Shown piece by piece: positions 1 to 61,889 of a stretch of DNA of 61,889 nt. Positions within the stretch are counted from its first letter, which is position 1. Each line of letters starts with the position of its first letter. Source of the DNA: Planctomycetota bacterium (GTDB lineage Bacteria; Planctomycetota; UBA8742; UBA2392); contig JABARW010000042.1 in assembly GCA_019186845.1 (NCBI GenBank), forward strand, positions 1 to 61,889, given 5' to 3'. The notes below the pieces were generated by a model. It searched no databases. It worked only from the letters and a program-made list of their open reading frames with translations, and was not told the DNA's origin. Both the position numbers and the translations under genes were made by a program.

Positions 1-2
1 TG

Positions 3-671
3 CGGGCCCAATTCGGCCTGCTGTTCGTGGTCAAGGGCATCTTCTTTTCCGGCAACGAGGAGCAGGACAACACCATCCTGGCTGACATCGAGTATGTCCA
101 GGACGAGATGGGTACGCGCGGCGCGGCCAACATGGTGCTGGTCAAACTCAACCCCGATGCCAGGGCTGATGACGTAGCCGCGCAGATTGACGCCATGCCC
201 CTGCCCACGCGTACCACGACCCAGGCCGAGAAGGCCTTTGTCAGCGGCATGATCGAGGACCTGGGTGACATGATCGACATTTCGCGTCTGGTCATCCTGC
301 TGACACTGGCTGTCGTGTTCGTGAGCGTGGCCAATACGGTTTCCATGAGCGTGCGCGACCGCGTCAGGCAGATAGGCGTGTTGCGCACGCTGGGGTTCAC
401 GCGCTTGACGGTCATGGCGCTGATTGTGTCGGAGGCGGCGCTGCTCTGTCTGGCGGGAGGCGCCCTTGGTGTCCTGGCCTCATTTCTGGTGCTGACGCTG
501 CAGGATGTCACGGTGCAGGCGCGCTCCCTGAACCTGGAAGTCTCCATGCCGCTTGAGGTGGTCGGTGTTGCCCTGGCCGTGGCGGGCGCTGTGGGGGTGC
601 TGGGCAGCGCATTGCCGGCGCTGCGGGCCTCGCGCCTGAAGATCGTGGACGCCCTGGGAAGCGTGGGTTGA
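3..671 (+). CDS. ABC transporter permease, MacB/FtsX type (5' end outside window)
   Basis: The frame is open to the first base of the window, so the gene is truncated at its 5' end; about 222 residues are visible. The C-terminal half has the FtsX/MacB layout: a hydrophobic segment (DISRLVILLTLAVVFVSVAN), the conserved RDRVRQIGVLRTLGF coupling stretch, then two more membrane segments ending in SALPALRASRLKIVDALGS. MacB-type permeases work with an ATPase and usually act on lipoproteins, peptides or envelope substrates. The next gene is a second permease of the same family starting 3 nt after this stop, so the pair probably forms a heterodimer. Its ATPase is probably upstream of the window. Confidence 0.85.
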   Translation, partial: RAQFGLLFVVKGIFFSGNEEQDNTILADIEYVQDEMGTRGAANMVLVKLNPDARADDVAAQIDAMPLPTRTTTQAEKAFVSGMIEDLGDMIDISRLVILLTLAVVFVSVANTVSMSVRDRVRQIGVLRTLGFTRLTVMALIVSEAALLCLAGGALGVLASFLVLTLQDVTVQARSLNLEVSMPLEVVGVALAVAGAVGVLGSALPALRASRLKIVDALGSVG

Positions 672-673
672 TC

Positions 674-1825
674 ATGGGCCTGCCGCTGAGCTACAGCTTC
701 CGGAACCTCCAGCGCCGAAAGGTGCGCACCGGCCTGACAATGCTGGCGGTGGCGCTGGTGGCGGCCATCAGCGTTGTCATGTTTGCTTTCTCGGCGGGAC
801 TGATTCGCGCGGCGCGCAACTCCGGCTCTCCTGACAACATTATTGTCATTGACCGCAAGGCGGCCAATCAGGGGTTTTCCAAGGTTTCCGAGCGCGACTA
901 CGCCCTGCTGCAGAGCCTGCCCCAGATCAAGAAGGATGCCCAGGGCAACCCTCTGATTTCGCCGGAGGCCGTGCAGCAGACCCGTGTAACGTTGGGAGAG
1001 CACAAGAACCGGCCCGGCACAATCCGGGGTGTCACGCCCCGAGTGTTTGACGTGGCCACGACGCTGCGCCTGACGCAGGGCAATCGTTTTGCCCCTGGGC
1101 GCAAGGTCATGGTGGGCGAATTGGCCCACACGGCCATGGGGGTGCCTCCGGAGGCACTGTCTCCCGGGGCCACGCTGGAGTTCCAGAACGAGACCTGGAC
1201 GGTGGTGGGAATGTTCAGCGCGGGCGGAACGGCTCTGGACAGCGAGATTCTGGCCGACCTTGGCGATGTCATGGCCGTTTATGTGCGTGATTCGTATTCG
1301 ACGGCCCTGATCAAGCTCGAGCGTGAAAGCGATGTTTCCGTGCTCATCCACGCCCTGAACAACCGCAACGACATTCAGGTCAAGGCCATCGGCGAAGTCG
1401 AGTACTATCGCGGGCTCTCCGAGGGCTACGAGCGCATCATCTATCTTGCCGTGGGCATGGCGCTGATTGCCGCCGTGGGCGGCCTGGTCAGTGGCATGAA
1501 CACCATGTATGCCTCGGTTCTGGGGCGCATCCGCGAGATCGCCACCCTGAAGGTCATGGGCTTTCGCCGCCCCCAGATCATCTGGTCCTTTATCGCGGAG
1601 TCAGTGTTTATCGTGCTGCCCGGAGCCCTGGCCGGCTGCGCGGTGGCCATGCTGGCCGACGGGCTGGCCACGAAGTTCTCCTCGGGTGCCTTCGAAATTC
1701 GCGTGGACGCGTGGGCCCTTGGGGCCGGCGTGGCTGTGGCGCTGTTCATCGGCTTGGCGGGGGCGCTGCCCCCCGCGATCAAGGGCACGCGCATGAAGAC
1801 CACTGATGCCCTTCAGTACGCCTGA
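674..1825 (+). CDS. ABC transporter permease, MacB/FtsX type
   Basis: A complete 383-residue permease. An N-terminal membrane segment (LTMLAVALVAAISVVMFAFS) is followed by a large periplasmic domain at about residues 45-250. Three C-terminal membrane segments follow, with the FtsX signature LGRIREIATLKVMGFRRPQI. I prefer ATG 674; a TTG at 668 in the same frame would overlap the previous stop. GGGAAG lies about 12 nt upstream of the ATG. It is co-transcribed with the preceding permease. No ATPase follows; the next gene is convergent. The substrate cannot be told from sequence. Confidence 0.88.
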   Translation: MGLPLSYSFRNLQRRKVRTGLTMLAVALVAAISVVMFAFSAGLIRAARNSGSPDNIIVIDRKAANQGFSKVSERDYALLQSLPQIKKDAQGNPLISPEAVQQTRVTLGEHKNRPGTIRGVTPRVFDVATTLRLTQGNRFAPGRKVMVGELAHTAMGVPPEALSPGATLEFQNETWTVVGMFSAGGTALDSEILADLGDVMAVYVRDSYSTALIKLERESDVSVLIHALNNRNDIQVKAIGEVEYYRGLSEGYERIIYLAVGMALIAAVGGLVSGMNTMYASVLGRIREIATLKVMGFRRPQIIWSFIAESVFIVLPGALAGCAVAMLADGLATKFSSGAFEIRVDAWALGAGVAVALFIGLAGALPPAIKGTRMKTTDALQYA

Positions 1826-1832
1826 GTTGTGC

Positions 1833-2576
1833 CTACTTCTTCCCCGCCGCAATGGACTTGAGCAGGGCCACGAAGCGCTGAAGCGCCTCAAGGCCAATCC
1901 CGTGCTGTCCGGCAAAGGGCACGAACTCCACTTCGGCCCCGGCGCCCTTGAGCAGGTCGCGCAGCACCTCCGCGTGGGAAAAAGGCAGCAGGGGGTCCTG
2001 GCGGCCGTGGCATTGCAGCACACGCAGGCCTTGGCGCGCGTGTGCCAGTTGCTGCCACTCGGCCTCGTTGATCAGCGTTGCCGAGAACAAGCAGAGGGCC
2101 GCGGGGTTGGCGGGCAGGCGCAGGGCGAGGTCCGCGCATAGCATCGCGCCCTGCGAAAACCCGCCCAGCACCACCTGGGGAATTGCCAGCCCCGTTTCCG
2201 CGCACACGGTCTCCAGCATCGCCCAGACGGCCTGGCGGGCTTCCACCAGGCCCCGGGGATGGGAGCGCCTCATGGGTGAGTAGTCACCGCTGAGCATCAT
2301 CTGCTGCAGCAGCCCCCAGTCAATTTCCCACCAGGCACGACCGCCGGGCATGCCGAACTCCGCGGAGTCCAGCAGGCCGGCGGGGAAGTAAAAGCGCGTC
2401 GTGCGCGCCAGTTGAGGCTCCATTTCAAGGGCTTCCGCGCCCAGGCCCGCCAGATCGTCGCCGGGAGCGTTGACACCGTGACACAGGATGACAGCCAAAG
2501 AGGGTTTGGCGCCGGGGCCCAGGGCGTCGATTGCCAGGGTGTCCAGAGGTCCGAGTTTCCTGCGTGTGGTGGTCAT
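1833..2576 (-). CDS. Alpha/beta hydrolase, phospholipase/carboxylesterase family
   Basis: A 247-residue serine hydrolase of the carboxylesterase (Abhydrolase_2) family. It shows the nucleophile elbow GGFSQGAM, an acid-bearing segment CHGRQDPLLPF and a catalytic-histidine region FAGQHGIG near the C-terminus. An N-terminal ILCHGVNAPGDD supplies the oxyanion-hole strand. I start it at MTTTRRKLG; upstream in-frame codons look like non-coding extension. Family members hydrolyse acyl esters of small molecules, lysophospholipids or acylated proteins; the substrate here is unknown. It converges on the permease gene with a 7-nt gap. Confidence 0.85.
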   Translation of the reverse strand: MTTTRRKLGPLDTLAIDALGPGAKPSLAVILCHGVNAPGDDLAGLGAEALEMEPQLARTTRFYFPAGLLDSAEFGMPGGRAWWEIDWGLLQQMMLSGDYSPMRRSHPRGLVEARQAVWAMLETVCAETGLAIPQVVLGGFSQGAMLCADLALRLPANPAALCLFSATLINEAEWQQLAHARQGLRVLQCHGRQDPLLPFSHAEVLRDLLKGAGAEVEFVPFAGQHGIGLEALQRFVALLKSIAAGKK

Positions 2577-2675
2577 GCGCGAGCCCGGAGGCTGAAGTGT
2601 CCCATACCGAGTCCGGTCTGGGGCGGCCAACAGAAGGCCGGGGCGCAAGGCGTCCCCGGCCCCGCACTCATGCTG

Positions 2676-3551
2676 CTACTTGGAGGCGTCGCCGCGTTTG
2701 AGGGGACGGCCCTCGGAGTCCACGGGCTGGCCGTCCTTGAACTCCATGCCGCCGTAAGCGCCGTCGCCGGCTTCGGTGCCGCGACGCTGCTCGCGCAGGC
2801 GCCGCAATTCTTCTTCCTTGGAAGCGTCAAAGCGGTCACGCTGCAGGGTGTCAGACAGGCCCCGAAGTTCCATGGGGCGGTAGCGCCGCAACTCAATGAC
2901 AGGGGCGTTGTCACGGGCGGTGCGCAGCACTACGCCGCGGTCGCGCGGCGAGCGGAGGCGCACTTCTGCCGCTTCCTCGTCACCGTTCTTGTCGCCGATG
3001 TTCCCCGAGACAAAGGCCATCTTGGCGCGATTGGTATCCGCTCCGGAGAAGTCGTAGCTCCCGCCGTTGCGCGCCCCGTAAACCACGATCAGCGCTTCAT
3101 CCAACTGGCTCTTGCCGTGAACGCTGGCGCGACCGGAGTTGTCCACCAGCTTGAGTACCCCACCGGATTCAAGCATTCCGATCAGCACCCAGCGGGTGTC
3201 GAAGAACTCATAGAAAACGCCCGAGCTCTGCAGGTCCTTGCGGCGTCGGCAGTAACCGGCCTCAGTCAGAACGTCGCGGCGCGTCAGGTCCCGGGCTACG
3301 CGAACCGTGTAGAACTCCTCCACGACCACCAGCTCGGAGCCCGGTTCGGCGCGCAACGCGTCTCGGTACGTGGGGCTGTTGAAAATGGTGGCGATCTCGT
3401 AGCCCGAAGAACCGTGCCGCTGGGTATAGAACTCCACGGTGCCGCGTTCGGGCCCGTCCAGTGCGCCGCCGCGCGCCTGGCTGGCGGAGCAGCCCCCCAG
3501 CAGAATGCCTGCGGCGAGCACAGCCGAAGCGGTGAGATGGCTCGGTTTCAC
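2676..3551 (-). CDS. Lipoprotein of unknown function
   Basis: A 291-residue protein beginning with a hydrophobic signal and the lipobox LLGGC (Cys about residue 21), so it should be lipid-anchored outside the cytoplasm. The central part contains a strand-rich segment followed by a probable metal- or charge-rich stretch (NIGDKNGDEEAAEV). The C-terminus is highly charged and helical (SKEEELRRLREQRR). No recognised family. The start codon is GTG at 3551 with GAGAGGG about 8 nt upstream. It is transcribed alone on this strand; the esterase follows about 100 nt downstream. Confidence 0.75.
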   Translation of the reverse strand: MKPSHLTASAVLAAGILLGGCSASQARGGALDGPERGTVEFYTQRHGSSGYEIATIFNSPTYRDALRAEPGSELVVVEEFYTVRVARDLTRRDVLTEAGYCRRRKDLQSSGVFYEFFDTRWVLIGMLESGGVLKLVDNSGRASVHGKSQLDEALIVVYGARNGGSYDFSGADTNRAKMAFVSGNIGDKNGDEEAAEVRLRSPRDRGVVLRTARDNAPVIELRRYRPMELRGLSDTLQRDRFDASKEEELRRLREQRRGTEAGDGAYGGMEFKDGQPVDSEGRPLKRGDASK

Positions 3552-3621
3552 GATGCACCCTCTCGGGCAGATGGGGGAGGATTAAGCCTAGTTCTCCAAG
3601 GCCGCAAAACAAGGCCCGGAG

Positions 3622-4155
3622 TCAGCGCTTCCACCAGCCCAGGCCGGAGAACACCTGAAGGCGTCGCCACATCAGCGACATGTCACGGCGCGCGGCATCC
3701 ACCTCGGCCGGCGTGGCGCGTACCGTTTCGTTGTCGCGGCGCGCCTTAAGCTCAAAGCCTAGCTGGAAGTCGTAGGTGAACTCGAGCATCCAGCGGGCTT
3801 CCAGTTCGTCGCGCATCAGGCGCAGGGCCTGGGCAAGATTCTCAAGCTGGACGGTGCGGTGGTCGGACAACTCGAAGCTGACGTAGGGCATGGTGCCCGC
3901 GATCTCATCACCGCCGGAATCACTCAGGACGCGCACACCGGGCAGGTCTTCAATGAAGCGGGCCAGGGGAAAGGACTCGGCGGAACAGCCAAGCTCTTCG
4001 GCCTCGCGCTGCAACTCGAGCAATTCAATGACATCAGGCGACCCTGCCAGGTGCCCGCAGAGTTCGCACTCGTCCACGGCCGCGCCGGCAACGAGGCGTC
4101 GCGTGACGCCGTGGTTGCCGCACTCCTCACAGGTGGGGTTTTCCGCCTTGCCCAT
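3622..4155 (-). CDS. Small zinc-finger-type protein of unknown function
   Basis: A 177-residue soluble protein. The N-terminus carries two CxxC knuckles (CEECGNHGV ... CELCGH) that would bind one zinc ion. The rest is acidic and helical, with Trp/Arg-rich C-terminal helices. The start ATG 4155 is preceded by TATACT with a 7-nt spacer, suggesting a leaderless mRNA; an in-frame extension to 4230 is unlikely. No function can be assigned. Confidence 0.7.
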   Translation of the reverse strand: MGKAENPTCEECGNHGVTRRLVAGAAVDECELCGHLAGSPDVIELLELQREAEELGCSAESFPLARFIEDLPGVRVLSDSGGDEIAGTMPYVSFELSDHRTVQLENLAQALRLMRDELEARWMLEFTYDFQLGFELKARRDNETVRATPAEVDAARRDMSLMWRRLQVFSGLGWWKR

Positions 4156-4162
4156 GGCGCGG

Positions 4163-4168
4163 AGTATA
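4163..4168 (-). promoter_or_regulatory. -10 element (TATACT) of the zinc-finger gene
   Basis: On the minus strand TATACT ends 7 nt before ATG 4155, placing the predicted transcription start on the start codon. No Shine-Dalgarno sequence fits between them. Confidence 0.5.
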
Positions 4169-4223
4169 GGGGCGAGCCCGGCAAATGAAACAGCGCCGAA
4201 AGGGCCGGCCGTGGCGGCGGCCG

Positions 4224-4652
4224 CTACCACTTCCAGTCGAGTTTGCCTTTGGTCTCGCAGCTGATGCCGGACAGATTAGCGGTGACGGCGCCGTTTTCCG
4301 TGCGTTTGATGACCTTCTCGAACCAGCCGTTAGCGGCAACCCACTCCCGAATCTCGGTTCCAACCTCGGTCCGGGTGTAGCAGGAGCCGCAGAGTTTGCG
4401 CTTGTGCATGATCACGCCTTGAGACTCCTCGGCTTTGGCACCTGCATAATCCTTGCCCCTGCCGGCAAGATTGCCGAGGGAGATTTCACGCGGCTCCCAG
4501 CCCTCACGCCCGATGAAGGCGCGCCTGACGTTGCCTGTGAGTGCCTGCTCGCCGCGTGGAACCTTCAGGTCCACTTCACATCCCAGGTGGTAGTAGCCCA
4601 AGTCGCGCTCCACGAAACAGGAACGTGCAGGCTGCGGCAGAGAATCTGTCAA
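4224..4652 (-). CDS. Small protein of unknown function, last gene of B12 uptake operon
   Basis: About 142 residues if read from TTG 4652, whose TTGA overlaps the TGA of the BtuC-like gene; this is typical of translational coupling. A shorter product of 61 residues could start at ATG 4409. Visible features are a charged central region (GREGWEPREISLGNL) and a short cysteine pair (KLCGSCYTRTE) plus one later Cys, which might bind a metal. There is no signal peptide or membrane segment and no recognised family. Its position suggests co-expression with cobalamin import. Confidence 0.55.
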   Translation of the reverse strand: MTDSLPQPARSCFVERDLGYYHLGCEVDLKVPRGEQALTGNVRRAFIGREGWEPREISLGNLAGRGKDYAGAKAEESQGVIMHKRKLCGSCYTRTEVGTEIREWVAANGWFEKVIKRTENGAVTANLSGISCETKGKLDWKW

Positions 4653-5587
4653 GGGCTGCGCCGGGCGATGAGCCAGACCAATGCCGGCGCGCCCAGCGCC
4701 GCTGTGACCACGCCCACCGGCAACTCCCGCCCCGGCCAGGCGGCGCGCGCCAAGGCATCACAGGCCACCAGAAAGGTCCCGCCCATCACCAATGACCAGG
4801 GCAGCAACCTGCGCCGCGAAGCCCCCACCAGCAGGCGCGCCAGGTGCGGCACGATCAGGCCCACAAATGCTATGGGTCCGCAAACCGCCACGCAGGCGGC
4901 CACGGCCAGCGCCCCCGCACCCAGGCAGGTTGCGCGCAGGGTTGCCACATCGACGCCCTGGCTGTGAGCGCGTTCTTCTCCTCCGGCCAGGGTTTCAAGG
5001 GCGCGCGTGTTCCAGAGCAACAAGGCGCAGGCCGGCAGGACAAAGGCCAGCACCATGCCGATGCCGCCATAGCCCATCTGTTGCAGGTGGCCCAGAGACC
5101 AGCGGGCCGCCGTGAACATTGAGTTCAGGTCGGCGGTGTATTGCAGGCCCGTGGAAAGCGCGCTGGCCATGAGCGAAATGGCAATACCCGCGAGCAGCAC
5201 CGAATGCAGGCTGGCCCTGCCGCTGGACGCAATCGCCGTCAGCAGCAGTGTGACAGCCAGAGCGCCGCAAAAGGCAAATAGCGCAACCGTCGGCACGCCC
5301 GCGATACCGCTGCCCAGCCCGAACACGAGCGCAATGACCGCGCCCAGCGTGGCCCCGGCCAGGGTGCCCACGGTGCTCTCACTGGCCAGCGGATTGGCAA
5401 AGATGGTCTGGTAGGTGCCGCCCACGAGCGAAAGTGCGCCCCCCGCAATCAACCCCATCAGCACGCGCGGCAGGCGCAACTGCCAGAGGATGAACGCCGC
5501 ATTCTCGCCCGACAGTGGCTCCCCCACAAACGGCGCGGCCAGGCATAGTGCCAGGCAGGCCAGGGCCATTGCCGCGTCTTTTTTCAT
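4649..5587 (-). CDS. btuC: Cobalamin/corrinoid ABC transporter permease (FecCD/BtuC family)
   Basis: A 312-residue, very hydrophobic protein with the FecCD signature (RLPRVLMGLIAGGALSLVG near residue 38) and the C-terminal GPIAFVGLIVPHLARLL segment that contacts the ATPase. BtuC-like permeases form the inner-membrane channel for vitamin B12 or iron-siderophores. The cobalamin riboswitch heading this operon makes corrinoids the likely substrate. Its start overlaps the end of the ATPase gene by 4 nt. Length is slightly short for the family (about 325-350) but both conserved ends are present. Confidence 0.85.
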   Translation of the reverse strand: MKKDAAMALACLALCLAAPFVGEPLSGENAAFILWQLRLPRVLMGLIAGGALSLVGGTYQTIFANPLASESTVGTLAGATLGAVIALVFGLGSGIAGVPTVALFAFCGALAVTLLLTAIASSGRASLHSVLLAGIAISLMASALSTGLQYTADLNSMFTAARWSLGHLQQMGYGGIGMVLAFVLPACALLLWNTRALETLAGGEERAHSQGVDVATLRATCLGAGALAVAACVAVCGPIAFVGLIVPHLARLLVGASRRRLLPWSLVMGGTFLVACDALARAAWPGRELPVGVVTAALGAPALVWLIARRSP

Positions 5588-6360
5588 GGCGCCACCTCGG
5601 CGGGGAGAAAGACGCGGCGCCCCTCGAGCCGGGCTTCGCCCAGGCGCAGACCAAAGAGTTCGGAGAGTCTTTGTCCCAGGTCAGGCGCGTCGAGGCGCGA
5701 CTCAAAGGCCAGGGAGCCGCACTGCACGCCAAGGATGCGCACGCTGCTCTCGCGATCCCTGGCGGCGTGGGCGAGGAGGTTCACGTCATGGGTGATGCAC
5801 AGCACCCCCAGCCCCTCCCGCCAGCAGTCTCCGATCAACCGGTAAAGCGAAACCTGCTGGGCCGGGTCCAGGTGATTGGCGGGCTCGTCCAGCAGCAGCA
5901 GGGGTGCCTGCTGCGCCAGCAGGCAGCCAAAGGCCACGCGTTGCTGCTCGCCGCCGGAAAGCCGCGCAACCAGCCGCGCGGCAAACTCTGTGGCCCCGGC
6001 GCGGGCCAGCGCGGCCCTGGCCGCGTCGAGGCTGGCCTGGCGCGTTTCGTCGAACCGGAAGCGCGCGGCCGCGGCGAGGTCCAGGGCCGAAATCTCTTCA
6101 TGGATGCGATGATGTTGCGGCAGCCAGGCCGCTTGTGCCGCGCGCTCGCGCCCGCTCATGCGGCGGACATCCTGACCGCCCAGCCTCACGCTGCCTTCGC
6201 CGGCAGGCAAAAGCCCCAGAGCGGTGCGTATGAGTGTGGTCTTGCCCGCGCCGTTGGGACCCAGCAGGGCCACGAAGTCGCCGGGCGCCAGCTTCAGGCT
6301 GACGTCGCGCAACAGGAGAACGCCGCGCACGCGCACCGAGACCCGATCGAGTTCAAGCAT
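5584..6360 (-). CDS. btuD: Cobalamin ABC transporter ATP-binding protein (BtuD type)
   Basis: A 258-residue ABC ATPase starting at MLELDRVSV. Walker A is GPNGAGKT (about residue 38), the signature is LSGGEQQRV, and Walker B is LLLLDEPA with the H-loop in CITHDVN. It would couple ATP hydrolysis to B12 import with the adjacent permease and binding protein. Its start codon lies 1 nt after the stop of the binding-protein gene, and its end overlaps the permease start, so the three are one operon. Confidence 0.88.
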   Translation of the reverse strand: MLELDRVSVRVRGVLLLRDVSLKLAPGDFVALLGPNGAGKTTLIRTALGLLPAGEGSVRLGGQDVRRMSGRERAAQAAWLPQHHRIHEEISALDLAAAARFRFDETRQASLDAARAALARAGATEFAARLVARLSGGEQQRVAFGCLLAQQAPLLLLDEPANHLDPAQQVSLYRLIGDCWREGLGVLCITHDVNLLAHAARDRESSVRILGVQCGSLAFESRLDAPDLGQRLSELFGLRLGEARLEGRRVFLPAEVAP

Positions 6361-6361
6361 G

Positions 6362-7252
6362 TCACTCCCGGCGCAGGGCGAACTGGAGTTTGTCGATGAG
6401 TTCGAGGATGCGCGGCCCGTTGATGTAGTACTCACGCCCGTCCAGCACGCGGACCCTGGAGTTCTTGACCGCGGTAAGCATGGGCAGGCCCTTCCAGTCC
6501 TCGACGATCTGGCGCCGCTCATCCTCGCTCAGGTTCCGCGCCGCCAGAATCAGCACGATATCCGGGTCCAGGGCAATCACGCGCTCGAGGCTCAAGACCG
6601 GCACCACGCCCACGACTTCGTCGTCAACGGCGTTGCGGCCGCCGGCCGCGTTGAGGCAGGCGCCGTGAATGCAGTTCTGGCGCAGGAACCAGACTTCCTT
6701 GAGCTGGCCCGGCGTTCCATCCATGGCCAGCAGCACGCGCGGCCCCGTGGCCGGAGGCTGCACCTTCAGGCGTCGGCTCATTTCGCCGGCGATGGCCTCT
6801 GCCTTTGGAAGATGGCCGCTCAACTGGCCCGTTTCGCGGATGCCTGCCAGCACGTCATCAAGCGTCAGCCAGGGCAGGAGGCGGGTTGGGGCGATGCGGT
6901 CGAGTTCTTCCAGCGGAGCATCCTTGGTGGCTTCGCCAAGAATCAGCGTAGGCTTGAGCCGTACGATGGCCTCGTAGTTCGGTGTCAGCGTGGTACCGAC
7001 CGTGGGCAGGCTCCTGGCGGCTGCGGGATAGTCGCAGTACTCCGTGCGGCCCACGACCAGTTCACCCGCGCCAATGGCGAAAAGAGTCTCGGTTACGGCG
7101 GGCGCCAGGGAGACAATGCGCAGGGGTCCCTGCGGCGAAGGTAGCTCTGGAGTGTCCGGTATCCCGCGGGCCTGCCATCCGGCCAGGGCGGCCGCGGCCG
7201 CGACGCCAAGGATCGCCAGCAGGAAGATCAGAAGTAGTGCCTGTCGGTTCAT
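6362..7252 (-). CDS. btuF: Periplasmic cobalamin-binding protein (BtuF type)
   Basis: A 296-residue type III substrate-binding protein. The N-terminus has one hydrophobic segment (LLLIFLLAILGVAAAAALAG), either a signal or a membrane anchor without a lipobox Cys. The BtuF/FhuD core follows: RIVSLAPAVTETLFAIGAG, VVGRTEYCDYP and GTTLTPNYEAIVRLKPTLIL. The start ATG 7252 is the first Met before the hydrophobic segment. It is the first gene of the uptake operon and sits directly behind a cobalamin riboswitch, so expression should fall when cobalamin is plentiful. Confidence 0.88.
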   Translation of the reverse strand: MNRQALLLIFLLAILGVAAAAALAGWQARGIPDTPELPSPQGPLRIVSLAPAVTETLFAIGAGELVVGRTEYCDYPAAARSLPTVGTTLTPNYEAIVRLKPTLILGEATKDAPLEELDRIAPTRLLPWLTLDDVLAGIRETGQLSGHLPKAEAIAGEMSRRLKVQPPATGPRVLLAMDGTPGQLKEVWFLRQNCIHGACLNAAGGRNAVDDEVVGVVPVLSLERVIALDPDIVLILAARNLSEDERRQIVEDWKGLPMLTAVKNSRVRVLDGREYYINGPRILELIDKLQFALRRE

Positions 7253-7309
7253 GCGCGCCGGGGACGCAAAAGCGCGCCCCCATCTCCACCCTCGTGGCCA
7301 GGGAACTGC

Positions 7310-7440
7310 AAGTCGCTCGAGAGGTCGGACTGTACCGTGGCGGGGCCGTGTGGGAGTTGCACCCACTTCCCAGCGAGCCTGCACACGATAGACCCCGGGC
7401 CTTCATCGCGCCAGTGCCCGAACCATGACTTCGCTCGTTC
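7310..7440 (-). promoter_or_regulatory. Cobalamin (adenosylcobalamin) riboswitch upstream of btuF
   Basis: On the minus strand this leader shows the conserved core of the B12 aptamer. GGGAAG (7366-7371) is followed by GGGTGCAACTCCC (7352-7364), then the B12 box CCCGCCACGGT (7334-7344) and AGTCCGACC just after it. Between aptamer and btuF start, a G/C hairpin with a TTTT loop (about 7257-7279) could act as the expression platform by occluding translation initiation. Edges are approximate. Confidence 0.85.
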
Positions 7441-7475
7441 GTTAACATCTTCGACGTCCGCCCGTGGGCCCTTGA

Positions 7476-8207
7476 GTGAAGCGAAGCCACTTCGTGAGCT
7501 GGTTGCCCGTCGCCCTGCACCTGGCTCATGCCCTGGTCGTGTTCGGCCTTGCCTACGCCCTGACATCTCTCACCATCCTCTGGCACCACGCGGCGCCGAA
7601 TTCCACAGAATCGCTGCTGTTCGGCGCGGCTTGGATTGGCGGCGCAATTCTGGAACTGGCCCTTGTGGTTTATCTGTTCCTGCGCAAGGCGCGCATCAAG
7701 CGCATCTGGGCGGAGGCGACGACGGCCACACGCAGCGGCGATTTCGCGACGGCCAGGGCGCTGGCGGCCCAGCTTCTTGCCTATTGGGAGTACACGCTCA
7801 ATCCCGCTCCCGCCTACTACGCCATGGCCGTGGCCAGCGAAGGCATGGGCGAGGGGCGGGAGGCCGCGGTGCTCTATCGCCGCGCCGGAGATTACCCTCC
7901 GGCACTGCTGAACCTGGGCGTGCTGCTGCTGGAGCGTGGTGCCAACGACCGCGCGGCCGAGGCTTTGCGACGCTACATGGCCCGCACGCAGCAGGATTTG
8001 AGTTCGGTGGTGCTGCTCTCCATGGCGTTGTATCGCTCGGGAAAGATCGAGGCGGCCAAGGGGGTGCTGAGGAAGAAACTGGCTGAGCGCCCGGCAAGCC
8101 CTTTGCTCAAGCGGAATCTGGAGCGACTGGACCGGGGCGAAGAGCCGGCGCTGTTTGAGGCGGTCAAGGGCAAGCCGGATTTGGACTCGCCCCCGATTGC
8201 CAAGTGA
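7476..8207 (+). CDS. Membrane-anchored TPR-like protein
   Basis: A 243-residue protein with two N-terminal membrane helices (about residues 10-32 and 46-69). A soluble helical region follows with TPR-like pairs (ATARALAAQLLAYWEYTL, EAAVLYRRAGDYPPALLNLGVLLLERG, AAKGVLRKKLAERPASPLLK). The start is GTG 7476; it diverges from the B12 operon. It probably serves as a protein-interaction scaffold at the membrane; no specific role can be named. Confidence 0.75.
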   Translation: MKRSHFVSWLPVALHLAHALVVFGLAYALTSLTILWHHAAPNSTESLLFGAAWIGGAILELALVVYLFLRKARIKRIWAEATTATRSGDFATARALAAQLLAYWEYTLNPAPAYYAMAVASEGMGEGREAAVLYRRAGDYPPALLNLGVLLLERGANDRAAEALRRYMARTQQDLSSVVLLSMALYRSGKIEAAKGVLRKKLAERPASPLLKRNLERLDRGEEPALFEAVKGKPDLDSPPIAK

Positions 8208-8208
8208 A

Positions 8209-8258
8209 CGGCGCCCTTGTATTTGTATCGACCCTTGCAGAGCATCGCTTGGGCGCCG
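8209..8258. repeat. Inverted repeat between TPR gene and tRNA-Glu
   Basis: CGGCGCCC (8209-8216) and GGGCGCCG (8251-8258) are perfect 8-bp inverted copies separated by 34 nt. They lie between the TPR gene stop and tRNA-Glu. They may form a weak terminator or an operator; no T-run follows. Confidence 0.4.
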
Positions 8259-8275
8259 GCAGTATGGCGGCGGAA

Positions 8276-8350
8276 GGCCCCATCATCTAGCGGTTAGGAT
8301 AATGCCCTTTCAAGGCATGTACGCGGGTTCGAATCCCGCTGGGGTCACCA
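8276..8350 (+). tRNA. tRNA-Glu (TTC)
   Basis: A cloverleaf can be drawn: acceptor GGCCCCA pairing TGGGGTC (one G-U), anticodon loop CTTTCAA giving TTC, T-arm GCGGGTTCGAATCCCGC, discriminator A and an encoded CCA. Confidence 0.95.
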
Positions 8351-8355
8351 GATTC

Positions 8356-8390
8356 GGGGCGCGGCGCATCGCGCTGCGCCCCTCGGTTTT
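8356..8390 (+). terminator. Hairpin with T-run after tRNA-Glu
   Basis: GGGGCGC (8356-8362) pairs with GCGCCCC (8376-8382), followed by CTCGGTTTT. It could terminate tRNA-Glu transcription or guide processing before tRNA-Cys. Confidence 0.5.
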
Positions 8391-8465
8391 GGTGGCGTAG
8401 CCAAGTGGTTAGGCAACGGTTTGCAAAACCGTCACACGCGGGTTCGAATCCCGCCGCCACCTCCA
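8391..8465 (+). tRNA. tRNA-Cys (GCA)
   Basis: Acceptor GGTGGCG pairs CGCCACC. The anticodon loop TTGCAAA gives GCA, the T-arm is GCGGGTTCGAATCCCGC, discriminator T (as expected for Cys-tRNA, U73), and CCA is encoded. It lies 40 nt after tRNA-Glu. Confidence 0.95.
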
Positions 8466-8472
8466 GAAAGAC

Positions 8473-8507
8473 CCGGCCCCGGAGTCCGCTCCGAGGCCGG
8501 TTTGCTT
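8473..8507 (+). terminator. Rho-independent terminator after tRNA-Cys
   Basis: CCGGCCCCGGAG pairs imperfectly with CTCCGAGGCCGG around a TCCG loop, followed by TTTGCTT. Confidence 0.7.
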
Positions 8508-8577
8508 GAAGTCGCGCCCGCTGTTCAGGCGCCCGAGGCCGGTCGTGCGAAGCAGATGAACGCGGGCGTGTGAGCAA

Positions 8578-8606
8578 TCGACAAGGGGGCCCTGAAAACC
8601 CACAAT
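8578..8606 (+). promoter_or_regulatory. Promoter of MoxR-like gene, leaderless
   Basis: A -35-like TCGACA (8578-8583) and a -10-like CACAAT (8601-8606) are separated by exactly 17 nt. The -10 ends 6 nt before ATG 8613, so transcription should start at the start codon; no Shine-Dalgarno is present. Confidence 0.55.
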
Positions 8607-8612
8607 CTTCCC

Positions 8613-10145
8613 ATGCCCAAGCCCAACAATCCGCTGCTGGACCTGCTCAAGGGGCGCGCCGAAGTCAACGCCAACCTTGAAGTTCACCTCAGCGAGCGCG
8701 ACGGAGCTTCGCTTCACGACAAAATGCGCCAGGCCTACTGGTGGATTGTCAACAACGCCATCATCTGCCCCTACTACGACATCGAATTCGGCGCCAGGTC
8801 CCGCCTCAAGAACGCCGCCGGAGATGAGCTCATCCTTCACGATGACCAGAGCTTTTCCAGCTTTGTCCTCATACCCATGCTCACCCTCTTTACCTGCCGT
8901 CGCGCTCTGATGGTGGGCGGGCCGGGGCGCGGCAAGACCTCAAGCGCGATCCTGATGGCGCTGTTGTCGGGTATGAGCAAGGAGGACACGAGGCGCAGCA
9001 TCCAGCGCGGGCACCCGCAACTGACGATCTCGGATCTGCTGGGCGCGCCGCTTCCCGCGGACATGATGAAGGCCGAGAGCGCCAAAGACATCAAGGTCGC
9101 CTGGCGCAACTGGATTGGCCAGCGCGTCAAAATCATTGACGAATACAATCGCATACCTACCAAGACGCAGAGCGCACTGCTCTCGCTCATGGGCGAGGGC
9201 TACGCCGAGATGTTCGACCAGTATGTCTATTCCGGCAAGTCGAGCTGGTTCCTCACGGCCAACGACGACGCCGGCGGCGGAACGTTTCAGGTCATTGAGG
9301 CCCTCAAGGACCGCATTGACGTGGTCGTGCGCGCCGTGCCCTTCAACAGCGGTTTCATTCACGCGCTGCTGCAGCGCATCGAGAGCGACAAGCACCCCGA
9401 GGACCTGATCCCCGGCGAGATCATCTTCACGGCCCGGGAGCTGGAGGCCATCTACAAGGCCATTCTGGCCGTGCAGGTGCCCGCCCCGGTGATGGATCGC
9501 CTGGCTTTCTTCATGGGCCAGCTTGACTTCTGCCGCATGGCCAGCAGCCAGTTCGAGTACAAGAGCAAGGACACACTCAAGCTCGCGGGGCAGGGCGTAG
9601 GCGCTGTGTGCAACGAGCAATGCCCGCTGGACAAGAAAGTCCACCTCTGCACCCAGACAGAAAACGGCGTGAGCGCCCGCAGCTTCCAGACCGCCCTGCA
9701 CTTCATGAAGGCGCTGGCCTACTTCCGCGGACACACGCAGGTCGAGATCGAGGATATGAGGCAGATCCTGCCCTGGGTGCTGCACGACAAGCTGGTGCCC
9801 AACACGCGCAGCCTGTTTTTTGAGGGTAAGGGCCAGCGCCAGCTTCTCCAGGATCGCGTGGCCTGGATACGCAACATGGTGGACATGAGCCACGAGCAGT
9901 TCTCGCGCCACGAGCCCGTGCGCCGCGAAGTAACCGCTCTGCGTCAGGAACTGGACCTCGGCCTCAACGGCGTGGACCTGCGAACGGTGGAAAAGCGCCT
10001 GGGTGCCGTGAGCGCCGCCATGGACCGCCTGATGAAGGCCGAGCTCAGCCCGCCGGCCTACGAAGACCTGATCCACCTCAAGTCCATCTACAGCCGCTAT
10101 CGCAACTACGCCGCCTGGCTCAAGAGCAATCGCGCCCATGCATGA
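8613..10145 (+). CDS. MoxR-like AAA+ ATPase with a four-cysteine cluster
   Basis: 510 residues. Walker A is GGPGRGKT (102-109), Walker B KIIDEYN (173-179), sensor 1 WFLTAND (212-218), an arginine-finger-like LKDRIDV (231-237), and a sensor-2/lid helix SARSFQTALHFMKALAYFRG (355-374). This matches the MoxR/RavA group of chaperone-like ATPases. Unusually, the lid region has C307, C333, C337 and C346, arranged like a zinc site or Fe-S ligand set. The C-terminal 110 residues are helical. It overlaps the next gene by 8 nt. MoxR proteins normally pair with a VWA-domain protein; none is present here. Confidence 0.85.
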   Translation: MPKPNNPLLDLLKGRAEVNANLEVHLSERDGASLHDKMRQAYWWIVNNAIICPYYDIEFGARSRLKNAAGDELILHDDQSFSSFVLIPMLTLFTCRRALMVGGPGRGKTSSAILMALLSGMSKEDTRRSIQRGHPQLTISDLLGAPLPADMMKAESAKDIKVAWRNWIGQRVKIIDEYNRIPTKTQSALLSLMGEGYAEMFDQYVYSGKSSWFLTANDDAGGGTFQVIEALKDRIDVVVRAVPFNSGFIHALLQRIESDKHPEDLIPGEIIFTARELEAIYKAILAVQVPAPVMDRLAFFMGQLDFCRMASSQFEYKSKDTLKLAGQGVGAVCNEQCPLDKKVHLCTQTENGVSARSFQTALHFMKALAYFRGHTQVEIEDMRQILPWVLHDKLVPNTRSLFFEGKGQRQLLQDRVAWIRNMVDMSHEQFSRHEPVRREVTALRQELDLGLNGVDLRTVEKRLGAVSAAMDRLMKAELSPPAYEDLIHLKSIYSRYRNYAAWLKSNRAHA

Positions 10146-10980
10146 ACGCGCTTCCTCGGGCCTGTCGGTCATTGAGGCCATCGAGCGCGAGGCCCGGAGC
10201 CGCTATGTGCGCTTTGACGCGGCTTTCTGGCGCGAAGTCATCGAAGGTCCGCTCGTCGAGCTGACTGAGAGTCTGGCCGGTGAGCCCGCGGCCCAGAGCC
10301 GCCGGCTGGCCGAGGCCTACCTGCGGCTCTGCGCTGCCGGCATCGGTCAGGGGTACTTCTTCTCTTCGCAGGCCGGGGCCCGGAACTTCTTCTCAATGGC
10401 CTTTGGCAGCCTGCTGCCGCGCCGTCTGGCGGAAGTATCGCGCGAGAAGCGCCCGGAGGTATTGGCCCAGTGCTTCAATCTGGCCGAGAATCTGGAGCGT
10501 TCGTCAGGCTGGCTGCGCCAGATCTTCTTGCGCTTGTGCTCCCGCCTCAGCAGCCTCGAGGGGCTGGAGGCCCTGGTCTCGGACGTGGCCAGGCGTGTGT
10601 TCGAGCCGCCGGCGCGCAAGTTGGGCGAAACGTTCACGGCCAAGTGGCTGCACCTGGCCGAAGACGACCTGCGCTTTCTGCCCGGGCGCATTGAGTTCGT
10701 CGCGCCCACGGTATTGCGCATCTTTGACCGCCACCAGGACGGCCGCAACGGCGGCGCGCCCGTCACGCTGGGCGTCTGGCTTGCAGACGAGCCCGTGGCC
10801 CTGGGGCCCATGGGCGCACAGCAGCCTCCCGGTCCGCCCGAAGAAGAGGATGAGAAACTCTGGCAGGCCCTGGCCCGCTCCGACGGGCGCTTCTCACCTG
10901 CCTTCGACGCGGTGCGCAACGCCTGGCATGGCGCGGCCACGCTCCAGACTTCGCAGATGCTCGTCGTGCTCTATCCGTGA
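10138..10980 (+). CDS. Unknown helical protein coupled to MoxR-like ATPase
   Basis: 280 residues, largely helical, with no signal peptide or membrane segment. There is no VWA MIDAS motif (DxSxS) and no motif I recognise. A short acidic/proline linker (QQPPGPPEEEDEKLW) near residue 220 separates the main body from a C-terminal segment. Its start (ATG 10138) lies inside the end of the ATPase gene with an 8-nt overlap, implying coupled translation and a shared job, probably as a substrate adaptor or effector of the ATPase. Confidence 0.75.
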   Translation: MHERASSGLSVIEAIEREARSRYVRFDAAFWREVIEGPLVELTESLAGEPAAQSRRLAEAYLRLCAAGIGQGYFFSSQAGARNFFSMAFGSLLPRRLAEVSREKRPEVLAQCFNLAENLERSSGWLRQIFLRLCSRLSSLEGLEALVSDVARRVFEPPARKLGETFTAKWLHLAEDDLRFLPGRIEFVAPTVLRIFDRHQDGRNGGAPVTLGVWLADEPVALGPMGAQQPPGPPEEEDEKLWQALARSDGRFSPAFDAVRNAWHGAATLQTSQMLVVLYP

Positions 10981-11007
10981 GGCAGGCCGCTGACTCTGTC
11001 CTGGCCG

Positions 11008-12141
11008 CTACAGCGCCTCCAGCGCGTCGCAGACATAATCCACTTCGGCCGCGCTCATGGTTGTGAAGAAGGGCAGGGCCAGAATCTGCCGGGCGATGCC
11101 CTCGGCGATATTCAGGGTGCCGGGTGATTCGCCATATTTTTCGCGGTAGAAGGGCTGCAGGTGCAGCGGCGGGTCGAAGTAGCGCTCCGTCGCAATGCCC
11201 TTGTCGGCCAGCGCACCGATGACTTTCTCGCGTGAGACGCCCTCGCGGCAGATGATGTTGAACGTGCTCCACGCGCGGCGGCAGCCGGCAATCTCCATGG
11301 GCAGGATAAAGCGGTCCTTCAGCGGCCGCAGTCGGCCGCGGTAATGCTCGGCCAGGCGCTGGCGTTGCGCCAGGGTTTCGTCGATGCGCGCAAGCTGGCT
11401 CACGCCCAGCGCCGCAGACATTTCGTCCATGCGGTAGTTGAAACCCAGCCTCGTGTGCGTCAGCCAGCTGGCGCCCTTGCCCCCGCCCTTGGGCGCGGCC
11501 GGGTCGCGCCCGAGGTTGATCAGGCTGCGGCAGGCGTCTGCGAAGGCCGCGTCGTGGGTGACAATCAGGCCGCCTTCGCCCGTGGTCACGGGGCAGCCCG
11601 GATAGCAGCTGAACACCGTGGCCAGCGCCGCGGGGCTGCCGCCGACCTTGACCGAACCCGCCTGCGCCCCCCAGGCCTGTGAGGCCTCCTCAATCACTAC
11701 AAGGCCGCAGGTTTCGGCCTCGCCGCACAGCGCCGCGCTTTCGGCGGGCAAGCCAAAGGTGTGCGAAACAACCAGGGCCTGGCTTTCCTCGCTCAGAGCC
11801 GAAATGGCCTTGCGGGGGTCCAGGTTGAGCGAAATGGGGTCAATGTCCACGAAGCGTGGCCGCGCCGAGCACTGCTCAATGGCGTTGGCGGCCGCGATGA
11901 AGGCAAAGGGACTGGTGATGACTTCGCGGCCGGGAGCAATCCCCGCGGCCAGCAGCGCGGCATGGAGGGCCGTGGCATGGCTGCTGACGGCGATGGCGAA
12001 CTTCGCGCCCACATAGGCCGCGGCCATTTCCTCGAAGAGGGCCGTCTGGGGCCCCTGCGTGAGTTTGCCGGACTTGAGGACGGCGCTGACCGCCGCGACG
12101 TCTTCGGGGGTGATTTCAGGCTTGCTCAGGGGGATGTTCAT
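11008..12141 (-). CDS. DegT/DnrJ/EryC1/StrS-family protein lacking the PLP lysine
   Basis: 377 residues with the full-length fold of sugar-nucleotide aminotransferases: PLSKPEITPEDVAAV at the N-terminus, SSHATALHAALLAAGI, FVDIDPISLNLDP, and the region LGFNYRMDEMSAALG. At the position where family enzymes hold the Schiff-base lysine (Y-P-N-K-x-x-TTGEGG) this protein has YPGCPVTTGEGG, so Cys183 replaces Lys. The usual ED pair that contacts the cofactor nitrogen is EE. It may be a dehydratase-like variant or non-catalytic. ATG 12141 has TAACGT 6 nt upstream. Confidence 0.85.
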   Translation of the reverse strand: MNIPLSKPEITPEDVAAVSAVLKSGKLTQGPQTALFEEMAAAYVGAKFAIAVSSHATALHAALLAAGIAPGREVITSPFAFIAAANAIEQCSARPRFVDIDPISLNLDPRKAISALSEESQALVVSHTFGLPAESAALCGEAETCGLVVIEEASQAWGAQAGSVKVGGSPAALATVFSCYPGCPVTTGEGGLIVTHDAAFADACRSLINLGRDPAAPKGGGKGASWLTHTRLGFNYRMDEMSAALGVSQLARIDETLAQRQRLAEHYRGRLRPLKDRFILPMEIAGCRRAWSTFNIICREGVSREKVIGALADKGIATERYFDPPLHLQPFYREKYGESPGTLNIAEGIARQILALPFFTTMSAAEVDYVCDALEAL

Positions 12142-12147
12142 GGCGCC

Positions 12148-12153
12148 ACGTTA
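12148..12153 (-). promoter_or_regulatory. -10 element (TAACGT) of the DegT-like gene
   Basis: Minus-strand TAACGT ends 6 nt before ATG 12141, consistent with a leaderless transcript. The divergent obg promoter lies about 55 bp away in the same intergenic gap. Confidence 0.4.
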
Positions 12154-12206
12154 GCTCGAAGATGCTTTGTGTGCAGCCTGCCGCTTCTCACGGGCGCTTT
12201 TGACCC

Positions 12207-12212
12207 TACTAT
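12207..12212 (+). promoter_or_regulatory. -10 element (TACTAT) of obg
   Basis: TACTAT ends 6 nt before ATG 12219 and no Shine-Dalgarno sequence lies between, so the obg mRNA is probably leaderless. Confidence 0.5.
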
Positions 12213-12218
12213 CTCGCC

Positions 12219-13385
12219 ATGTTCGTGGACGAAACCGAGTTGAAGGTCAGGGCGGGGCGCGGCGGCGACGGCCACGTCTCGTTTCATCGGGAGAAGTATG
12301 TGGACAAGGGCGGCCCCGACGGCGGCGACGGCGGTCGCGGCGGCGATGTTGTGCTCGTGGCCAGCCACCACCTCGATGGTCTGGGCCATCTGCGCTACAC
12401 GAAGGAGATCAAGGCCAAGAACGGCGGAAAGGGCGGCACCAGCAACTGCCACGGTGCCAACGCTGACGACGTGATCATTGAAGTGCCCGTGGGAACGCTG
12501 GTGTATGAGCTGGTGGAGGAAGGTGAACCGCAGGCCGAGGAGCCACCCGAGCCTGAAGGCGACGAAATCCACGCCCCGCCCGAAGCCTTCACGGCCGAGG
12601 GTGCCAGCGGCGAGGACATCGAACTCAAGCCCCGTCCCCGTTCGGCCCGCCTGCTGGTCGACATGAACGAGCATGGCATGCGCTACGTCGCGGCCTACGG
12701 CGGGCAGGGCGGCCTGGGCAACAAGCACTTCGCCACGGCGACCAACCAGAGGCCCACGCGATTCAAGCCGGGCAAGCCCGGGCAGGCCAGGCACCTGCGC
12801 TTTGAACTCAAGCTCATTGCGGATGCGGGGCTTGTGGGTCTGCCCAACGCGGGCAAGAGCACGTTCTTGTCGCGCTGCACCAAGGCGCGGCCGAAGATCG
12901 GCGCCTATCCCTTCACCACCCTGGTGCCCTACCTGGGCGTGGTTCAGCTTGACGAGGAACATTCGTTTCTGCTGGCGGATATCCCCGGGCTGATCGAGGG
13001 GGCAAGCCAGGGCAAGGGGTTGGGCCACAAGTTTCTGCGCCACGTAGAGCGCACCCGTGTGCTGATCCATCTCATTGACTGCAGTGAGAACGAACCCGAT
13101 CAACTCAAGATCGACCACGACGTCATCGTGCGCGAACTCAGCGCGTTCTCCGTGGAACTTGCCCTCAAGCCTCGCTTGCTGGTTGCCAACAAAGCCGACG
13201 TGCCGGGCACAGCAGAGAAGGCGCAGGAGCTGGGCCGCCTGCTGGGGCAGAAAGTTCAGGTGATATCGGGCGTGACGGGCGCGGGCCTCAAAGAGCTGCT
13301 GTGGGAAGTGTACCGGCAGGTGCAGTCCCAGCGCGTCAAGCCCGAGGGCGAAGAGCCGCACAGCGCCCAGCCCCGACTCAGGTAG
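12219..13385 (+). CDS. obgE: GTPase Obg (CgtA)
   Basis: 388 residues. The glycine-rich Obg domain (GRGGDGHVSFHREKYVDKGGPDGGDGGRGG) is followed by the GTPase domain with G1 GLPNAGKS, G2 PFTTL, G3 DIPGLIEGA and G4 NKAD. Obg is an essential GTPase in 50S ribosome assembly and stress signalling. An acidic insertion of about 40 residues (roughly 95-138) interrupts the Obg domain between VPVGTLVYE and the GGQGGLGN loop; this is longer than usual. The C-terminal OCT domain is absent, as in many phyla. The 3' end overlaps the convergent hotdog gene by 8 bp. Confidence 0.95.
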   Translation: MFVDETELKVRAGRGGDGHVSFHREKYVDKGGPDGGDGGRGGDVVLVASHHLDGLGHLRYTKEIKAKNGGKGGTSNCHGANADDVIIEVPVGTLVYELVEEGEPQAEEPPEPEGDEIHAPPEAFTAEGASGEDIELKPRPRSARLLVDMNEHGMRYVAAYGGQGGLGNKHFATATNQRPTRFKPGKPGQARHLRFELKLIADAGLVGLPNAGKSTFLSRCTKARPKIGAYPFTTLVPYLGVVQLDEEHSFLLADIPGLIEGASQGKGLGHKFLRHVERTRVLIHLIDCSENEPDQLKIDHDVIVRELSAFSVELALKPRLLVANKADVPGTAEKAQELGRLLGQKVQVISGVTGAGLKELLWEVYRQVQSQRVKPEGEEPHSAQPRLR

Positions 13386-13815
13386 CGCCGCGCTGCGAGT
13401 AATCGATCAGCACGTAGAGCTTGAAGACGCCTTCGGCTAACAGGCGGTCCTGAACGCGCGCGCGGGCATGGAACAGCCCCATGCCATCCATGCGGCGCTG
13501 ACAGTCGGCCTCGAGGTCTATGGTCTCGCCTACCCGGGCCCGGGAGTAGAACTTCAGGCCCGTCAGCCCCGTGAGGTAGCCCTTGATGACGCGGCCGCCC
13601 TTGTCGCGGGCATGCTGTGCGTCTCCCGCGGCAATGGCCTGGGCCAGACACTCAATCAGCGAAGGATCCGAGAGTTCGCCGTTTTCAACGAAGGGGTCGG
13701 TCTCGCGGACCGTGCGCCGCGCGCAGATACGCTCGGCGCCCCAGACGGGAACTTCGTCCACGAGCACCATGGGCGGCCGATGAGGGATGAGCGACTTGAA
13801 GTCCGGCTGAGTCAT
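13378..13815 (-). CDS. FabZ/ApeP-like hotdog-fold dehydratase
   Basis: 145 residues of the 3-hydroxyacyl-ACP dehydratase-like hotdog family. It begins with the typical IPHRPPMVLVDEV strand, has the central helix SLIECLAQAIAA (Glu as the probable catalytic acid), and the GLKFYSRARVGETIDLEA strand pair. Such proteins dehydrate hydroxyacyl-ACP or bind acyl chains. Sequence context gives no pathway; it is convergent with obg. Confidence 0.78.
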   Translation of the reverse strand: MTQPDFKSLIPHRPPMVLVDEVPVWGAERICARRTVRETDPFVENGELSDPSLIECLAQAIAAGDAQHARDKGGRVIKGYLTGLTGLKFYSRARVGETIDLEADCQRRMDGMGLFHARARVQDRLLAEGVFKLYVLIDYSQRGAT

Positions 13816-14517
13816 CTTGGGGGGATTGAATCAGGACATGGCGGCCTGTCACGCACAATCGGCCCCATCACTTCACTATGGGTCTGACCTTCAGAGCCTG
13901 GCCCAGCCGCTACGGCAGGGCGCCTCAGGCGCCTGACGCGCATGGCCTCAACGCGCAACACGAGCGAAGCTGACGGGACAGAACCTGAGAAACGCAAGGA
14001 CCAATCTGGGGGCGGAACTGGTCAGTTGAGCGGCATGGCTAACGTGCGCTGGGCGGCCTCGCTGAAGCAGAAGTCCCTCTTTGAGGCTGAGTGTTCATGG
14101 CGCCATGCCGAGGACACGAGCAATTCGCCCCCGCCCGACGCCACCGACTGGGACTACTTCAAAGGCGAAAAGCCTCCAACGTCGCGCACGAAAGCAATGC
14201 CGACACCGAAACAATGCTGTTCAGGGGTAGCAGCGGCAGGGAAGCGCTGCTCTATCACAGCCTTCACGGCCTGAAGAAGAATCTGAATCCGCTGTTGAGC
14301 GAAATCGAAGTTACTGAGGCCAACGGCAAGAGCGAGCGACCGGCGCACTCACTGCCGCGCCCGTCACAGTCCGAAAAACAGGACTTTTCGAGCGTAATTG
14401 AATCGGAGACTGGAATCGGCGATACTCCGGCGTGCTTTTTTAGCGGACTGCCAGATGCTGCCGGTCGCCGCTGACTGTCTTGGTCTGATGTGGTGCCATT
14501 CGAGGGGAGTGTCTGTG
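13816..14517. other. Gene-poor gap of about 700 bp
   Basis: No convincing gene is visible. Several open frames of 60-130 codons overlap one another in both directions (for example around 13942-14274 and 14091-14474) without recognisable domains, ribosome binding sites or consistent codon use. It borders the accessory region to the right and may hold decayed genes. Confidence 0.5.
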
Positions 14518-16026
14518 ATGGACCTTTATCGCGTCGCAGTGCTGGTCTTGATTGTGCTGATTTGCGGGACATGCCGCGCCGACTCCGCTACGGTGCCTCA
14601 ATCCTATGCCCAGGCCGCTCCAAATCCTGAGAGTATTGAGCTGACGCTGACATACCGGGGGGAACCCTTTGCCAATCAGCCAATCGTTCTGTCCTACATA
14701 GAGGATGGGATGGGCAAGGGCAAAGGAGATGCTCGGCCAGCTCCAGGCGAAGACCAGATAGCCAGGGGCACGACAGATGCCGCCGGCAAGGTCACAATTG
14801 GGAAACTCTACAAAGGCGCGTACAACGTATGCACCGCGCTTGAACACGAGATGTCCACCCGCCAAGGCCTGTTGCTGAACGTGTACCGGCGCCCGGTGCA
14901 TCCGGGCAAGGACAGTGCGGCTACAATTGAACTTGAAGTTCCCGGCTGCACGCTTTTTGACGTTGCCAAGCCAGAACGTCCCGACTTTCACCTGATCGAA
15001 ATCAGGTTGTGGCCTCTTTCCCACACCGGCGCTGACCTGTGGTGCAGTTCTTCCAGTGGACTTGTGAACGTCGGCTACGTTCGCACGGGGCGCTGGCGCG
15101 TGGAGTGCCACTGGAAGCACTCGGGCTCGCCCGATCGGCAGCTGCGTCAAACTGCGGAAATCGTGATTCCTCCGGGCCGGGAGTTTTCCTACAGGCCGTC
15201 ATTGAAGACCTACAAGGTTTCCGGGACCGTGAAGGTTCCCAAGGAGTTCGACAGGTTCGGCGGAGAGGTCAAGATAGAAGAATTGGCCGGAAACGGGGGC
15301 TACAGCGGCCGGTACGATCTCAGCGGCAAGTTCGAGCTGGCCGATGTTCTAGAGGGAGAGTACAGCGCGTCGGCCTTTGCCAAGGCCAACAAGCTGGAGC
15401 AATTCTCAAATGGCAAGACGATCAGCGTAACGAAGGATCTGAAGGGCGTGGTCATCGACTTCTCTTCCCGCGTCGGCAAGATTGCCTATAGCCAGAAGCT
15501 TCCGGAAGGCTTCACGCGTCCGGCCGTCAAGGACGTTTCCATGCGCTTGCTCGACTCCAAAGGCGCGCCTATCGATCCCCGGCTTTCAAGGCCGCAAACG
15601 ATGAACTTGGGCTATGTTGACGTTCCCGCCGGCTCTTACCTGCTTGAGGCCTCCGGTTGCTGGATTCGGACAGTCACGACCAAGGTGACGGTCAAAGCCG
15701 GCCTGACGAGTGAAGTGGAGATCATATTGCAACCTGCCGCGTGGTGCGAAATCGAGATTTCATCCCTACACCGGCCTGCCACAGAAGCGCAATTCGTCGT
15801 TGAGGACAGCCAGGGCAAGGCGCTGCCGACAACCGGCTCAGGCACGATCGTGTTCGGGCAGAACACGGACAAATCCAGGCAAAGCCTGCTGATTGTGCAT
15901 GCCCTGCCGGAGAATGCCGCCCGCATCCACATTATCGCGCCGGGTTGCAAAGAAGTGGTTCTGGATGTGGACCCCAAACCCAAGAAACGCATCGGGCTGA
16001 AGTGCGCGCTTGATAAGGCGCCGTAG
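14518..16026 (+). CDS. Secreted protein with carboxypeptidase-regulatory-like repeats
   Basis: 502 residues from ATG 14518, which has a good ribosome binding site (GAGGGGAG about 8 nt upstream). A signal peptide (VLVLIVLICGTCRAD) is followed by strand-rich segments resembling carboxypeptidase-regulatory-like or prealbumin-like domains: LTLTYRGEPFANQPIVLSY, GTTDAAGKVTIGKLYKGAYNV, FELADVLEGEYSASAF, DVPAGSYLLEASG. Such domains usually have adhesive or structural roles outside the cell. The base composition is less GC-rich than its neighbours, hinting at acquisition. Confidence 0.72.
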   Translation: MDLYRVAVLVLIVLICGTCRADSATVPQSYAQAAPNPESIELTLTYRGEPFANQPIVLSYIEDGMGKGKGDARPAPGEDQIARGTTDAAGKVTIGKLYKGAYNVCTALEHEMSTRQGLLLNVYRRPVHPGKDSAATIELEVPGCTLFDVAKPERPDFHLIEIRLWPLSHTGADLWCSSSSGLVNVGYVRTGRWRVECHWKHSGSPDRQLRQTAEIVIPPGREFSYRPSLKTYKVSGTVKVPKEFDRFGGEVKIEELAGNGGYSGRYDLSGKFELADVLEGEYSASAFAKANKLEQFSNGKTISVTKDLKGVVIDFSSRVGKIAYSQKLPEGFTRPAVKDVSMRLLDSKGAPIDPRLSRPQTMNLGYVDVPAGSYLLEASGCWIRTVTTKVTVKAGLTSEVEIILQPAAWCEIEISSLHRPATEAQFVVEDSQGKALPTTGSGTIVFGQNTDKSRQSLLIVHALPENAARIHIIAPGCKEVVLDVDPKPKKRIGLKCALDKAP

Positions 16027-16193
16027 TTGGCTCACTAACGGGAGCCAGGCATCCTCCAGTTCTCGGGCTGTGTCCACGTACAATCGGCAATCGAAAGGTG
16101 AGGCGGTGTTGGCCTTGGCAAGTTGGTCACCCACTCTGAACGGCTGGCTCCGTGGCAGCCTCCGGTGTTTCTCAAGAGGCGCAGGCTGCTCGA

Positions 16194-16946
16194 TTAGATC
16201 TGGGGGTAGGGTTTTCGCAATATCGGCAGCAGGTTTGGCTCCACGTAGTCCATTCCGGGAAATCCGCTCCAAGCGATTGACCTGCGAACGTAATCGGTGA
16301 AGCTTGTGCAGTGACGCTCATACAGGAGTAGCGGTTCGACTTGCGGAAAGGAAGCATCAACCGCATAGGGGGTACCGCCACTTATGTTAGCCTTGTGCAA
16401 ATGGTCCGGGGCGACATCCAGCAAGAATGGTTCAGCTGCTAGCTCTGGGGCGGAATCGCGCTCATCGATTAGGTATGAGATGTACTCCGGGGTAACCTCT
16501 ACGACAAACGGGTCTGTGTAAACCACATCATGGGTGCTGGTGCCCTCCTTCGCGTACGTTGCCTTGGGCCAGTTCGGGTGTGAGCCACACAAATTGACGC
16601 AGCCGACTTCGATCATCCAAGCCTGTACTGACAGAGGCACAAAGATCCCACGCTCCCACAACTCGGCCAAATACTCCTGTGCCCCAGCCTCGGCTTCGAC
16701 ATGTGGAGATTCGGCCCCTTCAAAGAGATAGCCGCTGCTCGCCAATTCGTCGATTAGCTCCAGAACGAGGGCACGTGCACCTCTCATCATAAGGCGCGAG
16801 AATTGCAACGCCTCCGCTTTGAAGGCAGGCTCTTTGAGCCGAGATGATTGGGACGCAAAGACAGCCCAAGCTAAATGGGATTTCGACAGAGTAATCTTAC
16901 TCACATTATCCCTCTCGCATCGTCCCTTGAGCGTCTGCTCGATCAT
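16194..16946 (-). CDS. Putative immunity protein for the adjacent toxin
   Basis: 250 residues, soluble, no signal peptide. ATG 16946 overlaps the toxin's TGA in an ATGA tetranucleotide, the classic coupled arrangement of toxin and antidote. A recognisable segment is PLSVQAWMIEVG followed by VNLCGSHPNWP and DPFVVEV. I have seen similar strings in uncharacterised proteins, including ones near polymorphic toxins, but cannot name a family. An in-frame extension to 16994 is less likely. Lower GC than the flanking genes. The function is inferred from context only. Confidence 0.6.
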   Translation of the reverse strand: MIEQTLKGRCERDNVSKITLSKSHLAWAVFASQSSRLKEPAFKAEALQFSRLMMRGARALVLELIDELASSGYLFEGAESPHVEAEAGAQEYLAELWERGIFVPLSVQAWMIEVGCVNLCGSHPNWPKATYAKEGTSTHDVVYTDPFVVEVTPEYISYLIDERDSAPELAAEPFLLDVAPDHLHKANISGGTPYAVDASFPQVEPLLLYERHCTSFTDYVRRSIAWSGFPGMDYVEPNLLPILRKPYPQI

Positions 16947-17713
16947 CGCGGGTTGGTCAGGGCGATCTTCAATGAGTCGAGCAAGCTCTGACAATTGTGC
17001 TCACCCGGGCCGCACGGAAGCCGCTTGGATGTACCAACGAACATGAGGTCGGAAACCTGTCGGATCAGTGACTCTTCAGCATGTAAACCTTTGAGGCTAG
17101 GGACTTGGCGGACTCCCAACCTTGCGGCTGCCGCTTTCATCCCTTTGTCAAGTGTATTGCTTGACGCCACCCATAACTGTCCTTGCTGGTCGAGGCCGAC
17201 TGCAATCGTGCGCCGACTTGCTGCAATCTTGTGTCCTGCCGACCTGATCTCGTCGGCGATTTCATGTAAGGATTTTCCCTCGTAAGTTTTGCCGTTGGGT
17301 AATGAGTAGTTCGCATTGTGCACCCAAACAAAGGGATCACCTTTGGCGGGCGAGGCGAAGCAGGTGTGGTGGTCCGCTACCTGGAAGTTATTGACCTTCA
17401 CAGGCGCGGCCAGCACTTTCTCTTTCACTCCGGTGACAATTGCCGAGCCATTGTCTAGCCGCAGGCGTTCGCCGACCTCCAGTTCGCCCATGTTCACCCA
17501 ATGGTTGCGTGTCAGCGACCAGAATGGATGTTCGGACGTACCGATCAGTGTTGCTGGGCCATCGCCGTCTTCGGCGTCACCTCCCTTCTCGCCCTGGGCG
17601 CGTGAATGCGCCTCGCGGCGATGGCTAAAGTGTATCAGCACGTCCGTTTCGCGGACGTAGGTTTTCACCACCGGCCTGAAGCCCGGCTCGCTGATCTGAA
17701 GTGCGCATTTCAT
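16943..17713 (-). CDS. Truncated polymorphic toxin: partial HINT domain plus deaminase-like toxin domain
   Basis: 256 residues from ATG 17713. Residues about 15-133 match the C-terminal part of a pretoxin HINT domain: GTSEHPFWSLTRNHWVNMGELEVGE and the ending NNFQVADHHTCFA ... VWVHNA. The first HINT block with the splicing Cys is missing. Residues 134-256 look like a toxin of the nucleotide/nucleic-acid deaminase superfamily: HAE (211-213) and LPCGPGEHNC (232-241), where C234 and C241 would complete a zinc site although the spacing is wider than PCxxC. No N-terminal secretion domains are present, so this is an orphan cassette or a 5'-deleted remnant. Confidence 0.65.
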   Translation of the reverse strand: MKCALQISEPGFRPVVKTYVRETDVLIHFSHRREAHSRAQGEKGGDAEDGDGPATLIGTSEHPFWSLTRNHWVNMGELEVGERLRLDNGSAIVTGVKEKVLAAPVKVNNFQVADHHTCFASPAKGDPFVWVHNANYSLPNGKTYEGKSLHEIADEIRSAGHKIAASRRTIAVGLDQQGQLWVASSNTLDKGMKAAAARLGVRQVPSLKGLHAEESLIRQVSDLMFVGTSKRLPCGPGEHNCQSLLDSLKIALTNPR

Positions 17714-17787
17714 GCGTGAAGCATGTCCAGCCTGCAAATAGCCGCACAGCTTGTTAGGCTCGCGGGCCTTGCTCCACGGAGAACGCC

Positions 17788-18765
17788 ATGAGTAACCCTC
17801 CCCGCCTCCCCAAGCCGCGCAAACCTCTGGCTCACGCCGCAGCGCCAACCCAGCCGGGCCCCCAGGGCCGCTCCTACCCGCCGCCCGTCCGCCCCCAGCC
17901 CGCCTATGCCGCGCACTTCGGTCACGCGCCTGGTTTGGCACTGCGTCCACCGCGCTATGCGGCCTTTGGCGCGCTGCACGCGCTCTGGTACATGTTGTCG
18001 GGGGCGGTTATCACTCTGCTGGGCGGGGCACTCGCGAAGATTGAGCCAGGAACGGTGGCCTATCTGCTCATGGTCCTCGGGACTGTGTTTATCATTTCCG
18101 GCGTTGCCAACGGGCTGCTCTCGATTCTGGGAAACGTGGTGGGGGTTTACCTGGGGTTGGTCGTGGGCGGCCTGGGCGTGATCGTGAACATCATCGGGTT
18201 GGTGAAGGGCGGGGCTGCTCCCGGGCCCATCATTGGCCTGGTGATCCAGATGTCTATCTTCGCGCTGGGTGTGGAGGCCATCCGCCGCTATGGCGACTAT
18301 CAGGCGGCGCTTTCCGACTTGCCCCGTAGCGAGCCCTTACCCATGCGCATGGCGGCTCCTGCGGCTCCGGCTGACGCGGCCCCCTCGGAGCCTGTGCCCG
18401 CGGCGCCGGCCAACGACGCTGCCATGACTCCGGGGGCACGCCGCAAAGCCCTCTTGTCGGTTTTGCAACTGGCGGCCTCTATCGATCCTTTGCAGGCCCA
18501 AGTGAGGCTGGAGCGGGCGCGGGCCGCGGCCATCCGCGTGCTGAGCCCCAAGGATCAGCCCGAGATTGACAAGGCGCTTGAACGGCCTGTGGCCGTCAGT
18601 GATGTCCAGGCCCAGTTGCTGGAACATACCGCAGCCATCGGCGGTAACGCGAAGCTGGCGACCGCCCTTCGGCGCTGCCTCGAACATGTGCTCAAGACCG
18701 AAGCGGGTATCACGGCCGCTGGTCAGGAATTCCTGGACGCCTATGACCTCGCCCTGGGCGAATAG
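17788..18765 (+). CDS. Membrane protein of unknown function
   Basis: 325 residues. A proline-rich cytoplasmic N-terminus (1-60) precedes four hydrophobic segments between about residues 65 and 175, then an Ala/Pro linker. A soluble helical C-terminal domain (GARRKALLSVLQLAASIDPL ...) follows. ATG 17788 has GGAG 7 nt upstream. No recognised family; GC-rich like the core genome, so it marks the right edge of the accessory patch. Confidence 0.7.
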   Translation: MSNPPRLPKPRKPLAHAAAPTQPGPQGRSYPPPVRPQPAYAAHFGHAPGLALRPPRYAAFGALHALWYMLSGAVITLLGGALAKIEPGTVAYLLMVLGTVFIISGVANGLLSILGNVVGVYLGLVVGGLGVIVNIIGLVKGGAAPGPIIGLVIQMSIFALGVEAIRRYGDYQAALSDLPRSEPLPMRMAAPAAPADAAPSEPVPAAPANDAAMTPGARRKALLSVLQLAASIDPLQAQVRLERARAAAIRVLSPKDQPEIDKALERPVAVSDVQAQLLEHTAAIGGNAKLATALRRCLEHVLKTEAGITAAGQEFLDAYDLALGE

Positions 18766-18785
18766 GGCTGAAGTGGCCGGCAGAT

Positions 18786-18861
<76 letters not shown>

Positions 18862-19133
18862 AAAACCTTCATTTCAAGCGGGTTTCAAGGCGACTGGTCG
18901 GAGCGACATGTTGCTGCGAGCCAACCAATCAGCCACCCCATCCGACTCGAACACGGGCGAAACCCTGCTTGTGGCCACACGCTAAACGCAAAGCGCCATC
19001 CCGTCCACGGGGCGACACTGCCGCGCCGCGTCATGGCGATGTTTCTTGCCACGTCGCCTCCGCGGCCCGGGACTGGCGCGTGACGCTTCTCGCGCTGTCC
19101 GGTGAGGCGGATCATGCCGGTCTGCCGGTGCGG

Positions 19134-20444
19134 TCAAGGGATCTCGGCTTCTGATGCCGGCCCTGCGGGCGATTTTCTCTGGGCGGCTTGAAGGAGCTTC
19201 ACAGCCTCGGGTGGGCCCTCCGCCATCACGATTTGCAGGGCCGCCGCGAACAGGGCCGATGTGGACTCCTTGGCCGAGGCTCGCGCGAGGCCATAAATCC
19301 GCGCCGGCGTCACAAACATGTGAAACCACTGGGCCATGCGCGCGACTCCCTCGGCCTGGCGCTGCAGCCGCGTCGCCGCCGAGACCTCCAGACCCTCCTG
19401 CTCGGGGATTTCCTGAGGCAGGCCGTGCTGCGCAGCCACAGTCAAGCGTACCTCGCGCGAAAGCAGGCGCTGGGCGGCGCCGGTGGCGGCGAAGCGGCGC
19501 TGGGTGGTGGTGCAGAAGTCGCAGCGGGCTTCTGGCGCGCCGCGAGCAAACTCCACGCGTGCGCCGCAGGAAGGGCAGGGTTGGGCCAGGGCTCCGAGCT
19601 TGAGGAACTCGACGTCAAAGCGGCGCGTGCAGAAGCAGCCCGGGCAGGTGGTGACTTCCACCCCGTGGCCCTGGAGCGAGAACAGGCCGCAGCGCGGGCA
19701 CTCCCAGTCAAAGTACAGGGAATAGTCGTGGCTGGCGGGGCCCACCACCTCGACGCTGCCCTGGCCGTAGATCATCTCCAGCACCGGCCCCTGGTGCTCG
19801 GGCGCAATCAGGCGCAGGTAGGCGCTGAGCATCTGCGACGAGGCAATGCGCAGGCGGGCCTCGAATGAAAGGCCCTCGGGGTCCGGCGGCGAGCCCAGTT
19901 CCTGGCGGGCCTGGGCCAGTTCGCGCAGCACCGCCAGCATGGCCTTGACGGCCTCCATGGGGTTTTCATTGGCGCCAAAGCCAAGGGCGGCCGTGGCCTG
20001 ATTCAGCCGGGTGTAGAGCGCGCTCACCCGACCGCCCAGCCTCGCGTGCAGCAGGTCAAAGCCGATCCAGCGGGCGTAGCGCCGGCGCAGTTCGTGGTTG
20101 GTCAGCACGCGCGGCGGCACGTAGGAGGGCATTTCAGCCATGAGCCAATCGGCCTCGCGGGCGGCCGCCTCCAGGGCCGCCTCGAAGGCGGGTTGCCCCG
20201 GGCTTGACCCGCGGGCCTGGGCCGACGCCTGGTCCAGGGCCTGGCCGTGACGCTCAAAGCGCCGCATATAGCCTTCGGGGTCGGCCATGGCGCGGCGGTT
20301 GAACTCGGTCCACTGGTCTGAGTCCAGCCAGACCGTGAAGTCAAAGCCGCACCAGGTGCCGCAGCTTTTGCAGAGTACCCAAGCGCCCTCGCTGACGCTG
20401 GGGGCGCCGCAGCGTTCGCAGCGCAGTGTGAGGCGGATGGCCAT
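19134..20444 (-). CDS. Triple zinc-ribbon protein of unknown function
   Basis: 436 residues with three zinc-ribbon-like cysteine sets: N-terminal CERCGAP ... CKSC, a central CPRCGLFSLQG ... CPGC, and CPSCGARVEF ... CDFC. The intervening parts are helical. No membrane segment or signal. The start ATG 20444 follows the stop of the upstream reductase gene by 3 nt, so both are one operon. The ribbons suggest nucleic-acid or protein binding; no family is recognised. Confidence 0.75.
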   Translation of the reverse strand: MAIRLTLRCERCGAPSVSEGAWVLCKSCGTWCGFDFTVWLDSDQWTEFNRRAMADPEGYMRRFERHGQALDQASAQARGSSPGQPAFEAALEAAAREADWLMAEMPSYVPPRVLTNHELRRRYARWIGFDLLHARLGGRVSALYTRLNQATAALGFGANENPMEAVKAMLAVLRELAQARQELGSPPDPEGLSFEARLRIASSQMLSAYLRLIAPEHQGPVLEMIYGQGSVEVVGPASHDYSLYFDWECPRCGLFSLQGHGVEVTTCPGCFCTRRFDVEFLKLGALAQPCPSCGARVEFARGAPEARCDFCTTTQRRFAATGAAQRLLSREVRLTVAAQHGLPQEIPEQEGLEVSAATRLQRQAEGVARMAQWFHMFVTPARIYGLARASAKESTSALFAAALQIVMAEGPPEAVKLLQAAQRKSPAGPASEAEIP

Positions 20445-20447
20445 AGC

Positions 20448-21242
20448 TCAGAGAATCTGCTCGGGGATCCAGCCGCCGCTGACGTCAAGCTGGGTGCCGT
20501 TGATGTGGTCACTGCCGGCATTTAGCATGAAGGCCAGCGCGTGGCAGAGGTCGGCGTACCGGGCAAAGCGCCCGGCAGGCGGCTTCACAGGTTTGATGAC
20601 GCTGTTCTCCATGATGCCCACGCCCAGCGTATTGACGGTGATGCCGTCCTGGGCCAGGGCCGCGGCTGCGCTGCGCGTCAACATGCCCAGCCCCGCCTTG
20701 GCGATGTGGTAGGGCACGGTGAGGCGGTTGTACATGGGCCGTTCGTTGCCGGCATAGCCCAGGTTGACCACGCGGCCAAAACGCTGGCGCCGCATGTAGG
20801 GCAAAGCTGCGCGCATGCAGTAGAACGACGTGTAAAGGTTGCTCTCAAGCTGGTCGCGCCACTGGGCGGGGGTGAGTTCGAACAGGTCCACGCGGGTGTA
20901 GTTGCCTACGTTGTTGACCAGCACCTCGAGGGAGCCGAGCTTGCCGGCGGCATCGTCCACGGCGGCGGCGGCCTCGCGGTCGTTGGTCAGGTCGCCGCGC
21001 ACGAGACAGCCGCCGGGCGTCAGGCGGTTGCACTCCGCCAGCGTGGCCCGGGCCGCGCGCAGGCTGGCGCGGCAGTGAATGGCGACTTTGACGCCGCAGC
21101 GGGCGAGGAAGAGGGCCAGGGCCTGGCCGTTGCGCTTCGCGCTTCCGGTCACAAGGGCGGCGCGGATGCGGGGATCAAGGCGCGGCGGGGCCTCATCGGG
21201 TACGCCGACCAGGGCGGCGGAACGTGACTTGCGTTGGGCCAT
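20448..21242 (-). CDS. Short-chain dehydrogenase, PTR1/FolM-like
   Basis: 264 residues with a Rossmann fold. The cofactor loop TGSAKRNGQALALFL has the K-R-x-G form typical of pteridine reductase PTR1 and dihydromonapterin reductase FolM rather than the usual TGxxxGxG. NNVGN and the catalytic YHIAK are present. The Ser normally 13 residues before the Tyr is absent (LGYAGNE). PTR1-type enzymes replace it, so a pteridine or similar ketone/imine substrate is plausible. NADPH preference is suggested by the Arg in the loop. Confidence 0.8.
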   Translation of the reverse strand: MAQRKSRSAALVGVPDEAPPRLDPRIRAALVTGSAKRNGQALALFLARCGVKVAIHCRASLRAARATLAECNRLTPGGCLVRGDLTNDREAAAAVDDAAGKLGSLEVLVNNVGNYTRVDLFELTPAQWRDQLESNLYTSFYCMRAALPYMRRQRFGRVVNLGYAGNERPMYNRLTVPYHIAKAGLGMLTRSAAAALAQDGITVNTLGVGIMENSVIKPVKPPAGRFARYADLCHALAFMLNAGSDHINGTQLDVSGGWIPEQIL

Positions 21243-21353
21243 GGAGGAACCTTGGCAAAGTCAGGGTCTTGAGGCAAGGCGCAGGGGACAAAAGCCCGTT
21301 TGAGGGCAGGCCCGGGCAAGCTAGACTCGCCCGCCCATTGGCAGGGCGCCACC

Positions 21354-22583
21354 ATGTCCGGAACACGCGTTGAACCTCAGGCCATTGAACAGCAGGGCCA
21401 GGATGTCCTGACCCGCACCATCGCCGTCAATTTCGGCCCGCAGCACCCGGCCACGCACGGCACGCTGCGCGTCAAGATGGAGTTGCTGGGCGAGAACATC
21501 GTCAAGGTGGATCCTGAGATCGGGTTTCTGCACACGGGCTTTGAGAAACTGGGTGAGTACCACACTTTCAACCAGTGGGTGTGCACGACGGACCGCATGA
21601 ACTACATGAGCCCGCTGTGCAACAACATCGGGTTCGTCACGGCCGTCGAGGAACTGCTGGGCATCGAGCTGCCGCCGCGCGGGCAATATCTGCGCGTAAT
21701 CATGGCCGAGCTTTCGCGTATCGCCGACCATGTCGTGTGCTGCGCGCTGCAGGCCATGGACCTGGGCGCCTTTTCCGTCATGCTCTGGGGCTTCATCGAG
21801 CGCGAAAAACTCTACGACCTGTTCGAGATGGTCACGGGCGCGCGCCTCACCACCAGCTACACGCGCGTGGGCGGCATGATGCGCGACGTGCCCGGCGAGT
21901 TTGTGCCGCGCTGCCGCAAGTTCATCCGCGAGTTCCCCGAGGCGCTCAAGGAAATCGAGAAGATGCTGGCGCGCAACCGCATCTTCCTGGATCGCACCAT
22001 CGGCGTCACGCCCATTGGCCGCGAAGACGCCATCTCCTATGGCCTGACGGGCCCGCTGCTGCGGGCCACGGGCGTGGCCTATGACGTGCGGCGCGCCCGC
22101 CCCTACCTGGTTTATCCCGAGCTGGACTTCGACGTCATTACGCGACAGGAGGGCGACGTGTTCGCCCGCTTCTGTGTGCGCATGGATGAAATGCGCGAGT
22201 CGCTCAAGATCATCAGCCAGGCTCTGGACCGCCTGCCGGGCGGCGAGATCAATATTGACGACAAGAAGACCGTGCTGCCGGAGAAGGCTGCGGTGTACAC
22301 GGAGATGGAGAGCCTGATCGTGCACTTCAAGCAGATCATGAAGGGGCACGGCCTGAAGACGCCGGTCAACGGCAAGATCTACTCCTGCACGGAGAGCCCC
22401 AACGGCGAACTGGGCTGGTACCTTGAGACGGACGGCTCGGCCGTGGCGTACCGCCTGCGCTGCCGCCCGCCGAGCTACATCAACTACGGCGCCTTCCCGC
22501 AGATGGTGAAGGGCAACTACATTGCGGATTGCGTGGCCTGCCTCAGCTCGCTGAACATTATCGCGGGCGAATTGGACCGTTGA
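21354..22583 (+). CDS. nuoD: NADH-quinone oxidoreductase subunit D
   Basis: 409 residues. It carries the 49-kDa subunit signatures NFGPQHPATHGTLRVK, EIGFLHTGFEKLGEY and FNQWVCTTDRMNY, and the C-terminal SLNIIAGELDR. NuoD forms part of the quinone-binding site in the peripheral arm of complex I. ATG 21354 is chosen because family members begin shortly before the GPQHPA block; an in-frame GTG/TTG extension is spurious. TAGACT at 21322-21327 may be its -10. Only nuoE follows; nuoABC and nuoF onwards are not here. Confidence 0.95.
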   Translation: MSGTRVEPQAIEQQGQDVLTRTIAVNFGPQHPATHGTLRVKMELLGENIVKVDPEIGFLHTGFEKLGEYHTFNQWVCTTDRMNYMSPLCNNIGFVTAVEELLGIELPPRGQYLRVIMAELSRIADHVVCCALQAMDLGAFSVMLWGFIEREKLYDLFEMVTGARLTTSYTRVGGMMRDVPGEFVPRCRKFIREFPEALKEIEKMLARNRIFLDRTIGVTPIGREDAISYGLTGPLLRATGVAYDVRRARPYLVYPELDFDVITRQEGDVFARFCVRMDEMRESLKIISQALDRLPGGEINIDDKKTVLPEKAAVYTEMESLIVHFKQIMKGHGLKTPVNGKIYSCTESPNGELGWYLETDGSAVAYRLRCRPPSYINYGAFPQMVKGNYIADCVACLSSLNIIAGELDR

Positions 22584-22684
22584 GGCCCGCGCGGTCTACC
22601 AGGGACGAAGGACGGACTTTCAGGGCGCCTTTCATTCGACATCCGCCATTTGAGATTCGGAATCAGCGAGCAACGCGAGCGAAC

Positions 22685-23191
22685 ATGCCCAAACAACTCA
22701 AACCCGAAACCGTCGAGCGCATCAAGCAGCTGGCCGCCCGCTACCCCAAGCCCGATGGAGCTTTGCTCTCCGCCCTGCGCGCCGCTGAGCGCGAGTTCGG
22801 TTACATCGACGCCGAAGCCTGTGAAGCCGTGGCCAACGTTCTGGGCATGCCGCCGGCCGCCGTCTGGGGCGTGTTCTCCTTCTACACCACCTTCCGCAGA
22901 GAGACGGACGGCAAGCACATCATTTACGTCTGCAGCACGCTGCCCTGCGCCATGCGCGGCTCCGAAAGGCTCTTTGACCATCTCAGTGAAAAACTGGGCG
23001 TGGCAAGGGATGAAACCACCCCCGACAAGCTCTTCACCCTCAAGAAGGCCGAGTGCCTGGCCGCCTGCGGCACGGCGCCCTGCATGCAGATCAACGAGGA
23101 CTACTACGAAGGTCTGACGCTGGAAATGGCCGACCAGATCCTCGAAGACCTCAAGGCCGGCAAATACCCCGCCCGCCACGTCACGCAGTAG
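22685..23191 (+). CDS. nuoE: NADH-quinone oxidoreductase subunit E (24-kDa, [2Fe-2S])
   Basis: 168 residues. It has the thioredoxin-like ferredoxin fold of NuoE with four cluster ligands: CSTLPC (C-x4-C) and CLAACGTAPC (first C-x3-C). An N-terminal helical bundle (LAARYPKPDGALLSALRAAEREFG) is typical. It passes electrons within the NADH-oxidising module with NuoF and NuoG. The start is ATG 22685, about 100 nt after nuoD; upstream in-frame codons lie in the nuoD 3' end and are not used. Confidence 0.93.
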   Translation: MPKQLKPETVERIKQLAARYPKPDGALLSALRAAEREFGYIDAEACEAVANVLGMPPAAVWGVFSFYTTFRRETDGKHIIYVCSTLPCAMRGSERLFDHLSEKLGVARDETTPDKLFTLKKAECLAACGTAPCMQINEDYYEGLTLEMADQILEDLKAGKYPARHVTQ

Positions 23192-23203
23192 CCACGGGTT
23201 CTT

Positions 23204-24523
23204 TCAGGCGTATTCGATTTCGCTGCCGCGCGCGGCTTCGTCGAATGTTCCCTGGTCGTAGACCTTGCAGCCCCGCACGAAGGTCATCTTCGGCCAGCCC
23301 GTGAGACGCTGGCCGTGCCAGGGGCTCCACTTCACGCGCGTGAACTGCCGCTCATTGCGCACTTCGCGGACCTCCGTGGTGTCCACCAGGGTCAAGTCGG
23401 CGTCGAACCCCGGCTCGATGAAGCCCTTGCGCTTGAGGCGATAGGCGCGGGCAGGCGCTTCGCACATCCACCAGGCCAACTGCTCCAGGCTGCAGCGGCC
23501 GCGCGCCGCGCTGTCCAGCATCAGGGCCAGCGAGTTCTCGATGGCGGGGATGCCGCTGGGCGCCTTCCAGATGTCCTGGCGCTTTTCGTCCAGGGTGTGT
23601 GGGGCGTGGTCGGTCGCGATGCAGTCGATGGCACCCGCGTGCAGGGCCTGCCACAGGCCCCGGTTGTCGGCCTCACTCTTGAGCGGCGGGTTCATCTTGG
23701 CCAGGGTGCCCAGACGCTCATAGGCCGAAGTGTTCAGCAGCAGGTAGTGGGGGCATACCTCGGCCGTGATCAGCTTGGCCTCGATGCTGCGTCCCGGCGT
23801 GAAGAACTCCGTCTCGCGCGCCGTGGAGCAATGCAGCACATGGAGGCGGTGCTGGTGCTTCTGCGCCAGTTCGTAGGCCTGCCTGGTGGCGCGCCAGGCC
23901 ACTTCGGCGTCGCGTACTTCACTGTGGACGGCGAAATCCGTGCGATGCTTCAGGCGCTCGGCGTTCTGGCGCATCAGCATCTCACACTCGGCGTGAACGG
24001 CAATCACCCGCTGTCTGGGCGTCTGGGCGAAGATGCGGTCCAGGGCCACGGGGTCATCGACGAGCAGGCTGCCGGTGCTCGAACTCATGAAAATCTTGAT
24101 GCCGCAGACGCGGCGGGCGGCGGCCAGTTCCTGCACGTTGTCAGCCGTGGCGCCGATGAAGAAGCCGAAGTTGGCGTGGGACTTGGAAGCGGCCAGCGCG
24201 AGCTTTTCGTCGATCAGGGCCTGGGTCGTCGCGCTGGGTTCGGTGTTCGGCATCTCAAGGTAGCTCGTGACGCCGCCGGCGACGGCCGCGCGGGAGCCGC
24301 TTTCGAGGTCTTCTTTGTGGGTGCGGCCGGGTTCGCGGAAATGAACGTGGGTGTCAATGATGCCGGGGAAGAGATGAAGTCCGGCGGCGTCAATGACGGT
24401 CGCGCCTGAGCGATCGACCGAGGGGGCCACGGCGGCGATGTAGGGGCCGTCGGTGCGGACTTCCAGCGGTTGAAAGCGGCCGCGATGAAATACGAGCGCG
24501 CCGGCAATGACGTAGCTTGGCAT
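23204..24523 (-). CDS. pyrC: Dihydroorotase (amidohydrolase superfamily)
   Basis: 439 residues. The metal-binding motif DTHVHFREPG, the carboxylated-lysine region GIKIFMSSSTGS, histidines in HVLHCS, and the active-site Asp in CIATDHAPHT are all present. This matches class I dihydroorotase, which closes carbamoyl-aspartate to dihydroorotate in pyrimidine synthesis. Allantoinase or hydantoinase are alternatives, but the THKEDLESGSRAAVAGGVTS and MPNTEP blocks favour dihydroorotase. ATG 24523 has TACAAT 6 nt upstream (leaderless). Confidence 0.82.
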   Translation of the reverse strand: MPSYVIAGALVFHRGRFQPLEVRTDGPYIAAVAPSVDRSGATVIDAAGLHLFPGIIDTHVHFREPGRTHKEDLESGSRAAVAGGVTSYLEMPNTEPSATTQALIDEKLALAASKSHANFGFFIGATADNVQELAAARRVCGIKIFMSSSTGSLLVDDPVALDRIFAQTPRQRVIAVHAECEMLMRQNAERLKHRTDFAVHSEVRDAEVAWRATRQAYELAQKHQHRLHVLHCSTARETEFFTPGRSIEAKLITAEVCPHYLLLNTSAYERLGTLAKMNPPLKSEADNRGLWQALHAGAIDCIATDHAPHTLDEKRQDIWKAPSGIPAIENSLALMLDSAARGRCSLEQLAWWMCEAPARAYRLKRKGFIEPGFDADLTLVDTTEVREVRNERQFTRVKWSPWHGQRLTGWPKMTFVRGCKVYDQGTFDEAARGSEIEYA

Positions 24524-24529
24524 GGCGGG

Positions 24530-24535
24530 ATTGTA
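24530..24535 (-). promoter_or_regulatory. -10 element (TACAAT) of the dihydroorotase gene
   Basis: Minus-strand TACAAT ends 6 nt before ATG 24523. TTACGG, a weak -35-like hexamer, lies 16 nt further upstream. No ribosome binding site is present. Confidence 0.5.
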
Positions 24536-24704
24536 GCACTGCGGCCAAGAGCCGTAAGAACGGGCCCTGGCGTCACCCGAACTGCCCCTGCGATGGCTGT
24601 CGGAGTAACGGGCTTTGCCCGGTTTCGGCCCTGGCCTGACACCGGAAAGGCTGGCATTTCGACCTTGTCGGTGCCTGCCAAGGTCGCCTCAGGTGGAAAG
24701 CGAA

Positions 24705-24728
24705 GGCCGGCCCGTTGCCGGGCCGGCC
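24705..24728 (-). terminator. Terminator hairpin downstream of the coiled-coil lipoprotein gene
   Basis: GGCCGGCCCG and CGGGCCGGCC form a perfect 10-bp stem around a 4-nt loop, 30 nt after the minus-strand stop at 24758. The following T content is modest (TTCGCTTTCC). Confidence 0.65.
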
Positions 24729-24757
24729 CGCTATGGAGCGTTTACAAGCCGCGCGAA

Positions 24758-25672
24758 CTAGCGGCGTCCGCCGCCGCTGCCTCCGCCGCTGCCTCCGCCG
24801 CCCATGCCGGGGATCATCTGACCCCAGTCACCCATGCCGGGAATCATGCCGCCCATGCCGGTGGGGTTTTCCTTGTACTTCTTGTACTGCTCCTCAGTCA
24901 GGACGGCCTTCACCTGCTGGTCCTGGTCGGCCATGGTCTGCTGGATGTCCTTCTGGGCCTGCTCGGGGGTGAGGGTTCCCTCCCTGGACTGGGTGCGGAT
25001 GTCCTGGATCTTCTTGAGGGTCTCGTCCTCGATGCGGTTGAGGTTTTCAGCCGCGCGCTCGTCGAGGCCCAGGTTGGTGTTGCGCTGCTTGCGGCCCTCG
25101 GTGCGCATGACGTCCATGGCCTTCTTGCGCAGTTCCGGGTCGCTCATGATGCGCCGCATGGAGCCCATGGGGTCGCTGGCGTCAAAGGGGATGTCGTTTT
25201 CCTTGGCGATGCGCTCGGCGTCGGCCATGCGAGCCTGCATGTCGGCCTGCTGCTTCTCGCGGCGTTCCTTTTCACGGCGCTCGGCCATGGCCTGGAACTC
25301 CTTGAAGCGCTCTTCCTCAGAGGCAGCTTTGGCCGCCACTTCGCCGCCAAGTTCCTCGATGGCCTTGTTCAGTTCAGCGAGCTTTTCAGGGCTGATGGCC
25401 TTGAGCTTCTCGTCCTGGGCTGCCAGCTTCTTCTCCAGGCTGGCCTTTTCCAGTTCCAGGGCTTCCAGGCGCGCGCGCAGCGCGGCAATGTCGGCGCCGG
25501 CCTTGTGGTCGTCCGCCCCCCGGGCCGTGCCCTTTTCCGCCATGTCTGATTCAAGCTGGGCCACTTTTGCGTTCAGCGCGGCAATCTTGCCGTCGGTAGC
25601 CGAGTTGTCCTGGCAACCCGCAACCCAGAGCGAGGCCGTCAGCAGAAGTGAGGCAGCGAGGTAACGCTTCAT
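24758..25672 (-). CDS. Coiled-coil lipoprotein of unknown function
   Basis: 304 residues from ATG 25672 (CGGAG about 7 nt upstream). A signal peptide ends at the lipobox WVAGC (Cys about residue 20). A long coiled coil spans roughly residues 25-150, followed by charged helices and a Gly/Met-rich tail (GMGGMIPGMGDWGQM then a GGGS run). It is likely an envelope-anchored scaffold. The last residues are a low-complexity GGGSGGG stretch. Confidence 0.72.
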   Translation of the reverse strand: MKRYLAASLLLTASLWVAGCQDNSATDGKIAALNAKVAQLESDMAEKGTARGADDHKAGADIAALRARLEALELEKASLEKKLAAQDEKLKAISPEKLAELNKAIEELGGEVAAKAASEEERFKEFQAMAERREKERREKQQADMQARMADAERIAKENDIPFDASDPMGSMRRIMSDPELRKKAMDVMRTEGRKQRNTNLGLDERAAENLNRIEDETLKKIQDIRTQSREGTLTPEQAQKDIQQTMADQDQQVKAVLTEEQYKKYKENPTGMGGMIPGMGDWGQMIPGMGGGGSGGGSGGGRR

Positions 25673-25792
25673 TGCATTCTCCGGTTCTTGGAGCCCGGCG
25701 GGCGCCCTGGTCCTTCGCGCCCTGTCGCAGGCAATCATAGTGCGCAGGGGCGGCATAACCTCACGGGCAAATCCGCAAATTCATGTCCAAGC

Positions 25793-25798
25793 TATGCT
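25793..25798 (+). promoter_or_regulatory. -10 element (TATGCT) of the MFS exporter gene
   Basis: TATGCT ends 6 nt before ATG 25805 with no Shine-Dalgarno between, suggesting a leaderless mRNA. Confidence 0.45.
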
Positions 25799-25804
25799 TG
25801 CGCC

Positions 25805-27049
25805 ATGCCTCGGCGCAACCTGAACCTCTTTCTGCTCTGGCTTGGCCAGTTCGTGAGCGCTACGGGCGACGCCTTCTTTTCCACGTGCGTCGGATTCCTG
25901 GCGCTTTTTCTATTGACCCGTCAAGGCGGGCCCGAGCCCGGCCTGGTCGTCGGCATCACGCGCGGCGTGGACGCCTTGCCCTTCCTGCTGTTTGGCGCCT
26001 ATGCCGGCGTGCTGGTCGACCGCTTTGACCGCCGCAAGACCATGCTGGTGTCTGATCTGGCGCGGGCCCTGATTCTCGCCTGCATTCCCCTTCTGTTTTT
26101 CACGGGGCTGCTGGCCTGGTGGATGCTGCCGGCTGCGGCCTTCCTGCTTTACAGCTTCAGCACGCTGTTCAATCCCGCGCGAGATGCCCTAGTGCCGCTG
26201 CTGGCCGAGGGCGGAAACCTTCTGCGCATCAACAGCTGGTTCCAGACCAGCGGGCAACTCGCCATGATTCTGGGCGCCACCCTCGTGGGCCTGCTGGTTC
26301 CCGCCGCCCAGGGTGAGATTTCCGAGGCCCAGGCCTCGCGCATGGCCTGGCTGCTGGCCGCGGACGCCGCCACCTTCCTTTGTTGCTTTGGCTGCATTCT
26401 GGCCATCGCCGCGCCGCCGGCGGCGGCCGTGGCGCGCAAGGCGGGCGGCAGCCTGAGCGAGCTGAAGGAGAGTGTGGTCTTTGCGCTGAAGGACAGCCGG
26501 CTCAGGGCCCTGCTGCTCATCACGGCGGTGAACAATTTCTTCATTATGGGCCCGGCGATTGTGGGCGCGCAGTTTCTGATCCTGCGCGAGTTCAAACTGG
26601 GCCCCGCGGAATACGGCTGGTTTGAGGGAACCCTGGCCCTGGGCTGGTTTGCGGGAACCCTGCTGATTGCGCGCCTGGCGCCGCGGCTGAAGACGGGCCA
26701 TCTGGTCCTGGCGGGCATGCTGCTGGACGGTCTGACCTATGTTCCGTTTCTGTGGGTGCCTGACTTTGGCTGGTCGCTGGTGTTGATTTTCGCCCACGGC
26801 CTGGCCATTCCCCTGATTACGGTAGGGCGCACTACGCTGATACAGCGCTACTACGAAAACGTGAGGCTGGGTCGCATCTTCTCGCTGGTGGCCCTGACCG
26901 TGCAGGGCTTCACGGCCCTGAGCGCGCTTTGTACCGGCCTGGCCCTGACCTGGCTTTCGGCGCGGGAACTGTTCTTCGCTGCCGGCGTGCTGGGGGCGGC
27001 CTGCGGCGTGGCCGGGCTGGGGTTTGCTTCGCTGCGGCGCACGGCATGA
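25805..27049 (+). CDS. Major facilitator superfamily exporter (EntS/MFS_3-like)
   Basis: 414 residues with about 12 hydrophobic segments. It begins NLNLFLLWLGQFVSATGDAFF, and the loop between helices 2 and 3 reads DRFDRRKTML, the MFS motif-A region. This resembles the MFS_3 (EntS-like) group that exports siderophores, macrolides or other small molecules by proton antiport. Start ATG 25805 chosen by the -10 position and by homology to the family's N-terminus. Divergent from the lipoprotein gene. Confidence 0.82.
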   Translation: MPRRNLNLFLLWLGQFVSATGDAFFSTCVGFLALFLLTRQGGPEPGLVVGITRGVDALPFLLFGAYAGVLVDRFDRRKTMLVSDLARALILACIPLLFFTGLLAWWMLPAAAFLLYSFSTLFNPARDALVPLLAEGGNLLRINSWFQTSGQLAMILGATLVGLLVPAAQGEISEAQASRMAWLLAADAATFLCCFGCILAIAAPPAAAVARKAGGSLSELKESVVFALKDSRLRALLLITAVNNFFIMGPAIVGAQFLILREFKLGPAEYGWFEGTLALGWFAGTLLIARLAPRLKTGHLVLAGMLLDGLTYVPFLWVPDFGWSLVLIFAHGLAIPLITVGRTTLIQRYYENVRLGRIFSLVALTVQGFTALSALCTGLALTWLSARELFFAAGVLGAACGVAGLGFASLRRTA

Positions 27050-27095
27050 TGGAGTGGCGGCGGCCCTCAAGTTATAGTTCGCCCGGAGGGGCAAC

Positions 27096-28262
27096 ATGAC
27101 CGACGACCGCAGACACATGTGGCGCGCACTGGAGCTGGCGCGACGCGGCAGGCCCTATGTCGCGCCCAATCCGATGTGCGGCGCAGTCATCGTCAGGGAC
27201 GGCAAGTTAGTGGCCGAGGCCTGCCACGAGGCCTTTGGCGAGCTTCATGCGGAGGCGGCGGCGCTGAAGGTGGCCGGGTCCAATGCACGGGGCTCGACGC
27301 TGTATGTGACGCTTGAACCCTGCTGCGAACACTACGAGGGCAAAAAGACGCCGCCCTGCGTGCCGGCGCTGATCGAGGCCGGCATCAAGCGCGTGGTCGT
27401 GGCCGTGGAAGACCCGCACCAGCACGTCCGGGGCAAAGGGCTCAAGCTGCTGCGCGACGCCGGAATTGAAGTGGAAATCGGTGTCTGCAAGGAGGAGGCG
27501 CGGGAGCTCAACGCGGCCTACTTCAGCCACGTCGAGCGCGGCCGCCCCCTGGTGACCGCCAAGTGGGCCATGACGCTGGATGGCAAAATCGCGACTCGCA
27601 CCGGTGACGCCCGCTGGATCACCAGCGATCAGGCGCGCAACGAGGTTCACTACGACCGCGGCTGCACCGGGGCCATCGTCGTGGGTATCGGAACGGTGCT
27701 CATCGATGACCCGGAGCTGACAGCGCGCGGCGAGGTAGGCCGCCAGCCTGTGCGCGTGGTGGTGGACACGGACTTGCGCCTGCCGCTCGAAAGCAAGCTC
27801 GTGCGGACGGCCGACCAGGGGCCGGTGTTTGTGTACGCGGCGGAGGACTCCAGCGCCGAGCGCCAGGCCCAGCTTGAGGAAGCGGGCGTCTACCTGATTC
27901 TGCTGCAGCGCCAAGGCAAGACCCACCTGCGCTGGATGGAAATCTGCACGGACCTGGGCGAGCGCGGCGTCAATTCAGCCATCATCGAGGGTGGCGGCAG
28001 CCTGGTCGCCAGCGCGTTTCAGGAGCGTGCGGTGGACCGCGTGAAGATTTTTGTAGCGCCCAAGGTGTTTGGCGGGGAGGACGCCAAGAGCCCCGTGGAG
28101 GGCCCGGGCGTGCCTGACGTGTCGCGGGCGGTGACTTTCACGAAGCTTCACACGCGCACCCTGGGACCCGACATCGTCATTGAAGGAACGGTGGTTTATC
28201 CGACGGACGACGGACCTTCGCCCAGCGGCTATTGGACGGGCTATGGCGGCGATAATCCGTGA
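27096..28262 (+). CDS. ribD: Bifunctional riboflavin deaminase/reductase RibD
   Basis: 388 residues. The N-terminal deaminase domain has HAE (51-53) and the zinc cysteines in EPCCEHYEGKKTPPC (C76 or C77 with C88); the loop is 3 residues longer than the usual EPCxHxGxTPPC. The C-terminal reductase domain carries KWAMTLDGKIATRTGDARWI and IIEGGGSLVASAF. RibD performs the second and third steps of riboflavin synthesis. GGAGGGG 8 nt upstream of ATG 27096 is a good ribosome binding site, and TATAGT at about 27074 may be the -10. No other rib gene is near. Confidence 0.92.
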   Translation: MTDDRRHMWRALELARRGRPYVAPNPMCGAVIVRDGKLVAEACHEAFGELHAEAAALKVAGSNARGSTLYVTLEPCCEHYEGKKTPPCVPALIEAGIKRVVVAVEDPHQHVRGKGLKLLRDAGIEVEIGVCKEEARELNAAYFSHVERGRPLVTAKWAMTLDGKIATRTGDARWITSDQARNEVHYDRGCTGAIVVGIGTVLIDDPELTARGEVGRQPVRVVVDTDLRLPLESKLVRTADQGPVFVYAAEDSSAERQAQLEEAGVYLILLQRQGKTHLRWMEICTDLGERGVNSAIIEGGGSLVASAFQERAVDRVKIFVAPKVFGGEDAKSPVEGPGVPDVSRAVTFTKLHTRTLGPDIVIEGTVVYPTDDGPSPSGYWTGYGGDNP

Positions 28263-28285
28263 TTGTCACGCGGGAGACATGAGGT

Positions 28286-28460
28286 TTGCACAGCTTGCAC
28301 AGCTTGCACTGGCACAATTGCCTCGATTTGCTTGATGTGCCAAATTTGAAGGGCGTGCAGCCTTGCCAGCGCCGGGCCTTGCAGCTACATGGATAGCAGG
28401 GGCTGAAACCCGGTTGCAACTTTTGATTGTCGCAAATCATACCGTTGCAGCACCTTGCGC
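28286..28460. repeat. TTGCA iteron array upstream of the HTH-receiver gene
   Basis: TTGCAC occurs at 28286, 28295 and 28304, exactly 9 bp apart (repeat unit TTGCACAGC). Further copies TTGCAG, TTGCAA, TTGCAG and TTGCGC lie at 28379, 28414, 28445 and 28455. All are on the same strand within the 224-bp gap in front of the regulator, as expected of an operator for a protein that binds direct repeats. Confidence 0.6.
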
Positions 28461-28486
28461 CATAACTCTCCCGGCATCTCGACTCC

Positions 28487-29071
28487 ATGCGCTACTACAC
28501 CACCAGCGAAGTCGCAAAAATCTGCAAGGTCCACCGAAACACCATCCTGACGGCGATCCGCAAGGGCGTTTTGCGTATTCACCGCACTCCCGGCGGCCAT
28601 GCGCGGATCTCGCAGGAGGACCTCGACGAGTTTATCCATCGCCGGAGCCTGGCCACGACGAAGGTCAAGTCGGCCAAGCGCGTGCTGATTGTCGATGACG
28701 ATCCTGTCTTCAACCAGATCACGAGCGCCGTGCTGGCCAGTGCGGGATACTCGGTGCGGGTGGCGGCCACGGGCTTTGAGGCCGGCATACTGCTGGCCGA
28801 GTATCGCCCGGATATCGTGCTGGTGGACCTGATGTTGCCGGACATCCGCGGTGATGCGATCTGCCGCCGTATCCGCTCCACCCCGGCCCTGGCGGATATG
28901 GCCATCCTGGCCATCTCTGCCACCAGCGACAAACCGCTGGTGGACCAGTTGCTGCGTGCGGGGGCCGACGATTTTCTCGCCAAACCTTTCAACCATGAGT
29001 CGCTGCTCACGCGCGTGAGTTACCTGCTCAGTCCCGTGGGTGTCAGCGCACGCACCACGCGCGTACTCTGA
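28487..29071 (+). CDS. Transcription regulator: MerR/BldC-type HTH fused to a receiver domain
   Basis: 194 residues. Residues 1-52 form an excisionase/BldC-like winged HTH (YYTTSEVAKICKVHRNTILTAIRKG, with wing TPGGHARIS). Residues 64-180 form a CheY-like receiver with DDD (70-72), the phospho-acceptor Asp in VDLMLPD, a Ser/Thr in ISATS and Lys in AKPFN. Having the DNA-binding part first and receiver second reverses the usual response-regulator order. No kinase gene is adjacent. The iterons upstream may be its own operator. Confidence 0.85.
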   Translation: MRYYTTSEVAKICKVHRNTILTAIRKGVLRIHRTPGGHARISQEDLDEFIHRRSLATTKVKSAKRVLIVDDDPVFNQITSAVLASAGYSVRVAATGFEAGILLAEYRPDIVLVDLMLPDIRGDAICRRIRSTPALADMAILAISATSDKPLVDQLLRAGADDFLAKPFNHESLLTRVSYLLSPVGVSARTTRVL

Positions 29072-29091
29072 CCGTCACGGCCGCTTCGAGC

Positions 29092-29097
29092 TACAAT
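29092..29097 (+). promoter_or_regulatory. -10 element (TACAAT) of the NicO exporter gene
   Basis: TACAAT ends 6 nt before ATG 29104. CTGACC, a plausible -35, is 18 nt further upstream. A leaderless transcript is likely. Confidence 0.5.
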
Positions 29098-29103
29098 CGT
29101 TGC

Positions 29104-30660
29104 ATGCGTCTTGCCGCGCTCTGTGTGCTGGCCGGTCTGCTTGCCTCTACGGCAGCAGCCCACCCCTTTGACGACCGGGCGGACATGATCACGCACATCG
29201 CCGTGACCGCCGACCGCAAGCTGCATGTGACCGTCCTCTATTACTTTGCCACGGTCCCGGCCTCCTACGTGGAGGCGCGCTTCAAGCTTGATGCGGACCG
29301 CAACGACAAAATCACCTCCGAAGAGCGCGACAAGCGCCTGGCCGAACTGGCTCAGGAGCGGCTGGACAACATGGACATGAGCGTCCATGGCCGGCGCGTG
29401 CGGCTGGTCAACGACGCGCGGCGAAACGAGTGTTTTGACCTCAACAATCCGGAGAACGACTTTTCCGCGCCGGGCGGTTTTTCAGTCGTGAATGTGCGCC
29501 TGGGCTATGCCCTGAACTTCACGGCGGACCTCGCGATGGAGCCTGAGCAGGGCGGCTATCGCGTGCTGCTGACCTTCATGAACAAGGCCGAGAGGATTGA
29601 CGATCCCGATACCCAGATCCGCGCCTTTGATGAGCGGGTGCAGCCCCGGGTCGTGATCGAAAACCTGCGCCATGAGCGCTCCGACGGCGGCCTGTTCCAG
29701 GTACGGTTCTCCTATGGCGTGGCATCGCAGCCGCCGCCCGTGGAGCCGCCCGTCATGCAACAGCAGCCCGGTGCGTCGCAGAGCTCCCGCGAGCAGCTCA
29801 AGGCAATGGAAGAGCGCCCTCGCGAGGACCAGAACCGCGAAGGCTTTTTCCAGGGACTGTTTTCGGCCCTGCGCTCGGGTGAGGGCGACTTCATCTACTG
29901 GTTCACGGCACTGGCCTTCGTCTTTGGCTGGGGTGCCTGGCACGCGCTGCAACCCGGCCACGGCAAGACGCTCGTGGCCAGTTACCTGATCGGGACTCAC
30001 GGCCGGCCTTCCGATGCCCTGTTTCTGGGCGTGGTGGTGACGCTTGCGCACACCAGCGGAGTGCTGCTGTTGCTGGGCGGCATCACTCTGGTGCGCGAGC
30101 TCTATCCGGAGATGTTCGCGGACCCCGCCAAGGCATTGAGCGAATGGATCACGGTGGCCGTGGGCGCCACGATCCTTTTCATGGGCGTGGGCCTGCTGCT
30201 CAAGCGCGCCGAGGCCGGCCACGCCCACGAGCATGACGTCTTTGGCCGCCACGTTCACCCCGAGGACGACCACGGGCATGGCGCGCCGCCGGACCCCAAG
30301 CGCATGAGCCGCCTGGAGATACTCAGGCTCGGCATTCTGGGCGGTGTGGTGCCCTGCCCGGCGGCCTTTGTGATTGCCCTGATTTCGATTGAGCAAAGGT
30401 TGTTCGCGGCGGGGTTGTTGCTGGTGCTGGTCTTCAGCCTGGGGCTGGCCCTGGTGCTGGCCACCATCGGCCTGATGCTGGTGGCAACCAAGAGCTACAT
30501 GCATGCGCGTCGCAACAGACCGAGAAACGCACTCTACCGCTTCATGGAAACGAAAGTGCCCGTTCTGGGCGCGCTGGCCATCACGCTGATCGGCTTTACC
30601 ATGGTGCTGATGGCTCTCTTGCGTCTGCAAGTGCTTGATCTGGCCACGTTCACGGCCTGA
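29104..30660 (+). CDS. NicO/RcnA-family nickel/cobalt exporter with large N-terminal domain
   Basis: 518 residues. A signal peptide ends near AAAHP, followed by a periplasmic domain of about 240 residues. This contains an EF-hand-like loop DADRNDKITSEE (63-74) that could bind calcium. A Gln/Pro linker leads to about six membrane helices with the NicO signature ALQPGHGKTLVASYLIG and GGVVPCPAAFVI. A His-rich cytoplasmic loop (HAHEHDVFGRHVHPEDDHGHG) probably chelates metal. Such proteins export Ni2+ or Co2+. It lies immediately upstream of the predicted selenoprotein (25-nt gap), so the two are likely co-transcribed. Confidence 0.82.
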   Translation: MRLAALCVLAGLLASTAAAHPFDDRADMITHIAVTADRKLHVTVLYYFATVPASYVEARFKLDADRNDKITSEERDKRLAELAQERLDNMDMSVHGRRVRLVNDARRNECFDLNNPENDFSAPGGFSVVNVRLGYALNFTADLAMEPEQGGYRVLLTFMNKAERIDDPDTQIRAFDERVQPRVVIENLRHERSDGGLFQVRFSYGVASQPPPVEPPVMQQQPGASQSSREQLKAMEERPREDQNREGFFQGLFSALRSGEGDFIYWFTALAFVFGWGAWHALQPGHGKTLVASYLIGTHGRPSDALFLGVVVTLAHTSGVLLLLGGITLVRELYPEMFADPAKALSEWITVAVGATILFMGVGLLLKRAEAGHAHEHDVFGRHVHPEDDHGHGAPPDPKRMSRLEILRLGILGGVVPCPAAFVIALISIEQRLFAAGLLLVLVFSLGLALVLATIGLMLVATKSYMHARRNRPRNALYRFMETKVPVLGALAITLIGFTMVLMALLRLQVLDLATFTA

Positions 30661-30685
30661 GAATTTCTACAGCAAGGAGGATCCC

Positions 30686-31945
30686 ATGAAACGATGGACC
30701 CTGTTCGCGCTGGCCCTTTCGCTGCTGGGCGGCGCTGTCACTGTGATGCCCGTAAGGGCCGACGAAGTGCCCAAGGCGGCCGAGGCGCCCAAAATGGGCG
30801 AGAGCCACGCCGCGGCCATCAAGGCCTACGAGAGCTTCCAGGCTGCCCAGAAGACCTCAAGCGCGGCACGCGCGGAAGCCTTGAAGGTCTATCGCGAGGC
30901 CAAGGGCGAAGAGGCCCAGAAGGCGGCACTGGAGAAATACCAGGCCGTGGTGGAAGAACAGAACGCCAAGGTGGAGGCTGCCCGGGACGGGTTTGTCTCC
31001 GCCTTTGACAAGGCCGACGTGGATGGCTGGGACCTCACAGCCCATGCGGAAGTGGTGGAGATGGGCCTGCTGATGTCGGGGAGCCTCAGGCAGGAGAAGG
31101 ACCCCAAGGGCGCCGTTCACTGCTACGAGAAGCTGCTGGAGAAACTTCCCAAGAGCCGCCTGGCAGGCGTGGTACGCAGCAACTACCTGCCTAATGCCCT
31201 GATGATGACGGGTGACTACGAGGCAGCCCAGGTCCGCGTTGAGGCCCTGGTGAAAGAGGCCGATGAAAACCAGAAGCCCGGCATGATGACCACGCTGGGC
31301 GACATCAAGGCCGTTAAGGGCGACCTCGAAGGGGCACAGAAAACCTACGCCGAGGCCCTCAAGCTCATTCCGGACAAGCTTGAGAAGAATGACGTTCGCG
31401 CCAGCGCCAGGCGCTACCTCGAACCCAGGATTGCCCTGATCGGGAAGCCCGCGCCGGAAATCAACAGCAAGCACTGGCTGGGCGCTGAAGCAAGGCCCCT
31501 CTCGGCGATGAGGGGTACCGTGCTGCTGATTGACGTCTGGGCGACGTGGTGAGGCCCCTGCAAGTCAGGCATGCCGGGATTGCATGCCCTTCACAACAAG
31601 CTCTCAAAGGAAGGATTCTCCGTGCTTGGCGTGACGAAGTATTTCAACTCAGGCTCACTGCCGGGCGAAAACGGTGACATGAAGGCCCGCCTGTCCAAAA
31701 CGACCTCCGTCAAGGACATGGACGAAAAGGCGTTCGGCGAACACCTCAAAACCTTCCATGAACGCGTCCAGCCCAGCTACCCCTTCGTGGTGGCGAGCCG
31801 GGAAGAACTCGACGCGTACAAAGTGCCGGGTTACCCCACTCTGTTTGTGGTGAACAAGGCCGGGGTGATCGTTTATGTGCAGGTGGGCGGCGGGCGTGAA
31901 GCCGTCCTCGAGGCCGTCATCCAGCGCCAGCTCAAGGCAAAGTAA
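30686..31945 (+). CDS. Predicted selenoprotein: thioredoxin/TlpA-like with in-frame TGA (Sec289)
   Basis: 419 codons if TGA 31550-31552 is read as selenocysteine. AAGGAGG sits 7 nt before ATG 30686. A signal peptide (LFALALSLLGGAVTVMPVRA) precedes a helical TPR-like region (about 40-250). The thioredoxin domain starts near GKPAPEINSKHW and its active site reads WATW-U-GPCK, with Sec exactly where family members have the first Cys of CxxC. Reading continues in the same frame for 130 residues with the correct fold elements, including the cis-Pro loop VPGYPTLFVVN. Periplasmic thiol/disulfide or peroxide chemistry is likely. A frameshift-free nonsense mutation is the alternative. Confidence 0.8.
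31562..31591 (+). promoter_or_regulatory. Candidate bacterial SECIS element
   Basis: GGCATGC (31568-31574) and GCATGCC (31582-31588) pair perfectly around the loop CGGGATT. AAG/CTT (31562-31564/31589-31591) extends the stem across a 3-nt TCA bulge. The loop starts 22 nt after the TGA and has G among its first two bases, which fits the bSECIS rule. It should recruit SelB to decode the TGA. Confidence 0.65.
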
Positions 31946-31960
31946 GGTTGGGGAGTGACA

Positions 31961-31993
31961 GGGCGGCGCCGTCGAGCGCCGCCCCGCTGTTTT
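31961..31993. terminator. Bidirectional terminator between convergent genes
   Basis: GGGCGGCG (31961-31968) pairs with CGCCGCCC (31977-31984), followed by CGCTGTTTT. It lies between the selenoprotein stop and the convergent membrane-protein stop. Confidence 0.7.
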
Positions 31994-33144
31994 CAGGCAT
32001 TCACGTTGACGCGGTCATACAGCGGGTCCCAGCTCGCGATGCGTCCCTGCACCGTGAAGTTGTCGCCGCGGCGCAGGCCTGAAAGCTCGCGGCTTTTCGC
32101 AGCATCAAAGCGCACGGCAAGTTTGGTGCGCAAACCGCTCAGGGTGCCCACGACCGTGCGGCCGTCCTTGAGTTCTTCGGGCACGTCAAAGCTGCTGGTC
32201 AGCTCCACGCGCTCGACTATCACGGGCAGGGTCACGCTCTGGTCCTTCAGCTTGGCCAAGGCCTCGTCGCGTTCGCTGCCCAGCAGCGAAGCGTCGGAAA
32301 GCCGGTCCAGCACGGCCATGATGCCGCCGTCGCCGCGCGGCGTGTTGTCGGGTTTCGGCCCGGGCAGGTTCGTCAAAGGCGCGGCCACCTTGGCGGCTTT
32401 GGCCGCGGGCTTTGGCTGTGGCCGCAATGCGGGCGCGGCGACGGGCAGCTCGATGGGCCTGGCCGGAGGCGGGGCAGGCACTTTCATGGGCGCGGCCTGG
32501 GGCGCCAGTTGCTGCATGGTGTCGGTAATGGCCCGGGCCAGAAGCACGGCCTCGGAAATGGCCGAGTACATGCGCGCGGGATCGCTGACCATGCCGCGCT
32601 GCTCCATCATGATGTTGCCGGCATAGAGCACGAAGTCCGGTCGCGTCTGCACGATGCGGAAAAGGGCCTGGCGGATAGCGGGCTGGCTGACGAAGTGACG
32701 CACGGCGTTTTCGTCGCGCCCCTTGAGGATGAAGGCGTCGTCGATGGCCGAGTCTCCGACGTGAATGTCCTGCCCGCCGAAGAACTTGCCGACCTTGCTG
32801 AACACGCTCTCCTGGTGGATCTGCAGGCCAAGGGGCATGGGGCAGTTGAGCATGGCCTGGAACTGGGTGTAGGTGCTGCGGTTCTTGCCCGGGCCGCGGG
32901 TGATGGTGCCGATGTGGACGTAGATGCCGTCAAACCAGCCGGAGATGTGGGGCCGCGAGGTCCAGCTTTCGCCGCCGGTCATCTGCAGGCCGTAGGTGGC
33001 GGCAAAGCGCGCCCAGTTTTCGCGGGCCTTCTTGCTCTGGTAGATGCCCAGAGCCGCCAGACCCACGAACAGGGCGATGAACAGCGGGAAGATGATGAGG
33101 GGCGCGAAGTCCGCCGCGAGAAAGATGCAAATCATGGGTGTCAT
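31993..33144 (-). CDS. Membrane protein of unknown function with C-terminal beta domain
   Basis: 383 residues. Two N-terminal hydrophobic stretches (about 5-32) anchor a soluble domain of about 170 residues. An Ala/Pro linker (VPAPPPARPIELPVAAPAL) follows, then a C-terminal domain ending DGRTVVGTLSGLRTKLAV ... GRIASWDPLYDRVNV. That last 65 residues match the end of the next protein upstream, so the pair arose by domain duplication. It starts 9 nt after the upstream gene's stop, forming an operon. No known family. Confidence 0.7.
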   Translation of the reverse strand: MTPMICIFLAADFAPLIIFPLFIALFVGLAALGIYQSKKARENWARFAATYGLQMTGGESWTSRPHISGWFDGIYVHIGTITRGPGKNRSTYTQFQAMLNCPMPLGLQIHQESVFSKVGKFFGGQDIHVGDSAIDDAFILKGRDENAVRHFVSQPAIRQALFRIVQTRPDFVLYAGNIMMEQRGMVSDPARMYSAISEAVLLARAITDTMQQLAPQAAPMKVPAPPPARPIELPVAAPALRPQPKPAAKAAKVAAPLTNLPGPKPDNTPRGDGGIMAVLDRLSDASLLGSERDEALAKLKDQSVTLPVIVERVELTSSFDVPEELKDGRTVVGTLSGLRTKLAVRFDAAKSRELSGLRRGDNFTVQGRIASWDPLYDRVNVNA

Positions 33145-33153
33145 GGCTGGCTC

Positions 33154-33567
33154 TCAGTCAGACTCGACAATCAGCCGCTCAAATAAAGGGTCCCAGCCGG
33201 CCACCTTGCCGTGGACCTTGATGAACAGGCCCCGCGTGAACGACTCGACCTCCGCGTTGCGGGATTCCGGGTAGCGCACGGCAATCCTCAGCTTGCTGCC
33301 TTCCACGATGCCGATGAGCGTGCGCCCGCCGCGCAGTGCCTCGGCCATTTCGTGCCCGCCAGCGGTCTGCTCCACGCGCTCAGTGCTGACGGGCCCCGCC
33401 ACTGCCTTGCCCATAAGCATGGCGAGTAGCTTGTCGCGCTGTGCCAGACTCGTGGCAGGGTCCACCAGCCGCGCTACCAGCGTTCCCATGGCCGCCTCCG
33501 AACGCGTGGGAGGCAGGGCGCTTTGGGGCTTGGACTTCTGATGGGGCGCGTGCTTTCGTGTGGCCAT
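33154..33567 (-). CDS. Small protein sharing the C-terminal domain of its neighbour
   Basis: 137 residues, soluble, with a basic N-terminus (MATRKHAPHQKSK). The C-terminal 65 residues (GGRTLIGIVEGSKLRIAVRYP ... GKVAGWDPLFERLIVES) are clearly homologous to the end of the downstream membrane protein. The pattern is strand-rich, perhaps a small OB-like barrel. Function unknown. Confidence 0.7.
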   Translation of the reverse strand: MATRKHAPHQKSKPQSALPPTRSEAAMGTLVARLVDPATSLAQRDKLLAMLMGKAVAGPVSTERVEQTAGGHEMAEALRGGRTLIGIVEGSKLRIAVRYPESRNAEVESFTRGLFIKVHGKVAGWDPLFERLIVESD

Positions 33568-33607
33568 GGCTCAAGCATGCAGCGGGAAGTGACCGATGTC
33601 GATTAGA

Positions 33608-34324
33608 TTACGCGCCAGCTTTTGGAACCTGCGGCAGGTCGTCATCCAGCACCCAGGGGCCCTTGCGGGTCTCGCGGCTGAGGGTGCGAGCCAGAGCGTC
33701 GAGGAACTGGTCGCGGGGTACGGGCCTTGTGCCGTAGCGGGCCATGTGGGGCGTGTAGGTTTCGGCATCGACGAAGTCGAATCTCCAGCGGGCCAGTTGC
33801 TGCACCAGGGCGACGAAAGCGACCTTGGAAGCGTCATCGCGCCGGTGGAACATGCTTTCGCCGCAGAACATGCCCCCCAGGCTGAGGCCGTAGAGGCCGC
33901 CCGCCAGTTCGTCTCCGGCCCAGGCCTCAACGCTGTGCGCCACGCCGGCCTCGTGCAGGGCCTCAAAAGCGCGCCGCAGCGCGGGGGTGATCCAGGTGCC
34001 GCGCTCGCCCTTGCGCGCGGCCTGGGCGCAACCGGCCATGACGCGCGAGAAGGCGCGGTCCAGCGTGATGCGAAAGGGCCTCTTGTGCAGGGTCTGGCGC
34101 AAGGAGCGCCAGAGCTTGATTTCGCCCACCGCCAGCAGGTAGCGCGGGTCGGGGCTGAACCAGAGCAGGGGCATGCCCTCATGGGGCCAGGGAAAGATGC
34201 CGCAGGCATAGGCGGCCAGCACGCGCGCCGGCGCCAGGTCGCCGCCGACGGCCACGATGCCGTCTTCGTCGGCCCCGCGCGGGTCAGGAAAGGCGATCTC
34301 GCGGCTCAGGCGGTACACGGGCAC
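33608..34324 (-). CDS. aat: Leucyl/phenylalanyl-tRNA-protein transferase
   Basis: 238 residues. The Aat signatures FPDP, GGDLAPARVLAAYACGIFPW, WFSPDPRYLL and SVEAWAGDELAGGLYGLSLGGMFCGESMF are all present. Aat adds Leu or Phe to proteins with N-terminal Lys/Arg, marking them for ClpS-ClpAP. Start is GTG 34324, with TAGACT exactly 6 nt upstream (leaderless). Divergent from the sulfatase-like gene. Confidence 0.95.
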   Translation of the reverse strand: MPVYRLSREIAFPDPRGADEDGIVAVGGDLAPARVLAAYACGIFPWPHEGMPLLWFSPDPRYLLAVGEIKLWRSLRQTLHKRPFRITLDRAFSRVMAGCAQAARKGERGTWITPALRRAFEALHEAGVAHSVEAWAGDELAGGLYGLSLGGMFCGESMFHRRDDASKVAFVALVQQLARWRFDFVDAETYTPHMARYGTRPVPRDQFLDALARTLSRETRKGPWVLDDDLPQVPKAGA

Positions 34325-34330
34325 AGGCCA

Positions 34331-34336
34331 AGTCTA
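34331..34336 (-). promoter_or_regulatory. -10 element (TAGACT) of aat
   Basis: Minus-strand TAGACT ends 6 nt before GTG 34324; no Shine-Dalgarno is present. Confidence 0.5.
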
Positions 34337-34387
34337 ACAGCGGGCGTTTGCCGCGGGGCAGCGCCTTGATGAGAATCCGTCGCAAGG

Positions 34388-34393
34388 CACAAT
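34388..34393 (+). promoter_or_regulatory. -10-like element (CACAAT) of the AlkP-superfamily hydrolase gene
   Basis: CACAAT ends 6 nt before GTG 34400; TTGATG lies 16 nt upstream as -35. The same CACAAT/6-nt arrangement precedes the MoxR-like gene at 8613. Confidence 0.45.
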
Positions 34394-34399
34394 CGCGCC

Positions 34400-35899
34400 G
34401 TGAACGTTCTCTTTTACGTGATGGATTGCCTGCGCGCCGACCACGTGTCGGCGCTGGGCTATGGCCGCAGAACCACACCCAACCTCGACAGGCTGGCCGC
34501 TGAAGGCGTGGCGTTTTCGCGCTGCTATGCGCAGTCAGGCTGGACGGCGCCCAGCGCCGCTACCATGTTCTCAGGCCAGATTCCCTCGCGCACCGGCATT
34601 CACAAGATGCGCGACGCGCTCAACCCCGACATGCCCTGGCTGCCGGAGATGCTCCAGCACAACGGTTTTGTCACGGTCGGTTTTTCCAGCATGTACCAGG
34701 TCAGCAGGCTGCGCGGCTTTCACCGGGGATTCACGGACTTCTTCGACCTGTTCATGGACCCGCAGATGATGGAGGTGTGCAGGGCGCGCGACATCGATGC
34801 GCGCGGCGACCACTACTGCCTGCCCCTGAGCGAGGACCTGCACGCCCGCGCGCTGAACTGGCTTGATGCCCGCAAGGACAGCTTTGACCCCTGGTACATG
34901 CTGATCTGGAGCATTGATACCCACGAGCCTTTCCGCCAGCCGCCGCGTTTCAACACCGACGCCGACCCGGGTTACCAGGGCCCCATCAACGGGCGCGGCC
35001 GGCCCTTCACCGACGTCGCCAACGCGCGCGACAGGCAGCAGCTCATTGACCTTTACGACGGCGCCCTGCGCTACCAGGACGAGCAGCTGGGCAAGCTGGT
35101 GGAAGGCCTGCGCGAGCGCAACCAGCTCGATGACACGCTGATCATCGTGGTAGGAGACCACGGCGAGATGTTCTGGGAGCATGGTATTGCCGGCCACGGC
35201 AAGTTTCCGTGGGAAGAAGAGCTGCGCGTGCCCCTGATCATGCGTTGCCCGCAGATTTTGCCCCAGGGCAAGGTCTTTGATTCGCTGGTGCAGATGATTG
35301 ACGTGCCGGCCACCATCGCCGACTACGCCGGCCTGCCGCCTGAGCCCCGCTTTCGGGGCAAGTCCCTGCGGCCGGTGTTCGAGGGCGCGGCGGAGCATCT
35401 GCATGACGCGATTGTGCTGGAGGTGCCCTTTCCCCACGACCCCGAGCGCAAAGAGACGGCCCGCGTTGTAATCACGAAGGACCGGCTGAAGCTGGTGCAG
35501 TATGTGGCGCCGGGGTTTCCACGCCGCCTGCGCTGGATGGTCAAGGAATATGGCCGCGCGTTCTTGAGCCTGTTTCGCCCCGGCACGATTTCGCTCTATT
35601 ACGGGCACTACTTCCGGCGCGGGCCGCGCGTGCTGCTGGACGGCTTTTTCTGGAGCCTGTTCTGGCCCTTTTGGCTGGTGTTTGGCGGCACGGATACCTA
35701 CGTGTTCGATCTGAGCCAGGATCCCCGCGAGGACTACAACCGCAGCTCAAGCCACCCGCGCGTGAAGGAACTGCTGGCGGTGCTGGCCGCGGCGGACGCC
35801 GGACAGGTCGCGGGCAAGTCATTGGCGGGCAGCAGCGCCGAAGAGCAGGAGAAGAAGATCGAAGAGCACCTGCGCCAGTTGGGATATGTCGAAGACTGA
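34400..35899 (+). CDS. Sulfatase-like hydrolase, alkaline phosphatase superfamily
   Basis: 499 residues. The N-terminus NVLFYVMDCLRADHVSALGYG and TPNLDRLAAEGVAF, and the metal site VVGDHGEMFWEHG, place it in the sulfatase branch. Where true sulfatases have C/S-x-P-S-R, this reads T-A-P-S-A (Thr about residue 49), so no formylglycine can form. A Thr nucleophile suggests a phosphatase, phosphodiesterase or phosphotransferase role. No signal peptide. A hydrophobic segment near residue 415 (FFWSLFWPFWLVFGG) may associate with the membrane. GTG start. Confidence 0.82.
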   Translation: MNVLFYVMDCLRADHVSALGYGRRTTPNLDRLAAEGVAFSRCYAQSGWTAPSAATMFSGQIPSRTGIHKMRDALNPDMPWLPEMLQHNGFVTVGFSSMYQVSRLRGFHRGFTDFFDLFMDPQMMEVCRARDIDARGDHYCLPLSEDLHARALNWLDARKDSFDPWYMLIWSIDTHEPFRQPPRFNTDADPGYQGPINGRGRPFTDVANARDRQQLIDLYDGALRYQDEQLGKLVEGLRERNQLDDTLIIVVGDHGEMFWEHGIAGHGKFPWEEELRVPLIMRCPQILPQGKVFDSLVQMIDVPATIADYAGLPPEPRFRGKSLRPVFEGAAEHLHDAIVLEVPFPHDPERKETARVVITKDRLKLVQYVAPGFPRRLRWMVKEYGRAFLSLFRPGTISLYYGHYFRRGPRVLLDGFFWSLFWPFWLVFGGTDTYVFDLSQDPREDYNRSSSHPRVKELLAVLAAADAGQVAGKSLAGSSAEEQEKKIEEHLRQLGYVED

Positions 35900-35919
35900 G
35901 AGGCCCGGGGCCTGCGGTG

Positions 35920-36843
35920 CTAGGCGGCTTCGCCGCCGGGGTTTTCATCGGGGTGAGAGCGCTCGTACACGTCAAGCATGCGCGCCGTGGTGACGTGCGT
36001 GTACACCTGCGTCGTGGCCAGGCTGGCATGGCCGAGCAGTTCCTGCACATCGCGCAGGTCCGCCCCGTGGTTGAGCAGGTGCGTGGCGAACGAGTGTCGC
36101 AGCGTGTGCGGCGAAACATGGCAGGTCAACGCCGCCTTCTGCACGTACTGGTCCACGAGGCGCCGCACGCTGCGGTCGGTCAGGCGCGTGCCGCGCTGGT
36201 TGATGAACACGGCGCGCACGGCGGGGTCCAGGCCGGCATCGCGCCTGGGCGGCGAGGTACGAACTGCAAACCAGGCGTTCAGGCAGCGCAGGGCCGCCGG
36301 CAGCAGGGGCAGCATGCGCACCTTGCGGCCCTTGCCGTGGGCGCGCAGGGTGCCGCGCCCGATCTCGAGGTCGCCCATGTCCAGCTTGACGAGTTCGCTC
36401 ACGCGCAGGCCCGTGCCGTAGAGCAGTTCCAGGATGGCGCGATCCCTCAGGCCGCTCCAGCTTTCGTCGGGCGCGGTGAGCAGGGCGTTGACCTGCTGCT
36501 CGTCCAGGAAGTTGGGCAGGTCGCGGTGCACCTTGGGGGTTCGCAGAAGTTTGGCCGGGTTGTCGGCGATTTCGCGTCGTTTGTGAAGATAGCGGAAGAG
36601 TGAGCGCACACTGGCCAGCTTGCGCGCGATGCTGCGACGCTCGTACTGGTGCTCGCTCATGCCCGCGAGGTAGGCGCGCAGCGCCAGGTGGTCCACGAGC
36701 GTCAGGTCCGGCGTGCCGCGCTTTTCGAGGAAGTCGCGGAACTGGGCCAGGTCGTTGCGGTAGGCGCGCAGGCTCTCACCCGAGAAATTGCGCTCGACCT
36801 CGAGGTGCGTGAGAAAGCGTGAAATGGCGTCGTCCGCGTGCAT
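35920..36843 (-). CDS. Tyrosine recombinase, XerC/XerD type
   Basis: 307 residues, the usual Xer length. The N-terminal SAM-like domain (SRFLTHLEVERNFSGESLRAYRNDL) precedes the catalytic domain with R in GTGLRVSEL, K in GKGRKVRML, H-x-x-R in HTLRHSF, H in LGHASL and nucleophile Tyr in TQVYTHV. It probably resolves chromosome dimers with a partner Xer at dif. Position is not next to a recognisable mobile element, so a housekeeping role is favoured. Confidence 0.9.
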   Translation of the reverse strand: MHADDAISRFLTHLEVERNFSGESLRAYRNDLAQFRDFLEKRGTPDLTLVDHLALRAYLAGMSEHQYERRSIARKLASVRSLFRYLHKRREIADNPAKLLRTPKVHRDLPNFLDEQQVNALLTAPDESWSGLRDRAILELLYGTGLRVSELVKLDMGDLEIGRGTLRAHGKGRKVRMLPLLPAALRCLNAWFAVRTSPPRRDAGLDPAVRAVFINQRGTRLTDRSVRRLVDQYVQKAALTCHVSPHTLRHSFATHLLNHGADLRDVQELLGHASLATTQVYTHVTTARMLDVYERSHPDENPGGEAA

Positions 36844-36906
36844 GGCCCAGGCCGATGTCCCTGTTCGTCATCGGCAAAAGGGCAAGCCGGGCCTGAGCAA
36901 AACCCG

Positions 36907-37863
36907 TCAGTTCCGGGCCTTGAGGCGCTGGGCGAAATCCTCGATGGTCAGTTTCAGCCCCTCGCGCAGTCCGATCCTGGGCGCAAAACCCAGGTGTTTG
37001 CGCGCCCTGGAGATGTCGGGGCAGCGCCGGCCCGGGTCGTCCTGGGGCAGGGGCCGAGGCACGGTCGAGAGCTTGCGGCCCGTGAGTTCGCACACGGTCT
37101 GGGCCAGTTCCTGCATGGTGATTTCGCCGGGGTTGCCCAGATTGTGGGGCTCGTGGCGGCCCTCGCCCTCATAGTCCATCAGCGCCATCAGGCCCTCGAC
37201 GAGGTCGCTGACATAGCAGAAACTGCGTGTCTGTTGGCCGTCGCCGAAGATGGTCAGGTCCTGGCCGCGCAGAGCCTGCACAATGAAGTTGCTGACCACG
37301 CGCCCGTCGTCCACGTTCATGCGCGGCCCATAGGTGTTGAAGATGCGGGGCAGGCGGATGTCCGTGCGGTGCTGGCGGTGATAGTCCATCATCAGCGTTT
37401 CGGCCACGCGCTTGCCCTCGTCGTAACAGGCGCGGGGCCCGAGCTGATTGACGTTGCCGCGATAATCCTCGCGCTGGGGGTGCTCGGTGGGGTCGCCGTA
37501 CACCTCGCTGGTGCTGGCCAGGAGGATGCGGGCCTTCACGCGCTTGGCCAGGCCCAGCATGTTGAGCGTGCCGACCACGTTGGTCTTGAGCGTCTTGACC
37601 GGGTTGTACTGGTAATGCACGGGGCTGGCGGGGCAGGCCAGGTGAAAGATGCGGTCCACCTCGAGGAGGATGGGCTCCACGATGTCGTGGCGGATGAGTT
37701 CGAAGCGGTCGCGCCGGTCCAGCAGATGGGCGACGTTGGCCTTGCTGCCGGTGAAAAAGTTGTCAAGGCAGATGACGTCGTGGCCGAGCTTCACCAGCCG
37801 GTCGCAGAGGTGACTTCCGATGAAGCCGGCACCCCCGGTGACGAGAATACGCAGCATGTTCAC
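36907..37863 (-). CDS. uxs: UDP-glucuronate decarboxylase (UDP-xylose synthase)
   Basis: 318 residues of the extended SDR family. NAD loop [11 protein letters not shown], then the UXS-specific [42 protein letters not shown] (catalytic YxxxK) and [10 protein letters not shown]. It converts UDP-glucuronate to UDP-xylose for polysaccharide synthesis. The start is GTG 37863 or ATG 37857; GATAAT lies 7 nt before the GTG. It is the last gene of the export operon. Confidence 0.9.
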
Positions 37864-37871
37864 TTTCGGGA

Positions 37872-38648
37872 TTATCGGCCGAGATCGCCGCTGCTGAGCA
37901 CATCGACCAGCAGGGCGCTCGACACACCTTGGGAGGCCGTGGCCACAACCGAAGAAACCACCCCCAGCGCGCGCCCCAGGTCCTGCAGCCAGGAATTGTC
38001 GATGAATACGACGTCGCCCGGATGCAGCGGCAGGTCCGGCGTGCCGCCGCGCACGGCCAACGCGAGATCAAAGCGGTACACGGTGCGCTTGAGCGACTTG
38101 ATGTCGCGCACGACGTAAACGTATGGCGCGATGTCGATGTCCGGCTCGGTGGGTCCGCCGGCCAGGGCCACGGCCTCGGTCAGGCCCAGACCCTTGCGGT
38201 AGGCAATGGCGCTGGCGCGCTGGGTTTGGCCGCCGGCGCCGGTGCCAAATCCCGTGGTGGCGCCGCCCCAGGCGCCCAGAAACACGATGGGGTCAGGACC
38301 CTGGGCCTTGAGCAGTCGCAGCGTGAGGTCAGGCCGCGTGTAGTAGTCCTTCAGGGCGACCACGAGCTTGTCGCGCAACTGGCGCAGGCTCATGCCCATG
38401 ACATCCATTTCACCCGCGTACTTGAAAACGGCGCGACCGTCGGGCAGCACGGTGGCCGACCACTGGTAGTTTTCGTCCTGCTGGATATCGACCTTGATTT
38501 CGTCGCCGGGCGTAATCGTGTAGACGTATTCGTTCTTGGGGAACTCCGTGAAGTTCTCGACCACGACAGGTTCCGGCCCCTTGGCGCGGCAACCCGCCAG
38601 CAGGGCCAGCAGTCCCAGGCACAGCGAAAGCATTTTCAGCCCATTCAC
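37872..38648 (-). CDS. Polysaccharide export lipoprotein, Wza/PES family
   Basis: 258 residues from GTG 38648, which overlaps the upstream TGA (GTGA). A signal and lipobox LLAGC anchor it to the outer membrane. The poly-export domain follows: [13 protein letters not shown] ... [28 protein letters not shown], then SLBB-like [15 protein letters not shown] and [12 protein letters not shown]. It should form the outer-membrane pore with the adjacent Wzz-like protein. Confidence 0.88.
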
Positions 38649-40732
38649 GCTGCTTCTCCCAGCTTGTGGCGGCGCAGCAGCGCAATGGCGATGGCCACGC
38701 CGACCACCAGGCCCACGACCAGGCCCACGGCAATACCCACCAGAGTCTTGGGTTCCAGGGGGCTGGCCCGGAGCGACCACTGGACTTCCTGCAGCTCGCG
38801 GTCTGCGGTGGCGATGACGGACTCAAGGTCTTCCTGCACAACCTTGTTGCGCTTGAGCTGGTCCTGAAGTTCTGATTCACGGCGCGTCAGTTCGGCGCTG
38901 GCGAGATACTTCTCGCGCAGACCGTTGAGCTCTTTCTCGATGCGGGCCGCTTCCTCAGACCAGTGCTTCTCTTCGAGTTCGGAGGCTCCCAGCCTGGCCT
39001 TGGCCTCCTTGACGCGCAGGCCGGCGGTGACCCAGGCGGGGTTCTGAATGGTGGCGCGCCGCACGCCTGTTTCCTCTTCCATCTGCTCGACTCGGCGCAG
39101 CAGCTCGGCGCGCTGAGCGCGCAGTTCCGTGATCTTGTCGTGGATGGGGTGCTTGGGCCCGAACTCCGAACGTTTGCGGTCGAGGTCGAGCAGTTCGTCC
39201 GTCACCTGCTCCAGTTTGGCGTAAAGGGCATCAAGCTGGGGATTGCCCGTGCCGGCGCGGGGGTTGGGGATGGTCGGCTCGGTGTCGCGAAGCTGGTCTT
39301 CGAAGTCCCTCAGCTCAAGCTTGGCGGCAGCCACGGCCAAGTTCGCCCTGGCGTGCTCCGCTCGGGACTTGCCCAGCTTCTCCATCAGCAGGCGGGTGCG
39401 CTCTTCCGTCGACAGGCCGGCGGCCTCGCTGTCCGGGGCGATGTAGAACTCGTTGAGCTTCTGCTGCTTGATGCCTTCGAGCTCCCGCTCCAGGTCCGTG
39501 CCGCGCTTTTTGTAGTCGTCGAGGTTGGCCTGAGGTTCGCGCACCAGGGTGTAGCGATAGCGGTCCTTGAACACACGGGCCGCCGTGTCCGCCACGGCCT
39601 GGGCGGTGTTGGGGTCTGTGTGTGTCGCTGAGAACTCGATGAGGTAGCTGCCCGACCCGAGGTCTTTGACCGTGGACTTCAGCGCCAGCGCAATGTCGTC
39701 CAGCGTCAGGGCCGTGATGGGCTGCTTGATGCCCTTGTTGGGGCCCTGCGTGGGCGCCCAGCCCTCGCTGGCCAGCTTCTTTTCGATGTCCTGGAAGAAG
39801 CTCAGGATCCGCGTCATTTCCGCCACGGCCTCGCGCGGCATGGTGGGGGCGAGTTGCGTGGTCTCGTTGGTGATGGGCGCGCGCAGCGGTGAAGGCGCTG
39901 TTTTCTGAAGCAGCGCCGTGGCCTGGTACTTGGTGGGTTGGGCCACGGTAATCAGGTAGCCCAGCAGAGAGAAGACGAGGGCCGTGCCCAGCACCACGTA
40001 CCAGCGGTCCAGGGTGGCGCGCCCCACGAAGTCGAAGATGTCAGTCTGGTCGGCGCCGCCGGACGTCTGGGTCTGGGGGGCGGCCTGACCCGCGCGGGGC
40101 TCCTGTTCAATGAGAATCTTGCCCAGGACCGGCGCGCCGCCCGGCTCGCCCATCTTCTCGACCGTGGGAACGTGGGCCGTACTGCCCTGGGCCTCCGGGG
40201 CGTCCTGCACTGTGGGCTGCAGCCCGCTGCGCCAGGGTTTGCGGTTGAGCAGGTCGCCCAGCGTGGAGGCCGTGCGCGCCGAGGGCTCGCGCAGCGAGCG
40301 CTGCAGCGGAACGTCAAATCGGCGCTGGGTCAGGTCGTTCATCTCGCCGCCGAGATAGTCCACAAAGGCGTCCGTCTCCGCCGTACTGCCCCGCCGCGCC
40401 AGCTCGCTTGCGCGCGACAGCAGGGTGATGGCGGCGCCGCTGACGCCGAGCTGGGCGTATTCGTCTTCGGCCAGGCGCTCAAGGATGCGCGAGGCGGCTT
40501 CCGCAGCAGATTGGCTGTCTTTTGCCTTGAGCAGACCGCGCACGACATCGACGGATTCAAGCACTTCCAGAGTGCGCGCCAGTTTGGGCAGCTCCGCCGC
40601 CAGGGCGCTGTTCGTTTCGGGCGATTCCGACACCCGATCAGACAGTTCGTAAAGGGCCTCCCGCGCGTCGGCAAACTTCCCGCGCGCGGCCAGCTCCCGG
40701 ATCCGTACTGCCTGTTCGGTGATTCCCGCCAC
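38645..40732 (-). CDS. Wzz/GumC-like polysaccharide co-polymerase with long cytoplasmic N-terminus
   Basis: 695 residues from GTG 40732, which has GGGAGG 5-6 nt upstream; a TTG at 40771 is the alternative. Residues 1-245 are a cytoplasmic helical extension not usual in Wzz. A membrane helix (WYVVLGTALVFSLLGYLI) opens the Wzz domain, then a long coiled coil, and a second helix (TLVGIAVGLVVGLVVGVAIAIALL) near the C-terminus. No tyrosine-kinase domain is present. It controls chain length and bridges to the Wza-like pore encoded downstream. Confidence 0.85.
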   Translation of the reverse strand: MAGITEQAVRIRELAARGKFADAREALYELSDRVSESPETNSALAAELPKLARTLEVLESVDVVRGLLKAKDSQSAAEAASRILERLAEDEYAQLGVSGAAITLLSRASELARRGSTAETDAFVDYLGGEMNDLTQRRFDVPLQRSLREPSARTASTLGDLLNRKPWRSGLQPTVQDAPEAQGSTAHVPTVEKMGEPGGAPVLGKILIEQEPRAGQAAPQTQTSGGADQTDIFDFVGRATLDRWYVVLGTALVFSLLGYLITVAQPTKYQATALLQKTAPSPLRAPITNETTQLAPTMPREAVAEMTRILSFFQDIEKKLASEGWAPTQGPNKGIKQPITALTLDDIALALKSTVKDLGSGSYLIEFSATHTDPNTAQAVADTAARVFKDRYRYTLVREPQANLDDYKKRGTDLERELEGIKQQKLNEFYIAPDSEAAGLSTEERTRLLMEKLGKSRAEHARANLAVAAAKLELRDFEDQLRDTEPTIPNPRAGTGNPQLDALYAKLEQVTDELLDLDRKRSEFGPKHPIHDKITELRAQRAELLRRVEQMEEETGVRRATIQNPAWVTAGLRVKEAKARLGASELEEKHWSEEAARIEKELNGLREKYLASAELTRRESELQDQLKRNKVVQEDLESVIATADRELQEVQWSLRASPLEPKTLVGIAVGLVVGLVVGVAIAIALLRRHKLGEAA

Positions 40733-40849
40733 CCTGCCTCCCAGCCCAAAGCCCGCAAGTCTAATCGGCAACTACAGGCCCGCAGCCGAACAAGCTATCT
40801 TAGTAACATTGCCGCAGGCCGAAAACCCCAAGAATGAGAGTTTTGGCAC

Positions 40850-42388
40850 ATGGGCCAGACCGCCTACATCAGGGGCCGCTACCAGGAAAACGTCGCCGCG
40901 AGCCGCACCGTGGGGCGCGCCCTCGTTTACGGCTCCATTATCGCCATGGTGGGGGCGGGCGTGGGCGCGGCACTGGGCGGAGAAAACCCCGGGATTGGCG
41001 CGGTGCTGGGCGGCGGCGGCATCCTGATCATGGCGGCCAGCGTGGTGGCTCTGGCGGACTGGCGCCGGGGCTTTCTGCTGCTGGCGCTGATCGTGCTGGC
41101 GGAGGATTCTGTACGCAAGGCCCTCCCCGGCGCACCCGGCTGGGTGAATCTGGGCAAGGACTTCGTGGTGGCGAGCTGCTACCTCGGCTACTTCTTCAGT
41201 CCGCGCAAGTTTGAGCCCCGCGAGCGCCTGCCCGCCAAGGTGCGGGGACTGATGCTGTTGCCGATATTCCTGTGGTACGGGTTTGTGGTGATTCAGGCAT
41301 TCAACCCCGGCGTTTCACATTTCCTGCTGGGAATTTCGGGCATCCGGACCTGGGTGCTGTACATGCCGGTGCTGTGGATTGCGGCCTCCTACTTACGCGA
41401 CTCAGAGACGGCCCAGAAGTCGCTCAACTGGGTGTGCGCCCTGGCGCTGCCTTTTCTGGGGCTGTGCCTGCTTCAGAACAACTTCTCGGAGGTTCTGCCC
41501 GCGGCCTTCAAGGAAGGCGTGTTCAAGCGCGAGCGCAGCCTCGAGGGCGGCGGCTGGATTGGCTACAACGAGTCCTTCTTCGCCAGCCCCACGCTGTACG
41601 CGCTGATCTGTCTCTTCCAGTTCTGCCTCGTGGTCGGTTTGCTCAAGACCCAGCAGACCACACGCTGGACCGTGATTCTCTGGGCCTCGGGTTATGCGGC
41701 CGTGGCCGGCGCCTATCTTTCCGGTGTGCGCACGGCGCTCTCGCTCATGGCCATTGCCGTGGCGACCTTGACACCGCTGATGCTCATGCGCAGTTACGTG
41801 GAACCCGACGGGCAGGTGACGCGCCGACGCGGCCTGTTTCTGGGCGGGCTCGTGGGGCTTCTGCTGGGCGCGCTGTTGGTGGCCAGCATGGGCGAGTTGC
41901 GCCAGCGCGCCTTCTGGACGGCCTTCAACTCGGATTACGTGGATGACCGCGTCACGGCCTCCGTGCGCGTCATTGACGACTTCCACGGCGGCCTGTTGGG
42001 CAACGGCACGGGCACGGCGGGCGCCAGCGGGCGCGTCATGTCGCTCGTGGGTCTGCCCAATCCCTCCGTCGAGAAGGCCGAGTGGGGCACCACGGTGATC
42101 AGTTACTGCTTTGGCACCGTGGGCCTGTGGCTTGGCTTCATTCTCGTAAGCTGGTTCCTGCTGGGCACCCTGCGCCTGGCTACGGAGTACCGTAACGGCC
42201 GCTTCGCGCCCCTGCGTTACAGCCTCTGGGTGTTCATGGGGGCGCAGTTGTCTTGGTACCTGTTCAAGGCCTTTCCCGTACTTGAAAACGGCACCATGTG
42301 CCTGGTGTTCTGGGTCAGCGCCGGGTTGATCCTCGGGCTTCACCGGCTGGACCAGCGCGACTTCATGCAGGCCGGGCTGCGCGGATGA
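40850..42388 (+). CDS. O-antigen ligase/polymerase-like membrane protein
   Basis: 512 residues with about 12 membrane helices. The large periplasmic loop (about 355-415) contains the Wzy_C-type region around GGLLGNGTGTAG. Such proteins polymerise or ligate lipid-linked glycans in the periplasm. Its stop overlaps the glycosyltransferase start (ATGA), and it diverges from the Wzz operon. Confidence 0.75.
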   Translation: MGQTAYIRGRYQENVAASRTVGRALVYGSIIAMVGAGVGAALGGENPGIGAVLGGGGILIMAASVVALADWRRGFLLLALIVLAEDSVRKALPGAPGWVNLGKDFVVASCYLGYFFSPRKFEPRERLPAKVRGLMLLPIFLWYGFVVIQAFNPGVSHFLLGISGIRTWVLYMPVLWIAASYLRDSETAQKSLNWVCALALPFLGLCLLQNNFSEVLPAAFKEGVFKRERSLEGGGWIGYNESFFASPTLYALICLFQFCLVVGLLKTQQTTRWTVILWASGYAAVAGAYLSGVRTALSLMAIAVATLTPLMLMRSYVEPDGQVTRRRGLFLGGLVGLLLGALLVASMGELRQRAFWTAFNSDYVDDRVTASVRVIDDFHGGLLGNGTGTAGASGRVMSLVGLPNPSVEKAEWGTTVISYCFGTVGLWLGFILVSWFLLGTLRLATEYRNGRFAPLRYSLWVFMGAQLSWYLFKAFPVLENGTMCLVFWVSAGLILGLHRLDQRDFMQAGLRG

Positions 42389-43497
42389 CCATTCTTCACG
42401 TCATTCCGGCACTGAACCCCGCCCAAGGCGGCCTGCTCTCCACGCTGGCGGGCCTCTGCCTGGCCTGGCACAAGGCGGGCGGCCGGTGCGAAGTGGCGGC
42501 CCTGGAGACTTCGGCTCCGCCCGCCGTCCTGGAGCACGCCGAGGTAAAGTTGTTTGCCCCCGGCAGGCCCCGGAGGCTGGCGGCCAGCCCCGCTATGAAG
42601 GCCTGGCTCGCCCAGAACGCCCCCCGCTTTGACGCCATCTTCGCCCAGGGCCTCTGGCTGTCGCCCACGCGCTATGCTTTCAACGCGGCGCAAAGCGCCC
42701 AGCGCCCCTTCTTTCTCCTGCCCGCGGGAATGCTCGACCCCGACGCGCTGGCCCACCATCGCTTTCGCAAGGCCGTGCGCTGGTGGCTGGGCGAGGGCGG
42801 CATGGTTCGCCGTGCCAACATCCTGTTTTCCACAGAAGAAGACCGTGCCCGGGCCATGAACCATCTGGGCCTTGAGCCCGAGCGCTGCCACATTCTCGCC
42901 AACCCGGTGCAGGATGTCTGGTTTGACATGGCGCCCCCCGCCCCGGATGAACTGCCGCGCATCGCCTGCCTCAACCGCCTGCACCCGCGCAAGGGAGTAC
43001 TGGAACTGGTGCAGGCCCTGTCGCTGCTGCACGGCCGGGGCGTGGCCTTTCACGCCACCGTGGCCGGGCCCGAGGAAGATCGAGCCTACGTTGCCCGCTG
43101 CCGGGAGGCCGGCGCGGCCCTGGAGCGCGCCGGCAGGCTCCGTTGGCCGGGCCTGCTGGATGGTGCCGGGACGCGGGCGCTGGTGGCGGCGTCCGACGTC
43201 GTGGTGCACCCCGCCGTGGGCTTTGAGAATTTTGGAATGGTCATAGCAGAGGCTCTGGCGGCCGGCCGCGTCGTCATGGCCAGCCGCCGCGCGCTGGTGA
43301 CACCACAACTGGAGCGCGCGGGCCTGGTCGAGGCCGTGGAGCCCCAGCCTGAGTCGCTGGCGGCGGGACTGTCACGGCTGCTTGAGCGCCGCGCGCAGTG
43401 GCCGGAACTCGCGGCGCGGGCCAGGATCTACGCGCGCGAGCACTTTGGCGCGGAGGCCGTGGGCCGGCGGCTGATTGCGCTGCTGGGCTCTTCGTGA
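42385..43497 (+). CDS. Glycosyltransferase, GT4 family
   Basis: 370 residues with a GT-B fold. N-terminal ILHVIPALNPAQGGLLSTLAGL and C-terminal donor-site blocks NRLHPRKGVLELVQAL and HPAVGFENFGMVIAEALAAGRVV (the E-x7-E motif). ATG 42385 is within the ATGA overlap with the polymerase gene. It transfers an activated sugar during assembly of the exopolysaccharide made by this cluster. Confidence 0.85.
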   Translation: MTILHVIPALNPAQGGLLSTLAGLCLAWHKAGGRCEVAALETSAPPAVLEHAEVKLFAPGRPRRLAASPAMKAWLAQNAPRFDAIFAQGLWLSPTRYAFNAAQSAQRPFFLLPAGMLDPDALAHHRFRKAVRWWLGEGGMVRRANILFSTEEDRARAMNHLGLEPERCHILANPVQDVWFDMAPPAPDELPRIACLNRLHPRKGVLELVQALSLLHGRGVAFHATVAGPEEDRAYVARCREAGAALERAGRLRWPGLLDGAGTRALVAASDVVVHPAVGFENFGMVIAEALAAGRVVMASRRALVTPQLERAGLVEAVEPQPESLAAGLSRLLERRAQWPELAARARIYAREHFGAEAVGRRLIALLGSS

Positions 43498-43498
43498 G

Positions 43499-43927
43499 TT
43501 ACTTGCGTTTGACGACGATCTTGGGCGAGGCCTTGGTTTTCTCGGCCCTGGTCAGTTCGAGCTTGAAGCACTCGTTGGTGCCCAGGCGCAGCTCATGCGG
43601 CTTGCGGGCGAGGTCGCTGAGCGTGACGGAGCCCTGCACTCTGGATCCGTCCAGGAAGCTGCCGTTGTGCGAAAGATCTTCGATCTGGATCTCGCCTTCG
43701 CCTTTGAAGCTGATGCGCACGTGCTGGCGGCTCACCGTCTTGTAGTGGTCTTCCTTGGGACCCTCGACAGCTCCCTCATCGCCCGATTGCCGCAGCTCGC
43801 GCAGGCTGATGTCGCAGGAGCGAGAGCGGCCTATCACCGTGATGCTGCCCGGCTTGAGCACGAAGGTCTGGCCCTGGATGTAGCCGGCAATGCCCGTGAG
43901 CTTCAGGTGCAGCGCTTCTTCAGCCAT
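43499..43927 (-). CDS. FHA-domain protein
   Basis: 142 residues. The FHA core runs from ITVIGRSRSCDISL through VSRQHVRISF to EDLSHNGSFLDG, i.e. the phosphothreonine-binding Gly-Arg, Ser-Arg-x-His and Asn-Gly positions. It is presumably a small adaptor for Ser/Thr kinase signalling. It lies 20 nt downstream of yebC in the same orientation; its 3' end is 1 nt from the convergent glycosyltransferase stop. Confidence 0.88.
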   Translation of the reverse strand: MAEEALHLKLTGIAGYIQGQTFVLKPGSITVIGRSRSCDISLRELRQSGDEGAVEGPKEDHYKTVSRQHVRISFKGEGEIQIEDLSHNGSFLDGSRVQGSVTLSDLARKPHELRLGTNECFKLELTRAEKTKASPKIVVKRK

Positions 43928-43947
43928 GGTCAGGCCTCGCGCAAAAC

Positions 43948-44691
43948 CTACATCTGCGCCATCAGGGATTCGGGGAGTTCGTGGTTCGAGAACACGTTCT
44001 GCACGTCTTCCAGCTCATCGAGCGCGGCAATGAGCTTGAGCAGCTGGCGCCCCTTTTCTTCGTCGACGGGCACGGTCATCAGGGGCACCTGTACCAGTTC
44101 GGCCGATTCCATGATGATCTTGCGGTCGCGCAGCACTTTCTTCACGGCCTCGAACTTTGCCGGGGGCGTCTTGATTTCGTAGTACTCGCCGCTGGAGTCA
44201 AGGTCGTCCGCCCCAGCGTCGGCCACCAGTTCCAGCAGGGCATCCTCGGGCGCCTTGTCCTTCTCGACGAGGATGATGCCCAGGCGCTCGAACTGCCTCG
44301 TCACGCTGCCGGGTGCGCCCATGTTGCCCCCGTTCTTGTCAAAGGCGTGCTTGACGGCGGGCGCGGTGCGCGCGCGGTTGTCACTCAACGCTTCTACGAT
44401 GATTGCCACGCCGCCGGGGCCGAAGCCCTCGTAGGTCAGTTCCTCGGGATCGGCGCCCTCGAGCTCGCCCGTGCCGCGCTTGATGGCGCGTTCGAGCGTG
44501 ACGGCGGGCATGTTGGCGGCCTTGGCTTCTTCCAGGGCAAAGGCCAGCTTGAAGTTGCCCTTGGGGTCGCCGCCGCCCGACCGCGCAGCGACGATGATAT
44601 TGCGGGCCAGACGCGACCATTCCTTGCCGCGCTTCTTGTCAGAGCGCGCTTTCTTGTGGCGAATCTGGTGCCATTTGCTGTGTCCGGACAT
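43948..44691 (-). CDS. yebC: YebC/PmpR family regulator or translation factor (TACO1-like)
   Basis: 247 residues starting MSGHSKWHQIRHKKARSDKKRG, the family signature. Further hallmarks are GNFKLAFALEEAKAANMPAVTLERAIKRG and YEGFGPGGVAIIVEALSDN. YebC proteins bind DNA or, as shown for some members, relieve ribosome stalling at proline runs. ATG 44691 has TAACCT 7 nt upstream. An in-frame upstream extension lies in the neighbouring gene and is not used. Confidence 0.95.
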   Translation of the reverse strand: MSGHSKWHQIRHKKARSDKKRGKEWSRLARNIIVAARSGGGDPKGNFKLAFALEEAKAANMPAVTLERAIKRGTGELEGADPEELTYEGFGPGGVAIIVEALSDNRARTAPAVKHAFDKNGGNMGAPGSVTRQFERLGIILVEKDKAPEDALLELVADAGADDLDSSGEYYEIKTPPAKFEAVKKVLRDRKIIMESAELVQVPLMTVPVDEEKGRQLLKLIAALDELEDVQNVFSNHELPESLMAQM

Positions 44692-44701
44692 GGGCGTCAG
44701 G

Positions 44702-45646
44702 TTACCGGGCCGGCGGCGATTTCCAAGGGGCGCTTGGGCGTCTCTTCCACAGATAGAGTCCCGCCAGCGCCAGGGCAAAGAGCGCGGCGCTTGCGGCCAG
44801 CCACAGGGCCAGGGGCGAGGCCTGGCGCTCGGGCTCGCGCCTGGGCTCGCTGGAGAGCCTGGGCCAGGCATCGGCGGTGTACACCCTGAACGCGCTGAAG
44901 CGGGCCTCCACGCTGGCCTGCACGCGCTGGGTGTCAGCCGCCACGGCCAGGGCCGTTACAGGGGGAGGGTCTTCGCCGAAAATGGCGCGATAGTCCGAAG
45001 CCACGTCGCGCACTTCGTCGTACCAGGCCCCGGCTGAAGCCTCCCTCCCCCGCAGGTTGATGACCACGATGCGGCCCTGGCCGAACAGCGCGTCCACGGC
45101 TTCGCGCGCCGGCAGCTCTCCTCCAAACGTGTAGCAGATGGCGCGCGGCGGCGGGCTTTGTCCCGTGGCTGCTTCCACCTTGCGCTTCCACTGCAGGGCC
45201 AGGCTGTCGGCGCCCTCCCAGCCGCTGTCAAAACCCACCAGCAGCCGCGCCGGGAAGTTGTCAAGGTCCGGGGCCAGGGGAGTGGCGCGGGGCAGAAGGG
45301 TTGACACGCGCCAGCGCCAGGCCAACAAGGGTTCACGGCGGGGATCGAACAGGGGGCGCCCCGTGTAGTAGAACAGGCCCGCCGCGCTTGGGCTTTCGAC
45401 GCGCAGGGTGCCGTCGACTACCGTGAGCGTCGAGACGTTCTTTACGCCCTCCACGGCAAACAGCTTCCACCGCTCCGCGGCGTCGGGCTGACCGAGATCA
45501 CAGAGCAGTCGCCCCTGGAGGTGCGGGCCTTCCTGGGGCGCGTAGGCGCTGTCCACGGCGCGGCGGCGCTGGTCGGTCGTGCAGCCGGCCAGCGCCCCCA
45601 AGGCCAGGACGGCCAGGAGCCATCGCTCAGGTGACAAAGAGGCCAT
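44702..45646 (-). CDS. DUF3047 lipoprotein with C-terminal membrane helix
   Basis: 314 residues. A signal with lipobox ALAGC (Cys 22) is followed by the DUF3047 layout: PLLAWRWRV, DNFPARLLVGF, AICYTFGG, RIVVINLRG and AWYDEVRDVASDYRAIFGEDPPPV. A membrane helix near residue 285 (LALWLAASAALFALALAGLYLW) is unusual for a lipoprotein and may mean it is held in the inner membrane. Its start overlaps the end of the LolD-like gene by 20 nt. Function unknown. Confidence 0.8.
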   Translation of the reverse strand: MASLSPERWLLAVLALGALAGCTTDQRRRAVDSAYAPQEGPHLQGRLLCDLGQPDAAERWKLFAVEGVKNVSTLTVVDGTLRVESPSAAGLFYYTGRPLFDPRREPLLAWRWRVSTLLPRATPLAPDLDNFPARLLVGFDSGWEGADSLALQWKRKVEAATGQSPPPRAICYTFGGELPAREAVDALFGQGRIVVINLRGREASAGAWYDEVRDVASDYRAIFGEDPPPVTALAVAADTQRVQASVEARFSAFRVYTADAWPRLSSEPRREPERQASPLALWLAASAALFALALAGLYLWKRRPSAPWKSPPAR

Positions 45647-46367
45647 CTTTCATGCGCAGGGTGCGGTGGGCCCTGGAGGCGATCTGCTCGCCGTGGGTGA
45701 CCACAAGGAAGGTCTGGCCCCGGTCCTTGTTGAAGTGTTCGATCAGCGCGAAGATTTCGTCGGCCGTGGCGGTGTCCAGGTTTCCCGTGGGCTCATCGCA
45801 GAACACGATGGCGGGTTTGTTGATCAGGGCGCGGGCCAGGGCCACGCGCTGACGCTCGCCGCCGGACAGCCGCGTGGGCTGGTGGTGCAGGCGCTCGCCC
45901 AGACCCACGCGCTTGAGCAGGTCTCTGGCCTGCTGCTCGAGGGCGGCGGCGTTCTTGAGCCAGCGCAGGCTGCCCGAACCGATGCGCGCGGGCATCATGA
46001 CGTTCTCCAGCGCCGTGAATTCAGGCAGCAGGTGAAAGGACTGGAAGACAAACCCGAACTCGGTATTGCGAACGCGGGCTGCGGCCTCCTCGCTGAGCTG
46101 GGCGAGGTCCTGACCGCGGTAGAAGATGCTGCCGGCCGTGGGCGTGTCCAGCAGGCCCAGCAGGTGCAAGAGCGTGCTCTTTCCGGCGCCGGAAGCGCCG
46201 ACGATGGCCGCGATTTCGCCTTCGTGCAGGGCGAAGTCCACTCCCTTGAGCACGCGCAGTTGCGTTTCGCCCACAGAAAACGTGCGGGCCAGGGCGCGGC
46301 ACTCAAGAATCACGCGCCGGGTTTCGGCAGGCGAAGGGGCCAGGCTGGCCTGGGTGTCGGCGGTCAT
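45627..46367 (-). CDS. lolD: ABC transporter ATP-binding protein, LolD/MacB type
   Basis: 246 residues. Walker A GASGAGKS, Q-loop FVFQSFHLLPEF, signature LSGGERQRVALARAL, Walker B IVFCDEPTGNLD and H-loop VVTHGEQ. The FQxFHLLPxxxALENVxxP string is typical of LolD, the ATPase that powers lipoprotein release to the outer membrane. No LolC/E permease is adjacent in this operon, so the partner could be elsewhere, for instance the permease pair at the left edge of this window. Confidence 0.82.
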   Translation of the reverse strand: MTADTQASLAPSPAETRRVILECRALARTFSVGETQLRVLKGVDFALHEGEIAAIVGASGAGKSTLLHLLGLLDTPTAGSIFYRGQDLAQLSEEAAARVRNTEFGFVFQSFHLLPEFTALENVMMPARIGSGSLRWLKNAAALEQQARDLLKRVGLGERLHHQPTRLSGGERQRVALARALINKPAIVFCDEPTGNLDTATADEIFALIEHFNKDRGQTFLVVTHGEQIASRAHRTLRMKDGLFVT

Positions 46368-46376
46368 GGGCAGCGC

Positions 46377-48089
46377 TCAGGGTCGGGTGAAGAGCTTCTC
46401 CAGCTCGAACGTGGCAGTCTTCTCGGCATGGGCCCCGTTGTAACGGTTCTTGCCCAGTTTCACATGGACCAGGCCCTTGTCCGGCTCGATCAAAAAGGCG
46501 TTGACCGTGGTCAGGCGGCCTTCGCCCTTGCGCTCGGCCTTTTTCAGGGCCGCAAAGAACGTGTCGAGGTCGACGACTTCCTTGCCGCGCAGGCTTTCGT
46601 TTAGTTTCCGCACACGCTCGCGAGCGTCGCGCCCGTACTCGGGGATCTCGAAGTCCTTGTTTTCCTCCTTGCGCGCCTTCCAGTAGGCCTCGCGCTCCTC
46701 GCGATAGCGGGTTTCAAAGGTGTTGGCGGCGGTCAGGCCGGTCTTGCCCGCTTCGGGCGTTGACGTGCGGAACTCGACGCCCTTCTGGTCGTCGTGATGG
46801 CCGTCAGCCTCTGCAATCACGTAGGGCGGGCGCGACTTGCGGCCGCCGCAGGCAATGATCGCGCCGCGTGTGAAGTGCTGCTTCTCCAGGGCCAGGGCCA
46901 ACTCGTCAGGAAAGCGCGACGCACCCACGCAGCGTTGCAGCGCCTTGCGCAGCAGCAATGAGCGCGGCTGGCAGTGCAGCTTGTCCAGGCCCTCGCCGTC
47001 GCCGTCCTGCAGCATGGCAAAGGCCCCGTTCTGGGAAAACCCGACATAGCCGCTGATCATGCCGGCCAGGGTCAAGGTGGCGTAGGGCCCCTGGCCCTTT
47101 TCCGTTTTCTTGTCGGGCTCGATGACCAGCCAGAGAGGCCGGCGGAAAATCTCGTTGTTGTCGTCGTAGCGGGTGTCGAGGTTGCGGCCCACCAGGTTGC
47201 TGTCGCCCACCCGCGCGCACATCACGCTGCCGAAGATGCCCGCCCAGTCTCCGCTGGTCTGAAGCGCGAGCAGGTCGGCCAGTTTCAGGGGCCGGTTGTA
47301 CTTAGCGATGATGCGGTCCTTCTCCGGCAGTTCGGCCTCCAGGGCCAGCAGCATGCCCTTGACCTCCTCCATGTGCGCGGGCTCGAAGTCAAAGCGCAGG
47401 TATTGCGCATCGCAGATGGCATCCCAGGGGATATCGCCCACGGCGCCGTCCATGGCGTCTGTCAGCATGTGGCGGTTCACCACAGACATGATCGCCCTGG
47501 CCATCAGCTTGCCGTAGGCATAGCCGCGCTGGCGCGGCGTGCCCCAGAGGTAGAGCAGATCGACGTCTCCGGTCTTGGTCAGGGTGCCGGTGATGTCGCC
47601 CTGCGGGGCGCTGCCCAGTTCCCAGCCGGCGTAGGGCATGTCCAGGGCGGCATTGAGGAGTTCTTCATTGAGGCCCTCGCGCCGCATGACGAAGTCAATG
47701 GCGGTGCGCACGTCGTATTCGCGCATGAGCGTCAGGCACAGCGACTTGAGGACGTCTTCAGGGTCGAGCTTGAACGAGGCAAAGGCTTTGGCCGCGCCCT
47801 TCACGCCGTCGGCGCTGGCGGCGGTGTTCAGCGTCAGCATCTGGTCGCGGCTGAGGCCCGCGCGCTGCAGCACACCGCTGCGCTGGTTATCGTTGAGGCC
47901 CGTGCCGTAGAGCACGCCCAAGATCTTCTCGGCGCTGCCTTTGTGGTAAACGCGCAAAAACACGCCGGCGCTGTTCAGCTTCTGACGATTGATTTTGTCT
48001 TCCAGGTCCTTGCCGTAGGCGCGGGCCTGGGTGGGCGCCAGCGAAATGCACAGCAGGGCGGCGGCCAGAAACGTGATGCAGGCTCGCAT
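46377..48089 (-). CDS. Secreted Ntn-hydrolase, peptidase C45 / acyl-transferase-like
   Basis: 570 residues. A signal peptide ends near TQARA. The C45-like region begins with LYLWGTPRQRGYAYGKLMARAI. A probable N-terminal-type nucleophile Cys occurs in VMCARVGDSNLVGRNLD, followed by FSQNGAFAMLQDG and a late VNAFLIEPDKGLVHV strand. The family includes acyl-CoA:6-APA acyltransferase and amide or peptide hydrolases that self-cleave before the Cys. An N-terminal helical domain of about 170 residues is extra. CCGGAGG lies 6 nt before ATG 48089. Confidence 0.72.
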   Translation of the reverse strand: MRACITFLAAALLCISLAPTQARAYGKDLEDKINRQKLNSAGVFLRVYHKGSAEKILGVLYGTGLNDNQRSGVLQRAGLSRDQMLTLNTAASADGVKGAAKAFASFKLDPEDVLKSLCLTLMREYDVRTAIDFVMRREGLNEELLNAALDMPYAGWELGSAPQGDITGTLTKTGDVDLLYLWGTPRQRGYAYGKLMARAIMSVVNRHMLTDAMDGAVGDIPWDAICDAQYLRFDFEPAHMEEVKGMLLALEAELPEKDRIIAKYNRPLKLADLLALQTSGDWAGIFGSVMCARVGDSNLVGRNLDTRYDDNNEIFRRPLWLVIEPDKKTEKGQGPYATLTLAGMISGYVGFSQNGAFAMLQDGDGEGLDKLHCQPRSLLLRKALQRCVGASRFPDELALALEKQHFTRGAIIACGGRKSRPPYVIAEADGHHDDQKGVEFRTSTPEAGKTGLTAANTFETRYREEREAYWKARKEENKDFEIPEYGRDARERVRKLNESLRGKEVVDLDTFFAALKKAERKGEGRLTTVNAFLIEPDKGLVHVKLGKNRYNGAHAEKTATFELEKLFTRP

Positions 48090-48146
48090 GGCGACCTCCG
48101 GTTTGCAGGACTCTCCACCTTACAAGTGCGCCCGCGGGGGGCCAGC

Positions 48147-49112
48147 TTACGAGGCAAAGCGCGAACCCTGGTGCGTGCCGCGCCGGCGCAGCTCATCGGT
48201 GATGAGGCCGACGACCTGCATCTTGGTCTTGCCCCAGGTTGGGGCGAGCACGCCGGGCGAGCTGATTTCGCCCACCAGGCGCTGGATGGCCGTAGCGGGG
48301 GGCATGCGCTCGATACAGTCGGCCGCGAGCTGAACGTGGCTTTGCAGCGCGGGGGCTTCGTACTGCCCGTCGCGCCACTGGCGCGCCAGCACGGTGTTCT
48401 CGTACACGTAGCAGTGGTGGAACTTGATGCTGTCGGGCGCGAGGCGCGCGCACTCGTCAATGCTGGCGCGGATCATGGAGGCGTTTTCGCCCGGCAGGCC
48501 CGCAATCAGGTGCAGGCAGAGATGGACGTCGGGCGCGATCTTGCGGGTAAGTTCGACGGCGGCCACGGTGTCGGCGTGGCCGTGGGCCCGGTTGATGCGC
48601 TCGGCCGTGGCGTCGTGCATGGTCTGCATGCCGTATTCGATGCAGATGAGTTTGTCTTGCATGCGCTCGGCATATTGCTGGAACAGGGCGAGTTTGGCGG
48701 CGTCAATGCAGTCCGGACGGGTGCCCACGCTCATGCCAACAATGTCCTGGTGCGCCAGGGCGTCGTCGTACAACCGCCTGAGGCGGCTCACGTCGTCATA
48801 GGTGTTCGTGTAGGTCTGGAAGTAGGCGAGGAATTTCTGGGCCTGATAGCGCTCGCGGTAGAACTTCGCGCCGTTTTCAATCTGGCGGCGGATTTCGGGG
48901 TCGCCCTTGCGCAGGGCCGGGCTGAAGCTCGTATTGTCACAGTAGGTGCAGCCGCCCGTGGCCTTGCTGCCGTCAATGTTGGGGCAGGTGAAGCCGGCGT
49001 CGATGGTAACCTTGTAGACGGGTTCGCCAAAGCGGCGCTTCAAAAGCGCGCTCATGGGAAAGTAGAATGGCGGTTGCGTCAAATCGGGGTGCCAGGTCGT
49101 CAAGGTCTGCAT
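48147..49112 (-). CDS. Radical SAM protein, YhcC/TIGR01212 family
   Basis: 321 residues. The family signature GFTCPNIDGS ... GGCTYCDN holds the three [4Fe-4S] cysteines; other conserved blocks are FQTYTNTY, VGTRPDC, IEYGMQT and CLHLIAGLPGE. Biochemical function of the family is unsettled, with tRNA or thiol chemistry proposed. The start ATG 49112 shares bases with the divergent start at 49111; an internal Met at 49055 is an alternative. Confidence 0.9.
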   Translation of the reverse strand: MQTLTTWHPDLTQPPFYFPMSALLKRRFGEPVYKVTIDAGFTCPNIDGSKATGGCTYCDNTSFSPALRKGDPEIRRQIENGAKFYRERYQAQKFLAYFQTYTNTYDDVSRLRRLYDDALAHQDIVGMSVGTRPDCIDAAKLALFQQYAERMQDKLICIEYGMQTMHDATAERINRAHGHADTVAAVELTRKIAPDVHLCLHLIAGLPGENASMIRASIDECARLAPDSIKFHHCYVYENTVLARQWRDGQYEAPALQSHVQLAADCIERMPPATAIQRLVGEISSPGVLAPTWGKTKMQVVGLITDELRRRGTHQGSRFAS

Positions 49113-49920
49113 GAAGCGCTCTCTCAGTCATCCCCCTGCGCTGCGCACTATAGCGTGGTTGACCCTGCTGGCAGCGGGGTGGCTGACGATTTCCGGCTGC
49201 GGCAGCGTCGCCTTCTTCACGCAAACGCCCGTCGCCCCTTCCGAGCTGGCGCCCTATGCGCTGGAGCTTGAGATCCGCGGCGAGCCTGTCCACGACGCCG
49301 ATGGCTATGAAGTCACCCTGGCCTTTGACCTGCGAGCCGACGGCGAGTTCGCCTACAACGCCATCGTCCAGGAAATCGTCCAGGAAACTGTCTACACCCG
49401 CGCTGACCGCTCCGAGATTCGAGAGCGCCTTACACTCGTCGAGGCTTTCCAGATCGCCCGCGTCGGCGTGGACGAGCGCGGCAAGGTCTGCTATCGCCTC
49501 CTGCCCTTCCAGCGCGACCGCCACTATGAGCGCGGCTATCTCTCCCTTGGCCCACTGATCCAGCGGGCCGATGTCTGCCGCGTCGTGCGCTATTACCCCG
49601 CCTTCGTGCGCGACGCCGACTGGACCAACCTTGGCTTTGCGCACCTGCCGCGCAACCACGACGGCTCCCTGGTCACCAATATCCCCCGCAACTTCAACGA
49701 GCGCCATCAGCGCGGCTACATCATTGATGGTGTCGTCGAGGCGGCGGACCGCGCGCGCGGGCGCTTTTACTCCATGCGCTATCGCTGGCAGCGCGAGCAG
49801 CCGGGCCAGAAACCGGTAGCGGATTTCGTATTCCGGCGCGACCAGCGCCCTCCGGATGAAACCGCCTGGGTGGCCCAGACCATCAACAGCAGTAACCGCA
49901 GCGCCGGCGCGGGTGAATAG
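49111..49920 (+). CDS. Lipoprotein of unknown function
   Basis: 269 residues. A hydrophobic signal with lipobox TISGC (Cys about 30). The remainder is strand-rich and polar, with a notable EIVQETVYTRADRSEIRERLTL helix and no recognised domain. Its start codon overlaps the divergent radical-SAM start (the palindrome CATG at 49110-49113 encodes both ATGs). Confidence 0.7.
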   Translation: MKRSLSHPPALRTIAWLTLLAAGWLTISGCGSVAFFTQTPVAPSELAPYALELEIRGEPVHDADGYEVTLAFDLRADGEFAYNAIVQEIVQETVYTRADRSEIRERLTLVEAFQIARVGVDERGKVCYRLLPFQRDRHYERGYLSLGPLIQRADVCRVVRYYPAFVRDADWTNLGFAHLPRNHDGSLVTNIPRNFNERHQRGYIIDGVVEAADRARGRFYSMRYRWQREQPGQKPVADFVFRRDQRPPDETAWVAQTINSSNRSAGAGE

Positions 49921-49927
49921 CGAGCCG

Positions 49928-50818
49928 CTATTCTTTGGGCTTGAGTTCGATGGCGGGCAGGGACTTCTGGTCTTCTTCAGTGGCCTGGGACTCCGGACCT
50001 TGACCCTCATGCTTCAACTTGCATGGAACGCGCATGCCGGTTTTGGTTACCGCGATCACCCAGTAGAACCTGAAGTTCGCTTCCTTCACCCAGCATGCCT
50101 TGGCGTCAGCTTTGAGCTCCTGCACCATCGGCTTGCTGTTTTCATCCTTGCCGGCGAGCCAGTTGTCAAAGCCGCAACGCCAGATCCAGTAGCTGCTGAG
50201 GGAGTTCTCGGCGCCGATGAAGAGGATCTTCTCGATTTCGTAGGGTTTGCCCAGCGCGGGCACATCCCACTGGATCTTCGTGGGCGGCTTCTTGTTCCAT
50301 AGCCGCGTGATGCTGGTGTAGGGCTGATAGCCGGGCATGTAGTAGAAATCGCTGCGCAGAATGCCGGCTTCTTCGTTCTCGGCCTTCATGTTCTTGGGCA
50401 GGGAACGCTTGCCCTCGGCGTCGATGAAGAGCACGTAGACATTGCGGATGCGGTACTCTTCCTGGTGGTCCATCACGCCGAGCGCGGGGCGCTCGGCGAT
50501 CACATCAATGCGCGTGCGCGAGGTTTCGGGCCCACCGGCCTTGCGGAAGGCCTCGGCGTCGAATTTGTCCGCGAATATGAAGTCGCGCCACTTGGGGCAG
50601 AACTCGTCGATAGATGGAGCAATGGGCCAAACGGTGTGAAACAGCCAGACCTCAAGCTGCTTGGGCGCCACTTCGGGCTTGTCCCAGGACACGTACCACT
50701 GCCCCGGATGGATGTTGCCGTTGGAGACAGAGATCTGGATGGGCTTGAACTCAACGTCCTCGGCGAACACCGGCGCACAGAGCGTGCACAGCACGAGCAC
50801 AGGAATCAGACGCAGCAT
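49928..50818 (-). CDS. Secreted protein of unknown function
   Basis: 296 residues with a cleavable signal peptide (LIPVLVLCTLCAPVFA). GGGAG sits 7 nt before ATG 50818. Strand- and Trp-rich body, e.g. HPGQWYVSWDKPEV, KILFIGAEN and SSYWIWRCGFDNW; four Cys remain after processing. No family recognised. Its 3' end converges on the lipoprotein gene at 49920. Confidence 0.7.
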   Translation of the reverse strand: MLRLIPVLVLCTLCAPVFAEDVEFKPIQISVSNGNIHPGQWYVSWDKPEVAPKQLEVWLFHTVWPIAPSIDEFCPKWRDFIFADKFDAEAFRKAGGPETSRTRIDVIAERPALGVMDHQEEYRIRNVYVLFIDAEGKRSLPKNMKAENEEAGILRSDFYYMPGYQPYTSITRLWNKKPPTKIQWDVPALGKPYEIEKILFIGAENSLSSYWIWRCGFDNWLAGKDENSKPMVQELKADAKACWVKEANFRFYWVIAVTKTGMRVPCKLKHEGQGPESQATEEDQKSLPAIELKPKE

Positions 50819-51009
50819 GGAAGTCTCCCTGGGGGCGTCAGGAAAGGAACACCGGGCGCAGCATAACAGGCCGTCTTGCCCCGCGCAGGCTTGTTACGCG
50901 GACGAAGGCGGGTGGGCGCCGCGGAATTCGTGTCCGCTGCGTGCAGGGTGGGCGGAAGGGGCTGTTTAAGGGCCGGAGCACCGCTGAAGACGTCCTCTGC
51001 AGCGGCCTG

Positions 51010-51282
51010 CTAGAAGAGTTTGCCTTTGTCGCCTTCTTCGGAGCGGGGTTCCTCGAAGGGCTTTTCCACGAGCTCGCCGCCCTGCTCCGAGAGCACCTGA
51101 ACGCGGGCCTCGGCCTGCTTCAAAATGGCCATGCAGCGCCGCAGGGCCGCTACACCCTCTTCATAGCGCTTCAGGGCGTCCTCGAGGGGCAGGGTTCCGC
51201 CCTCGAGGTCCGCCAGGGCCGCCTCGACCTGCGAGACCAGCACCTCAAAGCGCTCGCCGTCTTCGGGTTTCTTCTTTGCCAT
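51010..51282 (-). CDS. xseB: Exodeoxyribonuclease VII small subunit
   Basis: 90 residues. It has the XseB helix pair: FEVLVSQVEAALADLEGGTLPLEDALKRYEEGVAALRRC, followed by an acidic tail. XseB bundles on XseA to form exonuclease VII, which degrades single-stranded DNA. xseA is not adjacent. The gene starts 8 nt after the folC stop, so both may be co-transcribed; CTAAAT also lies 6 nt before its ATG. Confidence 0.9.
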   Translation of the reverse strand: MAKKKPEDGERFEVLVSQVEAALADLEGGTLPLEDALKRYEEGVAALRRCMAILKQAEARVQVLSEQGGELVEKPFEEPRSEEGDKGKLF

Positions 51283-51290
51283 GCCGGGAT

Positions 51291-52625
51291 TTAGCCTTTG
51301 GCCGCCTGGCTTCGCAACTCTCCCGCCAGGTAGGTTGAACCGGTCACCAGCACCATGCCCTCCTGGCCGGCCATTTTGCGCGCCAGCGCCAGAGCGGCCT
51401 TGGGGCTTTTGGCCACCTCGGCCCCGGGCCCGCCGAACTTCACGTAAAGCGAGGCCAGGGTCTGCGGGTCCGTCGCGCGCGGGCTGGCAAAACTCGTGAA
51501 CACGGCGCCATCGGCGTTGAGCGCCAGGGGCGGCAGGCAGGCTTCAAGGTCCTTGTCCTGGGCGACGCCGACAACCAGCACCAGGCGCCCCTTATGAATG
51601 GCCCGGGCTGTCTGCATGGTGGCCTTGAGGCTGACTTCATTGTGCGCGCTGTCGATCACCACGGGCGGGTGCCCGGCAAACATCTCAAAGCGGCCGGGCT
51701 GGGCCGTCTGCGCCAGGGCTTTGGCCACGGCCGCGCGGTCCAGAGGTCCCGGCAGGATGGATTCGTCGGCGTTGAGGATTTCGAGGGCGGCCAGGGCGTG
51801 GCAGGCGTTTTCTGCCAGGTGACGCGCGGGTGTGGGCAGCTCCAGGTGTTCATAGCGCACATCGCGGATGGCGGCAGAAAACGTGACGCGCGCGTACTCG
51901 CGCGAGAAGTCACGCAGGTGGTAGTCGCGGCCGAAATGGATGAGCGGCGCTTCGGCGTCGCGGGCGCAGAGCGTGATCACGCGCACGGCGTCGGGGTGCT
52001 GGGCGGCGCAGACGACGGGCACGCCGGGCTTGATGATGCCGGCCTTCTCGCGGGCGATCTCGGCGATGGTGTCGCCGAGCTGCCGGGTGTGGTCGAGGCC
52101 GATTTCGGTGATGATGCAGACGGCGGGAGACACCACGTTGGTGGCGTCCAGCCGGCCGCCCAGGCCCACCTCCCACACGGCCACATCAACGCCGGCGTCG
52201 CGGAAGGCGACCATGGCGCAGAGCGTCAGGAGCTCAAAGAACGTGATGTCCCGCCCGCCGCCGAGTTCCGCCTCCAGTGTCTCCACGACGCGCGCAAAGG
52301 CCTTGGCGAAGCGGGCATCCGACAGGGGCTTGCCGTTGACCTCAATACGTTCGTTGAGACGCTCGAGATGGGGGCTCGTGAACAGGCCCACCTTCAGGCC
52401 CTGGCTCCTGAGCGCAGCCGCCAGGTAGCGGCTTGTGCTGCCCTTGCCCTTGGTGCCCGCGATGTGGGCCGCGGCATAGGCGAGGTCGGGGCGGCCCAGG
52501 GCGTCACAGACCTCGTTCATGCGTTCGAGGTCAAAGGTGTCCCGGGTGCGGCCGCCGAGCTGCTTTTCGTAGTCGGTGCGCTGGTTGAGGAAGGCAAGTA
52601 CGTCTTTGAGGGTGCGGATGGGCAT
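51291..52625 (-). CDS. folC: Folylpolyglutamate synthase / dihydrofolate synthase
   Basis: 444 residues from ATG 52625. Mur-ligase-like motifs include the P-loop HIAGTKGKGS, TSPHLERLNERI, WEVGLGGRLDATN, ITEIGLDHT and the C-terminal VIDSAHN. FolC adds glutamate to dihydropteroate or folates. A much longer in-frame extension upstream (to 53207) overlaps the divergent amidotransferase gene and is spurious. Confidence 0.92.
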   Translation of the reverse strand: MPIRTLKDVLAFLNQRTDYEKQLGGRTRDTFDLERMNEVCDALGRPDLAYAAAHIAGTKGKGSTSRYLAAALRSQGLKVGLFTSPHLERLNERIEVNGKPLSDARFAKAFARVVETLEAELGGGRDITFFELLTLCAMVAFRDAGVDVAVWEVGLGGRLDATNVVSPAVCIITEIGLDHTRQLGDTIAEIAREKAGIIKPGVPVVCAAQHPDAVRVITLCARDAEAPLIHFGRDYHLRDFSREYARVTFSAAIRDVRYEHLELPTPARHLAENACHALAALEILNADESILPGPLDRAAVAKALAQTAQPGRFEMFAGHPPVVIDSAHNEVSLKATMQTARAIHKGRLVLVVGVAQDKDLEACLPPLALNADGAVFTSFASPRATDPQTLASLYVKFGGPGAEVAKSPKAALALARKMAGQEGMVLVTGSTYLAGELRSQAAKG

Positions 52626-52751
52626 GGCGGACGGGCAGGTCGTGGGTGCCGGGCTCAGGCCCGGCAAGGCGGATGCCGATAGTAGGGAGGTTCGCCGTTT
52701 CAGCCAGATACGGACGGCGGAGATCCCGGCCCCATTCAAGGAAGCAGGCCC

Positions 52752-53474
52752 ATGCCCCTGATCGGCATCTGCGTTGACCACGTGGTTCATGTGACGGAAG
52801 GCGGCAAGGACCGCAGTTACTTCAAGCTCTACCCCGCCTATGTCCAGGCCGTGATCCGCGGCGGCGGCACACCCGTGGTGCTGCCCATGGTCGATGACGT
52901 GAGGCTGCTGGCGCCCGCAATCCGGACGCTTGACGGCGTGGTGATGATCGGCGCCGACGACTACCCGCCGCAGTGGTACGGCGCACCGCCGCACCCCAAG
53001 GAAGAGTACTGCACGGAAGTCCGTGCCCGCTTTGACCGCGCGTTTGCCGAGATGATCTACGCCACGGATCTGCCCCTGCTGCTGGTGTGCGGCGGCATGC
53101 AGCTCGCCTGCGTGCTGTCGGGCGGGGCCATGCACCAGCACCTGCCGGACCTGGGCGGCCCACTGGAACACCGCGATTTCCGGTCCAGCCCCGTCACGAC
53201 GACACACGAGATCTCGATTACGCCCGGCTCACGCCTGCACCAGGCCCTGGGCGTGACGCGCACGCGGGTGAACTCGATTCACCATCAGGCCGCAAGTCGC
53301 GTGGGGCCCCGATTGAGCGTGACGGCCCGCGCCGACGACGGAGTGATCGAGTGCGTGGAGTTCAACGACCATCGCTGGCGCGTGGGCACGCAGTGGCACC
53401 CCGAGCGCATGCTCGATGACCCGGTGATGCCGCGGCTGTGGCAGGCATTCGTGGGGGCCTGTCATTCGGGGTAA
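52752..53474 (+). CDS. Class I glutamine amidotransferase-like hydrolase (PuuD/peptidase C26)
   Basis: 240 residues. Nucleophile Cys in LLLVCGGMQLA, catalytic His-x-Glu in GTQWHPER, and GVVMIGADDYPPQWYG as the start of the Gln-binding region. It resembles PuuD-type hydrolases that cleave gamma-glutamyl amides such as gamma-glutamyl-GABA, and may also act on folate polyglutamates given the divergent folC. AAGGA lies 9 nt before ATG 52752. It overlaps the convergent gene by 13 bp. Confidence 0.85.
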   Translation: MPLIGICVDHVVHVTEGGKDRSYFKLYPAYVQAVIRGGGTPVVLPMVDDVRLLAPAIRTLDGVVMIGADDYPPQWYGAPPHPKEEYCTEVRARFDRAFAEMIYATDLPLLLVCGGMQLACVLSGGAMHQHLPDLGGPLEHRDFRSSPVTTTHEISITPGSRLHQALGVTRTRVNSIHHQAASRVGPRLSVTARADDGVIECVEFNDHRWRVGTQWHPERMLDDPVMPRLWQAFVGACHSG

Positions 53475-56215
53475 TACTCTTCGACGTCGGTACCGCCCTC
53501 GTCCTCGAGGGCGACGCTGCCGCCACAGCGCTGAAGCTGGGCGCGCAGGGCCGCGACAGCGGCACGGGCCTCCGTGCCGGACGCCTTGAGCGAGAGGGCC
53601 TGGGCGACGAACTGCCAGGCATTGAGGAAGTCCTGGGCGGCGGACTGGCCCGAGGCGTCCCAGCGCTGCTGGGCCGGCTGGTCGCAGATCACGGCCCAGA
53701 TGGCAAGACGCCAGTGAATGCCGGCAGAATCCGGTGTGGCGAGCAGCTTGGGCCAGAAGGCGGCGAGCTGCGATGTGGAGCCGTTACGCAGGGTGGAGGC
53801 AAAGATGCCGGCGGCGATTTCCGCCAGGGGCGCCTCAAGCCAGAACCCCGGCGGCGCTTCCTTGAGCTCCGGGGTCTGGGTGTGCGCGACCTCGACCTGG
53901 TATCCGCGCAGGCTGGTGGCCAAAGCATCCCTGACGTAGGCCAGCAGGTCCTGGCGGGTGCCAAATTCAAGGATCAGGGGGCGCACGGCGGCCAGCTCGA
54001 TATGCGCCATCGAAGCCTGGCCGCGGCCCGGCAGGCTGAGCCTGGCGCGCGCGGCAAGCTCAGGCAGGCCGGCCTTGTGGAAGAAAAGCGAGGCCAGGAA
54101 CATACGGCGCGAAACGCCCTCAAGGTCCAGGCAGGGCGCGGGGTTGAGCAGCAAAAGCTGGCCCGCGTCTGCAAAGCGGCCTGCCCGTGCCAGGGCCAGT
54201 GCGGCGTCCAGCAGCAGGCCGCCGTGGTGCACCTCGGGCACGCCGGCGGCTGCCCGCTGCTGCTCAAGGCGGACTTCCTGCTCGGCCATCTGCACCGATT
54301 TGAATGTGGCCCTCGGATCGAGCAGGGTCTGGTTTGCCGCCAGCCACGCGGCCAGCTCGGGCAGCGTCTTTGCAGGGGCCTGGGCGAATCGGGCGCGCAG
54401 CAGCAGGGCGCGGCCCTCAAGGGCGCTGACCACGGGCATCGTGCGCAGGCCCGCGCGCTCGCGCACTTCCCAATCGCTGGCGCTTCTCGCCTGCTCAATC
54501 AGCGCGGCGTACTGCTCCAGCAGTTGTGCGAGCTTGCGGCTTTCCGCGCCGTCTGGCTTGAGCAGGGCATCGAGGTCGGCGGCCTTGAGGCGCGAGGCCA
54601 ACAGCAGATGAAAGTCAGACTGAAGGCGCAGAACGGCTTCCGCGCCCTGCTTCACCCCGCGCATGGCGGAAGTCAGGCCGTCTTCGCGGCGGTAAAAGTA
54701 GATGTTCTGGGCGTTGATGCCCGTGATGAAGGCAGCATAGTTCACGCTCTGCGCCCTGAGCGCGCCCGCCCGCGCCGCCAGTTCCAGCCAGGGTTCTGCG
54801 GCGTCGGACTTTTCGGCCAGCGGCAATTTCAGGGTAAACAGCGCCAGCTCCCAGTCGGGGGGTACGCCCGGGCCGGAATCCACCGCCTGGGTGCGTGAAG
54901 CCTCTTCCAGATATTGCAGGGCCAGGTCCATCTCGCCCTTCTGAAGCAGCCAGAGCCCGAGGTTGCCGGGGTCCAGGCTGGTGCTCTCCTCTCCCGAGCC
55001 CATGGTCGAGCGCAGGGACTCCAGTTGCGTTTTGGCTGCCGCCATGTTGGCCCGCGAGAGCACGCGCGCGGCCTCAAACACCCGGTCATAGGCCTGAAGC
55101 ATGCTGCCCTGCAGGGCGCCGGGCCAGTTGACCAGCTTGAGGCCCTCATTGCGGTTGAGCTCGACGAGGGCCTCCGCGCGCGCCTCTTCAGCCTTGCCCT
55201 GGGCCGCCAGGGCCTGCACCAGCAGGTCCAGCAGGGAGCAGTCGCCGCGGGCCAGCGCCAGGCCCCGCCGCGCCAGGGCCTCGGCCAAAGTGGCACGGCC
55301 CGCGGCGAGGTCTGCCAGGGCCGCGATTCGAACTTCGGTCAGCGCGGCAAAACGTGCGCGGTGCAGGCCCGCCTCGAGCTTTGAGCGCTCCTCCAGGCCG
55401 CCCTTGGCGGCATCGACGGCGCCCAAGGCTGTTTTGAGTTCCTGAAGGCGGTCTTCGAGGCGCTGTCGCGCCAGGTCGACGCGCTTGGTGTCGCGGGCGG
55501 CTTCGGCGAGCAGGCGCTCATAGCCCGGAATCTCTGTGGCAAACCAGACGGGAGAAGTGCAGAGGCTGACAAAGGGCTCAACCTTGCCCATGGGCTGGGG
55601 CGGGCGGCGCCGGCTGCTGGGGGCATCGGGCTTTGGGGCCGTATCCACGAACTCCCCGCTCTCAGCCCAGGGTTCCACCTGCTCCCACTGGGCCACGGCG
55701 CTGATTTCATAGGGAAAGCGTGCGCCGCTCACGGCCGCCATCTCCGCGTAGGCGGCCAGGGAGGCCTCCATGTCGCCGCACAGCCAGACCAGTTCCGCCT
55801 CCAGTCTCATCAGCGTGCGGGAGTCGCCGTGGCGCGACTTTGCCTCACGCACGAGCGCCAAAGCCTCGCGTTGGAGCCCCAGCACCAGCAGCAGTCGCGT
55901 CGCCCTGACGTAGGCACGGGCATCTCGCGCTACGGCCAGAAAGGGGCGCAGGCTGTCAGCGGCGCGGGCGTCATTGGCCTTGGCCCGCAGCGCAGTGGAA
56001 AAACTGGCGTACCAGCGGGAAAGCTCGCCCTTCACGCGGGGGTCCTGAGAAAGCGCGCGGGCGCGGACCTCGGCCTGGGCATCGTCGCGCTCAAGCCATG
56101 ATTCCCGTACCTGCACCAGCTCCGAAGCCAGGGTAACGCGGGCATCCTGGGCCTGGGGCCGCGCCGCCAGCGTTGCCAGCCCCAAGGCAGCGATCAAGAG
56201 CCAGAAGATCCGCAT
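53462..56215 (-). CDS. Large secreted helical-repeat protein
   Basis: 917 residues from ATG 56215 (GAGGA about 6 nt upstream). A signal peptide ends near AARPQAQD. The rest is almost entirely helical, with TPR-like pairs (for example LRPFLAVARDARAYVRATRLLLVLGLQREALALV) and no catalytic motif. It follows the HEAT-like gene by 8 nt, so the two giant proteins are one operon and probably work together as an extracytoplasmic scaffold. Confidence 0.78.
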   Translation of the reverse strand: MRIFWLLIAALGLATLAARPQAQDARVTLASELVQVRESWLERDDAQAEVRARALSQDPRVKGELSRWYASFSTALRAKANDARAADSLRPFLAVARDARAYVRATRLLLVLGLQREALALVREAKSRHGDSRTLMRLEAELVWLCGDMEASLAAYAEMAAVSGARFPYEISAVAQWEQVEPWAESGEFVDTAPKPDAPSSRRRPPQPMGKVEPFVSLCTSPVWFATEIPGYERLLAEAARDTKRVDLARQRLEDRLQELKTALGAVDAAKGGLEERSKLEAGLHRARFAALTEVRIAALADLAAGRATLAEALARRGLALARGDCSLLDLLVQALAAQGKAEEARAEALVELNRNEGLKLVNWPGALQGSMLQAYDRVFEAARVLSRANMAAAKTQLESLRSTMGSGEESTSLDPGNLGLWLLQKGEMDLALQYLEEASRTQAVDSGPGVPPDWELALFTLKLPLAEKSDAAEPWLELAARAGALRAQSVNYAAFITGINAQNIYFYRREDGLTSAMRGVKQGAEAVLRLQSDFHLLLASRLKAADLDALLKPDGAESRKLAQLLEQYAALIEQARSASDWEVRERAGLRTMPVVSALEGRALLLRARFAQAPAKTLPELAAWLAANQTLLDPRATFKSVQMAEQEVRLEQQRAAAGVPEVHHGGLLLDAALALARAGRFADAGQLLLLNPAPCLDLEGVSRRMFLASLFFHKAGLPELAARARLSLPGRGQASMAHIELAAVRPLILEFGTRQDLLAYVRDALATSLRGYQVEVAHTQTPELKEAPPGFWLEAPLAEIAAGIFASTLRNGSTSQLAAFWPKLLATPDSAGIHWRLAIWAVICDQPAQQRWDASGQSAAQDFLNAWQFVAQALSLKASGTEARAAVAALRAQLQRCGGSVALEDEGGTDVEEYYPE

Positions 56216-56223
56216 AGTCTTCC

Positions 56224-59025
56224 TCACCTGAGCTTCGCCAGCACGATGCGCCCGCTGGAAGCATCCAGTCGCGCCAGACCCCGGCGCGAGGCCCACCAGA
56301 AGGCAAAGTCTTCGCCGCAGTCTTCGGAAAGCCAGCGCCGCACCAGGGGGCGCCAGAGCAGGGGTTCTTCCTGGTGGTCCAGGCCCATGAAAGCTGCCTC
56401 GGAAAGGCTGCCGCCCGCGGCCGGGTCACTGCGGTTGCCGGAGTTGACGAAGCTGGCCAGACTTCCCGGCACCAGCCTCTGGCGATCCCAGGAGAAGCGG
56501 TCGAATATGTAGCGCAGGGCAGCGGCCTGACCTTCTCCCGCTCGCCTGGCCTCCCGCAGCAGATACCAGCCGCTGGCGGGATTGATGGAGTTGAGCACGG
56601 CCGAGGCCTGCGGCTCGGGCGTGAGACCAAGCCAGGCGCGAGACCACTCGCGCAGCTCGAAGTCGCGCCCGTCCTTGGCAACCGTCACGCGCGCCACGAT
56701 CTCGGCGGCCTTTTCGCGACTCCCCATGAGTGCCGTCACGGCAAGCTGCTGGGGCGTGCGGGGCAGAGGCGCATCCTGGCCCGCGAACAGCAGCTCAATG
56801 ACGTCGGCCTCACAGTGCATCAGGAGCAGCAGCAGCCCGGGGTCTGCCAGGGCCCGGGCCTGTTCGTTGTCAAAGAGCACGGCATGGGCAAAGGCCTTGG
56901 CCGCACCCGCCGGGAGTTCGCCTGCCAGCAGCAGGCGCGGCGAGCCCAGCTTCGAGAACTTGTCCGGCGAGGCCGCCACCAGCGCCAGCAGGTCATCGCG
57001 CGTCACGCGGCCCGAACGCCCAAGGAGCACGGCGGCTGTCAGCGCCTGCAGGTCAGGGCCATCGAGGCCGCGCTTGAGCGTCTGGGTGCGGAAATCGTCT
57101 CCTGCGGGAGACTGGCTGAGGGCCAGCACCAGCCCCAGCAGGGGCCCGCGCGGGTCATTGCCCGCGCTGTGCAGCTCGGCCACTTTGGGGGCGAGTTCCT
57201 GGTCTCGCCCCGCCATGGCCAGAGCCAGCAGGGCATCGGCGCTGGCGGGGGCATGGGGGTCTGTCGCCAGTGTCTGCAGCAGGGTAAAACCCGATTCGTC
57301 GGACATCCCCAGCAGCGTCTGAATCAGTTGGGAGTCCGTGAGCGTCAGGTTGTGGCGCAAGAACAGGGTCAGGTCCTGGCGCGCGAAGGCCGCACCCGCA
57401 AATGACACGGCACAAAACGCTCCCAGGGCAGTCTGCGGGCGGCGGCCGAACAACCTGACGGCCAGGCGCAGTTCGTCGCCGGGCAGGTGCGCCGCCCATT
57501 GGGCTTTCAGGGCGGCTTCTGCCCCTTCGTGGCCGCTGCAGACCAGCACCGGGATCAGGGCCTGGCGCAGACGGGGCTCGGCCTTGGCCAGCCGCTCCTG
57601 CAGGCGGGTGACATCCCGTGTCTCCAGCAGGTCGGCCATGGGGGCCAGGGCCCTCAGCGCGGCTTCGGCCGTGTCCTCGAAGGTCAGGGCCGCCTCAGCC
57701 AAGGCCGCGGCCGTGGAAGGCGCGCGATAACCCCGTGCCAGGGCCGCGCAGGCGGCCCGCACCAGGGGCTGGGCGGACTTCAGGCGGGCCAGCAGGAAGG
57801 GCTGGAGCACCTCGGGATCGGGCGGGGTGAACCACCAGGCGTCAAGGATGGCGACCTGGGCGTGGGGCGAGAGGGTGTCAAAGGCCTCCAGCGCGGCTGC
57901 GCCGTCTGCGCACAGGGCCAGGGCCCGCGCCAGCAGCGCCACCCGCCGCTCCTCAAGGGCCGGAGACTGGGGCTGCAGGGCCGCGCGCAAGGCCGCCGCC
58001 ATGCCGGATCGGGCCAGCAGCAGCCCGTATTGTTCGGTCTCACGCAAGGTCATCTCGTGAAGGGCGCCCAGCCGCAGGGCCCGGAGCTGGCCCTCGTTGG
58101 CCGCGGGCATCATGGCCATGAGGATCGCCGGCAGCACGCGTTCGCGCCCCGGCCGCGTGGCCAGTGATTCCACGGCCTTGAGATTCTCGGGCGTAAGGCT
58201 GGCCGTGCAGGCCCCGGCTTCATAGAGACCCCGCAGGCCCTGCGCGGCGTACAGGGCGCGCTCGATGGCCATGGCTTCTTCCACGGGCTTTTCAAACCCG
58301 CAAAGGGAAGCCAGAGTCAGGGCCGCGTGCTCGGGCAAGCCCGGCGGCACCAGGGAAACGACCGTCATCAGGCCCTGGCCGCGCGTGGCGTTGCGCCGCA
58401 TGTCGGGGTCCCTGGCAGCCCGCACCAGTACGGCACCGTAGCCCTCGGGACCCTCGGCGCGCCGGCAGGCCAAGGCGGCCACGAAGCGCTGGCTTTGCGG
58501 CGCGAGACTGCCAATCACGCGGGCCCACACTGGGCCCATGCCCGCCCCGGCGTTTTGCTCCAGCAGGGTCAGCAGCGATGAAGGGTCCGAGGCCGAAAGC
58601 TTTTCCTGCAACTGGGTGATAGACAGGCCCAGCTTGCGCGCGGCCAGAAACAGCTCTGAGTCGCCGCTGTTGAGCACCTCGAGCAGCAGCACGCAGCGGT
58701 GGCCGATTTCGTCGTCGTCGTGGTCCACGGCGGCCTGAACCTGCTTGATGGCTGCGGCGCCGAACTCCGCCAGTTCACTCATGGCGCGATCACGCTCGCG
58801 CAACGTGGGCGCCCCCAGCTGCTCGATGAGCGTGGCAATGCGGGCGGATTGCTCGGGCGTGGGGTCCACGGGCACCACTTTGGGCACCGGGCCCGAGCCG
58901 GGCGAATTGGCGGGATAGCCTGGGGCGCCGTTGGACATCCGCTGGGCCATGGAGCGGCTCAGGGCGGTCGCGAACAGCACGCCCGCGCCCAGCATCACCA
59001 GCAGCAGCGTTTGCCAACGGCCCAT
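56224..59025 (-). CDS. Large HEAT-like repeat protein with N-terminal anchor
   Basis: 933 residues. A hydrophobic segment (LLLVMLGAGVLFATALS) near the N-terminus serves as signal or anchor; it is followed by a Pro/Gly-rich linker. The body consists of irregular HEAT-like helical pairs (LRERDRAMSELAEFGAAAIKQVQAAV ... RCVLLLEVLNSG) and leucine-rich helices to the end. GGAGG lies 5 nt before ATG 59025, and TAATAC about 30 nt upstream may be its -10. No enzymatic motif. Confidence 0.78.
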   Translation of the reverse strand: MGRWQTLLLVMLGAGVLFATALSRSMAQRMSNGAPGYPANSPGSGPVPKVVPVDPTPEQSARIATLIEQLGAPTLRERDRAMSELAEFGAAAIKQVQAAVDHDDDEIGHRCVLLLEVLNSGDSELFLAARKLGLSITQLQEKLSASDPSSLLTLLEQNAGAGMGPVWARVIGSLAPQSQRFVAALACRRAEGPEGYGAVLVRAARDPDMRRNATRGQGLMTVVSLVPPGLPEHAALTLASLCGFEKPVEEAMAIERALYAAQGLRGLYEAGACTASLTPENLKAVESLATRPGRERVLPAILMAMMPAANEGQLRALRLGALHEMTLRETEQYGLLLARSGMAAALRAALQPQSPALEERRVALLARALALCADGAAALEAFDTLSPHAQVAILDAWWFTPPDPEVLQPFLLARLKSAQPLVRAACAALARGYRAPSTAAALAEAALTFEDTAEAALRALAPMADLLETRDVTRLQERLAKAEPRLRQALIPVLVCSGHEGAEAALKAQWAAHLPGDELRLAVRLFGRRPQTALGAFCAVSFAGAAFARQDLTLFLRHNLTLTDSQLIQTLLGMSDESGFTLLQTLATDPHAPASADALLALAMAGRDQELAPKVAELHSAGNDPRGPLLGLVLALSQSPAGDDFRTQTLKRGLDGPDLQALTAAVLLGRSGRVTRDDLLALVAASPDKFSKLGSPRLLLAGELPAGAAKAFAHAVLFDNEQARALADPGLLLLLMHCEADVIELLFAGQDAPLPRTPQQLAVTALMGSREKAAEIVARVTVAKDGRDFELREWSRAWLGLTPEPQASAVLNSINPASGWYLLREARRAGEGQAAALRYIFDRFSWDRQRLVPGSLASFVNSGNRSDPAAGGSLSEAAFMGLDHQEEPLLWRPLVRRWLSEDCGEDFAFWWASRRGLARLDASSGRIVLAKLR

Positions 59026-59211
59026 GGAACCTCCGCGGTCAGGGTATTAAACGTTGCCGCGCCCCGGGCGCGTAGCGCGTTATGCAAAAACCCGGGTTGC
59101 GCGCGCTCAATTGCCTGGCAGCGACCTGCAGCGGGCGCGCCCCAAACCAGCCGCCGGACATGCGGGGAGCGTCCCGAAGAGAGCTGTGCGGCCTTTAGAC
59201 CAGGGGTTAGA
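59026..59211. other. Intergenic region with promoter of the HEAT/TPR operon
   Basis: It carries the putative -10 (TAATAC, minus strand) of the two-gene operon to the left. Nothing else is recognisable before the tRNA remnant. Confidence 0.4.
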
Positions 59212-59276
59212 TGGCGGAGGAGGAGGGATTCGAACCCCCGGTGAGCCGAAGCCCACAGCGGTTTTTAAAACCGCCG
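59212..59276 (-). pseudogene. 3' half of a tRNA-Leu (TAA) gene, probable integration site
   Basis: On the minus strand the anticodon arm (stem GCGGT/ACCGC, loop TTTAAAA), a long class II variable arm (GTGGGC-TTCG-GCTCAC), the T-arm GGGGGTTCGAATCCCTC and acceptor 3' strand CTCCTCC + G + CCA are intact. The matching 5' part (acceptor GGAGGAG and D-arm) is absent: sequence past 59276 has no tRNA character. G at the discriminator is odd for Leu. Confidence 0.75.
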
Positions 59277-59620
59277 CAGACAAGAGTTAAATGAATTCGA
59301 AATGGCATGACTTTCAAGCACACTTTCAGTCCTGTTCCTTGCAAGACCGGGCGAAGACGAGATCGGGTCTCCTGCTGCGACTCGAGGTTTCGCCAAACAG
59401 GGGTCGTGGGTTCAAATCAGGCATTCGACACTGTGCTCTCTCCGGCCTCACAAGCTGCTTCCAAGGTTGGCGGGAAGCTTGAAAGGTTCGAGGCTAAGAA
59501 CCCACGCCACCCGAAACGCCATCCCCAAACGGACGGGCAGGTAGTCGTTTTGACTCGGACAAGGTTGAAGTGGCAGGCGTCTACCCCGTAGTTACCTTGT
59601 GCAAAACAGAAAAGAGCCCT
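59277..59620. other. Gene-less, lower-GC stretch at the element edge
   Basis: No supported gene. It begins abruptly at the tRNA remnant and is less GC-rich than the left side. Around 59399-59421 there is a T-arm-like string (GTGGGTTCAAATC), perhaps another tRNA scrap. Confidence 0.45.
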
Positions 59621-60850
59621 CTATCTTGAAAGGTGACGGCGCAGATCTTCGACTGTCGGCATTGGCTTGATGAGGTGGATGACGCGGTGACAATTTGAGC
59701 AGAGTACCGCCAAGTCTTCGAGCGTTGTTCGAGAAGGGGCGTCCAAGTCACCTAAAGCCCTGCGATGATGGACCTCGCAGAACTTATCCGCATACGGCTT
59801 GTAGAATTCGGCAAAGTCAAATCCGCACACTTCACAGGCAAGCCTTCCTGTTTGGTCCAGCACCTGCTGCTTTTTGGCTCGCGCGAGGCTGGGCACGCGC
59901 TCTGCGGCCAGGTGTTGAACGAAGCGCCTCCTCCCCTCCACTGCACCGATCGCGTCATAGTCAATGTCGGGCGGCTTTGCCTCAAAGCCTTGGCCGTCAA
60001 CCTGTCGGAGAAAAATGACTCGGCTGAGGGGACCACTTTGGGGGTTCTCAAACAAAGCCACCTCTGCCCGGTCGTCTGTGAATCGCGCAACCTCGAATCT
60101 CCCGTAATAGCACCAGCGGTCAATGTCCTCTTTGATGAAGAGGGGGATCGGGCCGCCCTGCTGACAGAATTCCTCGCCGCGCTCGGTGTTTTTCGGCTTG
60201 TGGCCCACCACCATAATGAGCGGGGCGTCCGGGTTCTTGGCGCGGTCCAACGTGGCACAGATAATGCGACCGTCACGTTTGGCAAGGAAGGTCTGATTGC
60301 CACCCCACTTGTTTTGCACGTCGTGCCAGCTGTGAAAAGTTCCAATGGCGGGTAGCGGCTCGGTGTAGCTGGGGTCTGGAAGCCGAACACCCATCAACGC
60401 TTCAAGGTCGCGTAGTACCTGCGGAGAATGCGCGGCGGTCATAGTCGAATGCCGCGGTGTTTTCGAAGCTCGTACAAGGAACGCCTCGTGGGAACGGGCG
60501 ACCAGCGGAATCGCAACTTGAAACTGCGCAGCGGGAATTGAGCAAGCGAAGGAATCGGGAACAGCGCGGTATTTCGTGCGCGACTTAGGATTAAGATCGA
60601 CGCCGAAAAGATTCTCGATGCCGGTTGGGCGCGTGCGGGAGTCGAGGATCACATGAACGAGGCCGCGAAAAATCGCCATTGCTTCTACGCGGCCAACATT
60701 CAGGCGAACGTGGTCGTCGCCCTGGGTGACGCCCCACCGATCAGGGCTAAGGGCGTGCGCTCGACGAATGTCCTCAACAAGCAGGGTGAGGGCGGCATCA
60801 CGCTCGTTTTTTGATGGCAGCAGACTTTCCAGGAAGCCAGCGGGGGACAA
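59621..60850 (-). CDS. HNH endonuclease-containing protein
   Basis: 409 residues. The C-terminal 70 residues are an HNH nuclease: CEVCGFDF, FCEVHHRRAL, then LEDLAVLCSNCHRVIH, giving the zinc cysteines and the H-H catalytic core as in McrA. The N-terminal 330 residues form one or two domains of unknown type (sensor or DNA-recognition). HNH proteins of this build often cut modified or foreign DNA. It is 19 nt downstream of the restriction-like gene, so both likely form one defence operon. Confidence 0.82.
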   Translation of the reverse strand: MSPAGFLESLLPSKNERDAALTLLVEDIRRAHALSPDRWGVTQGDDHVRLNVGRVEAMAIFRGLVHVILDSRTRPTGIENLFGVDLNPKSRTKYRAVPDSFACSIPAAQFQVAIPLVARSHEAFLVRASKTPRHSTMTAAHSPQVLRDLEALMGVRLPDPSYTEPLPAIGTFHSWHDVQNKWGGNQTFLAKRDGRIICATLDRAKNPDAPLIMVVGHKPKNTERGEEFCQQGGPIPLFIKEDIDRWCYYGRFEVARFTDDRAEVALFENPQSGPLSRVIFLRQVDGQGFEAKPPDIDYDAIGAVEGRRRFVQHLAAERVPSLARAKKQQVLDQTGRLACEVCGFDFAEFYKPYADKFCEVHHRRALGDLDAPSRTTLEDLAVLCSNCHRVIHLIKPMPTVEDLRRHLSR

Positions 60851-60869
60851 TGTGTGCCTCCTGTAGGGG

Positions 60870-61889
60870 CTAAGCGTCTTTGGCCGTGCTGGCCAAGTGG
60901 GTCACTACGTCTCCCGGTGCAAAAGACACCGCACTACGCCAGTGGCCGAAGCCGCCGTGGGCGTTGACGGCTTTTACCCACTCCGCCAGCGCATCGCGCT
61001 TGGCGCGATCTTTGGGCGTGTCTTGGCCCTTCACTTCGAGCACGAGCATCACGCCGTTCTTTAGCCGAATCAGGAAGTCCGGCCTGTACCGGCGGCGCAC
61101 GCCTTCAAACACGTACTGGATTTCGAACCCGATGTGGTCGTTCTTCACCCAGCGGTCAACCAGATCGCTGCGGTCAATCTGGAACTCTTCGCCCGCTTCC
61201 CAAGTGCTGTCGTAAACGCAATGGCTGATGTGGCTGTGCTGCGTCGGCGCGCAGGGCTTGCCGGTGTACCACGGCAGCATATCCCCGGTGCTGCGAATCG
61301 GCTTCTCCGGGTCAAATTGCGGTTCCAGCGTCTCTACGTTCTGCTCGTTGATCTTGCCGCGCAGATGCTCGAAGACCTTGTTCATGTTCAACGTCAGTAC
61401 CAACCGCTTGCGTAGTTCATCCTGCTCGAACAACGCCGGGACAATCCGAATCAGGTTCGACTTCAGGAACCGTTCGACAATGGCTATCAACTGCGCCAGC
61501 AGCGATTCCCGCGCGCCCTTCCAGTTCTTCGCCATGCTCTCATAGAGTTCGGCGGCGGTCTGGAACACGATGCGCTGCATCCGCTGCTCCTTGCCCAGTT
61601 CAATCAACTTGATCTGCTCGATGCGTGACAGGTCAGGCTTGCCTTCAACTGTCGGGGCCATTTCCGCCAGCACGCGGGTTTCCATCGCGTTGATTTCGAG
61701 CGGCTTGATCTTCGCCAAGTCGAGCGTCAGTTGTGGCCGCAGCACCGTATCCACGCGGATGATGTAAAGGGCGGTTGAAAAGTGCAGCGGTGGGCGGTCG
61801 AATAGTGCAGCACCTTTGACCTGTGTAATGCCCTTGCCGACCGTCGGCAAGGGACTTTTTTCGCTTCTCCCTTTTTCAGCTTTCTTTGC
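60870..61889 (-). CDS. Type III restriction-like enzyme, C-terminal part (5' end outside window)
   Basis: The frame is open to the end of the window, so only the last 340 or so residues are seen; a TTG at 61850 is not needed as start. Near the C-terminus is a PD-(D/E)xK nuclease motif, YRPDFLIRL with VLEVKG, preceded by a helical region (RIEQIKLIELGKEQRMQRI). This matches the C-terminal part of type III Res-like helicase-nucleases. The DEAD-box helicase should lie to the right. It is in the same operon as the HNH gene. Confidence 0.82.
   Translation of the reverse strand, partial: AKKAEKGRSEKSPLPTVGKGITQVKGAALFDRPPLHFSTALYIIRVDTVLRPQLTLDLAKIKPLEINAMETRVLAEMAPTVEGKPDLSRIEQIKLIELGKEQRMQRIVFQTAAELYESMAKNWKGARESLLAQLIAIVERFLKSNLIRIVPALFEQDELRKRLVLTLNMNKVFEHLRGKINEQNVETLEPQFDPEKPIRSTGDMLPWYTGKPCAPTQHSHISHCVYDSTWEAGEEFQIDRSDLVDRWVKNDHIGFEIQYVFEGVRRRYRPDFLIRLKNGVMLVLEVKGQDTPKDRAKRDALAEWVKAVNAHGGFGHWRSAVSFAPGDVVTHLASTAKDA

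Follow-up and report, generated by a model that had tools for sequence, protein, structure and literature searches.

A reading frame with a single TGA at a thioredoxin active site

The window analysed here, a stretch of 61,889 nucleotides from a planctomycete assembly, contains a forward-strand frame that starts at ATG 30686, ends at TAA 31943-31945, and is open except for a single TGA at 31550-31552 (Table 1). Beyond this TGA, the same frame continues for 130 sense codons. Read through, it encodes a product of 419 residues, with WATW-U-GPC at residues 285-292 and the motif VPGYP at residues 380-384. A first-pass annotation of this DNA, made from the letters alone, had placed the TGA at the first cysteine of a CxxC active site, and relatives that carry WATW-C-GPC at this point bear this out.

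Table 1 Features at the locus, in positions of the window.
Feature	Position	Strand	Remarks
NicO/RcnA-type metal transporter gene, His-rich loop	29104..30660	+	ends in TGA, 25 nt before the predicted selenoprotein gene
Shine-Dalgarno AGGAGG, 5 nt upstream of ATG 30686	30675..30680	+	
Predicted selenoprotein gene: predicted signal peptide, helical/TPR-like arm, TlpA/ResA-like thioredoxin domain	30686..31945	+	syntenic Cys orthologue
Predicted Sec-type signal peptide, residues 1-25	30686..30760	+	by eye; model segment low-confidence
Long helical hairpin, residues 39-109	30800..31012	+	structure model
TPR-like helical repeats, residues 117-251	31034..31438	+	weak Pfam TPR matches below cut-offs
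TlpA/ResA-like thioredoxin fold, residues 252-417; VPGYP at 31823-31837	31439..31936	+	
In-frame TGA, predicted Sec codon, residue 289, first position of U-G-P-C	31550..31552	+	
bSECIS-type hairpin, stem 31568-31574 / 31582-31588, loop 31575-31581 (CGGGAUU)	31568..31588	+	
Open piece downstream of the TGA that could pass as a separate gene for a gene caller	31571..31945	+	

The read-through protein matches PF08534 at 43.6 bits (cut-off 26.6) and PF00578 at 42.7 bits (cut-off 26). An AlphaFold2 model, built with Cys in place of Sec, is confident across the TGA (mean pLDDT 90.7, pTM 0.84), with low confidence for residues 1-27. In the PDB, it matches ResA and a DsbE-like protein best, and TlpA comes at rank 42; in Foldseek, ResA 2h1b is matched with an E-value of 2.3e-7 and a TMt of 0.86. 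The protein misses the curated NCBIfam cut-offs of ResA, TlpA, and DsbE, scoring 46.5, 45.9, and 44.8 bits where 170, 230, and 123.15 are set. With a Redoxin/AhpC-TSA domain and a ResA/TlpA fold, it is a member of the TlpA/ResA-like thioredoxin superfamily. The earlier claim that a thioredoxin fold continues for 130 codons past the TGA is upheld by the VPGYP motif and the confident model.

At the N-terminus, we found by eye MKR, a hydrophobic stretch, and an A-x-A-like site (VRA/DE), and the 419-residue product is likely exported by way of this predicted signal peptide. The TPR-like region that had been described as fused before the thioredoxin domain appears in the model as a helical/TPR-like arm; Pfam TPR models match the read-through protein only below their cut-offs. 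Elsewhere, in genome G015, a TGA-bearing TPR-TlpA frame (L027/L133, contig C84) continues to the end of the contig and takes in another copy of the TPR-like arm, a tandem fusion.

Conservation of the TGA codon and of the sequence beyond it

We searched 119 genomes, including the gene's own (G000), with the protein as query. The codon is TGA in five orthologues (G000, G001, G002, G006, and G015) and TGC in five full-length TPR-TlpA relatives (G003, G004, G024, G053, and G115), so that both states for which a homologue search had been proposed are found; the four TGA orthologues from other genomes share 35-90% protein identity with ours. The TGC copy of G004 is syntenic: the NicO gene precedes it here too, and the genes that follow belong to the same families. 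Because G004 retains SelA and has four other TGA-bearing TlpA-like genes, its Cys is no sign of a lost Sec trait.

In the full-length Cys homologues, a single gene carries both halves, and that of G004 is syntenic; the downstream part is not the separate gene in homologues that the first-pass annotation had named as telling against its reading. In three pairs within the genus, dN/dS is 0.095, 0.15, and 0.214 after the TGA; before it, the same three pairs give 0.157, 0.308, and 0.315. Judged by these ratios, purifying selection acts more strongly on the 130 codons downstream of the TGA than on the upstream part, which is not what a real stop would leave.

These observations bear on the reading of the TGA as a true stop, which would yield a helical/TPR product of 288 residues and make the remainder a decaying remnant or a separate gene. 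Database entries look like this: the eight proteins nearest to the window gene are 283-289 aa long, and the five whose sequences we examined all end exactly at WATW. A separate open reading frame could also begin at ATG 31571, but this open piece has neither a Shine-Dalgarno sequence nor the active site. Termination at the TGA would split the thioredoxin fold inside its active site, the downstream codons are the more constrained part (dN/dS 0.10-0.21), the Cys orthologues are single genes, and TAA or TAG occurs at this place in none of 392 genomes (see below). We therefore regard a true stop as highly improbable.

The same splitting is seen in the relatives of a second WATW-U-GPC protein of this genome, P0028: 39 of its 59 database relatives are pieces of 249-258 aa. 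Six NCBI-named pieces that we examined start a few codons past the TGA and lack the active site; they are annotated as hypothetical, redoxin-domain, or TlpA-family proteins. The word 'selenoprotein' appears in none of the named entries among the P0028 relatives, most entries being nameless. The relatives of both the window gene and P0028 are mis-annotated in the databases; TGA-bearing TlpA/ResA-like genes probably escape notice there through being split at the TGA by gene callers.

A tree of 24 TPR-TlpA proteins, in which three database proteins cut off at WATW were counted as TGA, unites these three with the own genus in a single clade (100/100). The TGA copies from G006 and G015 are placed among Cys and Ser copies, and G115, with Cys, provides the sister of the G015 copy (100/98). 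Three state changes are needed on this tree, two of them forced by well-supported branches. Support is weak at the branchings near G004, G006, and the Ser paralogue, and the Ser-type row of G013 is a long branch whose placement is unsure.

Selenocysteine machinery and the downstream hairpin

The own genome (3.74 Mb in 89 contigs, 87.65% complete) contains all four of selA, selB, selC, and selD; a lack of selB or selC, which the first-pass annotation had said would speak against a selenoprotein, is not what we see. The two pieces of SelB together score 318.9 bits, above a cut-off of 242.25. The tRNA-Sec gene (selC), with anticodon UCA, is located about 0.8 kb past the 3' side of the selA match on the same contig (G000:C40:20962-22907; L008, L016), and selB (C24) and selD (C2) are found on other contigs. 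SelD has an in-frame TGA of its own, at an active site that reads G-TGA-GCK.

Bacterial SECIS elements are described by a rule that takes in a stem of 4-16 bp, a loop of 3-9 nt with G in loop positions 1-2, a spacing of 16-37 nt, and an energy of -7.5 kcal/mol or lower (PMC13188914). The window hairpin, GGCAUGC-CGGGAUU-GCAUGCC, begins 15 nt past the TGA and fits this rule, as had been claimed: it has a 7 bp stem and a 7-nt loop that starts 22 nt past the TGA, with G at loop position 2, and reaches -10.2 kcal/mol. We discarded the stability of the local fold as stand-alone evidence for a SECIS element; it is no greater than that of shuffled sequences (z -0.03; z 0.30), and a competing fold is present. 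The hairpin is therefore convincing only through comparison across loci.

In a first set of loci, the rule is passed by 9 of 16 TGA loci, the window gene included, as against 2 of 102 Cys loci; when the 16 TGA loci are recoded synonymously, 100 runs give 0.73 passing loci on average and never more than 3. In a second set, of distinct WATW-U/C-GPC stretches, now with the window gene outside the set, 28/64 TGA loci pass versus 1/86 Cys loci (Fisher p 1e-11), and with similar peptides collapsed the counts are 23/56 versus 1/84. The sole passing Cys locus of the 86, L074, is planctomycete. The hairpin counts omit repeated 63-nt stretches, as well as loci in which the fourth active-site position is not Cys (the Ser-type L034 and L145, for instance). 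Cys controls were drawn in part from a genome scan with the pattern [ILV]D[FV]WATWC, which can return only Cys relatives and supplied 80 loci. With planctomycete Cys loci alone as the control, 28/64 TGA loci pass versus 1/29 Cys loci (p 6e-5). At a laxer -5 kcal/mol, 6 of these 29 Cys loci pass as well, compared to 38/64 TGA loci, so part of the signal is base composition.

A perfect-stem hairpin that conforms to the rule at -7.5 kcal/mol or better is missing from 36 of the 64 TGA sites, and the G015 orthologue has only a bulged hairpin. The genome's own SelD reaches just -4.4 kcal/mol under the perfect-stem rule; the rule thus misses real elements, and absence under it is weak evidence. Covariation of the hairpin over five orthologues proved equivocal, since the stem does not keep one register across genera (it is displaced in G006 and G015), and we make no claim of compensatory changes. 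Synonymous constraint under the hairpin is suggestive only, with p-values of 0.014, 0.088, and 0.41 for three pairs.

A 24-base pattern for WATW-TGA-GPC, run against 392 Planctomycetota genomes, finds 70 sites in 52 of them; with TAA or TAG in place of TGA it finds none, nor does the backwards control of the search. Among 119 genomes compared by hand, a strong SelA match is present in 25/25 of those that bear the pattern versus 85/119 overall (hypergeometric 7e-5, a value that ignores kinship between genomes). We also considered 150 listed matches of the P0028 type from 23 genomes, in which every TGA position was read for G000, G001, G002, and G009. Among these matches, 101 of 138 in genomes with SelA have a TGA, compared to 0 of 12 in the four genomes without SelA.

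Two further readings of the codon can be weighed here. The TGA could be read as another amino acid, through a change of code or leaky suppression, and the frame is indeed equally open when TGA is translated as Trp; but the adjoining NicO gene ends in TGA, which means that TGA also serves as a stop here, and the TGA in our frame is the only one, falls at the catalytic Cys, and is accompanied by a complete Sec system with a tRNA-Sec (UCA) gene. This reading strikes us as even less probable than a true stop. The least credible is an assembly or sequencing error in place of a real TGC or TGT. The assembly is fragmented into 89 contigs and the codon is one base away from Cys, but the TGA is kept in four other genomes, which argues against a base error, and recurs in seven paralogues of the own genome; errors, moreover, would neither track SelA nor carry SECIS-type hairpins. 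Together, the TGA at the catalytic Cys, the presence of selA-selD, the bSECIS hairpin, and TGA homologues conserved past the TGA predict, by the sequence tests we ran, a bacterial selenoprotein.

Paralogues, proposed function, and relation to known selenoproteins

Searching the own genome with P0028 as query, we found 12 TlpA/ResA-like matches, of which 8, including the window gene, have TGA at the first active-site position; three of the other four have Cys and one has Asp. The eight sites read WATW-U-GPC in three genes and WKIH-U-EPC, WGVK-U-GPC, WGIT-U-APC, WGSN-U-GPC, and WGCG-U-PPC in one each. Several have compact hairpins, such as UGCGGC-AGUU-GCCGCA in two of them; under the rule, a hairpin reaches -7.5 kcal/mol in four of the eight and is missing from one. 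Counting all sites among the matches listed, there are 9 TGA sites at the active-site position in G001, 8 in G002, and 8 in G009. As one of eight such genes, the window gene likely belongs to an expanded selenium-dependent redox set of the envelope.

Several of these paralogues have features of their own. Two tandem TGA ResA-like genes (G000:C53:8891-10942; L178, L208, L209) combine WATW-U-GPC with WKIH-U-EPC, each with a C-terminal helical extension; similar tandem pairs are seen in G001 (L221, WATN-U-SPC and WKIH-U-EPC) and G002 (L180, L231). The C-terminal extensions of L178 and L139 match the C-terminal part of NF041382, a VPGUxxT thioredoxin-like selenoprotein model, at 50-75 bits (cut-off 350). 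At G000:C1:115613-117643 (L211, L212), a paralogue with TGA (WGVK-U-GPC) adjoins one with TGT (WGVN-C-GPC), the two possibly forming a Sec/Cys pair within a single genome. A C-terminal membrane-like segment is present in the TGA ResA-like proteins L177 (G000:C21:35700-38500), L140, and L144, and the tails of L177 and L140 look by eye like zinc ribbons with a double CxxC. In L034 (G013), L145 (G001), and L216 (G000:C15), Ser (AGC) or Asp (GAT) stands at the position of the first active-site Cys; these copies are possibly redox-inactive. In L224 (G001:C46), the TGA is followed by G-P-S, with the resolving Cys changed to Ser, and the hairpin UGGGGC-AGUU-GCCCCA is kept.

In thioredoxins of this kind, the first Cys of the CxxC motif attacks the substrate disulfide and the second resolves it; exported members are re-reduced by membrane proteins of the DsbD/CcdA type. 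From the sequence comparisons above, we think it very probable that TGA 31550-31552 is decoded as Sec, giving a likely exported, periplasmic thiol-disulfide reductase of 419 residues within an expanded set. SelB and tRNA-Sec would bind the hairpin and insert Sec at the TGA, and the signal peptide would direct the protein out of the cytoplasm. The selenol of U289 would then attack substrate disulfides, C292 would resolve the mixed selenenylsulfide, and electrons may return through a DsbD/CcdA-type membrane protein; a DsbD-family gene (114.3 bits) is found elsewhere in the genome, at G000:C8. The helical/TPR-like arm probably selects or holds a partner protein.

The neighbouring gene raises the question of a more specific job. 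The first-pass annotation had called it a Ni/Co exporter, and it is a NicO-family gene by Pfam (41.1 bits, cut-off 27.7). The pair of this gene and the predicted selenoprotein gene, with Sec or Cys, is kept in G000, G001, G002, and G004; in the sequence stretches examined around the G006 and G015 orthologues, there is no NicO match. We rejected an operon with NicO as a general rule, given that the pair is found in only 4 of the 6 genomes compared, our own included. The selenoprotein could nonetheless have work tied to NicO, as a metal- or metallochaperone-specific thiol reductase similar to TlpA acting on copper-site proteins. The pair's persistence whether the enzyme has Sec or Cys is consistent with this, as are PDB titles that include TlpA mixed-disulfide structures with ScoI and with cytochrome oxidase subunit II; the missing NicO matches at G006 and G015 and the location of the seven other TGA TlpA-like genes elsewhere in the genome count against it. 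We consider such a dedicated role rather unlikely, and prefer that of a reductase within the expanded set.

Use of selenium is usually thought to be sparing, but here eight TGA sites fall within one thioredoxin superfamily in one planctomycete genome, in proteins that are apparently exported. Aerobic bacteria rarely retain selenoproteins, and anaerobic lineages are named as the most enriched (PMC13188914, 2026). Our somewhat favoured account is that a family of Planctomycetota moved its exported thiol-reductase network onto selenium, with 8-9 Sec TlpA/ResA-like paralogues per genome that have their own arms and clients, Cys versions in the minority, and the whole hidden in databases. In this account, the arm may be TPR-like, a set of C-terminal helices, or a membrane anchor with a zinc ribbon, and each arm would stand for its own client. 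Selenium is likely to support much of the redox chemistry in the cell envelope of this group. Because Sec and Cys change within one subfamily and at the same syntenic place, these genes also amount to a natural experiment in which Sec can be compared with Cys in one and the same enzyme.

The protein has relatives on several sides. Exported thioredoxins of the ResA, TlpA, and CcmG (DsbE) types share its fold, the place of the active site, and a likely periplasmic reductase role; they have Cys at the active site and are not known to carry an N-terminal TPR-like arm. The bacterial Sec thioredoxin is small and is not known to have a TlpA insert, arm, or signal peptide. It shares the UxxC active-site chemistry (PF00085) and is listed as experimentally verified (PMC13188914).

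The first-pass annotation had called the protein unlike the standard selenoproteins, which is too broad for its thioredoxin part: UxxC forms of TlpA-like (cd02966), redoxin (PF08534), and Prx-like (PF00578) proteins are already catalogued in prokaryotes (PMC13188914, Table 1), along with a UGC form of TlpA. By their table entries, the PF08534 and Prx-like PF00578 selenoproteins have the same UxxC motif and the same Pfam domains as the best matches of our protein (PMC13188914). The UGC TlpA selenoprotein (PMC13188914) and the model NF041054 (WAxxUGC_long) share with it a ResA-like domain and Sec at the first active-site position; unlike its UGPC, however, the NF041054 type has UGC without the CxxC spacing, and our protein scores 33.2 bits against a cut-off of 300.

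Another close relative is the cd02966 thiol-disulfide isomerase-like selenoprotein of the Sargasso Sea, which agrees with our protein in domain name (TlpA-like) and in motif, with Sec first in UxxC (PMC1088965, PMC13188914); the 2005 survey reported 4 such UXXC sequences (PMC1088965). The accounts of the cd02966 selenoproteins in these two papers mention no helical/TPR arm, paralogue expansion, or planctomycete link. The main text of PMC13188914 contains neither 'planctomycet-' nor 'TPR', and PMC5029168 gives no match for planctomycetes and thioredoxins. PMC4807772, the single paper on selenoproteins of planctomycetes that our search turned up, names FdhA and FmdB in its main text, with thioredoxin only in a reference title. 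Our literature search, confined to open-licence papers, found no description of a TPR-TlpA selenoprotein or a comparable paralogue expansion. UxxC TlpA-like selenoproteins are thus already known, and it is the exported, TPR-fused form and the expansion of its paralogues that look new.
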